Source of the DNA: a virus
Length of the DNA: 35,697 nt
Strand: one strand, 5' to 3'
Virus record (IMG/VR): IMGVR_UViG_3300046657_000030
Location: 1 to 35,697 of that record
The notes beneath the pieces were generated by a model. That model was not told the origin of the DNA. It was given only the letters and a program-made list of their open reading frames with translations, and did no database searches. The translations under genes were made by a program, and so were the position numbers. Position 1 is the first letter of the stretch; each line of letters starts with the position of its first letter. This document shows, piece by piece, positions 1 through 35,697 of this stretch.

Positions 1-45
1 TTTGCTGGGGGCGGGCCCCCCCCCCCCCCGGGGGGGCCCCCCCAC
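1..45. repeat. G/C homopolymer tract at window edge
   Basis: Runs of C and G (about 15 C followed by G and C blocks) make up most of the first 45 bases. Nothing else in the window looks like this. It is probably a low-quality contig end or slipped homopolymer read rather than biology. An open frame runs through it in some readings but has no coding character. Confidence 0.7.
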
Positions 46-60
46 GCCACTGTCCGCAGG

Positions 61-387
61 TCAGAGGATGCCGAGCTCGGTGTCCGGCCGGCACAGGTCA
101 CACGGCTCCAAGCCCTCGGTGACGGCGCGCATCGCCTGGTCGCGCGAGATGGGGCGGGCGCGCTTGCCGGCGCTGCGGCACCCGCCGACGTGCACGGCGA
201 TCGGCTGGCCTTCGCCGCCGATGCTGAGCTGCAGAACCCAGTCCGGTGGCGGGGGAGGGACGGCTCGCTGCTGCTGGGCCCGACGCTGCTCAGCAACGGT
301 GATGGCCTCCTGCACTTCGGCCAGGGCGAGCTGCAGCCATGTCCTCAGCGTGAGGAGGCGGGGCAGATCAGGCGGCAACTCGCTCAT
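61..387 (-). CDS. DUF6233-like hypothetical protein
   Basis: The 108-residue product starts MSELPPDLPRL and has a Leu/Ala/Glu-rich helical N-terminal half, then a basic half with a CDLC pair near the C-terminus. This layout resembles the Streptomyces DUF6233 family as I remember it; no function is known to me. An upstream ATG at 459 would add 24 residues, but the conserved-looking part begins at 387, so I prefer that start. It lies downstream of the GntR regulator in the same direction with a gap of about 150 bases. It could be a flanking host gene or part of the element. Confidence 0.6.
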   Translation of the reverse strand: MSELPPDLPRLLTLRTWLQLALAEVQEAITVAEQRRAQQQRAVPPPPPDWVLQLSIGGEGQPIAVHVGGCRSAGKRARPISRDQAMRAVTEGLEPCDLCRPDTELGIL

Positions 388-534
388 GTGTTCGAGTCTA
401 GCCCTGGAGGACTCTGGGGTTGTCAGTGGCCGCCCATACAGTTGAACCATCACATTCACTGTGTGCGCTCATGCTGGTAGCGCTGCACTCCCCGCCCCGC
501 CCCGGAACAGCGCCCGGAGCGGGGCGCTGGCGCG

Positions 535-1140
535 TCAGAGGCGGATCGTCCAGCGGTCCATCGGCAAGATCAGGTCTGCCGTTTCTGTGGGGTGCCCCGC
601 CTCGTCGAGTCGGGTCCGCGTGAGCCGGTACGCCAAGGTGTCGACGGTCAGTCCGAGGGCGTGAGCCCGTGTCTCGTCCAGCTGCATGACCTCAACCTCG
701 GCGACGTAGCTGGCGTGCGGGCGCCGTTTCCCGCGCCACCAAGTGCACACGATGAAGGCGGACCGGCCGCCCGGATCGAGGCACTCCAGCGCCTCATGCT
801 GGAGCGTGGTGCCCGCGGGGGTGTCGAGCCGTGCTGCGAGTTGCTCGCCAGCTTTCCAGGTGCCGCTGGCGATGCGCTCGGCTTGGTAGGGCCAGTCGCG
901 GTCGGGGGCGATGAGGGCGCGCATGACGGGAGGATGTGCGACTCGGAGGCGGTTTCGCTGCTCACCTTCGATGAGTCCACGCGATCGGAGGAGGATCATC
1001 GCGAGGCGCACGGTCTGTTCGTGGACGCCGTAGTGGCGGGCTAATGCCGCCCGCGAGGGGAGTTGTTCGCCGGGGGCCCAGAGGCCGGCGGCGATCTGGT
1101 CGGCGAGGTCGGAGGCGACGCGGCGGTGCGCAGCCTCCAT
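535..1140 (-). CDS. GntR-family transcriptional regulator
   Basis: The 201-residue protein has an N-terminal winged helix-turn-helix of GntR type (about residues 5-68, with WAPGEQLPSR, an HEQTVRLAM recognition helix and a RGLIEGE wing). A C-terminal domain of about 120 residues looks like a short UTRA-type ligand-sensing domain. Such proteins bind small palindromic operators as dimers and release DNA on binding a metabolite. The ATG is preceded by AAGGGG at a suitable distance. An imperfect palindrome at 1201-1214 upstream is a possible autoregulatory operator. It sits just outside the integrase/attP region, so it may be host DNA or the element's outermost gene. Confidence 0.85.
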   Translation of the reverse strand: MEAAHRRVASDLADQIAAGLWAPGEQLPSRAALARHYGVHEQTVRLAMILLRSRGLIEGEQRNRLRVAHPPVMRALIAPDRDWPYQAERIASGTWKAGEQLAARLDTPAGTTLQHEALECLDPGGRSAFIVCTWWRGKRRPHASYVAEVEVMQLDETRAHALGLTVDTLAYRLTRTRLDEAGHPTETADLILPMDRWTIRL

Positions 1141-1200
1141 CGCGACCCCTTAGCGATCTTGTTTCTGAGTAGATCGCCAGGGTAGGAACGACAGGGTCCA

Positions 1201-1214
1201 CTTGATATATCGAG
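1201..1214. promoter_or_regulatory. Putative GntR operator
   Basis: CTTGATATATCGAG is a 14-base imperfect palindrome (two mismatched positions) in unusually AT-rich sequence about 60 bases upstream of the leftward GntR start. GntR regulators commonly bind such AT-centred dyads in their own promoters. The assignment is inferred from position and symmetry only. Confidence 0.4.
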
Positions 1215-1262
1215 ATGGATGCCGGATGCAGGCGTCCCGCCAGCGGGGCGCCCCCACGAGCG

Positions 1263-1316
1263 CCGACCCCGGACCGCCATCCCACCTCCCAAGTGGGTGG
1301 TCCGGGGTCGGTTTTT
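1263..1316 (+). terminator. Rho-independent terminator
   Basis: A perfect 13-bp stem (1263-1275 with 1299-1311) encloses a second 5-bp stem (CCCAC/GTGGG) and is followed on the + strand by TTTTT. It would stop rightward transcription, yet no rightward gene lies to its left in the window. It may protect the att/integrase region from transcription entering from the flank. Confidence 0.75.
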
Positions 1317-1329
1317 GTGTGCCGCGGCG

Positions 1330-1648
1330 TGGGAGATGGGAGACGACTGGGAGATGATCATGGCGAGTTGCCGCGCGATCCTGCGTGAATCTACGAGGAA
1401 ATGCCAATTCGCGAGAGGGCGGGAAGTGGTCGATTCCCCGGAACTACTGGCCCCAGCACCCCCGCTCGGTCAGCACCGTCCGCAGCGTCTCGATGTGATC
1501 GATTAAGCGGCACTCACTCTTGCATCTTCCTGAGCTGCAACGACAGTCCCTTGCAAGATCAAGTGGGAGAGGATTGGGAGACCTGACGCTCTTGAAGCAT
1601 CTGACGGGCCGCCTCCACCGACGACTCGTCTCCCATGACCTTCTCCCA
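1330..1648. other. Probable attP region with arm-type repeats
   Basis: The heptamer TGGGAGA occurs as direct copies at 1330, 1337, 1348, 1564 and 1575, and inverted at 1628-1635 and 1641-1648. The block 1337-1355 matches 1564-1582 at 16 of 19 positions with the same 11-bp spacing between boxes. The clusters bracket about 200 bases directly beyond the 3' end of the integrase gene, where tyrosine-integrase attachment sites usually lie. Direct arm-type sites flanking a core is the classic layout. I cannot identify the crossover core: a T-loop-like GGTCGATTCCCC at about 1427-1440 is the best but weak tRNA-like candidate. No gene is seen in 1141-1558 except a possible reading-frame remnant ending at 1444. 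Confidence 0.55.
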
Positions 1649-2848
1649 CCGTTCCTGCAGGGCTTCGACGATACGGCGCTCCATCGGCACCGTGACCTCC
1701 GAATACGTGCCCTCCACGCCCTGAAGCCTATGGCCAAGCCGTTCCTCCGAGGCAACCCGCGAATGACCGTCCTCGTCCAGCCACTGCTTCTGCGCATGGC
1801 GGAGCCCGTGAGGAACCATCCCCTGAAGGCCCTCAACGGCCGGCACAGCGGCTCGCGCCCACCGGCCGCTCCGTTCCTCCGCCCCGTCCACGGCAGGCCG
1901 CCAGTAACACGGGTAGAACCGCGTCCCCAGCAGGTGACCGTCGGCAGCCGAAGGGAAGACCCAGTCGCTCTCGTGGCTGTCCAGCAGCTGGCCGTGCAGG
2001 GCGTGCAGGAACGGGGGGAGCACCAATGTGCGGGCCGAGCCGTATTTCGGCAGCTGGAGCGTCGGCACGCCCTTCGCGTACTGGTGCTGCCACTGCACGC
2101 GCAGAGCGGGCATGGCCGCGTAGCGCTTCAGGGCCTTTGTCCGGCGTCGGACGTCCGGATCGGAGCCCGGCCAGGTGGGAGACGCGAACTCCCGGCGGAG
2201 GCCATACATCTCACGCAGCCTCATCCCGGTGAAGGCCTTCGTGAGCATGAAGACGTAGCCCGTCAGGCCCCACACCTCGTAGGCGTTCACGGCGAGCTGG
2301 ACGACCTGCTCGGTGGCGGGGGTCAGCGTCTCCGGCTCCTCGGGCCGCGTGTACCGGCCGCGCCGGCGGCTGGTGCGAGGGACCGGTGTCCCGGCGATAA
2401 GGGGCGGCCTGTGGTCGACCGCATCGGTCATGAGCAGGCCAAACAGGGAGAGGATGCTCCCCGAGTAGTGCGCCGAGTACTTGGCGCGGGTTGTCTTCGC
2501 CCAGCGCTGATACTGCGTCGTCGTGATCTTTCGCAAGGGAGAGTCCCCCCATTGGGGGAGCAACTGGGCCTTAATGATGGACTCGTATGTGACATACGAG
2601 GTATCCGCGAGATCAAGGGCGGCAAGCCAGGACTTGGCCCACCCCTCGAAGAGGAGGTTGCCGTCCGCATTGCTGACGTAGCGATCGTTGCGCACGTCTG
2701 ATTCACGGTCCAGCCCGTAGTCGTAGGCCACAGTCTCGTCGGTGAACCCGGACTTGCTGTCGTAGATCTTCTTCCCGGTCTCGGGGTGCACCTTGCCGGT
2801 GTCCCACCGGACTCGACACTTCGACCCTCGCCACTCGACATAAGGCAT
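1559..2848 (-). CDS. int: Tyrosine-family site-specific integrase
   Basis: The 429-residue product is a phage-type tyrosine recombinase that would integrate and excise the element between attP and the host attB. An N-terminal arm-binding-like region (about 1-60) is followed by a SAM-like core-binding domain (about 65-140) and the catalytic domain (about 175-390). Visible catalytic residues are R210 in TGMRLRE, a candidate K268 in QLPKYG, H347 and R350 in HGLR, H373 in LGHR and the nucleophile Y382 in EGTYSEV. The ATG is preceded by AAGGA. The gene points toward the repeat-rich attP candidate, whose inverted boxes lie inside its 3' coding end. Family assignment is firm; target site is unknown. 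Confidence 0.95.
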   Translation of the reverse strand: MPYVEWRGSKCRVRWDTGKVHPETGKKIYDSKSGFTDETVAYDYGLDRESDVRNDRYVSNADGNLLFEGWAKSWLAALDLADTSYVTYESIIKAQLLPQWGDSPLRKITTTQYQRWAKTTRAKYSAHYSGSILSLFGLLMTDAVDHRPPLIAGTPVPRTSRRRGRYTRPEEPETLTPATEQVVQLAVNAYEVWGLTGYVFMLTKAFTGMRLREMYGLRREFASPTWPGSDPDVRRRTKALKRYAAMPALRVQWQHQYAKGVPTLQLPKYGSARTLVLPPFLHALHGQLLDSHESDWVFPSAADGHLLGTRFYPCYWRPAVDGAEERSGRWARAAVPAVEGLQGMVPHGLRHAQKQWLDEDGHSRVASEERLGHRLQGVEGTYSEVTVPMERRIVEALQERWEKVMGDESSVEAARQMLQERQVSQSSPT

Positions 2849-2921
2849 TGTGATTCCTTGAGGTCTTCCCGTGGCGGCCCGGCAGGCGCCTTGCTCCTGC
2901 CGCGGCCTCCACGTGGGCTGC

Positions 2922-3122
2922 TCAGTCCTTGTGCCGCCCTATGATGCAGCCGCGGCACTGGCCACAGTCTGCCCCTTGTCGCCTCATCACGCCCCGAACG
3001 ATGCGCCGTTCACTTGCCTCGTGTAGGGCCTGAGTTGGTATCACGCACACGAGCTCGCCATCGACTAGACCCCGGAGTCCGTGGAAGTTCGGACCGTGAT
3101 CTGCGGTGACCATGTCGTGCAT
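2922..3122 (-). CDS. Small Cys-rich protein upstream of integrase
   Basis: A 66-residue basic protein ending in a CGQCRGC cluster that could bind zinc. A strong ribosome binding site (AAAGGGGGG) precedes the ATG at 3122. It is transcribed toward int with a 73-base gap, so the two may share a transcript. I do not recognise the family; a role in excision or integration control is possible only by position. The gap 3123-3267 to the repressor holds a small dyad and no gene. Confidence 0.6.
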   Translation of the reverse strand: MHDMVTADHGPNFHGLRGLVDGELVCVIPTQALHEASERRIVRGVMRRQGADCGQCRGCIIGRHKD

Positions 3123-3156
3123 GGTCCCCCCTTTCGGGACGAGGGACCTCCCAAGT

Positions 3157-3170
3157 GACTACTGATAGTC
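3157..3170. promoter_or_regulatory. Small dyad upstream of the Cys-rich gene
   Basis: GACTA-CTGA-TAGTC forms a perfect 5-bp dyad 35 bases before the start of the leftward Cys-rich gene, in locally AT-rich DNA. It could be an operator or promoter element; there is no further support. Confidence 0.3.
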
Positions 3171-3267
3171 GCACATTGAACGAGTTTCGTGACCATGTTC
3201 GGGCGAGTTGGTCCGCCGTTTTCAGGTAAAGGGACGGTCAAACGCAATGGTTGCACCTCTGGAGGGA

Positions 3268-3723
3268 TCAATTCCCACCAGAAGGCCCCCTTCTGCTACG
3301 GCGTAGCTCACGCAACTCATCGATTACGCGCTGCTTCAGCCTTCGGATGTCGGCCGCCGGCATGTCGTCCGCCACGCCGATGAGCGCATTGGTGACGGCC
3401 TGACCGACATCGCCCTCAAGGTCGGAGTCGGTGACGGGTGAGGTCGCTACGCCGCTTTCGAGCCCCTGGATGGGGGTGGGCTCGCCGCCGCGCAGCACTT
3501 CCCGGCATGAGCCGGCTGCCCAGTTGAGCGCTGCCTCGATTTTCCCGTAGGTGAGGTCTCGGAGGGGTTTGCCGTCTTCGATCTTCATGTACGTGTTGAT
3601 CGTGATGTCGGCGGCCTTGGCTACGTCGATCTTGTTCATGCCCAGCTCGACCCGTCGCTGCCTGACGTGGTCGGCGAGTCGGCGGAGCGCTGTGTCGTCT
3701 GCAGGGGGAGGCATGGTGCACAT
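3268..3723 (-). CDS. XRE-family repressor (prophage CI-like)
   Basis: A lambda-repressor-type helix-turn-helix (XRE) occupies about residues 14-66 (NKIDVAKAADITINTYMKIEDG). An unrecognised C-terminal region follows, ending in a basic helix (LKQRVIDELRELRRSRRG) that may dimerise. It is transcribed opposite to the Cro-like gene at 3889, the standard immunity-switch arrangement, so I infer it is the lysogeny repressor. There is no LexA-like peptidase signature. I place the start at the ATG at 3723 (ATG at 3714 is also possible), because a longer reading to 3747 would run through the phased GGAAC repeats that look like operators. Confidence 0.8.
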   Translation of the reverse strand: MCTMPPPADDTALRRLADHVRQRRVELGMNKIDVAKAADITINTYMKIEDGKPLRDLTYGKIEAALNWAAGSCREVLRGGEPTPIQGLESGVATSPVTDSDLEGDVGQAVTNALIGVADDMPAADIRRLKQRVIDELRELRRSRRGPSGGN

Positions 3724-3730
3724 CGTCCCA

Positions 3731-3757
3731 GGAACTCGTAGGAACAACTAGGAACAC
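3731..3757. promoter_or_regulatory. Operator array OL-like: GGAAC repeats phased at 10 bp
   Basis: GGAAC begins at 3731, 3741 and 3751, exactly 10 bp apart, immediately upstream of the repressor start. The first unit contains ACTCGTA, the reverse complement of the core of the opposite array. Helically phased repeats place every copy on one face of DNA, as expected for cooperative binding by the XRE or Cro-like protein. Confidence 0.55.
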
Positions 3758-3820
3758 CCAGCTTATGGCTGATTCCTTGACGGACTCGTAACTCTGGCCA
3801 AGGGTTCACGGCTCAATCGT

Positions 3821-3870
3821 TACAAGTATCTACGAGTTACTGCGCGGTACTGCTAGTTTCTGCGAGTTGA
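3821..3870. promoter_or_regulatory. Operator array OR-like: five tandem 10-mers
   Basis: Five consecutive 10-base units start at 3821, 3831, 3841, 3851 and 3861: TACAAGTATC, TACGAGTTAC, TGCGCGGTAC, TGCTAGTTTC, TGCGAGTTGA. All begin T(A/G)C and four of the five carry AGT at positions 5-7. The array ends 18 bases before the Cro-like ATG, over its likely promoter. A related ACTCGTA copy lies at 3784-3790. Likely immunity operators; which protein binds is inferred. Confidence 0.6.
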
Positions 3871-3876
3871 AGCACG

Positions 3877-3889
3877 TACATTCTCTTCA
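3877..3889 (+). promoter_or_regulatory. Possible -10 element and leaderless start
   Basis: TACATT at 3877-3882 is six bases before the ATG at 3889 and there is no Shine-Dalgarno sequence. This would put the transcript start at or near the A of the ATG, giving a leaderless mRNA, which is common in actinobacteria and at phage repressor/cro promoters. No convincing -35 box is seen. Confidence 0.35.
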
Positions 3890-4122
3890 TGAACAACCCC
3901 CCAGCCACCTACCAGGTGAACGGGGCGGCGATACGAGCGACACGCAAACGCCAGGGCCTCGGCATCCGTGAGACCGCAGAGGCAGCAGGGATCAGCCGCA
4001 GCTACCTGCAACGGCTGGAAACCGGCACACGAGAGCAGATGCGACCGCCCACATACGCCGCACTCCGCAGAACGCTCCACGCAGAAGAAGACCAACTCCT
4101 CGTCCCCCACGAGGAGACCTAG
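3889..4122 (+). CDS. Cro-like XRE HTH protein
   Basis: The 77-residue protein is almost entirely one XRE helix-turn-helix domain (GIRETAEAAGISRSYLQRLE at about residues 25-44). Its size and place, first rightward gene opposite the repressor across the operator arrays, fit a Cro-type early regulator. It has no ribosome binding site, consistent with leaderless expression. It is followed after 14 bases by the excisionase-like gene, so they are probably co-transcribed. Confidence 0.8.
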   Translation: MNNPPATYQVNGAAIRATRKRQGLGIRETAEAAGISRSYLQRLETGTREQMRPPTYAALRRTLHAEEDQLLVPHEET

Positions 4123-4136
4123 AGAGAGAAGGTGAC

Positions 4137-4577
4137 ATGTCCAGTCCCGAGGCCACCCCCACTGGCAACGATCGAGACGCAGTAGTCGAAGCCCTCCGCG
4201 AAGCTCTCCGGAGCGGCGAGCTGCGCGAGGTCATCGTCGAAGCCGCCACCGAAGCCCTCAACAGCGGCGAGATCACCCTCGACGTCAGAGAGGCCGCCAA
4301 GGCACTCGGCTGCGGCGTGCGATTTCTTCTCGACGGATGCAACCAGCACGGCTTCCCCTACATCGACATGGGCAAGTCGAAGCGCTTCGGCCCGCGGGAG
4401 CTGCGCGAGATCCAGGAAATGCTCCGAGTCCCGGCCCAACCCTCTCGTCTGGCTGCCGCCCGCCGCAGGTCCGCAGCGGAGAAGTCGGCCGGCAAGAAGC
4501 CTGCCGCCCGCAGGTCGCCGAAGCCGAAGGCCGACACGGCTGACGAATCCCCCATGGAGCTCGCCCTCGCCGGCTGA
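4137..4577 (+). CDS. HTH protein, excisionase-like
   Basis: The 146-residue protein has a MerR/excisionase-type helix-turn-helix around residues 49-98 (LDVREAAKALG, then FPYIDMGKSKRFGPREL) and a Lys/Ala/Arg-rich C-terminal tail (about 102-136), typical of nucleoid- or DNA-bending proteins. AGAAGGTG precedes the ATG. As second gene of the early operon it is the best candidate in the window for the recombination directionality factor. It could instead be a general early regulator. The bases 4578-4679 after it hold no gene. Confidence 0.65.
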   Translation: MSSPEATPTGNDRDAVVEALREALRSGELREVIVEAATEALNSGEITLDVREAAKALGCGVRFLLDGCNQHGFPYIDMGKSKRFGPRELREIQEMLRVPAQPSRLAAARRRSAAEKSAGKKPAARRSPKPKADTADESPMELALAG

Positions 4578-4679
4578 GCCACCGCGCCGCTCAAGCGGCC
4601 TACGGGCCCAGCCGCCGGGCTTCCACACACCGGCAACCGGGCCCTAACGCACCACCCACACCAACAGAAGGGCAGGCGC

Positions 4680-5252
4680 ATGGACGCCATCTTCTCACCA
4701 GCCACTCCCGAAACTTCCAGCCCCACCGACTTGAGCCTGGCCGAGCGGGCTGCGCTGCGGGTCGCCGAGTCTGCGGCCATCTCCCCGGCCGGCTTCCGTG
4801 ACCTCACGCAGGCCATCGTGATGGAGCTGCGGGCGGCGGGCCTCCTGGTCGTTCCGGCCGACCGCTCCGCTGACACCGAGTACGAGTGCCCGACGTGCAG
4901 CGTCTGGTCCCGATGGACACGGGGACGCAGCATCGCCGAGGGCGACATGGCCGACGAGTTCCAGTGCCCGTCATGCGGCGCCACCACCTACCTGGCCACA
5001 TGCAACATCCGCACGCAGGCCGAGGATGAGCGCCTCCGTAAGGAGCTGGCTGGAACGCAGGAAGACCTGGCGTTCCTTCACAGGAGCACGCTCCCGGAGC
5101 TCCGTCGCATGGCCAAGTGGCACGACGACGGCAAGAAGCGTTGGCGGGCCCGAGCTGAGAAGGCTGAGGCCCGTGTCGCCGAGCTGACCGCCCTTCTGGA
5201 GCAGGCCCGTTCCGAGGCCCGCACCGCGAACACCGTGGGGAGCGACCGGTGA
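4680..5252 (+). CDS. Zinc-ribbon/coiled-coil protein
   Basis: The 190-residue protein carries a four-cysteine zinc ribbon (C70, C73, C96, C99) and a long C-terminal coiled coil (about 113-180; LRKELAGTQEDLAFLH and RAEKAEARVAELTALLEQA). GAAGGG precedes the ATG. Proteins of this shape are common early genes of Streptomyces phages and integrative elements; function unknown. It begins a tightly overlapped series of genes running to 7463. Confidence 0.75.
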   Translation: MDAIFSPATPETSSPTDLSLAERAALRVAESAAISPAGFRDLTQAIVMELRAAGLLVVPADRSADTEYECPTCSVWSRWTRGRSIAEGDMADEFQCPSCGATTYLATCNIRTQAEDERLRKELAGTQEDLAFLHRSTLPELRRMAKWHDDGKKRWRARAEKAEARVAELTALLEQARSEARTANTVGSDR

Positions 5253-5488
5253 TGGCGACTGCGACCCCGACCCCTCCCGCCCGCGGTATCGAAGCACTGG
5301 ATGTGCCGCTGTCCGAGGTGGAGGAGCAGGTCAAGAAGGGCTGGGCCATGGAGCTGGACCGGCTTCAGCAGCGGATGCCGGTGACGGATGGCCGGTTGGC
5401 CGAGCAGCGGCACTGGCTCGATGCGGACCCGGACACCTGCCTGCCCCTTCCCGGCATCGAGCACAAGGAGGAGGCCGACTGTGGCTGA
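5252..5488 (+). CDS. Hypothetical early protein
   Basis: A 78-residue soluble, helical protein of no recognised family. It starts with ATG at 5252, overlapping the previous stop (TGATG); a GTG three bases earlier is an equivalent choice. The overlap implies translational coupling. Confidence 0.65.
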   Translation: MATATPTPPARGIEALDVPLSEVEEQVKKGWAMELDRLQQRMPVTDGRLAEQRHWLDADPDTCLPLPGIEHKEEADCG

Positions 5489-5933
5489 CGGCAAGATGAC
5501 TCCCGAGACGGCCTCGATCCGGCTGGCCCAATACGGCGAGCGCACCAGCACGTGGTCTACCGCGACCTACGACAGCGGTACCGAGCGGGCCCTGCACGAG
5601 ATCGCGCTCACCCTGAACGCCGAGGTGACTGAGCTGCGCAAGCAGTTGGACACCTACGAGGTGATGAACCCGCAGCAGCGCCAGACCGGCAAGCACGCTG
5701 ACTGGCTCGTCGACTCCGAGCACACCCACGCCTGCCCCTGGTGCGCCCTGGACGAGGCTGCCCGTGTGTCCGAGGCGCTGAACGGGCGGCTGGCGAAGGA
5801 GATGCTGGCAGGTTCCGCGCTTTACGCGGCTCTGACGATGCCGACCACGCCGGAACAGAAGCAGGCCGCGATCGACAAGTTCCAGGCCGTGGCACACCGG
5901 ACCGCTCACCTGAAGGCCGGTGGCGTCTCGTGA
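5481..5933 (+). CDS. Hypothetical protein with His/Cys motif
   Basis: 150 residues from a GTG at 5481 preceded by AAGGAGG and overlapping the end of the previous gene by 8 bases. It contains HTHACPWC, a possible metal site, between two helical segments. Downstream coupling by GTGA is also possible. No family recognised. Confidence 0.7.
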   Translation: MADGKMTPETASIRLAQYGERTSTWSTATYDSGTERALHEIALTLNAEVTELRKQLDTYEVMNPQQRQTGKHADWLVDSEHTHACPWCALDEAARVSEALNGRLAKEMLAGSALYAALTMPTTPEQKQAAIDKFQAVAHRTAHLKAGGVS

Positions 5934-5968
5934 CCGCCGTGCTCACTCTCACTCGCCCGGGAGGCGAC

Positions 5969-6298
5969 ATGTCTCTGACCGCTCTCGACCAGGCCCGCGG
6001 CCTACGGCTGATCGCCGAGGTGGGGGAGTCCCACCCGCACCTGCCGGCTGCCGAGGTTCATGTCCACCGGCAGATCTCGCTGGTGTCCGAGCTGACCGTG
6101 GACGTGGTTCTGCACGGCGACCTGGAGGGCTTCGGCCAGTGGCAGCGGGCCCTCGGCGTCGACGTGGTGAGTACGCGCCGCATCGAGTTCGGCGGATTGG
6201 TCTCCTCCGGCCATGTCGTCCGGGACGGCATCACTGTCGTCCTCACCGTTCATCACCGGCAGGACGCCCCCGTGCTGGCTATGGCGGTGGCGGCGTGA
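5969..6298 (+). CDS. Hypothetical early protein
   Basis: 109 residues from the ATG at 5969, which has GGGAGG five bases upstream. An in-frame GTG at 5930 overlapping the previous stop would add 13 residues. The sequence looks like a compact alpha/beta domain (beta-rich VDVVLHGDL and ITVVLTVHH). No family recognised. Confidence 0.65.
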   Translation: MSLTALDQARGLRLIAEVGESHPHLPAAEVHVHRQISLVSELTVDVVLHGDLEGFGQWQRALGVDVVSTRRIEFGGLVSSGHVVRDGITVVLTVHHRQDAPVLAMAVAA

Positions 6299-6597
6299 AC
6301 GCCTTGATCATCGACGGCCGCCAGCACGAATCCTCGCATCCGGGCCTGTTCATCGGCGCCTACCAGGCCGGCAAGACCTCGGCCAGCCAGGGCGAGGACA
6401 CCCACGGCCTGTACCGGCTGCTCCTCGCCCAGGGCGACGCGGCAGCCGTGGCCGGCTACCTGCACGGCCTCGCGGCCGGCGCCCGAGAGCAGATGCCCGA
6501 GCACCCCGACGACTGCCCGTGTCGACTGTGTGTCCACGACCGCGAGGTGCTGCTGCGGCACATCTACCGCGTGTGGCGAGAGCAGGTGGCCGCATGA
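6295..6597 (+). CDS. Hypothetical protein with CPCRLC motif
   Basis: 100 residues, GTG start overlapping the previous stop (GTGA). It ends with HPDDCPCRLCVHDREVLLRH, a potential zinc-binding Cys/His cluster. Unknown function; co-translated with its neighbours. Confidence 0.65.
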   Translation: MNALIIDGRQHESSHPGLFIGAYQAGKTSASQGEDTHGLYRLLLAQGDAAAVAGYLHGLAAGAREQMPEHPDDCPCRLCVHDREVLLRHIYRVWREQVAA

Positions 6598-6833
6598 CTG
6601 CCGGAAAGCACATGTCGGTCCGGGCCAACCACTTGCTCACCGCGATGCGGCAGACCCCGCTGAAGAGCTGGACGACTGGCGAGGTGCATGGCCTGTACCG
6701 GGCGCTTGGCCTCAGCCCACAGCGATCCACCGCCCGCCGCGACCTTCAGCACCTCGCCTCACGCGGCCGGCTCGTCGCGACCGGACCGGAAAACGGCCGG
6801 GTCTACCGGCTGGCAGGTGCCCGATGCCGCTGA
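6594..6833 (+). CDS. Small winged-helix protein
   Basis: 79 residues with a likely winged helix-turn-helix: WTTGEVHGLYRALGLSP, a recognition-helix-like STARRDLQHLASRGRL, then a beta wing (VATGPENGRVYRL). ATGA overlap with the preceding gene. Probably an operon-encoded DNA-binding regulator; target unknown. Confidence 0.65.
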   Translation: MTAGKHMSVRANHLLTAMRQTPLKSWTTGEVHGLYRALGLSPQRSTARRDLQHLASRGRLVATGPENGRVYRLAGARCR

Positions 6834-6976
6834 CACCACGGTCCATCGACCCGGACTTCGCCGCCTCTCTGGCCGACGGGCTGACCGAGTCGTATCAGGC
6901 CTACTGCGACCGGATCGGCGAGACCCCCGCCAGCCAGGACGCCACAGAACCAGTCGCCGAGGAGGCCGCCACGTGA
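6824..6976 (+). CDS. Hypothetical small protein
   Basis: A 50-residue acidic protein starting with ATG inside the end of the previous gene. The compact spacing on both sides supports it being real. No family or motif recognised. Confidence 0.5.
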   Translation: MPLTPRSIDPDFAASLADGLTESYQAYCDRIGETPASQDATEPVAEEAAT

Positions 6977-7068
6977 CCGCCGCCGAATGGATTGCCGCCG
7001 GACTCGGCCTCATCTCCGCCGCAATGATCGTCGCCTCCCAGCGAGGCAACCGCCAGGAGGACCAGTGA
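6973..7068 (+). CDS. 31-residue single-span membrane peptide
   Basis: GTG at 6973 overlaps the previous stop (GTGA). The peptide is one hydrophobic helix (WIAAGLGLISAAMIVAS) followed by a charged tail (QRGNRQEDQ). The next gene begins at its stop, so its presence also explains the spacing of the operon. Confidence 0.5.
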   Translation: MTAAEWIAAGLGLISAAMIVASQRGNRQEDQ

Positions 7069-7463
7069 ATATCCGACTCATCCTCCGCCTCCGCCGCCAA
7101 CTCGCCGAGGCCCGCAAGGAGTACGCACGCCTGGAGCACGAGATCCAGGGGCTCAACGTCGAGATCGCCGACGTGCGGGCAGCCAACACCGAGCTCCGCG
7201 ACCAGGCGGCGGCCGAACTGCAATGGCGCCTCGCTGCGGTGACGGTCATCGAGCAGCACAACGTGGAGCGAGCACGCCTCCTGGGGCGGCTTGAGCAGGC
7301 CGTCGACTGGGCCACCGAGGTTGGCCGCACCAACGCCTGCCTCGACCAGCGCGACCGCCACCTGGCTGCCGACAACGAGCAGCTTCGCCGCGAACTCGCC
7401 GGCCTGAAGCGCCCGATCGCCCAGGTCATCCCGCTGCAGAAGCGCGGCCCCGAAGCCGCCTGA
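7065..7463 (+). CDS. Coiled-coil protein
   Basis: 132 residues, GTG start overlapping the preceding stop (GTGA). It is strongly helical with heptad-like Leu/Glu/Arg content through most of its length (for example EARKEYARLEHEIQGLN and ADNEQLRRELAGL), so probably an extended coiled coil. Function unknown. It ends this overlapped gene series; the 96 bases after it hold no gene. Confidence 0.7.
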   Translation: MNIRLILRLRRQLAEARKEYARLEHEIQGLNVEIADVRAANTELRDQAAAELQWRLAAVTVIEQHNVERARLLGRLEQAVDWATEVGRTNACLDQRDRHLAADNEQLRRELAGLKRPIAQVIPLQKRGPEAA

Positions 7464-7559
7464 CACACCCCACCGCACCACCTCTGAACGGCACCGCCAT
7501 GCCTGAAACGGCGTGGAAACAGCCCCACCGCCACAACTCGACCGCACAAGGAGCCTCAT

Positions 7560-8597
7560 ATGTCCGTCACCATCAACGCCCACCAGCTCGGACTGCTCAT
7601 CGACAAGACCGTCGGCCATATCGGCGGCGAGTACACCGCCCCACTCAACGGGATCCGCCTCGACGTCGACGCCACCCACCTGCACGCTGTGGCCTCCGAC
7701 CGGTACACCCTCGCGGTCGCCCGCTACCGCCTCCTGCACGATGACCAGAACGGTCAGCCCTTCGCCCGTCTCATCCCCGGCGAGTACTTGCCCTCTCTCC
7801 GTGAATGGATCAGCAGCCAGGCCGGGGCCACCTACATCAGCATCTCCGCGGAGGACCACTACGTCGAATTCGGCGGCACGCACACGGAGCTGCGCATCGG
7901 CGTCGACCCCGGCATGGAGTACCCCGACTGGCGCGGCCTGCTCCGCGCCATCACCCAGCAGGATGCCGAGGACGCACCGTTCCCGGCGCTGAGCGCTGGC
8001 TTCATGACCCGCTGGGCTGCCACCGGCGATAACCTCCGCGTCCGCGTCACCGCCGACCAGAAGGCCGTACTTGTCTTCGGCGAGGACTTCATCGGCGCGC
8101 AGATGCCCGTCCGCTACGCCGGCGTCGGGCCGATGAAGGACGAGACCTTCGACGCCGTCCGCCGCCTCTGGGACCAGACCCTCGACGCGGGAGCCAACGG
8201 CCTCGACATGGCCACCGACATGCCCGCCGAGGACGACCGCCCCCGCTACGAGGCGACGAAGGACGTCTACGAGACCGGCGAAAGCCTGCTGCAGCAGGTA
8301 CTGCGCTCGGGCATCGACATGCACGGCAAGTCGAGCACCGCCCCTGACGAGTTCCTCGCCCACATCACGGCTTCAGTGCACGGCTGGATGGCTTACCGCT
8401 TCCTCGACGCGCTCCACACCGCGGACCCGCGGCTGGCCCGCGCCATCGTCGCCGAAGTGGCCGAGCAGCTCGACTCCGGCGAGATCAGCGAGTTCGCGTG
8501 GGATGCCGCGAAGGACGCCGGCCACAACCCGCAGCAGTGGCACGACGAGCACGAAGCCCACCTCAAGACGCGCAAGGCCGAGACGGCCGCCGCCTGA
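7560..8597 (+). CDS. DNA polymerase III beta sliding-clamp-like protein
   Basis: The 345-residue protein matches the beta-clamp pattern near residues 25-58 (APLNGIRLDVDATHLHAVASDRYTLAVARY split over two strands), where bacterial clamps have LNGI and the ATDxxRLA motif. Residues to about 210 read as clamp-like alternating strands. Residues about 215-345 are helical and acidic and do not look like clamp domain III. It may be a shortened clamp fused to an accessory tail. A phage clamp would tether a polymerase to DNA, yet no polymerase gene is in the window. AAGGAG precedes the ATG. YqaJ and RecT lie downstream. Confidence 0.75.
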   Translation: MSVTINAHQLGLLIDKTVGHIGGEYTAPLNGIRLDVDATHLHAVASDRYTLAVARYRLLHDDQNGQPFARLIPGEYLPSLREWISSQAGATYISISAEDHYVEFGGTHTELRIGVDPGMEYPDWRGLLRAITQQDAEDAPFPALSAGFMTRWAATGDNLRVRVTADQKAVLVFGEDFIGAQMPVRYAGVGPMKDETFDAVRRLWDQTLDAGANGLDMATDMPAEDDRPRYEATKDVYETGESLLQQVLRSGIDMHGKSSTAPDEFLAHITASVHGWMAYRFLDALHTADPRLARAIVAEVAEQLDSGEISEFAWDAAKDAGHNPQQWHDEHEAHLKTRKAETAAA

Positions 8598-8608
8598 CCT
8601 TTCGCCCC

Positions 8609-8643
8609 GGCCGCCCCGCCCGCCGCTAACAGGCGGGGTGGCC
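8609..8643 (+). other. Intergenic hairpin before RBS
   Basis: A 12-bp stem with one G-U pair (8609-8620 with 8632-8643) and an 11-base loop lies 7 bases before the AAGGAGA ribosome binding site of the next gene. There is no U tract. One of a recurrent set of such hairpins. Confidence 0.6.
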
Positions 8644-8664
8644 ACCATCCAAGGAGAACACGTC

Positions 8665-9138
8665 GTGGACACACCGACCATCCCGGGCCTGACCCTCTTC
8701 CGACTCCCCGACCACAAGCACCCGACCAGCCCCCATCGCTGGCGTATCGGCCATCACAGCGGCTTGTGCGTCGCTGACGCCATGCGCCACGAAGACGCCA
8801 TCAAGGGGCTCAACCTCCTCGGCACCCTCGCCGACTGGACACAGGACGCCGACACCCTCCGCAAGGCGCTCGACGACAGTCGCCTTTTCGCGCAGCTCAG
8901 CCGGGTCGACTGCATCCCGCCCGCCAGCGAGAAGCTCGCCCCGGGCGCCGCCGGCTACCGCAACGGCCGGTACTCCGACGACGACATCCGCGAAGCCGCG
9001 GCGGAGTACAAGGCCGACGGCTTCAACGCCCTTGAAGTTCTCGTCGACATGTCGCACACGGTGCCCTGGATGGGCCTCGACACCGAGGCATTCAACGAGG
9101 CCCATGACCGCATCGTGCGGCTTTCCGACGCCAACTGA
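8665..9138 (+). CDS. Hypothetical protein
   Basis: 157 residues from GTG at 8665, seven bases after AAGGAGA. It looks like a soluble mixed alpha/beta protein (LTLFRLPDHKHP, HRWRIGHHSGLCVADA). An open frame extends further upstream but would run through the hairpin, so I reject that start. No family recognised. Confidence 0.7.
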   Translation: MDTPTIPGLTLFRLPDHKHPTSPHRWRIGHHSGLCVADAMRHEDAIKGLNLLGTLADWTQDADTLRKALDDSRLFAQLSRVDCIPPASEKLAPGAAGYRNGRYSDDDIREAAAEYKADGFNALEVLVDMSHTVPWMGLDTEAFNEAHDRIVRLSDAN

Positions 9139-9161
9139 CCACCCGCGAAGGAGATCACACC

Positions 9162-9368
9162 ATGTCGAAACTTCCTGACGAGATGGCCTGGACCCTGATC
9201 AACACCGAGGACTGGGGCGGCGGCCTGGAGCGCACCTACCGCGCCGAGAACGTCGAACACGCCGGCTGCGGCGGCGACGTGCTGCTCGTCCACCTGCACG
9301 ACGAGATGGGTGGGATCACCGGATCCCACTCCCGCTGCGCCAAGTGCGGCGAAGGCCTCACCGCCTGA
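9162..9368 (+). CDS. Small zinc-binding-like protein
   Basis: 68 residues with a Cys/His set (HAGCGG and CAKCGEG) suggesting a metal site. AAGGAG lies before the ATG. Function unknown. Confidence 0.65.
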   Translation: MSKLPDEMAWTLINTEDWGGGLERTYRAENVEHAGCGGDVLLVHLHDEMGGITGSHSRCAKCGEGLTA

Positions 9369-9378
9369 CACCCGGCAC

Positions 9379-9407
9379 GGCCGCCCCGCGGGCAGTGCGG
9401 GGCGGCC
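9379..9407 (+). other. Intergenic hairpin, loop GGGCAGT
   Basis: A perfect 11-bp stem (9379-9389 with 9397-9407) closes the heptaloop GGGCAGT and is followed by ACCACCAAGGAGA, the ribosome binding site of the next gene. The same loop occurs at 11768-11774. Confidence 0.7.
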
Positions 9408-9426
9408 ACCACCAAGGAGAACAGCA

Positions 9427-9750
9427 ATGCCTCAATCCCGCATCCGCCTCTTCGGCCCCGAGCCGCAGATGGTCGGCATCCCCGAGATCGAGTGGGCCGT
9501 GTGGGTCCTCGGCCCCGACGACGTCCTCAAGCAGCCCGACCTGATCACCGCCCTCGAAGTCGCCGCCGAGCACAACGCCTGCTTCGTCGAACTCCTCGAC
9601 GGCAGCCCGCACAGCCCCACCTGCTACGCCGTCGTCCTGCACAACGGCTACGCCTGGAACCGGGCCGTCGAGCACCAGCGCGGCAACGACTGCGGACACC
9701 CCGACTGCGGACCCTGCGCCGTCAACCGCGACCTGCCGAAGGCCAGCTGA
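9427..9750 (+). CDS. Hypothetical protein, Cys-rich C-terminus
   Basis: 107 residues; ATG preceded by AAGGAGA. The C-terminal CGHPDCGPC motif may bind zinc; the rest looks like a small alpha/beta domain (IEWAVWVLGPDDV). Its stop overlaps the next start. No family recognised. Confidence 0.7.
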   Translation: MPQSRIRLFGPEPQMVGIPEIEWAVWVLGPDDVLKQPDLITALEVAAEHNACFVELLDGSPHSPTCYAVVLHNGYAWNRAVEHQRGNDCGHPDCGPCAVNRDLPKAS

Positions 9751-9860
9751 TGGACGACATGATCCGCTGCTCCTGCGGCGACACCGACGGCCCCTTCGAG
9801 CGCCAGCCCGACGGCTCGTACCGCTGCGAAGGCTGCATCAAGACGGGCAGAGCGTCGTGA
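9750..9860 (+). CDS. 36-residue zinc-ribbon peptide
   Basis: ATG at 9750 overlaps the previous stop (TGATG), and its own stop overlaps the YqaJ start (GTGA). It carries CSC and CEGC pairs about 20 residues apart, a minimal zinc ribbon. Being stitched between two overlapping genes supports translation. Confidence 0.6.
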   Translation: MDDMIRCSCGDTDGPFERQPDGSYRCEGCIKTGRAS

Positions 9861-10864
9861 CCGCCGTCGCGACCGAGGCCAGCCGCGCCTACCCGACCGG
9901 CGCCACCGTCGTCCTCGCAGCCGACGCGCCCGAAGCCGAGTGGCTCGCCATGCGCACCACCGGCATCGGCGGCTCCGACATCGCCGCGATCTGCGGCCTC
10001 AACCCCTACACCAGCCCCCTCGAGATCTACCTCACCAAAGCCGGGACCCCGACCCCGCGGAAAGACAACCAAGCACTCAGCGAGGCCGCCGAGATGGGGC
10101 ACGAGTTGGAACCGGTCGTCGCCCGCCGCTTCGCCAAGAACACCGGACTGCCTGTCTTCGACAACCCCGGCACTCTCCGCCGGCCCGACCTTCCGTGGGC
10201 GCTCGTCAACCTCGACCGGTTCACCGAAGAAGACGGCCTGCCCGGCGTGGTCGAGCTCAAGACCCGCTCCTCCTACGCCCTCCGCGACTGGCAAGACGAG
10301 ACCCCCGTCGACACGCAGGTCCAGGTGCAGTGGCAGCTCGCCGTCACCGGCTGGTCCTTCGGCTACGCCGCCTGCCTCATCGGCGGCCAGCGCACCATCG
10401 TCCACCGCATCGAACGCGACGACCAGATGATCGGCGACCTCCTCGCGATAGGCGGCGAGTTCTGGCAGTGGATACAGGACCGCACCCCACCGCCGATCGA
10501 CGGATCCGCCGCGACCGGCGAACTCCTCGACCGCATTCACGCCAAGGCCAACGCCGACCAGATCGTCGTCGGCGACGCAGCCGAGGTCGAGAAGTGGCTC
10601 AGCATCCGCGCCACCGCCAAAGAACAGATCGCCGCCGCCGACATCGCCCTCACTGAGGCAGAGAACCACCTCAAGCACATGTGCGGCGACGCCACCGAAG
10701 TCCACATCCGCGGCGAGAAGGCCTACTCGTGGCCCCAGTACAGCCGCCGCGGCGGCATCGACTTCGCCGGACTCCTCGAAGACCACCCCGACCTGAACCT
10801 CGACGACTACCGCAAGCCCAGCACCACGTACCGCACCCTCCGCGTTCACCTGGAGAACCTGTGA
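9857..10864 (+). CDS. YqaJ-family phage exonuclease
   Basis: The 335-residue protein is a YqaJ-type (lambda exonuclease fold, PD-(D/E)XK) nuclease. Visible features are TTGIGGSDIAAICGLNPY (about 34-51), the GHELEP glutamates (about 81-86), D120 in NLDRF, the VELK catalytic E133-x-K135, and the QVQWQ helix (about 155-160). In phages it resects double-strand ends to give 3' overhangs for the partner annealing protein, here RecT encoded next with a GTGA overlap. Starts at GTG 9857. The helical tail (about 225-335) may contact RecT. Confidence 0.93.
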   Translation: MTAVATEASRAYPTGATVVLAADAPEAEWLAMRTTGIGGSDIAAICGLNPYTSPLEIYLTKAGTPTPRKDNQALSEAAEMGHELEPVVARRFAKNTGLPVFDNPGTLRRPDLPWALVNLDRFTEEDGLPGVVELKTRSSYALRDWQDETPVDTQVQVQWQLAVTGWSFGYAACLIGGQRTIVHRIERDDQMIGDLLAIGGEFWQWIQDRTPPPIDGSAATGELLDRIHAKANADQIVVGDAAEVEKWLSIRATAKEQIAAADIALTEAENHLKHMCGDATEVHIRGEKAYSWPQYSRRGGIDFAGLLEDHPDLNLDDYRKPSTTYRTLRVHLENL

Positions 10865-11745
10865 CCACCGCAGCCCGCAACGCCGTCGCCCGCCGAGCCA
10901 CCCACGTCGGCGCAGTCCAGTCCGCAGAAGGCGAGAACCAGCAGCCCGACCTGCGAGCCTTCGTCAACAGCATGAGCGGCGAGCTGGCCCGCGCCGTCCC
11001 CGAGCACCTCAAGCCGGAGCGCATCGCCCGCATCGCACTCACCTCGCTCAACACGGTCGAGCACCTGGCTGAGTGCACCCAGGCATCCTTCGCCGGCGCT
11101 CTCATGACCTGCGCTCAGCTCGGGCTGGAGCCCGGCGGACCGGCCGGCGAGGCGTACCTCCTGCCGTTCTACAGCAGCAAGGCCGGCGCCTACGAGGTGC
11201 AGCTGGTCATCGGCTACCAGGGCATGGTCAAGCTCTTCTGGCAGTCCCCGATCGCGCAGGGCCTCGACGCCCGAGTCGTCAAGGAGAACGACCTCTTCGA
11301 CTACGAGTACGGCCTCGAGCCGTACCTCAAGCACAAGCCCGCCAAGGGCAACCGCGGCCGGACCATCGCCTACTACTGCGTCGCCCGCACCACCACCGGC
11401 GGCGCTGTGTTCATCGTCCTCGACCGCGACGACATCGAAGAGATCCGCAAGCGCTCCAAGGCCAAGGACAACGGCCCTTGGAAGAGCGACTACGACGCCA
11501 TGGCCAAGAAGACCTGCATCCGGCAGCTCTTCAAGACCCTGCCGAAGTCCACCGAACTCGCCCAGGCCGTCGCCCACGACGAGACCGTGCGTACCGACCG
11601 CAGCCCCGAAGCCATCGACGCGCCCGGCCCCTACATCCCCGGCGAGCTCACCAGCGGGTCACCCGCCGGACTCCCGGTCGGCCAGTCCCAGGGCGATGCA
11701 GAAATGGGCTGGCCCGACGCCGCACAGCCCGGGTCCGCCGCATAG
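10861..11745 (+). CDS. recT: RecT single-strand annealing protein
   Basis: The 294-residue protein matches RecT: the AFAGALMTCAQLGLEP-like stretch (SFAGALMTCAQLGLEPGGP), YLLPF, VQLVIGYQGMVKL, the ARVVKENDLFDYEYG segment, and WKSDYDAMAKKTCIRQLFK. RecT coats single-stranded DNA and promotes annealing with the 5'-3' exonuclease. GTG start overlaps the yqaJ stop, so they are translationally coupled. The C-terminal 40 residues are disordered-looking, as in many phage RecT proteins. Confidence 0.95.
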   Translation: MTTAARNAVARRATHVGAVQSAEGENQQPDLRAFVNSMSGELARAVPEHLKPERIARIALTSLNTVEHLAECTQASFAGALMTCAQLGLEPGGPAGEAYLLPFYSSKAGAYEVQLVIGYQGMVKLFWQSPIAQGLDARVVKENDLFDYEYGLEPYLKHKPAKGNRGRTIAYYCVARTTTGGAVFIVLDRDDIEEIRKRSKAKDNGPWKSDYDAMAKKTCIRQLFKTLPKSTELAQAVAHDETVRTDRSPEAIDAPGPYIPGELTSGSPAGLPVGQSQGDAEMGWPDAAQPGSAA

Positions 11746-11756
11746 CAGCCGCAATG

Positions 11757-11785
11757 GGCCGGCCCGCGGGCAGTGCGGGCCGGCC
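11757..11785 (+). other. Intergenic hairpin, loop GGGCAGT
   Basis: A perfect 11-bp stem (11757-11767 with 11775-11785) around GGGCAGT, identical in loop to the hairpin at 9379-9407 although the stem differs by compensated changes. It lies between recT and the next gene. Confidence 0.7.
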
Positions 11786-11819
11786 ACCCCTCCAGCATCA
11801 CACCCCTCGGGAGTCATCC

Positions 11820-12185
11820 ATGACCCGCAAGCTCACCACCGCCGAGCGCCTGGCGTCCACCGACAAGGACGAGCGGCTCGACGACATCGTCGAACGCGCC
11901 AGCAGCTGGGACCGGTTCCTCGTCCAGCAAGCGGTCTTCGCATTCGGTCGCACCCGCGACACCTTCTCCGCAAACGACCTCCGCGACGTCCTCCCCACGC
12001 TGTCCCACGGATTCCTCGGCGCCGCCATCAACGGCCTGCGGCAGGGCGGGGTCATCGAGCACACCCGGCAGTACGTGCCGTCGACCTCGCCGGCCACGCA
12101 CGGCCACCCGATCGCGGTGTGGCGGCTGAGCATCCGGGGCCTGCTCATAGCCGAGGCCCGCCAGCCCAAGGAGGCCGCCGCATGA
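11820..12185 (+). CDS. Small winged-helix-like protein
   Basis: 121 residues; ATG preceded by GGGAG. Residues about 40-105 look like a winged helix (DTFSANDLRDVLPTL, FLGAAINGLRQGGVI, then a strand-rich wing). A DNA-binding role is likely but the target is unknown. Overlaps the next start (ATGA). Confidence 0.7.
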   Translation: MTRKLTTAERLASTDKDERLDDIVERASSWDRFLVQQAVFAFGRTRDTFSANDLRDVLPTLSHGFLGAAINGLRQGGVIEHTRQYVPSTSPATHGHPIAVWRLSIRGLLIAEARQPKEAAA

Positions 12186-12382
12186 GCGCCAGCGCGGCCC
12201 ACATCGCCGCCTACACCGCCGCAGCCCTCCTCATCCTCGCCCCGCTCCTCATCGCCGCCGCAGCCATCCGCGTCGCCAACCGCCGCCGCGACCGGCTCGA
12301 CGACGAACTCGCCGCCCTCGAACGCATCTGGCAACACCCCGCCGCCACCCGCCGCAACACCCCAGGAAGGGGGACCCGATGA
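12182..12382 (+). CDS. Small membrane protein
   Basis: 66 residues with one N-terminal transmembrane helix (about 8-30, YTAAALLILAPLLIAAAAI) and a basic cytoplasmic tail with a short coiled coil. ATGA overlap at both ends. Function unknown. Confidence 0.65.
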   Translation: MSASAAHIAAYTAAALLILAPLLIAAAAIRVANRRRDRLDDELAALERIWQHPAATRRNTPGRGTR

Positions 12383-13266
12383 CCACCACGAAGCCGCTCC
12401 CACCGCACGGAAGCCTCTACCGGCACAAGGGATTCAGCTGCAACTGCGGGCCCTGTCGCCAGGTCGGACTCGACTACCAGCGCACCCGCTACCGCCGCAT
12501 CGGCTACGGCACCTGGCAGCCTCTCGTCGACGCCGAACCCGTCCGCCAGCACATCGACGCCCTCCGCCGCGGGGGAGCAAGTATCCCCAGCATCGCCGCC
12601 GCAGCGAGCGTCTCCACTGCCACCTTGGCCCGCCTCCTGTACGGCATGAACGGGAAGCGCCCCACCGCAAGGCTCCGTACCGAATCCGCCGACGCGCTGC
12701 TCGCCGTCCAGGTCGAGAACTGCGAAGTCCCGGATGGCGCCCGCATCGACGGCACCGGCACCCGCCGCCGCATCCAGGGGCTCGTCGTGGCCGGCTGGCC
12801 GTTCACAGTCCTTGGTCCCGAGATCGGCATCCACAACCGGCCCCTTGGGGCCCTCGCTCGGGCCACACAGGTATCCGCCGGCAGCGCCCGCAAGGTCAAG
12901 GCTGGCTGCAGGCGCCTGGCCACCTACACCCCAGAGCAGTTTGGCGTCCCCTCCCAAGCCCGATCCCTGGCACGACGCGTCGCGGCGCGAGAGGGCTGGC
13001 TGCCCCTCGCCGCCTGGGACGACATCGACGACCCCGCCTGCGAACCCGACCTCGGATCCGACCCCAGCATCAACCGGAACGAGATCGGCGCCTACCGCCG
13101 ACGAGAGATCAGCTACCTGGACTCCTTCGGCATCCCCGAGCACGAGATCGCCGAGCGACTCGGCATGGCCCGCGCCTACGTCCACGACCTTATCCGTGAC
13201 ATGCGCAAGGAACGGCTCGCCAAGCCGGCCGTGACCGGCGTCAGCGACCTCGAGGCCGCCGCGTGA
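12379..13266 (+). CDS. Multi-HTH DNA-binding protein
   Basis: 295 residues with an N-terminal Cys group (CNCGPC, residues 21-26), a helix-turn-helix near residues 69-90 (IPSIAAAASVSTATLARLL) and another near 250-275 (IPEHEIAERLGMARAYVHDL). Phage proteins of this type are usually annotated only as HTH proteins; they may regulate transcription or recognise an origin. GGAAGGGGG precedes the ATG; the stop overlaps the WhiB-like start. Confidence 0.75.
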   Translation: MTTTKPLPPHGSLYRHKGFSCNCGPCRQVGLDYQRTRYRRIGYGTWQPLVDAEPVRQHIDALRRGGASIPSIAAAASVSTATLARLLYGMNGKRPTARLRTESADALLAVQVENCEVPDGARIDGTGTRRRIQGLVVAGWPFTVLGPEIGIHNRPLGALARATQVSAGSARKVKAGCRRLATYTPEQFGVPSQARSLARRVAAREGWLPLAAWDDIDDPACEPDLGSDPSINRNEIGAYRRREISYLDSFGIPEHEIAERLGMARAYVHDLIRDMRKERLAKPAVTGVSDLEAAA

Positions 13267-13526
13267 CCCGCCGCGACTGGCGCGACGACGCCCTCTGCCG
13301 CCAGACCGACCCCGACGAATTCGTCCCCGACGTCTGCCACCCGGCCGTCGTCGCCCCACTCAAGGCGATCTGCGACCAGTGCCCCATCGCAGACACCTGC
13401 CTCACCGAAGCGCTGGCCGAAGAACACGGCCTGCCGCCCCAACTCCGAAGCGGCGTTCGAGGAGGCAAAACGCCCCGCGAACGCCACGCCATCGAACGGC
13501 GCAGCCGGCGACCGGCCGCCGCCTAG
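13263..13526 (+). CDS. WhiB-like (Wbl) iron-sulfur regulator
   Basis: 87 residues with the Wbl cysteines C12, C37, C40 and C46 (ALCRQTDPDEF, then ICDQCPIADTC) expected to hold a [4Fe-4S] cluster, and the turn GVRGG, where host Wbl proteins normally have G(V/I)WGG; the Trp is replaced by Arg. A basic tail follows. Wbl proteins regulate development, redox responses and drug resistance in Streptomyces through the main sigma factor; actinophages often carry copies that reprogram host transcription. A hairpin terminator and a tRNA-Leu(UAA) follow. Confidence 0.93.
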   Translation: MTRRDWRDDALCRQTDPDEFVPDVCHPAVVAPLKAICDQCPIADTCLTEALAEEHGLPPQLRSGVRGGKTPRERHAIERRSRRPAAA

Positions 13527-13536
13527 ACGCAACAAC

Positions 13537-13556
13537 GCCCCGCCCACCGGCGGGGC
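13537..13556 (+). terminator. Hairpin after the WhiB-like gene
   Basis: GCCCCGCC (13537-13544) pairs with GGCGGGGC (13549-13556) around a CACC loop. It has no U tract and ends 4 bases before the tRNA, so it could be a terminator or a processing signal. Confidence 0.5.
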
Positions 13557-13560
13557 CCCG

Positions 13561-13638
13561 GCTCGGATCGCGCAACGGGTAGACGCAGCCGCCTTAAAAG
13601 CGGATCAAGTGCGGGTTCGAATCCCGCTCCGGGCACCA
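13561..13638 (+). tRNA. tRNA-Leu (anticodon UAA)
   Basis: A full cloverleaf can be drawn: acceptor GCTCGGA/TCCGGGC with one G-U pair, 3-bp D stem (GCG/CGC), anticodon stem of four pairs plus a G-A, loop CTTAAAA (anticodon TAA reading UUA), T arm GCGGG-TTCGAAT-CCCGC, discriminator A and encoded CCA. The acceptor 3' half matches what I recall of Streptomyces bldA. The variable region is only 6 bases, unlike the long arm of normal tRNA-Leu, so charging as leucine is likely but not certain. UUA is the rarest Streptomyces codon and bldA controls development through it. I saw no convincing in-frame TTA in the genes I read here. Confidence 0.85.
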
Positions 13639-13665
13639 CCGGCACCAAGCCGGCCACACACAAAA

Positions 13666-13689
13666 CGCCCCGCGGAACACCGCGGGGCG
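13666..13689 (-). terminator. Terminator for the leftward Phd-like gene
   Basis: A 10-bp perfect stem (13666-13675 with 13680-13689) with AACA loop, followed on the minus strand by TTTTG. It ends the leftward antitoxin transcript and separates it from the tRNA. Confidence 0.7.
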
Positions 13690-13710
13690 AGAAGGGAGGG
13701 GAGAGGGATG

Positions 13711-13926
13711 TCAGTCGTCGTCTTCAGTCTCGACGCAGACGCGTTGCTCGCCGAGGGCTTCAGTGGCGCGCTCGTAGAAGTCGAACGGCACGATCACCGC
13801 CGCTTCCTTCCCTCGGTTGACGAGGATCGTCGCTTCGCCGGCGAACCGGGCGCGCGAGATGACCTCGCCAAGGACGTTACGCGCTTTGGCGATCTTGGTC
13901 CGGCGCTCGGTTCGGGTCGCGGTCAT
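13711..13926 (-). CDS. Phd/YefM-family antitoxin, apparently orphan
   Basis: 71 residues of Phd/YefM type: a short N-terminal DNA-binding region (IAKARNVLGEVISRARFAGE), the beta hairpin TILVNRGKEAAVIVPFDFYE, and an acidic tail. Such antitoxins repress their own promoter and neutralise RelE/Doc-type toxins. No toxin gene adjoins on the same strand. It lies antisense between the tRNA and the HNH gene, as an independent single-gene unit with palindromes upstream and its own terminator. It could protect against host toxins or act purely as a regulator. Confidence 0.85.
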   Translation of the reverse strand: MTATRTERRTKIAKARNVLGEVISRARFAGEATILVNRGKEAAVIVPFDFYERATEALGEQRVCVETEDDD

Positions 13927-13935
13927 AACTACACA

Positions 13936-13974
13936 GTAGCGGATTCGCTACGTTCATCAACGCCGCGAATTCGC
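13936..13974. promoter_or_regulatory. Palindromes upstream of the Phd-like gene
   Basis: GTAGCG-GATT-CGCTAC (13936-13951) and the perfect palindrome GCGAATTCGC (13965-13974) lie 10-48 bases upstream of the antitoxin start and share a GCGRATTCGC-like core (R = A/G). They fit paired operator sites for Phd-type autoregulation. Confidence 0.55.
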
Positions 13975-14090
13975 TTTCTTAGCTATGATGGCTACGAACT
14001 TCCGATGCGCCAGGGCCGCGACAAGCGACCGCCCTGAGGGCCTGGTTCCACACGCCCTCCATCAACCGCACCGTCCGAAGGAACCCACCC

Positions 14091-14852
14091 ATGGCCGTCT
14101 CCAAGCGCCTCCGCTACGAGATCCTCCGCAGGGATAACCACGCTTGTCGCTACTGCGGCGCCGCAGCGCCCGGCGTGAAACTCCACGTCGATCACGTCAT
14201 CCCGCAAGCGCTCGGTGGCAGCGACGTTCCAACCAACCTCGTCACCGCCTGCGCCGAATGCAACGCCGGCAAGACCAGCAGCATGCCCAACGCCATGCCT
14301 GTCGCAGATGTCGAACAAGAGGCGTTCCGGCAGGCGGCAGTCCTCAGAAAGGACGCCGAGTTCCGCAGGGAAGCCATCTCCCTCCACCTCTACCTGGTCT
14401 GGATGTGGGCCTACGAGGAGACCGGTCGAGTTCCCTCTGAGAGGGAGCAGCAATGGTTCATGGAGGAGACGCACAAGACCCTCGCCTGCGGATACTCGGC
14501 CCGCGTTGACCTCACCAAGCCCGCATACAAGGCCGGTCTCGCCAACGCGCTGGACATCCAGTCGTACATCACGCTGCCCGGCACTGCGGCTTCCCCCGAG
14601 GATGTCCGTTTCGTCAACAGCATCGACGCCGTCGAGGCATGGGCGACCGCATGGAACTTTTCAACCGAAACGCGCGACCCCTGCGTGCGCGAGGTTGAGG
14701 TCTTCATCGCAGCCGTCCACAAGGCGCTGGACTCTGGTCGCGCGAGCTGCGACGTCACGTATGCGGCACACAAGGCAGGCCGCGAACTCAGCCTGGAGCT
14801 CGAACACTTCCTCGACACCTCGGCGGTCGACGCAAACGAGGGAGTGAACTGA
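14091..14852 (+). CDS. HNH endonuclease family protein
   Basis: 253 residues with an N-terminal HNH domain: C19-x2-C22, HVDH (D34-H35), N49 and CAEC (C54, C57) followed by N58. The zinc-binding Cys pairs and the beta-beta-alpha metal site are all present. The remaining 190 residues are helical with no recognised domain. It opens the replication cluster and overlaps the initiator start. Its role could be homing-type, processing of replication or packaging intermediates, or host DNA attack. Confidence 0.88.
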   Translation: MAVSKRLRYEILRRDNHACRYCGAAAPGVKLHVDHVIPQALGGSDVPTNLVTACAECNAGKTSSMPNAMPVADVEQEAFRQAAVLRKDAEFRREAISLHLYLVWMWAYEETGRVPSEREQQWFMEETHKTLACGYSARVDLTKPAYKAGLANALDIQSYITLPGTAASPEDVRFVNSIDAVEAWATAWNFSTETRDPCVREVEVFIAAVHKALDSGRASCDVTYAAHKAGRELSLELEHFLDTSAVDANEGVN

Positions 14853-15703
14853 TGGCCCGCATCCGTTCGATCAAGCCGGAGTTCTTCACCTCCCTCACCA
14901 TCGCCGACCTCACCCTGTCCGCGCGCCTGACGTTCATCGGCCTGTGGACCTACGTTGACGACAACGGCGTGGGGCCGGCCGACCCGCGGCTGATCCGAGC
15001 CGCCGTGTGGCCCCTCGAAGAGGCTCCGGACATCCTCCAGAGGACTCGGGAAGATCTCCAGAGCCTTCAAACGGCCCGGCTCATCACCTTGTACGAAGCC
15101 TCTGGACGCCCTCTCGTCGCGATTTCTCACTGGGAAGAGCACCAGAAGGTCAGCCACCCCCGGAAGCCGCGATTCATTAGGCCGGAAGACCTTCCCCAGC
15201 CCCCCAACCAGGGCTCTTTCGGCTCTCCGGAGGGCCTCCAGAGTTCTCCGGAGGACGTCCAGAGCTCTCCGGAGACTCTCCGCCCTGAGCAGGGAGCAGG
15301 GAGCAGGGAGCAGGGAAAAGGAATTGAGGAAAACACGGAGCCTCCGGCATCCGCCGCGGCCCCTCCCCGCCACGACGTCGAACGCCTCTGCAAGCACCTC
15401 GCCGACGTGATCGAAAAGGGCGGCGACAAGCGCCCCCGCATCAGCGAAAAGTGGCGCACCGACATGCGGCGCCTCATCGACATCGACGGCGTCACCCCAG
15501 ACCAGGCCAGCGCCGCCATCGACTGGGCCCACGCCAACGACTTCTGGAACGCCCACATCCTCAGCCCGGCCAAGCTCCGCGAGAAGTACCCGACGCTCCG
15601 CCGGCAAGCCAGCTCCGGGCAGCGCAAGCAGCAGCCCACTGGCCCCCAGACAGCCCCTCGACACCTGACCGAAGAGGAGAAGAAGGATGCACTCCAGTTC
15701 TGA
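14852..15703 (+). CDS. Replication initiator-like protein (phage O/DnaD type)
   Basis: 283 residues. The N-terminal domain (about 1-110; MARIRSIKPEFFTS, ARLTFIGLWTYVDDNG) is the winged-helix fold seen at the start of many phage replication proteins. A repetitive linker (about 120-165) carries heptapeptide SPE(G/D/T)(L/V)Q(S) repeats and Glu/Gly/Arg-rich sequence. A C-terminal helical domain (about 170-283; WRTDMRRLIDIDG, FWNAHILSPAKLREKY) resembles the helicase-loading part of such proteins. It is followed by DnaC-like and DnaB genes. By analogy with lambda O, it should bind the repeats in its own gene and recruit the helicase. Confidence 0.82.
   Translation: MARIRSIKPEFFTSLTIADLTLSARLTFIGLWTYVDDNGVGPADPRLIRAAVWPLEEAPDILQRTREDLQSLQTARLITLYEASGRPLVAISHWEEHQKVSHPRKPRFIRPEDLPQPPNQGSFGSPEGLQSSPEDVQSSPETLRPEQGAGSREQGKGIEENTEPPASAAAPPRHDVERLCKHLADVIEKGGDKRPRISEKWRTDMRRLIDIDGVTPDQASAAIDWAHANDFWNAHILSPAKLREKYPTLRRQASSGQRKQQPTGPQTAPRHLTEEEKKDALQF
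15224..15338. other. Candidate replication origin with iterons inside initiator gene
   Basis: Three copies of a 21-bp repeat start at 15224, 15245 and 15266 (TCTCCGGAG then RCSTCCAGAG-like), each with the palindrome CTCCGGAG. They are followed by four perfect tandem GAGCAGG copies (15287-15314) and a locally A-rich stretch (15315-15338, with AAAAGGAATTGAGGAAAA). The array sits in the linker-coding part of the initiator. Iterons plus an AT-rich segment within the initiator gene is the lambdoid origin layout. Function is inferred. Confidence 0.6.
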
Positions 15704-16304
15704 AGACCCCACCCCTGCCGAAGGCGTGATCATCGAGCGCCGGGCCGTGGCCCTCCGCAAGTTCGACGACCGAATCCCGGTCATCTACCGCAAGCCCATC
15801 GATCTCCCCGAGAAGGTCGCCGACTGGATCGCAGGCTGGGCCGGCAGCAGCGTCTTCCTCACCGGACCAATCGGAGTCGGCAAGACTCACACGGCCTGGC
15901 ACACCTGCCGCCGCTGGCTCGATGTCCAGTACGCGCCGGGTGAGCCGTGGCAGGGCACCCCGCTGATCCAGACGTGGCGGTCGACTGCCCTGTTCGACGC
16001 GCTCCGGCCCGATGCCGCCGACGGGCAGGGTCGGGCCCTGCTGAAGGAACTTCAGCGCTGCGAACTTCTGTTCATCGACGACCTGGCTGCGGCCCGCGCG
16101 TCGACGTGGACGCAGGAGCGGCTGTTCGAGCTCTTCGACGAGCGGTACATCAACCGCCGCCCAGTGATCATCACGTGCGACGTGCTGCCCAACGAACTCG
16201 CGGAAGTCACCGGGCCGCGGGTCGCTTCCCGGCTCGCCGAGATGTGTCGCAACAGCGTCGTCCTGCTCGAGGGCAACGACTTCCGCAAGGGGGCTGCCGC
16301 GTGA
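15687..16304 (+). CDS. DnaC-like helicase loader ATPase
   Basis: 205 residues with an AAA+ ATPase core: Walker A GPIGVGKT (60-67), Walker B LLFIDD (127-132), a sensor-like VIITCD near 160 and an arginine in the SRLAEMC segment. It fits the DnaC/IstB-like loaders that place DnaB on single-stranded DNA at the origin. It overlaps the initiator stop by 17 bases and the DnaB start by 4, so the three form one translationally linked unit. Confidence 0.87.
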   Translation: MHSSSEDPTPAEGVIIERRAVALRKFDDRIPVIYRKPIDLPEKVADWIAGWAGSSVFLTGPIGVGKTHTAWHTCRRWLDVQYAPGEPWQGTPLIQTWRSTALFDALRPDAADGQGRALLKELQRCELLFIDDLAAARASTWTQERLFELFDERYINRRPVIITCDVLPNELAEVTGPRVASRLAEMCRNSVVLLEGNDFRKGAAA

Positions 16305-17668
16305 CCACCGACATCGACCTGTGGGCCGGCGACCAGAACGCCCCAATCCCGACGATGCCCTCCGACCTCGAGGCCGAGCAGATCCTCGTCGCCTCCGCCA
16401 TGGCGAAGACCGACCTGGTCGACGACCTCGCCGCCAACGGCTTTGACCCCGCGGACATCAGCGACGAGCGCTACCGCTGGACTTGGTACGCCGTCGAAGA
16501 CATTCGCGATCAGCTCACGGCCGGAGAGATCCGCTGGCAGGCTGTCGCCCGGAAGTTGCAGGCGTGGCATGCCGACGGCCGCATGACCTCCCGACCGCTC
16601 ACCAGCGACGAGCTCGCCCAGTTGTACAACCAGGCGATGCCCGGCTCCGCGGACTACTGGGCAGAGCGCGTCACCCGGGTTGCTATCGCCGCCCGTACCG
16701 CGGCTCTTGGCGTCACGATGCGCGTGAAGGCCACGTCGCCCGCCTTTGACCCGACCAGCGACATCGCCGAAATGCAGGCCGAGGTCGACAACCTGGTCCG
16801 GCCGACCGCCGTGTCACAGGCGTCCACGTTCGGCGAGCTCCTGCCCGACGCGCTCGTCCAGGCTGTCACACCGCCCAGCGCCGAAGACCGCATCCCGACC
16901 GGCTTCGTCGACCTCGATGCACTCCTGTGCGGCGGCTGGGCCCCGGGCCAGCTCGTCGTCATCGGCGCCCGACCGGCGATGGGCAAGACGACGGTCGCCT
17001 CCAACTTCGCCCGCGCCGCCGCGATCAAAGCCACCATCCCGACCTACTTCGCGTCGCTGGAGATGGGCAAGAACGAGCTTGCGCAGAGCATCATGTGCGC
17101 GGCCGTCACCATCCCCCTGCACCACGTCAAGCAGGGCATCGTCGACGACACCGCCATGTCTCGCGCGGCATCCATGGCCCCGTCGTTGTCTGCCGCGCCG
17201 CTGCACATCGACGACGCGCCGCTCGTCACGCTCCCGGGACTGCGGGCCACGGTCCGCCACCTCGTCCGCACCGCCGGTCTGCGGCTGCTCGTCATCGACT
17301 ACCTGCAACTGATGCAGGCGCCCCGTGCCGAGTCCAGGCAGGTCGCCGTGTCGATGCTGTCCCGCGGACTCAAGCTCCTGGCCAAGGAGTTCGGGATCAC
17401 GGTCATCATGCTGGCCCAGCTCAACCGGGGGCCGGAGCAGCGCACCGAGAAGAAGCCGATGGTGTCCGACCTGCGTGAATCCGGCTCGATCGAGCAGGAC
17501 GCCGACATCGTCATCCTGCTGCACCGCGAAGACGCCTACGAGAAGGAATCACCTCGAGCGGGCGAGGCCGACCTGATCGTCGGCAAGCATCGGGGTGGGC
17601 CCACCGCGACGATCACCGTCGCATTCCAGGGGCATTATGCACGTTTCGTAGATATGGCGGCCTCCTGA
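16301..17668 (+). CDS. DnaB-family replicative helicase
   Basis: 455 residues. N-terminal helical domain (about 18-110; DLEAEQILVASAM), then the RecA-like motor: Walker A GARPAMGKTT (about 222-231), FASLEMGKNEL, Walker B with LLVIDYLQLMQ (about 328-338), AQLNRGPEQR and DLRESGSIEQDADIVILLHR. All match DnaB. Hexameric 5'-3' helicase that unwinds the phage fork. Starts at GTG 16301 overlapping the loader. Slightly shorter than host DnaB proteins. Confidence 0.96.
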   Translation: MTTDIDLWAGDQNAPIPTMPSDLEAEQILVASAMAKTDLVDDLAANGFDPADISDERYRWTWYAVEDIRDQLTAGEIRWQAVARKLQAWHADGRMTSRPLTSDELAQLYNQAMPGSADYWAERVTRVAIAARTAALGVTMRVKATSPAFDPTSDIAEMQAEVDNLVRPTAVSQASTFGELLPDALVQAVTPPSAEDRIPTGFVDLDALLCGGWAPGQLVVIGARPAMGKTTVASNFARAAAIKATIPTYFASLEMGKNELAQSIMCAAVTIPLHHVKQGIVDDTAMSRAASMAPSLSAAPLHIDDAPLVTLPGLRATVRHLVRTAGLRLLVIDYLQLMQAPRAESRQVAVSMLSRGLKLLAKEFGITVIMLAQLNRGPEQRTEKKPMVSDLRESGSIEQDADIVILLHREDAYEKESPRAGEADLIVGKHRGGPTATITVAFQGHYARFVDMAAS

Positions 17669-17973
17669 TGGCCACCTTCGACCCCGCTGACATCGCTGCC
17701 CTCCGCCAACAGGGCGACCTCAAGGAGTTCCTGCTCTCCCTCAGCGGACGAACCCCCGCCAAGCGGCCGGCCCGCAGCGAGCCCGAGGGCGAGGACTACA
17801 CCATCCCGCACGTCGGTGCCTGGCCTCTCGGTACCGCGGCCACCGGCATCGCCCCCGCTGAGCATTCCTGCCCCAGGTGCAGGGCGCAGTCGCGACCCTC
17901 CCTGGTGGCGGTTCCGGGCGGTCGGCAAGACCACCACGGGCACGACAAGGACTACAGCCAGGAGGCCGCGTGA
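17668..17973 (+). CDS. Hypothetical protein after DnaB
   Basis: 101 residues starting at an ATG that overlaps the dnaB stop. A helical N-terminus (IAALRQQGDLKEFLLSLSG), a CPRC pair, and a His-rich low-complexity tail. No family recognised. Confidence 0.65.
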   Translation: MATFDPADIAALRQQGDLKEFLLSLSGRTPAKRPARSEPEGEDYTIPHVGAWPLGTAATGIAPAEHSCPRCRAQSRPSLVAVPGGRQDHHGHDKDYSQEAA

Positions 17974-18167
17974 TCACCGACACCTGCCCGTCGTGCACGA
18001 CCCGCGACATAGCCCCCGCCGAAACCCGCCGCCGCGGTGACCGGACCGTCGACGGCTACCGCTGCCCGAACTGCCGCCACGCGTGGGCCGTCACCCGCGA
18101 CCTGACCGCCTACTCCGAACTGCACGCCCGCCGCGCCCACAACCGCACCAGGAAGGCTGCCGCATGA
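17970..18167 (+). CDS. Zinc-ribbon protein
   Basis: 65 residues, GTG start (GTGA overlap). Two CxxC pairs about 37 residues apart (CPSC, CPNC) form a typical zinc ribbon, followed by a basic tail. Function unknown. Confidence 0.7.
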   Translation: MITDTCPSCTTRDIAPAETRRRGDRTVDGYRCPNCRHAWAVTRDLTAYSELHARRAHNRTRKAAA

Positions 18168-18475
18168 TCCAGATCCTGCCGATCGGTACCCGTGTGTGGG
18201 TCGCCCAAGGCGAGCAGCGGAAATGGGGCAAGGGCCGCCCTCACGTAGTCGGGGAGGGCGTCGTCACTGGCCATCTGCCGTGTCACGTCTGCTGGCAGCA
18301 GTACGTCGACGGCGGCGGGCTCGTGACCGCTGCCGGCTACCGGGCCGCGGCCGACGTCTGCCAGGAGCCGGCCGGCTATGTGGCCTCCGTGAAGGGCTTG
18401 CCGCTCGTCGTCACGCCAGACGACCCGACCGTCCTCGCCGTGCCGATCACCAGCGACGAACGGAGCGCGGCGTGA
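18164..18475 (+). CDS. Hypothetical protein with CHVC motif
   Basis: 103 residues, ATGA overlap. Strand-rich start (IQILPIGTRVWVAQG) suggests a small beta-barrel; CHVC in the middle may bind metal. No family recognised. Confidence 0.65.
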   Translation: MIQILPIGTRVWVAQGEQRKWGKGRPHVVGEGVVTGHLPCHVCWQQYVDGGGLVTAAGYRAAADVCQEPAGYVASVKGLPLVVTPDDPTVLAVPITSDERSAA

Positions 18476-19023
18476 GGGTTGAGGAGCACAAGATCCGCGC
18501 GCTGTTGGCGGCTGGCGAGAGCAACAAGAGCATCATGCGGCAGCTGCCGGTCGGTAAGGGCAGGGTTCGGCGTCTCCGCCGCGAAATGGGCTTGCCCGCT
18601 CACCGCACGGAGCCAGTCACCCCTACCCACTGCCTGCACGGCCATCGGCTCGCAGACCACGCGGGGCGCACGACTGAAGGCTGGATGTTCTGTCAGGGAT
18701 GCGCCGGACCGTATGCCGCAGTTGACGGTGAGGCTTTCGCGGCCCGGCACACCGGCCATGTCGTGACCTGGCGGAGCGATGGGCATCGTCAATGCATCAC
18801 GTGTCTGCGTGGCGATCACGACCTGGACGACGTGGTCGTACTGCGGACTGTTGGCGGTGACCGTCCGGAACGGTTGACGCCCGCGGCGCGCGAGCGTGCC
18901 GCGTTGGAACTCCGATCCCGCCGCATATCGGCGGGCCGCGCCGCGGAGTTGCTGGGATGCACTGCCCGGACGGTGTATCGGATCTACGCCCGGCAGCGCA
19001 TCGACTTCCAGGTGGCCGCGTAA
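18472..19023 (+). CDS. HTH protein with central Cys cluster
   Basis: 183 residues, GTG start overlapping the previous stop. N-terminal helix-turn-helix-like segment (IRALLAAGESNKSIMRQLP), a central Cys/His region (HCLHGH, FCQGC, CITC), and a C-terminal helix-turn-helix (RISAGRAAELLGCTARTVYR, about 150-170). Actinophages often carry such HNH-like or HTH regulators. Probably binds DNA; target unknown. Confidence 0.7.
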   Translation: MRVEEHKIRALLAAGESNKSIMRQLPVGKGRVRRLRREMGLPAHRTEPVTPTHCLHGHRLADHAGRTTEGWMFCQGCAGPYAAVDGEAFAARHTGHVVTWRSDGHRQCITCLRGDHDLDDVVVLRTVGGDRPERLTPAARERAALELRSRRISAGRAAELLGCTARTVYRIYARQRIDFQVAA

Positions 19024-19271
19024 TGCCCCGCATCCTCGACGGCCACCTGAGCCGAGGCCAGCTGGCGGCGCTGCGGCTGGCGGCGAACGGGATGACCAGC
19101 CGGCAGATCGCCGCCCAGCTAGGCGCGACCGAGTCCGGGATCCATCAACGCCTGAACGAGGCGACCCACGCGCTGGGGGCTCAGACCCGCACGCACGCGG
19201 TCGCGATCGGTATTGCCCGCGGGCTGATCCGAGTGGACGAGATCGCGATTCCTGGACAGCAAGCCGCCTGA
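19023..19271 (+). CDS. LuxR-type HTH protein
   Basis: 82 residues that consist of a GerE/LuxR C-terminal helix-turn-helix (LSRGQLAALRLAANGMTSRQ, then IAAQLGATESGIHQRL) with no receiver or ligand domain. Probably a stand-alone transcription regulator. ATG overlaps the previous stop (TAATG). Confidence 0.75.
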   Translation: MPRILDGHLSRGQLAALRLAANGMTSRQIAAQLGATESGIHQRLNEATHALGAQTRTHAVAIGIARGLIRVDEIAIPGQQAA

Positions 19272-19282
19272 GCGCCCGCCTG

Positions 19283-19306
19283 AGCCCCGCAGCAACCCGC
19301 GGGGCT
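19283..19306 (+). other. Intergenic hairpin
   Basis: AGCCCCGC (19283-19290) pairs with GCGGGGCT (19299-19306). It lies directly after the LuxR-type gene, without a U tract; another member of the recurrent hairpin set. Confidence 0.55.
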
Positions 19307-19371
19307 CCCGCGCCCCACTTTCACCCGCCGATGCCGCGAGACGGCCGTGCAGCCCCACTGGAGACGCATCC

Positions 19372-19635
19372 ATGACCCACCGACAGGATTCACACACCCC
19401 CGGCACGGCCACCAGCGGGCCGCTGAGCGCCCAGCGGGACGACAGTGGCGCCCCGGACGCCGGGCCCTGCGACAGGCCGCCCTGCGGCCACACAGAGCCG
19501 CCGGCCATTCGTCAACTCCGCGCCGAACGCGACCTCCTCGCCCGCACCGTCGCCGTCTACACCCGCCGAACCACCGCCGACGTCCTCGCCGAAACCCGCG
19601 AAGCACTCGCAGACCTGGAGACCGACCGTGACTGA
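19372..19635 (+). CDS. Hypothetical small protein
   Basis: 87 residues: a low-complexity N-terminal half, then a helical C-terminal half (IRQLRAERDLLARTVAVY) likely to form a coiled coil. The next gene starts within its last codons. No family recognised. Confidence 0.55.
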   Translation: MTHRQDSHTPGTATSGPLSAQRDDSGAPDAGPCDRPPCGHTEPPAIRQLRAERDLLARTVAVYTRRTTADVLAETREALADLETDRD

Positions 19636-20107
19636 AGCCCTCCCCGAGTTCCTGATCACCTACCTGGAACAGCGGCAAGCAGACCGCGCCGAGCGGGTGA
19701 ACGCCCTGCTCGTCTCGCTCACAAAGCGCGAACGCGCCCTCTTCCAGGACGCCGCCGTCATGGGCTACGTCCGCGGCAGCCTCCACCCGCGGGACGCGGA
19801 AATCCCCCTGAACAAGGAGATCCTGGCCGAGGTCATCAGCGCCTGCTTCTCCTTCCCCGACCTGTACCCAGCCGTCAACGCCGGCTACGAGGAGCAGCGC
19901 CAGACCATCGAGTACTTCGTCCAGGGCCAGCAGCCCGACGGCACATGGGAGCAGGCCAGCAGCACGACCGCCGACCTGGAGTTCGCCCTTGAGCGGCTCG
20001 CCGCGCGCCGCCGAGCGCAGCCCGAGTTCGAGTACCGCATCGCTCGGCGCACCACCACGGTCCTCGTTGAGGCGCAGCAGCCCGAGGAGGAGGCGGAGCG
20101 TGACTGA
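19628..20107 (+). CDS. Hypothetical protein
   Basis: 159 residues from GTG at 19628, overlapping the previous gene by 8 bases. Mostly helical, acidic, with a central FFS-like aromatic stretch (ISACFSFPDLYPAVNAGYE). No recognised domain. It overlaps the HIT-family gene start. Confidence 0.65.
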   Translation: MTEALPEFLITYLEQRQADRAERVNALLVSLTKRERALFQDAAVMGYVRGSLHPRDAEIPLNKEILAEVISACFSFPDLYPAVNAGYEEQRQTIEYFVQGQQPDGTWEQASSTTADLEFALERLAARRRAQPEFEYRIARRTTTVLVEAQQPEEEAERD

Positions 20108-20462
20108 CCTGTGCCCGTTCTGCGAGATCGTCGCCGGTCGAGCCCCGGCCACCGTGATCCGCGGATGGCCGGACGCGCTTGCCATCGTCCCCCGCGGACC
20201 GGTAGTCGACGGGCACCTGCTCGTCATCCCGAAGGCCCACGTCAGCGACTTCGGCGAGAACCCGGACGTGTCCGCCGCCATCATGCGGCGGGCCGCCGAA
20301 CTTTCCGCCGGCCGCGGCCCCATGAACCTCATCACCAGCCGCGGCAAGGAAGCCACGCAATCCGTGTGGCACTGCCACCTGCACCTCGTCCCCCGCGCAG
20401 CCGGCGACGGGCTCGCACTGCCCTGGCACAGCGGGCGCGCACGGACAACCAGCCATGCCTGA
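20100..20462 (+). CDS. HIT-family (histidine triad) nucleotide hydrolase
   Basis: 120 residues with CPFCEI (C5, C8), GHLLVIPKAH (38-47) and the triad HCHLH at 91-95 followed by LVPR, all typical of HIT proteins that hydrolyse nucleoside phosphoramidates or dinucleotides. GTG start overlaps the previous gene. A metabolic-looking enzyme in a phage operon could act on nucleotide signals or adenylated intermediates; that is inference. Confidence 0.9.
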   Translation: MTDLCPFCEIVAGRAPATVIRGWPDALAIVPRGPVVDGHLLVIPKAHVSDFGENPDVSAAIMRRAAELSAGRGPMNLITSRGKEATQSVWHCHLHLVPRAAGDGLALPWHSGRARTTSHA

Positions 20463-20685
20463 ACCCCTGCACCTCATCGCCCTCGCAGCCACGGTCGTTG
20501 CGCTCGCCGTCGCCATCCGCTGCGCGATCGACACCCGCCGCTACCGGACCCGCGCCGAAGCCTCCGCCGACCGGGCCCGCCAGGCGCTCGCCCAGATCAA
20601 GGAGATCCATACGGCCTCAGCGGGCGACCGGTCGTCGGAAAAGCCGCGCGCGGGAGCACCGGCCGGGCCCGCTGACGGGCCGTGA
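20455..20685 (+). CDS. Single-span membrane protein
   Basis: 76 residues with an N-terminal transmembrane helix (about 5-25, LHLIALAATVVALAVAI) and a basic, partly coiled-coil tail. Overlaps the HIT gene end by 8 bases. Last rightward gene before a terminator-like hairpin and a leftward regulator. Confidence 0.6.
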   Translation: MPEPLHLIALAATVVALAVAIRCAIDTRRYRTRAEASADRARQALAQIKEIHTASAGDRSSEKPRAGAPAGPADGP

Positions 20686-20698
20686 TCGGGGCATGGGT

Positions 20699-20729
20699 GA
20701 GCCGCACGCTGCTGGGCGGCGTGCGGCTC
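20699..20729. terminator. Hairpin between convergent genes
   Basis: An 11-bp perfect stem (20699-20709 with 20719-20729) between the ends of convergent genes; a likely bidirectional terminator despite lacking a strong U tract. Confidence 0.6.
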
Positions 20730-20741
20730 GGGCGGGGCAGG

Positions 20742-21005
20742 TCAGGCGTTGGTCTTCTTTGGGGCTTCGCGGCCGACGGTGGGGGCGCGCTTGCGGTCGG
20801 CGCCGACGGCTCGGGCGATGCGGCGGAAGAACTCGTCGGACAGGCCGGTGAGCTTGGCGAGCTGGGCAGGGGTGGCGCCGGCGAGCAGGTCGTCCGCAGC
20901 CCGCTTGCGGACCTCTTTCAGTTCGGCCTTTGCGGCTTCGTGGTGGCGCTTGTGGCGGGCGTAGATCCGCTGGTTCTCGTCATCGGGTGCGTGGTCAGTA
21001 GCCAT
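20742..21005 (-). CDS. Small HTH-like regulator
   Basis: 87 residues from the ATG at 21005. A basic helical N-terminal part (IYARHKRHHEAAKAELKEV) leads into a helix-turn-helix-like segment (GATPAQLAKLTGLSDEFFRR). It is the only leftward gene in this stretch and sits opposite a rightward gene across paired TTGGCCA palindromes, so it is probably an autoregulated repressor. An upstream ATG at 21053 would read through one operator and is rejected. Confidence 0.65.
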   Translation of the reverse strand: MATDHAPDDENQRIYARHKRHHEAAKAELKEVRKRAADDLLAGATPAQLAKLTGLSDEFFRRIARAVGADRKRAPTVGREAPKKTNA

Positions 21006-21020
21006 GGCCCCATGCTCCCA

Positions 21021-21113
21021 CAACGTGTTGGCCATCAGGAAGGCCACCTTCATGGGTGCCCCTAAAGAATCATGATGGCAATCTCGGTGGCCTATTGCGT
21101 GGCCAACACGTTG
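21021..21113. promoter_or_regulatory. Paired TTGGCCA operators in divergent promoter
   Basis: CAACGTGTTGGCCA (21021-21034) recurs exactly inverted at 21100-21113. The second site belongs to a fuller palindrome TGGCCAA-CACG-TTGGCCA (21100-21117). They flank the AT-richer region between the leftward HTH gene and the rightward gene at 21165. Best explained as operators for the HTH protein. Confidence 0.6.
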
Positions 21114-21164
21114 GCCACTAGGGTGGAGTCATCGCCAAGCGCACCAACCGCAGGGGAGACGGAC

Positions 21165-21491
21165 ATGACCACCACCGCTCAGACCGCCAAGACCGTCCTC
21201 AACTTCGACAACTACGGCAGCTTCTGGGGCATGGAGAGTGTCGAGGTCACCGAATACCTGATCACCAAGGAGCGCGCCAACGGCGCCGCCATCGACGAGT
21301 GGCACGAGACGGACCGAGACGGGCGGCCTCTCCGCATCGTGCGGATCGCCGACCCCGACTTCCTCGACACCATCTGCGTCATCCCCCTCGGTGTGGGTGA
21401 GTGCCCCTACTGCGGTGCCCCGCTCTCCTCCACCGCCGCATCCCTTGATGAGCACCACCTGAAGTGCCCGCTGCACGACCCCCGCTTCTGA
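21165..21491 (+). CDS. Hypothetical protein with C-terminal zinc finger
   Basis: 108 residues; GGGGAGA precedes the ATG at 21165. The C-terminal third has CPYC and a HH...C...H set typical of a zinc finger. It is the first gene rightward from the divergent operators, so probably under that control. Function unknown. Confidence 0.7.
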   Translation: MTTTAQTAKTVLNFDNYGSFWGMESVEVTEYLITKERANGAAIDEWHETDRDGRPLRIVRIADPDFLDTICVIPLGVGECPYCGAPLSSTAASLDEHHLKCPLHDPRF

Positions 21492-21498
21492 TCCACCG

Positions 21499-21550
21499 GC
21501 GCCGTCGGAGGCCCCACCGGGGGTTGGCGGGTTCGACTCCCGCCCGGCGC
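21499..21550 (+). other. tRNA-like T-arm/acceptor mini-structure
   Basis: GCGCCG (21499-21504) pairs with CGGCGC (21545-21550), enclosing a CCCC/GGGG hairpin and a perfect 6-bp T-arm mimic GGCGGG-TTCGACT-CCCGCC (21526-21544). There is no D arm, no anticodon arm and no CCA. It may be a degenerate tRNA or a scar of an attachment site. Confidence 0.4.
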
Positions 21551-21584
21551 GCTCACCGCATCCGCATCGTCCTTGGGGGACCCC

Positions 21585-21959
21585 ATGCGCATCACCATCC
21601 GCCGCACAATCCGCGCCGCCCTCGCCGTCGCCAAGCCGCTCCGCTACACGGCCCTTTCCGGCGAGGTCGCGGCTCTGGTCGCTACGGGCCGGCTGGTGCG
21701 CACCGGTGACCTGCTGGACCGGCTCGGGGCGGACCTGCCCGACGGCCAGCGCGGCTGGTTCGGCCGCCACGTCGCCAAGGCCTACCGCGCCGCCCACCTG
21801 GGCGCCGACGCAATCCGGGTGTGGGCGCAGCACCGCACCACCGGCCGTTGGATCCACGTTCATGTCTATCGGCCCGCGGATCCGGCCCTGTTCGCCGGCC
21901 TCGCCTCCTACAAGGCGACCCGGCACCTGAGCCAGGCCCAGTTCATGGAGGCGGCCTAG
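21585..21959 (+). CDS. Hypothetical basic protein
   Basis: 124 residues from ATG 21585, with TTGGGGGA upstream. Basic, with helical N-terminal half (RALLAVAKPL-type), a VRTGDLLDRLGADLP segment that could be winged-helix, and a strand-rich HVHVYRP end. No sure family. Confidence 0.65.
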   Translation: MRITIRRTIRAALAVAKPLRYTALSGEVAALVATGRLVRTGDLLDRLGADLPDGQRGWFGRHVAKAYRAAHLGADAIRVWAQHRTTGRWIHVHVYRPADPALFAGLASYKATRHLSQAQFMEAA

Positions 21960-22007
21960 ACCAACTTCACCGCCCAGCCTTCCCGTACCGCTTCGAAGGA
22001 GACCGCT

Positions 22008-22589
22008 ATGCCTCGCACGATCAACTGGCCGACCCGTGACGAGTGGCAGGCCAAGGCCGAGCAGGCCGAGCGCACCAGCTGCTTCCCGCGGCAGCGTGTC
22101 AGCTCCGACCCGACCGACTGGCTCACCGCCGCCGAGGTCGAGGAGGGGCGCAAGCTGTCCTTGAAGCTGGTCCGCGCCACACGAATTGCCCTCGGTAAGG
22201 CGGACCGGATCAGCGACCGCTACGACATGAACGACTGGAACCGGCGCGCGGTCGACGAGGACGCTGATGTGGACGACGTCGCATCCGGCTGGTGGCAGGT
22301 CGCCCGTTACGCCCGCAGCGTCGAGGTGCAGCCCGAGTCTGCCGACCGGCTCACCGCGCTGGCCGAGGCGTTGCGGCAGGCCCGAGACGAGGCGGCCGAA
22401 GAGGCCACGGAGCAGGCGGTAGCTGAGGCTGTGTCCCGGCGGGCTACCGGCGCGGAGTGGGAGAAGGAGCTCCAGCGTCGCGCCCGTATCGAGCGGGGGC
22501 CGCAGCTCACCACGATCACCGTGCACGAGGACGGTTCATCGACGGTGAGTGAGCCGGTCCCGTTCCGGCCGCCCTGGCCGTCGTACTGA
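22008..22589 (+). CDS. Hypothetical protein with coiled coil
   Basis: 193 residues; GAAGGAG before the ATG. Long helical middle and a Glu/Ala-rich coiled coil around 125-160 (ALRQARDEAAEEATEQAVAE). No family recognised. Confidence 0.7.
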   Translation: MPRTINWPTRDEWQAKAEQAERTSCFPRQRVSSDPTDWLTAAEVEEGRKLSLKLVRATRIALGKADRISDRYDMNDWNRRAVDEDADVDDVASGWWQVARYARSVEVQPESADRLTALAEALRQARDEAAEEATEQAVAEAVSRRATGAEWEKELQRRARIERGPQLTTITVHEDGSSTVSEPVPFRPPWPSY

Positions 22590-22620
22590 CCCCAAATCCG
22601 GAGCCGCCCCTAGGCTCCCC

Positions 22621-22650
22621 GGCCGCCCCAAGCCCCCACCGCGGGCGGCC
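22621..22650 (+). other. Intergenic hairpin
   Basis: GGCCGCCC pairs with GGGCGGCC across a 14-base loop, ending in the same GGCCACC junction as other hairpins of the set and lying before GAAGGAG of the next gene. Confidence 0.55.
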
Positions 22651-22694
22651 ACCCCTCCCGCTTCCCGCCCGCTCTACCCCGAAGGAGCCTCACC

Positions 22695-22898
22695 GTGACA
22701 TTCCGAATCGGTCAACGTGTCCGCACCACCGTCGATGCCCCCGCCGCCCACCATGACGACTTTTCGGCCCCCGCAGGAACGCTCGGCACTGTCACTGGCC
22801 TTCCGTCCGTGCTCGGCAGCTATGGGGTCGTCTTGGACGGCGATCCGTTCGCGCTGCCTGCCGCCTACGAGCCCGACGAGCTTGCATCTGCCGAGTGA
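22695..22898 (+). CDS. Small SH3-like beta protein
   Basis: 67 residues from a GTG after GAAGGAG. FRIGQRVRTTVDAP, GTLGTVTGL and YGVVLDGDP suggest a small SH3/KOW-like barrel. Function unknown. Confidence 0.65.
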   Translation: MTFRIGQRVRTTVDAPAAHHDDFSAPAGTLGTVTGLPSVLGSYGVVLDGDPFALPAAYEPDELASAE

Positions 22899-22936
22899 GT
22901 GTTCACCCAGGTCTCGCCAACCCGAAGGAGCCCCGC

Positions 22937-23329
22937 ATGGAGATCGTCAGCATGAAGCATGACGGCACGATCACCGAGGGCGGCAGCCGTACCGACGCCA
23001 TCCGCACCCTTGCCCAGGCCGCCAAGCGTTTCGCCGCGGCCGGACAGGAGGACGCTCACCCGCATGAGGACGATGCCGCTGCCGAGCACCTGGTCCTGGC
23101 AGCCCGCGACCTGGTGCGTGCCGTGAACGGCCTGGAGCCGGCCGAGCAGCCCGCCCAGTGGAGCAGGCGCGTCCCGTGCAGCATCGGCCGCACGGCGTCG
23201 CCGGAGATCGCCCCGTACAGCGAGGACGGCGAGGACTGCCCGGCCTGCTCCGAGGTGCAGGACAAGTGCCGCTACCACCAGGGCTACGACGACGCTCTCG
23301 CCGACGCGGCCAAGAAGACCGTCGCCTGA
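22937..23329 (+). CDS. Hypothetical protein with CPAC motif
   Basis: 130 residues from ATG 22937 after GAAGGAG. Helical N-terminal half; the CPACSEVQDKCRYH segment may bind metal. An in-frame upstream start at 22895 is rejected for lacking a ribosome binding site. Confidence 0.7.
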   Translation: MEIVSMKHDGTITEGGSRTDAIRTLAQAAKRFAAAGQEDAHPHEDDAAAEHLVLAARDLVRAVNGLEPAEQPAQWSRRVPCSIGRTASPEIAPYSEDGEDCPACSEVQDKCRYHQGYDDALADAAKKTVA

Positions 23330-23339
23330 CCCACCCTGT

Positions 23340-23362
23340 GCCCGCCCCGGTGTGGGGCGGGC
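23340..23362 (+). other. Intergenic hairpin
   Basis: GCCCGCCCC (23340-23348) pairs with GGGGCGGGC (23354-23362) around GGTGT, followed by CACC and then GAGGAG before the next ATG. Same arrangement as the other hairpins. Confidence 0.6.
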
Positions 23363-23383
23363 CACCCAACCCGAGGAGTCTCG

Positions 23384-23680
23384 ATGGCGTTCCGTCGTGT
23401 GACGTGTGTGATCGCCGTATGCGATGTGTGCGGATCCAGCCAGGACCCGGACGGGGGCGAGCCTCATTTCGAGACGGAGGCTGACGCCGTCCAATTCGCC
23501 CTGGGTGATCAGGCTCATCTGCCCGACACCTGGTATCAGCGGGCAGATGGCCGGCTCGTGTGCTGGCGTCGTAATGCCGTGCACGACCAAGCGCGGGTAA
23601 CGGACGCCCACTACCAGCCCGGCTCCGACCCGTGGGGCGTCCACTTCACCGAAGTTGAAGAACCCCGGGGGCCCCAATGA
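23384..23680 (+). CDS. Small zinc-binding-like protein
   Basis: 98 residues: strand-rich start with CVIAVCDVCG, then a helical part and DGRLVCW. Possibly a small treble-clef zinc protein. Overlaps the next start by 4 bases. Confidence 0.65.
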   Translation: MAFRRVTCVIAVCDVCGSSQDPDGGEPHFETEADAVQFALGDQAHLPDTWYQRADGRLVCWRRNAVHDQARVTDAHYQPGSDPWGVHFTEVEEPRGPQ

Positions 23681-23964
23681 GCCTCGACATGCGGGGCGAT
23701 GCGCGCAATGACCGCGCCGTCCACTACCGCCGCTACCTGGACCGCAACGACAAGGTCGTCGTGATCTGCGTGCAGGACTTCTACTACCACGACTATCTGG
23801 CTCACCGGTTCGTGGACCTCGCCGCCTTCGACACCGAGGCAGAGGCCGAGGCGGCGCCACTTCGCCCCGACGACGTCGTCCAGCAGACCAAAGGGCTGCA
23901 CGGCGACGGCCTCGCCGTCGTGCAGGCCCTACGCCTCCTCCAAGCCATCAGGGAGAACCAATGA
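23677..23964 (+). CDS. Hypothetical protein
   Basis: 95 residues, ATGA overlap. Contains an aromatic strand VVVICVQDFYYHDYLAH and an acidic helix. No family recognised. Confidence 0.65.
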   Translation: MSLDMRGDARNDRAVHYRRYLDRNDKVVVICVQDFYYHDYLAHRFVDLAAFDTEAEAEAAPLRPDDVVQQTKGLHGDGLAVVQALRLLQAIRENQ

Positions 23965-24206
23965 CCAGCCGCCCCCGTAAGCCGTGGCGTGTCGTCCTCG
24001 ATACCCCGACCGGCTCCGGCCCCGAGGCCGAGTTCACCAGCGAGGCCAAGACCTACGAGCACGTCCGCGCCGAGCTGCGGAAGGCCGAAGCAGGCGAGAC
24101 GGACACGGCCGCGATCCGCAGCAACCAGTGGTCGGACGGCCGCTGGTGGTCGTCCCGCCACACCCGGCGGGCCTACGTCGAGCCGCACTTCGAGGAGGAC
24201 GCGTGA
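23961..24206 (+). CDS. Hypothetical protein
   Basis: 81 residues, ATGA overlap with the previous gene. Beginning RPRKPWRVVLDTPTG it resembles a small alpha/beta domain with a YEHVRAELRKAEAG helix. Unknown function. Confidence 0.65.
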   Translation: MTSRPRKPWRVVLDTPTGSGPEAEFTSEAKTYEHVRAELRKAEAGETDTAAIRSNQWSDGRWWSSRHTRRAYVEPHFEEDA

Positions 24207-24439
24207 CCCCCAAGACCGACCAGGAGCGCTGGGCCGAGGCGGAGCGCACCGGCCGCTGCGGCACCTGCGGGAAGCCCACCCACGCCACCGTCGGCGACGG
24301 ATGCACCCCCTACACCTGCACGCATCCCTGCGCCATCTGCGGACACATCGGCGACGTACACCGCGACTGGTATCAGCCGGGCTTCTGTCGGCGCTGCCCT
24401 GAAGGTGAACCGCACCGCCACAACTACCAGCCCGCCTGA
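24203..24439 (+). CDS. Cys/His-rich zinc protein
   Basis: 78 residues, GTG start (GTGA overlap). Three CxxC pairs (CGTC, CAIC, CRRC) with interspersed His indicate two zinc sites. No family recognised. Confidence 0.7.
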   Translation: MTPKTDQERWAEAERTGRCGTCGKPTHATVGDGCTPYTCTHPCAICGHIGDVHRDWYQPGFCRRCPEGEPHRHNYQPA

Positions 24440-24445
24440 CAGCCC

Positions 24446-24470
24446 GGCCCGCCGTCACCCGCGGCGGGCC
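24446..24470 (+). other. Intergenic hairpin
   Basis: GGCCCGCCG (24446-24454) pairs with CGGCGGGCC (24462-24470) around a 7-base loop, followed by CACACCACAAGGAG before the next ATG. Confidence 0.6.
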
Positions 24471-24491
24471 CACACCACAAGGAGCAGCAGC

Positions 24492-24722
24492 ATGGCCAGC
24501 ACCACCCGCGACGGATGCGACGCACCCCAGGTGCAGCAGTCCGTCACCTATCGAATCGAGTCCCGCATCGACGGCGACGGATGGCAGACCGTCGGCGTTC
24601 GCTTTCACTACGCCGAGCGGGCCAAGGCCGAGCAGCGTCTCGCCGAGAAGCGCGGCCGACTCCCGCACATGCAGCACCGCCTGATTCGCCGCACCACCAC
24701 GACCACTGAGGAGGTGCTGTGA
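24492..24722 (+). CDS. Hypothetical protein
   Basis: 76 residues; AAGGAG precedes the ATG. Alternating strand and helix (SVTYRIESRIDGDGW, then RAKAEQRLAEKRG), likely a small ferredoxin-like or double-psi fold. Unknown function. Confidence 0.65.
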   Translation: MASTTRDGCDAPQVQQSVTYRIESRIDGDGWQTVGVRFHYAERAKAEQRLAEKRGRLPHMQHRLIRRTTTTTEEVL

Positions 24723-24940
24723 CCGCCATCCGCCACACCATCGCCAGGTGGCTCGCCACGGCATCTCGCCGCGTCGCGGGCCGCCACGTCTACCTGTCCA
24801 CCGGCTGCCTGCATGGCGAGCACGGCTACTGCCAGTCCAACACCGGCCTCAGCGGCGCCAAGACGCCTGCCGTTTGCAAGTTCTGCAAGGCCCCTTGCAA
24901 GTGTCCGTGCCATCGCTCCACGACCGTGAAGGAGGCGTGA
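24719..24940 (+). CDS. Cys-rich small protein
   Basis: 73 residues, GTG start overlapping the previous stop. Basic N-terminal helix, then a dense Cys/His block (CKFCKAPCKCPCH) expected to bind one or two zinc ions. Unknown function. Confidence 0.65.
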   Translation: MTAIRHTIARWLATASRRVAGRHVYLSTGCLHGEHGYCQSNTGLSGAKTPAVCKFCKAPCKCPCHRSTTVKEA

Positions 24941-25242
24941 TGTCGGAGAAGCCCCCGCTGCCTTCCCGCACGTTCGACCAGTTTCCCCGCGTCCCTGTCG
25001 ACTCCAGCCCTGGCAGCCCGTTCGCTGACGCGCAACGGATCGGCATCAGGGCAGCCACCGGCTGGGCCCTCGGAAGCGAAGGTCCGTACAAGACTCAGAT
25101 GCCGTTGGCCGACGTCGTTGACGGAGCGGTTCGTGAGGCGCTGCTGCACCTGCTGGAGCTCGGCTTCATCGACATCGACGAGGACCGGATGCGTGCCGCG
25201 CCCGGCTGGCCTCTGTATCGCAGCGACACCGAGGAGGCGTGA
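24940..25242 (+). CDS. Hypothetical protein
   Basis: 100 residues; ATG overlaps the previous stop (TGATG) with GAAGGAGG upstream. Soluble, with a helix pair LADVVDGAVREALLHLLELG. Immediately precedes the exonuclease gene and may work with it; no family recognised. Confidence 0.65.
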   Translation: MSEKPPLPSRTFDQFPRVPVDSSPGSPFADAQRIGIRAATGWALGSEGPYKTQMPLADVVDGAVREALLHLLELGFIDIDEDRMRAAPGWPLYRSDTEEA

Positions 25243-26000
25243 TGTCCTGGCATCTCGGCCGGCTGGTCGGCTTCGATCTGGAGACGACCAGCCCGGACCC
25301 GCTGACCGCCCGCATCGTCACCGCCTGCGTCGTGCGATGCGGCGGCAGCCGGCCCGTCGAGAGCAGCAACTGGCTGACTGACGTGGACGGCGAGCCGATC
25401 CCAGAGGGAGCCTCCGCCATCCACGGCGTCACGACCGAGCGTGCACGCGCGGAGGGCGTCGACCTGCGGGCCGCCGTCGGCGAGATCCTCGACGCCCTCT
25501 CCGACGCGGCGATGGACGGGGTGCCGGTCGTGGCCATGAATGCCCGCTATGACCTGACGCTGCTGGACCGTGAGGCGCAGCGGTTCGGCATGACCCCACT
25601 CGGCCAGCGGCGCGGTGAGATCCGGGTCGTCGACCCCTACGTGATCGACAAGCACGTCGACCGCTACCGGCCCGGCAAGCGCACCCTCACGCACCTCTGT
25701 CAGCACTACGCCGTGCCGCTCGGCGACGCGCACTCAGCGGACGCCGACGCGCTCGCCGCATGCCGCGTCGCCTGGCGGCAAGGCGTCGTGTACGAGCAGC
25801 TGGCTGGCATGAGCCTCGACGAGCTGCACCAGGCGCAGATCGGGTGGGCAGCCGAACAGGCAGCCAGCTTGCAAGCGCACTTCCGGGAGACGAACCCTGA
25901 CGCGATCGTCGAAGGCGCCTGGCCGATCATCCCGCGGCAGGCGGGGCCGGGAGAGATCACTGGCCGGGAGATCACCCCCCGGAGTGGACCATGCCGATGA
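25242..26000 (+). CDS. DnaQ-like 3'-5' exonuclease
   Basis: 252 residues of the DEDD exonuclease superfamily: Exo I FDLETT (D12, E14), AIHGVT, Exo II within NARYDLTLLD, and Exo III HSADAD (H164, D169), which marks the DEDDh class. Residues after about 180 are helical and variable. Proofreading or DNA-end trimming during phage replication is likely. ATG follows GAGGAGG and overlaps the previous stop. Confidence 0.92.
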   Translation: MSWHLGRLVGFDLETTSPDPLTARIVTACVVRCGGSRPVESSNWLTDVDGEPIPEGASAIHGVTTERARAEGVDLRAAVGEILDALSDAAMDGVPVVAMNARYDLTLLDREAQRFGMTPLGQRRGEIRVVDPYVIDKHVDRYRPGKRTLTHLCQHYAVPLGDAHSADADALAACRVAWRQGVVYEQLAGMSLDELHQAQIGWAAEQAASLQAHFRETNPDAIVEGAWPIIPRQAGPGEITGREITPRSGPCR

Positions 26001-26083
26001 CATATGCGTTCGGGTCGGGCGGGATCTATTGCGCTACTGTGCACCGTGCATCACGAATGGCATTTCCACATCGGGAGGGCGGC

Positions 26084-26368
26084 ATGAGCACCGAGCCGTG
26101 GACTATTGAGAACATCCGCGAGGCGCTCGGAAACCCGAAGCTCTCGAAGAGGTTCCTGGCCGAGATCAACAAGGCGCCGGCCCATCAACTGCTCGCAGTG
26201 TTTGCCAAGTGGGAGCGCGTCGCTAAGGACACCGTCGCCGCTGTCGAACGCGGACGCGAGATCGCCGCCGCTGAGGAACGCGGCGAAGACCCCACCGCCG
26301 ACTGGCCCGACATCACCAACCTCGTTCGCGCGGAAGCCCAACGAAACACGTCACGCAACGTCGCATGA
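26084..26368 (+). CDS. Putative antitoxin of a type II pair
   Basis: 94 residues from ATG 26084 after GGGAGG. Mostly helical and acidic (WTIENIREALGNPKL, KRFLAEINKAPAHQLL). Located 17 bases upstream of a RelE-like gene, in a cassette with its own AT-richer promoter region (about 26020-26070, TTGCGC and TACTGT boxes). Antitoxin role is inferred from order and size; I do not firmly recognise the family. Confidence 0.65.
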   Translation: MSTEPWTIENIREALGNPKLSKRFLAEINKAPAHQLLAVFAKWERVAKDTVAAVERGREIAAAEERGEDPTADWPDITNLVRAEAQRNTSRNVA

Positions 26369-26385
26369 TGTGACAGTCTGCACCC

Positions 26386-26628
26386 GTGTATGAACTGCGC
26401 TGCGACCCCGCAATCACCGCCATCTGGGACAGCCTCCCCGACGCAGCCCGCACCCGCCTCGCACACGCACTCGTGGCCGTCTGCGAAGACCCGCTCGCGA
26501 CCACCGAGCCCTACGGCATCGACGACGGCGTAACCCGGCAGTTGATCCTTGACGACACCATCGCCGTCCTCCTCGTCACCGCCGCCATGAAGCGCGTCCG
26601 CATCCTCCAGATCAACCACCTCGGCTGA
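26386..26628 (+). CDS. RelE/ParE-like toxin
   Basis: 80 residues from a GTG. The pattern YELRCDPAITAIWDSLPDAA, then LAHALVAVCEDPL, and the closing strands TIAVLLVTAAMKRVRILQINHL fit the RelE/ParE fold, which cleaves ribosome-bound mRNA or inhibits gyrase. With the upstream gene it probably forms a stability module. The divergence from well-known members leaves the target open. Confidence 0.72.
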   Translation: MYELRCDPAITAIWDSLPDAARTRLAHALVAVCEDPLATTEPYGIDDGVTRQLILDDTIAVLLVTAAMKRVRILQINHLG

Positions 26629-26638
26629 ACGAAGAAGC

Positions 26639-26664
26639 GGCCTCCACCCAACCGGGTGGGGGCC
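26639..26664 (+). terminator. Terminator after the toxin gene
   Basis: GGCCTCCACCC (26639-26649) pairs with GGGTGGGGGCC (26654-26664) with one U-G pair and an AACC loop. It lies 10 bases past the toxin stop and is followed by CTATTG; likely terminator. The rest of the gap to 26782 shows no gene. Confidence 0.65.
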
Positions 26665-26781
26665 CTATTGCTGTACGCCGGCAGGCTGGCCAGCGGTGGC
26701 GCGCCTGGTTCCCCGCCGGTTCACCCACCCGTGGCCGCGCCCCACCGGCCGCCTGTTCGACCAGCCGGATAGCATCCCGCG

Positions 26782-27117
26782 GTGACCGACTTTCCCGACG
26801 ACCTCGTCCAGCTCCAGCGCGCAGTCCACGCCGCCAACGCCGACCTGCGCACCTTCCTCGACGCCCACCCCGAACCGCCCGAGCCCATCGACGGCTGGCA
26901 CGACAAGCCCGGTGAAGGCTACTGGCGCGACCGGCAGCGGCCCGCCTCAGCCGGCTGGAGCGACGACGACAAGCAGCACGAGGCCGAGCTGCGCCAGCGG
27001 CTGCACGAGCTCATCCCGCAAGTCCACACCCACCCCCACTGGGCCACGCTCAGCGGACCCGACCTCGTCACGGCGCGCATGCGGCTCAAGCACATCGACG
27101 ACCCCGCAGACGGCTGA
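26782..27117 (+). CDS. Hypothetical protein
   Basis: 111 residues from a GTG start; the ribosome binding site is weak. Acidic, helical, His/Asp-rich middle, and a C-terminal ARMRLKHIDDP. No family recognised. It converges on a leftward membrane-protein gene. Confidence 0.65.
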   Translation: MTDFPDDLVQLQRAVHAANADLRTFLDAHPEPPEPIDGWHDKPGEGYWRDRQRPASAGWSDDDKQHEAELRQRLHELIPQVHTHPHWATLSGPDLVTARMRLKHIDDPADG

Positions 27118-27132
27118 GGCCGGCACAACGAA

Positions 27133-27154
27133 GCCCCGCCCAATCGGGCGGGGC
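27133..27154. terminator. Convergent terminator
   Basis: GCCCCGCCC pairs with GGGCGGGGC around AATC, followed by CTCTT; it lies between convergent gene ends and probably serves both. Confidence 0.7.
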
Positions 27155-27170
27155 CTCTTCACGCCCAGCG

Positions 27171-27518
27171 TCAGACGGACACCGCGTCCTCCCGCAGGAA
27201 CGTTGCCGGGCACTGCCGGCAGTACAGCGACCGCGCCCACCGCCCTCGAGCCTCCTCCGCCGCCGCGGCCAGCCGGGAAAACCAGAAACCCAACCCGCCG
27301 CCACCCGCCAGCAGCAGAAGACCGGCCGCCACCTCGCCGGTCACCAGCAGCACGATGCCCAACACGGCCGCGCCCATCGGCAACAGCCACTGCGCCGCAT
27401 ACTCGGCCGGCTGCGCATACTTCCCCCGCAACGGCGACTCCGCGGGCAACGACGCCACGAACTCTGGTAGGTGCAGCACCTGGCCGCTGCCCTTGCACCG
27501 CGGACACGCCAACGCCAT
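27171..27518 (-). CDS. Membrane protein with terminal Cys motifs
   Basis: 115 residues: N-terminal CPRCKGSG, two transmembrane helices (about 45-62 and 64-81), and a C-terminal CRQC pair, so both soluble ends could share a zinc site on the cytoplasmic side. GAGGGGGA precedes the ATG. Unknown function; small two-helix proteins are typical of AICE transfer/spread regions. Confidence 0.75.
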   Translation of the reverse strand: MALACPRCKGSGQVLHLPEFVASLPAESPLRGKYAQPAEYAAQWLLPMGAAVLGIVLLVTGEVAAGLLLLAGGGGLGFWFSRLAAAAEEARGRWARSLYCRQCPATFLREDAVSV

Positions 27519-27564
27519 GAGTCCCCCTCAGGTCAGAAGAGCGACAGCCTGCCAGCGGAGGGAG

Positions 27565-27602
27565 ACGTTCGGTAGAGGCGCGAAGGGGTGAACAGCGGTG
27601 CG
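27565..27602. repeat. 38-bp direct repeat, copy A
   Basis: This stretch matches 29260-29297 at 32 of 38 positions, starting ACGTTCGG and ending CGGTGCG. Both copies are followed within 10-11 bases by a GAAG...CTTC terminator hairpin and then the 3' end of a leftward gene. They bracket about 1.7 kb containing the GIY-YIG/Phd fusion gene. Confidence 0.7.
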
Positions 27603-27612
27603 GGGAACGCGT

Positions 27613-27641
27613 GAAGCCCCACCCGGATCGGGCGGGGCTTC
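27613..27641. terminator. Terminator after leftward gene 27666-28073
   Basis: A 13-bp stem with one A-C mismatch (27613-27625 with 27629-27641, GAAGCCCC/GGGGCTTC ends). It sits just past the stop of the leftward gene and beside repeat copy A. Confidence 0.6.
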
Positions 27642-27665
27642 GGCGTGTACGTGTGAGCTGCGCCC

Positions 27666-28073
27666 TCAGGCCGCGAGTCGCAGGGCCTCGGCCTCGAACT
27701 CGGCGCGCGCCTCATCGGCAGTGTCGAAGCCGGCCTGCGACACGATCACCGGGGTGCCGACCGGGGTCCCGAAGTCGAACTCGTCCTCATCGGTCGACGG
27801 CGCGTAGACGTCGACGGCGAACGGGGAGAGAGCGGACGGGGCGCAGGCGATCAAGCGGACGGTCTGGCCGGCGACCGTGGTGGACGCGAGGGTGGTCTCG
27901 ACCTCGTCCTTGTGGGACTCGTGGCCGCACGCGACGGCCTCGGCGAACGCCTCCGCCGAGTGGCGGTCGTAGTCCGTCGGCTCGGTGCGGCGGAGCGGGT
28001 GGTCGGGGCAGATGATGCCCCAGCCCTTGCCGTCGGTGCGGGGGAACGGGACGGCGGTCAGGATGCGCTCCAT
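27666..28073 (-). CDS. Hypothetical protein, divergent from the RHH-like gene
   Basis: 135 residues from the ATG at 28073, preceded by GGAGGAG. Contains IICPDHPLR, CGHESHKDEV and an acidic C-terminus (AGFDTADEARAEFEAEAL). No family recognised. It is expressed opposite to the RHH-like/GIY-YIG-Phd gene pair across two palindromic sites, so it is probably co-regulated with them. Confidence 0.7.
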   Translation of the reverse strand: MERILTAVPFPRTDGKGWGIICPDHPLRRTEPTDYDRHSAEAFAEAVACGHESHKDEVETTLASTTVAGQTVRLIACAPSALSPFAVDVYAPSTDEDEFDFGTPVGTPVIVSQAGFDTADEARAEFEAEALRLAA

Positions 28074-28111
28074 GGTGACTCCTCCGGTGCGTGGCGTTTC
28101 GCCTGCTCCGG

Positions 28112-28170
28112 GGTGGTTGACCACCCCGATGTCCCTACTGTGCCACACGCTTGACGGGTGGTCAACCACC
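28112..28170. promoter_or_regulatory. Inverted pair of GGTGGTTGACCACC operators
   Basis: GGTGGTTGACCACC (28112-28125) and its exact reverse complement GGTGGTCAACCACC (28157-28170) lie 45 bp apart between divergent genes. Each is itself a GGTGGT/ACCACC dyad. The second ends 16 bases before the RHH-like ATG. Likely operators for the RHH-like or Phd-domain protein. Confidence 0.65.
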
Positions 28171-28186
28171 GCGAGAAGATTGCGGC

Positions 28187-28378
28187 ATGGCTAACCAGCA
28201 CAAGCACCCAGTCCGCGGACTCCGCGGCATCGGCGGCGCACTGTGGGCCGACTTCGAAGCCGCTACGGCACGAATGGACAGTGATCGATCAGCCGAACTC
28301 CGCGCCTTCATGGAGTGGTACCTCCGACGCCCCGGCGCCGAGCTCCCTAGCCGGCCGGAGGTGGGTGACAGTGAGTGA
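28187..28378 (+). CDS. Small ribbon-helix-helix-like protein
   Basis: 63 residues from ATG 28187. The sequence LWADFEAATARMDSDRSAEL, then RAFMEWYLRRPGAELPSRP resembles small ribbon-helix-helix DNA-binding proteins of Streptomyces mobile elements, but no clear N-terminal strand is visible. It overlaps the GIY-YIG/Phd gene by 8 bases and begins 16 bases after a palindromic site, so I infer it is an autoregulator of this pair. Confidence 0.6.
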   Translation: MANQHKHPVRGLRGIGGALWADFEAATARMDSDRSAELRAFMEWYLRRPGAELPSRPEVGDSE

Positions 28379-28790
28379 AAGGACCGCGCTCTACCGTCTC
28401 TACAACGCCGAGGATCGCCTCATCTACGTCGGCGTCACCAAAGACCTGAAGGCTCGGTTTCGTCAACACCGCGCCGATAAGCCTTGGTGGTCCGAGGTGG
28501 CCATGAAGGACGTCGAGTGGCACGTCGACTCCGAATCGGCGCTCGCCGAGGAACGCAAGCTGATCCGGGACGAGCTTCCCCGTTACAACGAGCGAGGGAG
28601 AGCCTGGCTTCCTGAGCTGGGTGATCGGCCGGCAGAGACGGTAGGCGTCGCGGGCTTCGTCCACAGTGCGCGCGGGTTCCTGAAGCACGTCGTAGAAACT
28701 GACGCTCCGCTGATCATTACCCGGCATGGCAAGCCGATAGCGATCCTGTCCCCCTACCCCCGCATCGACCAGATCGCGAAGGGGAAGTGA
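28371..28790 (+). CDS. GIY-YIG nuclease domain fused to Phd/YefM-like antitoxin domain
   Basis: 139 residues from GTG 28371 (GGAGG nine bases upstream). Residues 5-75 form a GIY-YIG domain: LYRLYN with Y8, IYVG with Y19, R29, E61 and PRYN with N73, so the catalytic set looks intact. Residues about 90-139 match Phd/YefM: FVHSARGFLKHVVETDAPLI, then ITRHGKPIAILSPY. I do not know of this fusion as a studied system. It may be a nuclease held or targeted by an antitoxin-type DNA-binding domain, or a self-neutralising stability factor. Both domains are clear; the combined role is inference. Confidence 0.8.
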   Translation: MSERTALYRLYNAEDRLIYVGVTKDLKARFRQHRADKPWWSEVAMKDVEWHVDSESALAEERKLIRDELPRYNERGRAWLPELGDRPAETVGVAGFVHSARGFLKHVVETDAPLIITRHGKPIAILSPYPRIDQIAKGK

Positions 28791-28827
28791 GATACCCGAT
28801 CGCACCGCGCTCTACGGTGCACACGAA

Positions 28828-28857
28828 GAAGTCCCCACCTAGCCTGGTGGGGACTTC
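28828..28857 (+). terminator. Terminator after GIY-YIG/Phd gene
   Basis: A perfect 12-bp stem GAAGTCCCCACC/GGTGGGGACTTC with TAGCCT loop, 38 bases after the stop. Confidence 0.75.
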
Positions 28858-28908
28858 GTCGTGCTGCGGCCGGCTGCTCGGTCGGCGCCAACCTCGGGGT
28901 CTCCCGTG

Positions 28909-29118
28909 TCAGCGGCTCGCCTTGGCGACGCCCTCCACCAGCTGCTGGACCGCGCCGAGAACGCTGTGCCCGACGTCGGTGGGCGCCAGGAGCAGCCCGA
29001 GGACGAGAACCACCGTGATCCCAAACGCCTGATCCAGACGAGTGCGGGGCTCGACAGGCCGACGCAACCGCACGAAAACGATGACGGCAAGCAACACGGC
29101 CACGTTGATCGTCAGCAT
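28909..29118 (-). CDS. Two-helix membrane protein
   Basis: 69 residues from the ATG at 29118, preceded by GGGGAGGGG. Two hydrophobic helices (about 3-16 and 32-46, VVLVLGLLLAPT) are joined by a basic turn (RLRRPVEPRTRLDQ), then an amphipathic end (VLGAVQQLVEGVAK). This shape is common among small genes of Streptomyces integrative elements, including spread-type proteins, but I cannot assign a function. The upstream bases 29119-29259 hold no gene. Confidence 0.7.
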   Translation of the reverse strand: MLTINVAVLLAVIVFVRLRRPVEPRTRLDQAFGITVVLVLGLLLAPTDVGHSVLGAVQQLVEGVAKASR

Positions 29119-29259
29119 CCAGCAATCCCCTCCCCAGACCGCCAAGCGGCGGATCTCGAGACGGTGTACCGCCCCCAGGCCCGGGGTGTCAGTCGAACGC
29201 CGGGAGGATGTCGCGAAAGCTGTGGGCCAGGCCGAAACCGGGGCGCCCGGACTGGGCGC

Positions 29260-29297
29260 ACGTTCGGCAGCGGCGTGAAGGAGCGAACACCGGTGCG
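29260..29297. repeat. 38-bp direct repeat, copy B
   Basis: Second copy of the repeat at 27565-27602 (32 of 38 identical), again placed before a terminator hairpin and the 3' end of a leftward gene, here the GIY-YIG/HTH fusion. Confidence 0.7.
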
Positions 29298-29305
29298 CGC
29301 GAACA

Positions 29306-29341
29306 GAAGAAGCCCCCGCCCGAATAGGCGGGGGCTTCTTC
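29306..29341. terminator. Strong bidirectional terminator
   Basis: A perfect 15-bp stem (29306-29320 with 29327-29341) with CGAATA loop, ending in CTTCTTC on either strand. It ends the leftward GIY-YIG/HTH transcript. Confidence 0.8.
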
Positions 29342-29351
29342 GCGTGCTTGG

Positions 29352-29894
29352 TCAGGCGAGCTGTGCCCAGAAGAGATCGTGTGGGATCTTCTCGCCCACC
29401 CACGGCCGAGCTGGTGCAGGCCGGGCTCCGCTCACGAAAGTCCTGTTCGACCTGTGCTCAAGTAGCCCCGCTGGCAGGTCTCGAATGGCGCTTGCGGCGG
29501 TCCTCGCTGAGACGCCGAAGCGGCGGGCGATACCGGTCGCAGTGACCTGAGTCCCGGCGCTGAGTACCTGCTCCTCGATCTCGCGAAGCAGGGTTCGCTT
29601 GATCTTCTCCCGGGCGACGCTGTCGTCGTAGACGGCCTTCACGATCGAGCCGTCTGCCATGCGGATCGCATTGAACACTGGGCGCTCGTTCTTGGTGGCC
29701 TCTGCCTCGGCCGCCAGCGCGGCGCTTCGGGTCGACAGCCACTCGACGCTCTTGCGGGCCACCAGGTGCCACCAGTTCTTGTCCAGCGCGTGCTCCGCCC
29801 AGCGCACCTCGGGGCGATCAGAGATCCCGACGTAGAGCAGTTGCCCCTCGGAGTCGAACAGGCGGTAGATGGCTGTGCTGCGCTGCTCTTCCAT
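29352..29894 (-). CDS. GIY-YIG domain fused to helix-turn-helix domain
   Basis: 180 residues. Residues 6-77 form a GIY-YIG domain: IYRLFD with Y10, LYVGIS with Y21, R31, a Glu at 63-65 and PVFN with N75. Residues about 105-150 carry a helix-turn-helix (REIEEQVLSAGTQVTATGIA, then RRFGVSARTAASAIRDL). The tail (WVGEKIPHDLFWAQLA) is unique. ATGA overlap with the Nudix gene upstream makes them co-translated. It could be a sequence-targeted nuclease or a regulator using a GIY-YIG fold; which is unknown. Confidence 0.8.
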   Translation of the reverse strand: MEEQRSTAIYRLFDSEGQLLYVGISDRPEVRWAEHALDKNWWHLVARKSVEWLSTRSAALAAEAEATKNERPVFNAIRMADGSIVKAVYDDSVAREKIKRTLLREIEEQVLSAGTQVTATGIARRFGVSARTAASAIRDLPAGLLEHRSNRTFVSGARPAPARPWVGEKIPHDLFWAQLA

Positions 29895-30301
29895 CAGGCC
29901 TCCGAGCCGGCGGTGAGTTCGCCGTCCAGGTACTCCTGCACCATCGGCGCCAGCGGGTACGGCACATAGTCCGTGATCTCCCCGTGCGCGACCCAGGCAA
30001 CCTCGGCCAGCTCCTCGGCGTCGGCGACGTGCGCCTCGCCGGAGATCGGGGCGCAGGCCACGTAGTGCATCAGCCGGCCGGTGCTCGGGTGCACGCGGTC
30101 GCCGAGCACCTTGACCGCCTCGACCGTCAGGCCAGTCTCCTCCTCGGTCTCACGCACAGCCGCCTGCTCCGGCGACTCGCCGGCCTCGAGCTTGCCCGCC
30201 GGGAACTGCCAGCGCAGATCGCCCTCCTCGATTGCACGACGCACCAGCAGCACGCGGCTGCTCCGCACGATCACAGCCGCCGCTACGGGCCTCTCGTCCA
30301 T
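29894..30301 (-). CDS. Nudix hydrolase (Pif-like candidate)
   Basis: 135 residues with a complete Nudix box at 36-58 (GKLEAGESPEQAAVRETEEE followed by TGL). Nudix enzymes cleave nucleoside-diphosphate-linked compounds with Mg. In pSAM2-like elements a Nudix protein (Pif) next to the GntR repressor KorSA prevents redundant transfer between like strains; position near a GntR gene here suggests a similar role, by inference. GAGGAGAGG precedes the ATG at 30301. It sits 11 bases after the upstream HTH gene. Confidence 0.9.
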   Translation of the reverse strand: MDERPVAAAVIVRSSRVLLVRRAIEEGDLRWQFPAGKLEAGESPEQAAVRETEEETGLTVEAVKVLGDRVHPSTGRLMHYVACAPISGEAHVADAEELAEVAWVAHGEITDYVPYPLAPMVQEYLDGELTAGSEA

Positions 30302-30312
30302 GTCCTCTCCTC

Positions 30313-30885
30313 TCACCTCGGGAACCGCACCAGCCAGTCCGGCAGTGGCTTCTCGTCGGCGCTGTAGTGCACCAGCGCGTACTTGTAGCTCAACAGGTCC
30401 ACCGACCGCGCCGAGTCGGGGCCCTTCAGGATCGCCGGGCTCTCGCGCTCCAGCTGCCCGATCGCTGACTGGCGCTGCTCCCGATAGATTCTCGGCCGCT
30501 TCTTCTCGAGCTGGAGGAGCAGTCGGCGCAGCCGGTCGTCGTCGAGGTCGTTCGCGGCCTCGTACAGCCGGTTCAGCTCCTCGCGACGTCGATCTCGCGG
30601 GCCAGCAAGCTGGCCCGCACGAGCGCCAGCGAGTGCGGAGGAATTGGCGCGCTCCAGCTCGGCGAACGCTGCCCGCAATCCGCGTCGCCCCTCGCCGACC
30701 ACATCCCCACGGTGGCGGCGCGCCCGTTCCGAGAGGGCATCTGCGTTCGTCTCCCAGCCGGAGGGGCGGCTCAGCAACTCGACGAGCACGCCGCGGGCAC
30801 AGTAGGTGAGCCGGTCGTCCCGCAGCAGCTCGTTCGGGAGGATCGTGAAGTTCGCAGCCGGCTTCGACCGGCGGATCTTCAACAC
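30313..30885 (-). CDS. DnaD/Rep-like HTH protein
   Basis: 190 residues from a GTG. The N-terminal 70 residues (FTILPNELLRDDRLTYCARG, then VLVELLSRPSGWETNADAL) match the winged-helix start found in replication or regulatory proteins of Streptomyces plasmids and phages. The rest is helical, basic and unfamiliar. It heads the leftward operon with Nudix and GIY-YIG/HTH. It could be a regulator or a shortened replication protein. Confidence 0.72.
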   Translation of the reverse strand: MLKIRRSKPAANFTILPNELLRDDRLTYCARGVLVELLSRPSGWETNADALSERARRHRGDVVGEGRRGLRAAFAELERANSSALAGARAGQLAGPRDRRREELNRLYEAANDLDDDRLRRLLLQLEKKRPRIYREQRQSAIGQLERESPAILKGPDSARSVDLLSYKYALVHYSADEKPLPDWLVRFPR

Positions 30886-30946
30886 GCCGATCCCGTCTGG
30901 CGAGGGTAGGAAAAGCTGAGTACAGTCACCTTGCTCCTACAGATTG

Positions 30947-31015
30947 AGCGGGCCCACTACCCGCTGATCTACGAAACGGCCGGGCGGCTCCTACACCGCT
31001 CGGCCGTTGTTGTTT
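30947..31015 (+). ncRNA. Candidate small structured RNA or attenuator
   Basis: Two consecutive hairpins, AGCGGG/CCCGCT (30947-30965) and a 13-bp stem with one G-U (30975-30987 with 30996-31008), end in a U-rich TTGTTGTTT on the + strand. There is no + strand gene between the divergently placed leftward genes, so a short rightward RNA that stops here is possible. GCTCCTACA occurs twice (30933 and 30987). Promoter evidence is weak. Confidence 0.35.
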
Positions 31016-31019
31016 CGCG

Positions 31020-31048
31020 GGGCCCGCTCACTTGCATTGAGCGGGCCC
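31020..31048 (-). terminator. Hairpin after GntR repressor gene
   Basis: GGGCCCGCTC (31020-31029) pairs perfectly with GAGCGGGCCC (31039-31048) four bases beyond the leftward GntR stop; probable terminator without U tract. The GAGCGGGCCC arm recurs at 30946-30955. Confidence 0.6.
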
Positions 31049-31052
31049 TCGC

Positions 31053-31811
31053 TTACTCGTCGTCTACCTGCCAGGCCCCCGGCGGGTAGACGTCCTCCCA
31101 GACCTCAAGCGGCCCGTCCTCGTCGTGGAACACGTTGACGACCACGAGCACGGCGGCGGCAACTTCGTCAGGCAGGTCTACGCCTAGTGCCTCGAGTTCA
31201 TCGTTTGAGACGAGTCGCGCGGTCCGCCGCTCCGGAGAGCGGGTGACTTCCCGGCCGGTGCGCTCGGTGTAAATCTCCTGCCAGAACCGCTCGAAGGGCT
31301 GCTCCTGGAGCAGCTCGGGCACGTCGACCAAGGCGCGCATGTGGATGCATGAGAGATCGACCGTGGGCGGTCGGCCGGGCCGCCGGTGCACCCTTCGCCG
31401 CAGCACGATCTCGTCGTGGGGTTCGACTTCCAGCAGTTCAGCGATCTTTGGGTCAGCTACGGACCTGAGCCCGGCCCAGCGGTTCGTCACGGTCTCGCCC
31501 TGCGCGTAGGGCTGCCCCGTTCGCTCGATACGCCGCAGGCGCGCGGCGCCGGTGACAGCCACGTCGGATCGATCGGTGACGAAGGTGCCCTTGCCAGCCT
31601 CGGTTCGGATGAGCCCTTCGGCTTTCAGGATCTGCCATGCCTTGTTGATGGTGCTCGGAGAGGTTTTGAACTCGTCGATCACCTTTGTGTGGGACGGCAC
31701 CCTCTCGCCTGGGGCAAGCGCTCCGTCCTCGATCTTGCCTCGGTAGTGGGCGGCCAGCTCGGCTGGCGTCGTCGCTTTCCTGGGGGCTGACTTCTTGGGC
31801 GCTCTGGGCAC
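31053..31811 (-). CDS. GntR/UTRA-family repressor (KorSA-like role)
   Basis: 252 residues: basic N-terminal tail, GntR winged helix (about 15-82; YRGKIEDGALAPGERVPSHT, STINKAWQILKAEGLI), and a full UTRA domain (about 95-245). GTG start after AAGGAGG. In pSAM2-type elements, a GntR protein of this size (KorSA) silences the activator and transfer genes; similar repressors face small-gene operons as here. Two palindromic GTAGTGCTAC-like sites upstream are the likely targets. The specific function is inferred. Confidence 0.88.
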   Translation of the reverse strand: MPRAPKKSAPRKATTPAELAAHYRGKIEDGALAPGERVPSHTKVIDEFKTSPSTINKAWQILKAEGLIRTEAGKGTFVTDRSDVAVTGAARLRRIERTGQPYAQGETVTNRWAGLRSVADPKIAELLEVEPHDEIVLRRRVHRRPGRPPTVDLSCIHMRALVDVPELLQEQPFERFWQEIYTERTGREVTRSPERRTARLVSNDELEALGVDLPDEVAAAVLVVVNVFHDEDGPLEVWEDVYPPGAWQVDDE

Positions 31812-31826
31812 GTGGCGGCCTCCTTG

Positions 31827-31939
31827 GTGTAGTGCTACACGGTCTCCTCTCGAAGATTAGCTGCGCATTCGGGGTGCGTGGGCAGCGGATCTCTCTGAGG
31901 TTTGGATGTGGGGCTTGCAAGTAGCACTACTGTAGTGCT
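31827..31939. promoter_or_regulatory. Two GntR-type operators in divergent promoter
   Basis: GTGTAG-TG-CTACAC (31827-31840) and AGCACTAC-T-GTAGTGCT (31923-31939) share the TAGTGCTAC core. The first overlaps the leader of the GntR gene, the second lies before the rightward operon at 32025. Placement suits repression of both directions by the GntR protein. Confidence 0.65.
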
Positions 31940-31956
31940 TCACTAGGTCAAGCGAA

Positions 31957-31992
31957 AGGCCCCGCCGGCGCTGGTATCGCCGAACGGGGCCT
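31957..31992 (+). other. Leader hairpin before the rightward small-gene operon
   Basis: AGGCCCCG (31957-31964) pairs with CGGGGCCT (31985-31992), with an inner CGGCG/CGCCG stem. It lies between the operator and the GTG at 32025 in the mRNA leader; possible attenuator or stabiliser. Confidence 0.5.
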
Positions 31993-32024
31993 GGGCCGAA
32001 TCTCCTGCAACGAGGAGTCCAACC

Positions 32025-32435
32025 GTGAGCATTACTGTACTTAAAGCCGTACCTGCACAGACGCGCCAGCTCTCTGCCGGCACCATCACCGTCTTGGTCC
32101 GCGGCCAGCGGATCACCGTCGACTGCCCGTCGTGGTGCACCCACCCGCACACGGAGGCGTACCGGTCTCTGCCGGACGTGTCGCACCACGGCGACGCGAT
32201 CTCCCTCGCCGCCCCGAGTCACCAGGGCGTCGAGCAGGTGCTGACCGCCCGCATCTCCTCCTGGCCGTTCGCCGGCGACCCGGCCACCGAGTCCCCGTTC
32301 GTCGCATTCGACGCGGTCGGCGACGAGGTTGCCCAGCTCACCCCCGAGGCCGCGCTCGCGGCGGCCGACCAGACCATCGCCCACGGCTACACGCTCCGCG
32401 CCCTGGCCGCGACCATCTCGGGCGGCGTCCAGTGA
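32025..32435 (+). CDS. DUF6907-like protein
   Basis: 136 residues from a GTG after GAGGAG. A strand-rich start (TITVLVRGQRITVDC), CPSWC and following His residues (HPHTEAY, VSHHG) resemble the Streptomyces DUF6907 type as I recall it. Function unknown. First gene of a rightward series opposite the GntR repressor, therefore probably repressed by it. Confidence 0.7.
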   Translation: MSITVLKAVPAQTRQLSAGTITVLVRGQRITVDCPSWCTHPHTEAYRSLPDVSHHGDAISLAAPSHQGVEQVLTARISSWPFAGDPATESPFVAFDAVGDEVAQLTPEAALAAADQTIAHGYTLRALAATISGGVQ

Positions 32436-32707
32436 CTACCGCCCCCGCCATGTCGGCTGCTGACGTCGCCGCCCACGAGTCCGGCTCCTACGTCCGTGTC
32501 TCCCCGGAGATCCAGCGCGCTGTGGCCCGCTTCGAGACCGCTGCGCTGCGGGTCGAGGAACTGACCGCGTTGGACGCCCGCCACATGACCGGCGCCCAGT
32601 TCGACTCCCTGGCCCTCGCGCAGGACACGATCGCCGAGTCCCGGCAGGTGCTGGAGAAGGCCGGCCTGCTGCACCTGATCGACGCGGTGTCGGTGGTGGC
32701 GAAGTGA
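32432..32707 (+). CDS. Hypothetical helical protein
   Basis: 91 residues, GTG start (GTGA overlap). Entirely helical (IQRAVARFETAALRVEELTA). Next gene also begins by GTGA overlap. No family recognised. Confidence 0.65.
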   Translation: MTTAPAMSAADVAAHESGSYVRVSPEIQRAVARFETAALRVEELTALDARHMTGAQFDSLALAQDTIAESRQVLEKAGLLHLIDAVSVVAK

Positions 32708-32880
32708 CTACCGCTCCCGCCCCCACCAAGTCCGCTGATGAGGCCGAGTCTCGCCCCCGCCCGTCGGCCCGGCTCGCCGAGTCCCTGGGTGACGCCGATG
32801 CGGCCCGCCGCTCGTCGGGTGTGACGGCGCTCCGCGGCAAGACGACCGTCGCCACCGCGATCGAGCTGGCGGCTGCCTGA
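32704..32880 (+). CDS. 58-residue hypothetical protein
   Basis: GTG start overlaps the previous stop; its own stop overlaps the next start (TGATG). Low-complexity Pro/Ser/Arg start, then a helical end (TALRGKTTVATAIELAAA). The precise stitching between neighbours is the main support. Confidence 0.55.
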   Translation: MTTAPAPTKSADEAESRPRPSARLAESLGDADAARRSSGVTALRGKTTVATAIELAAA

Positions 32881-33050
32881 TGGATGCCACGCCGATCCGT
32901 ATCGACATGAACGCCCCCGACGGCCAGCTGATCCGGAAGACCGCCGAGTCCGGTGGCCACCTGGAGCTGCACGACTCGGCCCGGCCGGATGTTGCCCCGA
33001 TCGTCCTGGACGACTTCCTGATGGCGGTCATGCGCGGGGAGATCAACTGA
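32880..33050 (+). CDS. 56-residue hypothetical protein
   Basis: ATG overlaps the previous stop. MDATPIRIDMNAPDGQLI, an acidic strand-rich start and FLMAVMRGEIN end. Good codon usage and coupling support expression. No family recognised. Confidence 0.6.
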   Translation: MDATPIRIDMNAPDGQLIRKTAESGGHLELHDSARPDVAPIVLDDFLMAVMRGEIN

Positions 33051-33142
33051 TGCCGGCCGAACCTGAGCCCCGTCACGACCGGGCCGACGCCCCGCCCGCG
33101 TTGCCGCCGCTTCCGCAGCGGACTCCCGGCGGATCCCTCTAA
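33050..33142 (+). CDS. 30-residue Pro-rich peptide
   Basis: ATG overlaps the previous stop (TGATG). Pro/Arg-rich and probably disordered. May be a real leader-like peptide or a chance frame; a hairpin follows immediately. Confidence 0.35.
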   Translation: MPAEPEPRHDRADAPPALPPLPQRTPGGSL

Positions 33143-33144
33143 CT

Positions 33145-33185
33145 GCCGCGCTCGGGGTGTCCACCCCCAGCCCCCCGAGCGCGGC
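33145..33185 (+). terminator. Long GC hairpin
   Basis: A perfect 13-bp stem (33145-33157 with 33173-33185) with a 15-base loop, ending 58 bases before the next ATG. Terminator or member of the recurrent hairpin set. Confidence 0.6.
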
Positions 33186-33243
33186 GTAATCCCCGCACCA
33201 CCCCGTCCCATTCGCGTACTGCCTGTCGAAAGGTCATGCCGTT

Positions 33244-33720
33244 ATGCCTGAAACCGTCGAGATCATTCCCGCCCAGACCTGGTATGGGGGCGGCCAGCTC
33301 GTCACCGGTGCTGATGTTGTCCGTCACCTCGACCTGACCCTCACGATTCTGGAGCGGGACGGTTGGGTCCGGACCGACAGCAGTGGGGAGTCCGGCCTGA
33401 AGGGCCTCACCAAGTCGTCGTCCATCCGGGACATGCTGTACGGCCTCGTCACCGCGGTCCGCGACTTCGGCTCCGACCGGGGCCCTCACACCCTGCTGAT
33501 CGCGACGTACCGGGCTAGTGACGAGGGCAGTGACGCGGACACCCGCTTCGCCGCCGAGCGGTGCTTGCAGGCCGCGATCCGCGGCCGGTACGGCCTGAAG
33601 CCCCACGTCACGATCTGCATCAACGCCTGGGCGACCCGGCAGGGCCGCACCTTCGACGAGGTCCGGGAGCTGCTGGCCGCGGCCCGCGAACTGGCCATCG
33701 TCTACGGCCCCACCGCCTGA
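33244..33720 (+). CDS. DUF6197-like protein
   Basis: 158 residues; AAAGG precedes the ATG. The layout HLDLTLTILERDGWVR, a central GLVTAVRDFGSD helix and the closing INAWATRQGRTFDEVRELL resembles the actinobacterial DUF6197 family, frequent in Streptomyces mobile elements. Function unknown. The DEGSDADT part looks like a loop insertion. Confidence 0.7.
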   Translation: MPETVEIIPAQTWYGGGQLVTGADVVRHLDLTLTILERDGWVRTDSSGESGLKGLTKSSSIRDMLYGLVTAVRDFGSDRGPHTLLIATYRASDEGSDADTRFAAERCLQAAIRGRYGLKPHVTICINAWATRQGRTFDEVRELLAAARELAIVYGPTA

Positions 33721-33733
33721 CCAGCCCCTGACC

Positions 33734-33778
33734 GCCGCGCCCGCGGGCTGACAACCCCCGGCACCCGTCGGGCGCGGC
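33734..33778 (+). other. Intergenic hairpin
   Basis: GCCGCGCCCG (33734-33743) pairs with CGGGCGCGGC (33769-33778) over a 25-base loop that can form further pairs. It lies between two genes of the rightward series. Confidence 0.5.
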
Positions 33779-33815
33779 TTTCCACCCCCTCTCACCTGCA
33801 GCTGAAAGGCATGCC

Positions 33816-34013
33816 ATGGCCCGTTGGACTGTGACCCGTGAAGGCGTTGAAGGCCCCGGCATCGGCGGCCAGTACACGTACAGCGTCCGCGCCGAAACGG
33901 CGGACGAGGCGGTCGAGAAGGCCGCGGTGAAAGCGAATCGCCTGCACCACCGCATCAACCGCGGCGGCACCACTCTCGCCCCGAAGCCCGCTGTCATCCG
34001 CCGCATCAACTAG
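33816..34013 (+). CDS. Small basic protein
   Basis: 65 residues; GAAAGG upstream of the ATG. Strand-rich (WTVTREGVEGPGIGGQYTYS), then the helix TADEAVEKAAVKANR, reminiscent of small double-stranded-RNA- or ferredoxin-like folds. No family recognised. Confidence 0.65.
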   Translation: MARWTVTREGVEGPGIGGQYTYSVRAETADEAVEKAAVKANRLHHRINRGGTTLAPKPAVIRRIN

Positions 34014-34028
34014 CCCGAGGAAACCGTC

Positions 34029-34280
34029 ATGCCGCTTCCCGCCTGGATGAAGAGCCGGATCGACGACCGTGCCCGCGCTGCCGCCACCCTTGGCGCCGCG
34101 GCAGACCAGATGAACGTGTGCCGCCGTATCGCCGACGACCTGAACGCTGAGGGCCGGGACCACACCACGGACCCGTTTTGGCAGGCGGCCGTAGCTGAAT
34201 CGCACCGGCTGGAGGATGTGGCCGCCGCCGAGGGTTTCGACGTCCACGACATCGGCGAAGAGGCCGCCCGCCGCCGCTAG
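34029..34280 (+). CDS. Hypothetical helical protein
   Basis: 83 residues, ATG 15 bases after the previous stop with GAGGAAA upstream. Helical and charged (RIDDRARAAATLGAAADQM). No family recognised. Confidence 0.65.
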   Translation: MPLPAWMKSRIDDRARAAATLGAAADQMNVCRRIADDLNAEGRDHTTDPFWQAAVAESHRLEDVAAAEGFDVHDIGEEAARRR

Positions 34281-34392
34281 ACCACAGTCTGCCGCTCCGG
34301 ACACCGATGACGCGTACTGCGCGACCAAGGGCCCCTGCTCGATCATCCGCGAGCTCCGCGCGGGCGTCCGCCCAGCCGTCTACCGCGCCTGA
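34216..34392 (+). CDS. Possible small ORF (DAYCATKGPC end)
   Basis: A 58-codon frame overlapping the previous gene. Only its second half (DAYCATKGPCSIIRELRAGV) looks protein-like; the first half is probably the shadow of the overlapping gene, and no ribosome binding site suits a later start. The remaining bases to 34471 show no other gene. Confidence 0.3.
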   Translation: MWPPPRVSTSTTSAKRPPAAARPQSAAPDTDDAYCATKGPCSIIRELRAGVRPAVYRA

Positions 34393-34471
34393 AAGACCCA
34401 CCCCCCGGCCGCCAGGCCCCGCCCGACCTGCTCCACCTGCCATCGCCACATCTTCCGAGAGGACCACCGTC

Positions 34472-34573
34472 ATGTCTGTCATCGCCCTGGCCACCCGCTA
34501 CGACCAGGACAACCCCGGCGCCCCGTCCCTCGTGGACGAGCTGCACGGGGCCCGCCTCGGCGACGCCGCCTGA
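34472..34573 (+). CDS. 33-residue hypothetical protein
   Basis: ATG 34472 with GAGAGG upstream; the stop overlaps the next ATG (TGATG). Sequence MSVIALATRYDQDNPGAPSL. A longer upstream start at 34307 would give Pro/Arg/Ser-rich shadow sequence and is rejected. Confidence 0.5.
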   Translation: MSVIALATRYDQDNPGAPSLVDELHGARLGDAA

Positions 34574-34734
34574 TGTGGGTGCTGCTGGCCGCGATCGTCG
34601 TCGTCGGCCTCGCCCTCGCCGTCGTGAGCGCCGCCCGCCGGGAGCTGATGGCCAAGCCGCAGTCGACCCCTAACCCCTGCTGCGGGTGCACCCCCTGCAG
34701 CCACGCCCATCGAACCGCTAACCCCACGCACTGA
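34573..34734 (+). CDS. 53-residue membrane peptide with Cys tail
   Basis: ATG overlaps the previous stop. One transmembrane helix (WVLLAAIVVVGLALAVVSA) followed by a basic stretch and CCGCTPC with nearby His, a likely metal-binding tail on the cytoplasmic side. Function unknown. Confidence 0.6.
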   Translation: MWVLLAAIVVVGLALAVVSAARRELMAKPQSTPNPCCGCTPCSHAHRTANPTH

Positions 34735-34744
34735 AGGAGACCCC

Positions 34745-34912
34745 GTGCCCCGACTCGACACCGCCGACGGCAACCGCGACGCCGCCAAGAACGCCGACCG
34801 GCAGGCAGTCGACGCCCGCAAGGCCGGCAACACCGCCGACGCCGAGATGTACGAGGGATTCGCCCGCGAAGCCCGCCGCACCGCCGACGCCATCGACCAC
34901 CAGAACCGCTAA
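34745..34912 (+). CDS. 55-residue hypothetical protein
   Basis: GTG start after AAGGAGA. Highly charged, helical, Ala/Asp/Arg-rich (TADAEMYEGFAREARRTADA). Good spacing and a following hairpin support it. No family recognised. Confidence 0.6.
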   Translation: MPRLDTADGNRDAAKNADRQAVDARKAGNTADAEMYEGFAREARRTADAIDHQNR

Positions 34913-34930
34913 CCAGCTACCTGTCCCGCC

Positions 34931-34956
34931 GCCCCGCTCGGGATACCGAGCGGGGC
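34931..34956 (+). terminator. GC hairpin with GATA loop
   Basis: An 11-bp perfect stem (34931-34941 with 34946-34956) around GATA, 19 bases after the preceding stop. Confidence 0.65.
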
Positions 34957-35010
34957 CAGGGACCGGCCAACCACCCCACCACCCCGCATCAACGACATGA
35001 GGAGAAGGCC

Positions 35011-35337
35011 ATGGGACAGGAATGGGAGTCCAGCAAGCGCGGTGCGCGAAAGTTCGCCCGCGAGGTCGACCCGAACAAGTACTACTACACGGTCCACACA
35101 GCCGTGTACCCGTGGGGCGACGAACTGGTCTGCGACCGGTGGCAGTTCAACGAGAAGGCGTTGTGGCCGTTCACCGGCTGGCGTAGTGGCGCGGTGAGCG
35201 CCGAGGGGGCGTGCCTGCGGTTCGGGCCGATGCTCGACGAGATGCCTCGTCATGCCCGTCCGCTGTGGAAGCACGACGAGCCCCAGTACACCCCCGCAGA
35301 CCTGCTGAAGGCGCGCCGCGAGAGGGCGAGCCGCTGA
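35011..35337 (+). CDS. Hypothetical protein
   Basis: 108 residues; GAGGAGAAGG before the ATG. Aromatic, strand-rich core (KYYYTVHTAVYPWGDELVCD) suggests a small beta-sandwich. Stop overlaps the next start. No family recognised. Confidence 0.7.
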   Translation: MGQEWESSKRGARKFAREVDPNKYYYTVHTAVYPWGDELVCDRWQFNEKALWPFTGWRSGAVSAEGACLRFGPMLDEMPRHARPLWKHDEPQYTPADLLKARRERASR

Positions 35338-35564
35338 TGGCCGCCATCGCCATCGGCGCGGGAATCGTGCCCGACCAGACCACCTGCTGCTACGGGCGGC
35401 CCCTGGAACTCCGCAGCAGAGGCCGGATCTGGGACGAGGACCTGTGGGAGTGCCCGCGCTGTGGCTGCCGGCTGCAGACCAGCCTCTCCGACTCCGTGCC
35501 GCGCGGCCAGCGGATCGTCACCAGCATCTCGACTGCCAACTGCAGCCGGACCCACTCGGACTGA
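35337..35564 (+). CDS. Small zinc-binding-like protein
   Basis: 75 residues, ATG overlapping the previous stop (TGATG). TTCCYGRPLEL and CPRCGCRLQ look like a zinc ribbon. Function unknown. Confidence 0.65.
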   Translation: MAAIAIGAGIVPDQTTCCYGRPLELRSRGRIWDEDLWECPRCGCRLQTSLSDSVPRGQRIVTSISTANCSRTHSD

Positions 35565-35665
35565 CCGCTGCCTGTGGCCCCGGAGCAACGCCAGACCGCG
35601 CACCACCTGGCGCCGGGCCCGCAGGGAGCCGGGACAGTCCCAGCCCACACAGGAGGTTGAAGCAC

Positions 35666-35697
35666 ATGGCGAATTGGACCTGGAACGCAACCGTCGT
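35666..35697 (+). CDS. Start of a gene cut by the window end
   Basis: ATG at 35666 preceded by AGGAGG; only MANWTWNATV is visible before the sequence ends, so nothing can be said of function. Confidence 0.5.
   Translation, partial: MANWTWNATV

Follow-up and report, generated by a model that had tools for sequence, protein, structure and literature searches.

The 35.7-kb IMG/VR virus record analysed here (the window, at its full length) encodes a 139-residue protein in which a GIY-YIG nuclease domain is joined to a Phd/YefM-type domain. With somewhat better than even confidence, we interpret it as a free-standing GIY-YIG homing or interference nuclease that carries a captured Phd-type targeting domain and rides on the two-gene operon of an Arc-like repressor. 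The combination of the two domains is, as judged from sequence, real and selected; it is a new form of phage GIY-YIG nuclease, a group whose DNA-binding domains are exchangeable, and we found no earlier description of the GIY-YIG/Phd pairing in the literature searched, which lacked most subscription journals. The relatives of the window are Streptomyces plasmids of ~85–95 kb and actinobacterial phages, and for this reason a Streptomyces-like host is likely for the virus. Coordinates of the locus are collected in Table 1.

Table 1 Features of the repressor–nuclease locus (positions in the window).
Feature	Position	Strand	Description
Divergent gene	27666–28073	-	135 aa; no family matches; would share the RHH operators
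Operator site 1, GGTGGTTGACCACC	28112–28125		6+6 palindrome, at the predicted leftward transcript start
Predicted leftward promoter	28137–28165	-	-35 TTGACC (28165–28160, in site 2), 17 bp, -10-like CACAGT (28142–28137)
Predicted RHH promoter	28151–28180	+	-35 TTGACG (28151–28156), 18-bp spacer with site 2, -10 GAAGAT
Operator site 2, GGTGGTCAACCACC	28157–28170		In the RHH -35/-10 spacer; holds leftward -35 TTGACC
Arc-like (RHH-type) protein gene	28187–28378	+	63 aa; likely autorepressor
GIY-YIG nuclease/Phd-type fusion gene	28371–28790	+	139 aa, continuous ORF
GIY-YIG catalytic domain	28371–28610	+	Residues 1–80; Y8, Y19, G21, R29, H33, E61, N73 conserved
Phd/YefM DNA-binding-type domain	28623–28787	+	Residues 85–139; without toxin-binding tail
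Strong hairpin	28822–28862	+	12-bp stem; two-gene transcript likely ends here

A GIY-YIG domain and a Phd/YefM-type domain on one chain

The fusion is read from a GTG start codon, with a further in-frame GTG at 28365, through a frame that contains neither an internal stop nor a frameshift. Profile searches and structure prediction both recovered the two domains that the initial annotation had proposed for this chain. In the N-terminal half, residues 7–73 match the Pfam GIY-YIG family above its cut-off (E 1e-8), and the GIY/YIG-type motif, the catalytic Arg, Glu and Asn and the fold of the superfamily are all present. The domain had been described as apparently intact, which is borne out by Y8, Y19, R29, H33, E61 and N73, all of which are present and are invariant or more than 90% conserved in an alignment of 40 sequences. 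In the C-terminal half, residues 103–136 score 22.9 bits with TIGR01552 (phd_fam), above its cut-off of 20.8, and residues 103–129 match Pfam PhdYeFM below the Pfam cut-off (E 5e-5). A profile built from the C-terminal halves of the fusions and three stand-alone relatives finds mycobacterial RelB (9g12, E 2e-8), VapB46 (E 1e-7) and P1 Phd (3hry, E 2e-6, with P1 Phd residues 6–50 aligned), each aligned through its N-terminal dimerising/DNA-binding half. By these matches, the C half corresponds to the part of Phd/YefM antitoxins that binds DNA. A tblastn search of phages and plasmids with the Phd half alone gave nothing convincing, and scans with the whole protein returned no relative from the viral contigs and a single UvrC from the genome contigs.

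An AlphaFold2 model built with the 40 aligned sequences (a single-sequence run gave pLDDT 40) predicts the GIY half at pLDDT 92–98, with the UvrC GIY-YIG domains 1yd6/1ycz as top Foldseek matches (E 1e-3). The linker is of lower confidence (pLDDT 78–88), and the C half is a helix-strand-strand-helix arrangement (pLDDT 73–78) that weakly matches prevent-host-death protein 2odk and YefM 2a6q. Both folds are therefore predicted, the second less firmly, and the possibility that modelling would reveal neither can be set aside.

The chain stops ~8 residues past the last strand of the Phd core, so that the usual toxin-binding tail is absent. No toxin gene adjoins the fusion, whose neighbours are the RHH gene and, past the hairpin, an opposite-strand membrane-protein gene. 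Because both the tail and a toxin gene are missing, the fusion is not an antitoxin, and its Phd part is most likely a targeting domain. The hairpin region (28810–28875) has a folding energy of -43.4 kcal/mol (z -7.1) and contains no T-run, and is thus not a textbook intrinsic terminator. Further along the window, a second GIY-YIG gene (29352–29894, minus strand) has a GntR-type winged-helix C-terminus.

The operator pair belongs to the gene of a probable Arc-like repressor

Upstream of the fusion lie an RHH-like gene, the end of which overlaps the nuclease gene by 8 nt, and a divergent gene opposite, both as initially annotated; no viral relative of the divergent gene was found. The two sites between them, described as exactly inverted, are real, but each is a 6+6 palindrome in its own right and the inversion concerns the central TG/CA only. 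Both follow GGTGGT-YR-ACCACC, and there is no third copy in the window.

The initial annotation had assigned this pair to the nuclease, an assignment that we reject. A scan for the palindrome pair using DNA alone yielded 20 other viral contigs, and the same pair is found in plasmid NZ_CP026654. An RHH homologue lies behind the pair in 20/20 contigs, starting ~15–20 bp past it (the homologue of L049 is distant, at 30% identity), and a GIY-Phd gene stands beside it in none of the 20; on these grounds the pair is assigned, from its linkage, to the RHH gene and not to the nuclease gene. Exactly two sites per record were counted in 21 records, 17 of which have no GIY relative, while the remaining four have one more than 10 kb away. 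Relatives of the RHH gene are encoded by further viral contigs and by a Streptomyces plasmid; each close relative is preceded by both palindromes and lacks an adjoining GIY gene. DNA similarity between the window and these operator-RHH loci runs from ~28096 to ~28360, which marks the edges of the operator-RHH unit, and the GIY-Phd gene is likely a rider on the RHH operon.

The ATG at 28187 coincides with the predicted transcript start, making the RHH gene a predicted leaderless one. This promoter geometry, with site 2 as the spacer and the ATG at the expected transcript start, is conserved: across 22 promoter regions, TNGAC(A/G) immediately precedes site 2 in 19, and A at -11, T at -7 and A at -8 are found in 20, 20 and 17, respectively. 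On the leftward side, a -10-like hexamer lies at 16–18 bp in 19 of 21 unique promoter regions, compared with a mean of 3.6 and a maximum of 10 for base-shuffled spacers. Of 24 members of the RHH family, 17 match the PHROG family phrog_6506, 'Arc-like repressor' (best E 4e-7); the window's own member matches neither phrog_6506 nor any Pfam family, and it is called Arc-like through its family. An RHH-type sequence, again by family only, is thus combined with a palindromic operator at its own promoter, as in Arc/RHH repressors. Since site 2 occupies the -35/-10 spacer of its promoter, the RHH protein is likely an autorepressor that would bind these operators; operator linkage, promoter geometry, the leftward promoter and the Arc-like family matches together make repression of both directions probable. 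The Arc-like repressor/operator pair would be new and highly specific; there is one 14-bp palindrome pair per genome, conserved across very different phages and plasmids.

Three further loci carry a diverged RHH gene with another 14-bp palindrome pair, GGTGTAGCTACACC, ~23 bp apart (L055, ~2119–2155; L058, ~2158–2194; L065, ~2122–2160), which is absent from the window. The association fits co-evolution of repressor and operator, and would represent a natural specificity switch within the Arc-like family. In three contigs (L034, L035 and L051), the leftward operon opposite the RHH gene heads, on a reading of ORFs only, toward terminase-like genes, so that lytic genes may be under the control of the Arc-like repressor. 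A gene for a small 'FPDDL' protein lies 3′ of the RHH gene in L025, L040 and L050, the motif being clear in two of the three, and a protein resembling it is encoded in the window at 26782–27117, away from the RHH gene. On visual inspection, two adjacent small genes on the plus strand (26084–26368 and 26386–26628) resemble an antitoxin/RelE-type pair, and they match no Pfam family; similar DNA covers adjoining small genes in a Streptomyces sp. HF10 plasmid (L022).

GIY-YIG/Phd fusions recur, and one related pair shows purifying selection

The survey set comprised 55 viral loci encoding a GIY domain. Seven further GIY-Phd fusions were found in other viral contigs, with the Phd domain called by profile in L075, L083 and L089 and by alignment in L055, L057, L058 and L107. 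The same domain order hence recurs in other actinobacterial-type viruses, which disposes of the concern that the halves might always be separate genes elsewhere. An HMM of the GIY-Phd C-termini, with L107 left out and the upstream Phd proteins of L075 and L089 kept out of training, picks the stand-alone Phd proteins directly upstream of the GIY-Phd genes in these two loci (E 1e-10 and 4e-14, respectively). The order of RHH gene followed by GIY-Phd gene is common to the window, L055 and L058, and the pair L055/L058 has a dN/dS of 0.20 overall (0.16 for GIY, 0.24 for Phd), which supports purifying selection on a fusion related to that of the window. The unbroken frame, the homologous fusions and this dN/dS value rule out a frameshift artefact.

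Exchangeable C-termini and capture of resident regulators

The domains behind GIY vary, comprising GntR winged helix-turn-helix (10 of the 53 GIY proteins counted), Phd, various HTH and, in L078 and L053, RHH-like domains. The small gene upstream of GIY also differs by locus, being RHH, HTH, Phd or none. Two loci indicate how such fusions can come about, each having an unoccupied counterpart in a relative. The GIY protein of mycobacteriophage Cornie ends in 55 residues that correspond to a stand-alone DNA-binding gene in Bipolar and Madiba. From a point within the GIY gene onward, Cornie and Bipolar are 95% identical in DNA, and the resident promoter and start are replaced in Cornie by a small HTH gene together with the GIY domain. 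In L065, an RHH gene precedes a GIY domain fused to an HTH domain, and window positions 20742–21005 are the unoccupied allele of this cassette, with similar DNA on both sides: the two proteins are 34% identical over 58 residues, and the upstream DNA is 91% identical over 57 bp. These comparisons support two capture events, in each of which the nuclease is fused to a regulator that stands alone in the unoccupied relative. The stand-alone HTH gene of the window is on the minus strand, with a perfect palindrome, GTGGCCAACACGTTGGCCAC, upstream (21099–21118).

The slot of the Cornie GIY gene is occupied in Zapner and Soul22 by an HNH homing endonuclease, adjacent to an HTH gene like Cornie gp25. 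Alleles of this cluster F mycobacteriophage locus (L112, L114, L014, L113 and L116) thus either lack a nuclease or carry, alongside small HTH genes, a GIY-YIG fusion or the HNH enzyme.

By analogy with Cornie and L065, a resident phage regulator is the probable source from which the Phd half of the window protein was captured. Stand-alone Phd genes exist in such phages, as at 13711–13926 of the window (minus strand), just downstream of tRNA-Leu(taa) and with a palindrome, GTAGCGGATTCGCTAC, ahead of it at 13936–13951. Sporadic insertion with unoccupied alleles was seen for Cornie and L065, and no such allele was found for the fusion in the window itself; L117, its sole downstream relative, shares only 28918–29256. 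An S. decoyicus plasmid and L117 were considered as the unoccupied site and rejected, having one downstream gene in common with the window.

A broader proposal, which we put forward tentatively and at rather less than even confidence, is that operators, a small autorepressor and a GIY-YIG domain form a mobile unit in actinobacterial phages. This unit would insert before resident regulators and fuse in frame with their DNA-binding domain, so that the nuclease is aimed at an operator kept in the unoccupied rival allele. Such homing by regulator capture would make Phd folds one of several captured domains.

Proposed function and alternative explanations

On the reading we favour, the Arc-like repressor would bind its own palindrome pair and silence both its leaderless promoter and the divergent one, and the rider gene would provide a free-standing GIY-YIG endonuclease with the Phd-type C-terminus as its DNA-binding (targeting) part. 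Most likely a weapon in contests among related phages or phage-plasmids, the nuclease would bind a palindromic Phd-type operator on a competing genome and cut nearby, whereupon the nuclease gene would be copied in (homing) or the competitor damaged (interference). We infer DNA binding by the Phd part and cleavage by the GIY part, as well as the benefit through homing or interference and the capture in the window itself. The fusion does combine a homing-type catalytic domain with a DNA-binding domain, as free-standing homing endonucleases do, and a targeted nuclease, one option listed in the initial annotation, is the one we favour. Three findings count against this explanation: this particular insertion yielded no unoccupied allele, the GIY genes of several plasmids and contigs lie in ordinary accessory operons that are not obviously insertion sites, and the Phd half taken alone falls under the Pfam cut-off.

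A narrower form of the same explanation, whose probability overlaps with it and which we regard as somewhat unlikely by itself, is a site-directed interference or superinfection-exclusion nuclease, similar to Odn, that cuts a regulatory or replication site of a rival without homing. Phage ICP1 uses a chimeric GIY-YIG nuclease with a borrowed DNA-binding domain in this way (PMC8263062), and phages of the present kind have stand-alone Phd regulators with palindromes, such as the gene at 13711–13926; however, the sporadic and interchangeable alleles of the cluster F mycobacteriophages (none, GIY or HNH) suit mobility better.

The gene order, the overlap and the palindromic operator pair resemble a type II toxin-antitoxin operon, with a small, autoregulated antitoxin gene first, and other GIY genes, too, are directly preceded by a small DNA-binding gene. 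A GIY-YIG toxin could then be neutralised by the RHH protein or, in cis, by the Phd part. This arrangement is improbable: the obligatory pairing of such modules is not seen, as the RHH gene lacks an adjoining nuclease in all 20 contigs, the partner upstream of GIY changes by locus, the Phd half ends before the usual toxin-binding tail, and PADLOC gave no convincing match. Because the RHH gene occurs without the nuclease, the two are probably not a toxin-antitoxin pair, and the suggestion of a self-controlled toxin is weakened by the same occurrence together with the missing tail and toxin gene.

Least probable of all is a transcription regulator with a catalytically inert GIY-YIG module, for although many relatives have a classical regulator domain (GntR winged helix-turn-helix) C-terminally and I-TevI also acts as an autorepressor (PMC2988022), every catalytic position is retained across the 40 sequences and the GIY half of the related pair L055/L058 is under strong selection.

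If the targeted-nuclease explanation is true, phages re-aim a nuclease by joining it to any regulator at hand, an antitoxin fold has been put to new use as a targeting module, and the origin of GIY-YIG homing specificities becomes directly testable.

Comparison with known systems

The nearest characterised parallels are the I-TevI/Seg enzymes, homing endonucleases of phage T4 that combine a GIY-YIG domain with DNA-binding modules (PMC2988022). Like the fusion, they consist of a small N-terminal GIY-YIG catalytic domain and a C-terminal DNA-binding part and are encoded by free-standing genes placed between phage genes, and I-TevI binds an operator too. They differ in that the DNA-binding part of the window protein has a Phd antitoxin fold and its gene is the operon partner of an Arc-like repressor; for the window fusion, homing is a proposed activity. 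The actinophage endonucleases of PHROG 16880 and 3312 share the GIY-YIG catalytic domain (E 7e-19 and 1e-17, respectively), with a match that spans the GIY half and leaves the Phd half outside.

Odn of phage ICP1, an origin-directed chimeric nuclease of the GIY-YIG superfamily, is aimed by a borrowed DNA-binding domain (PMC8263062), and in the same manner as proposed for the fusion joins its nuclease domain to a domain from another element whose site it targets. In Odn, however, an N-terminal RepA_N domain precedes a T5orf172-type nuclease and the target is a satellite replication origin, so that both domain order and targeting fold differ. The Phd/YefM antitoxins (P1 Phd, mycobacterial RelB and VapB46) resemble the C half in the fold and sequence of their N-terminal dimerising, DNA-binding half, but the Phd part of the fusion lacks their toxin-binding tail and an accompanying toxin gene and sits behind a nuclease. 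Finally, the engineered Tev-mTALEN and Tev-ZFE nucleases demonstrate that a GIY-YIG domain can be re-aimed by an unrelated DNA-binding domain (PMC4065259); unlike those constructs, the window fusion is apparently natural.
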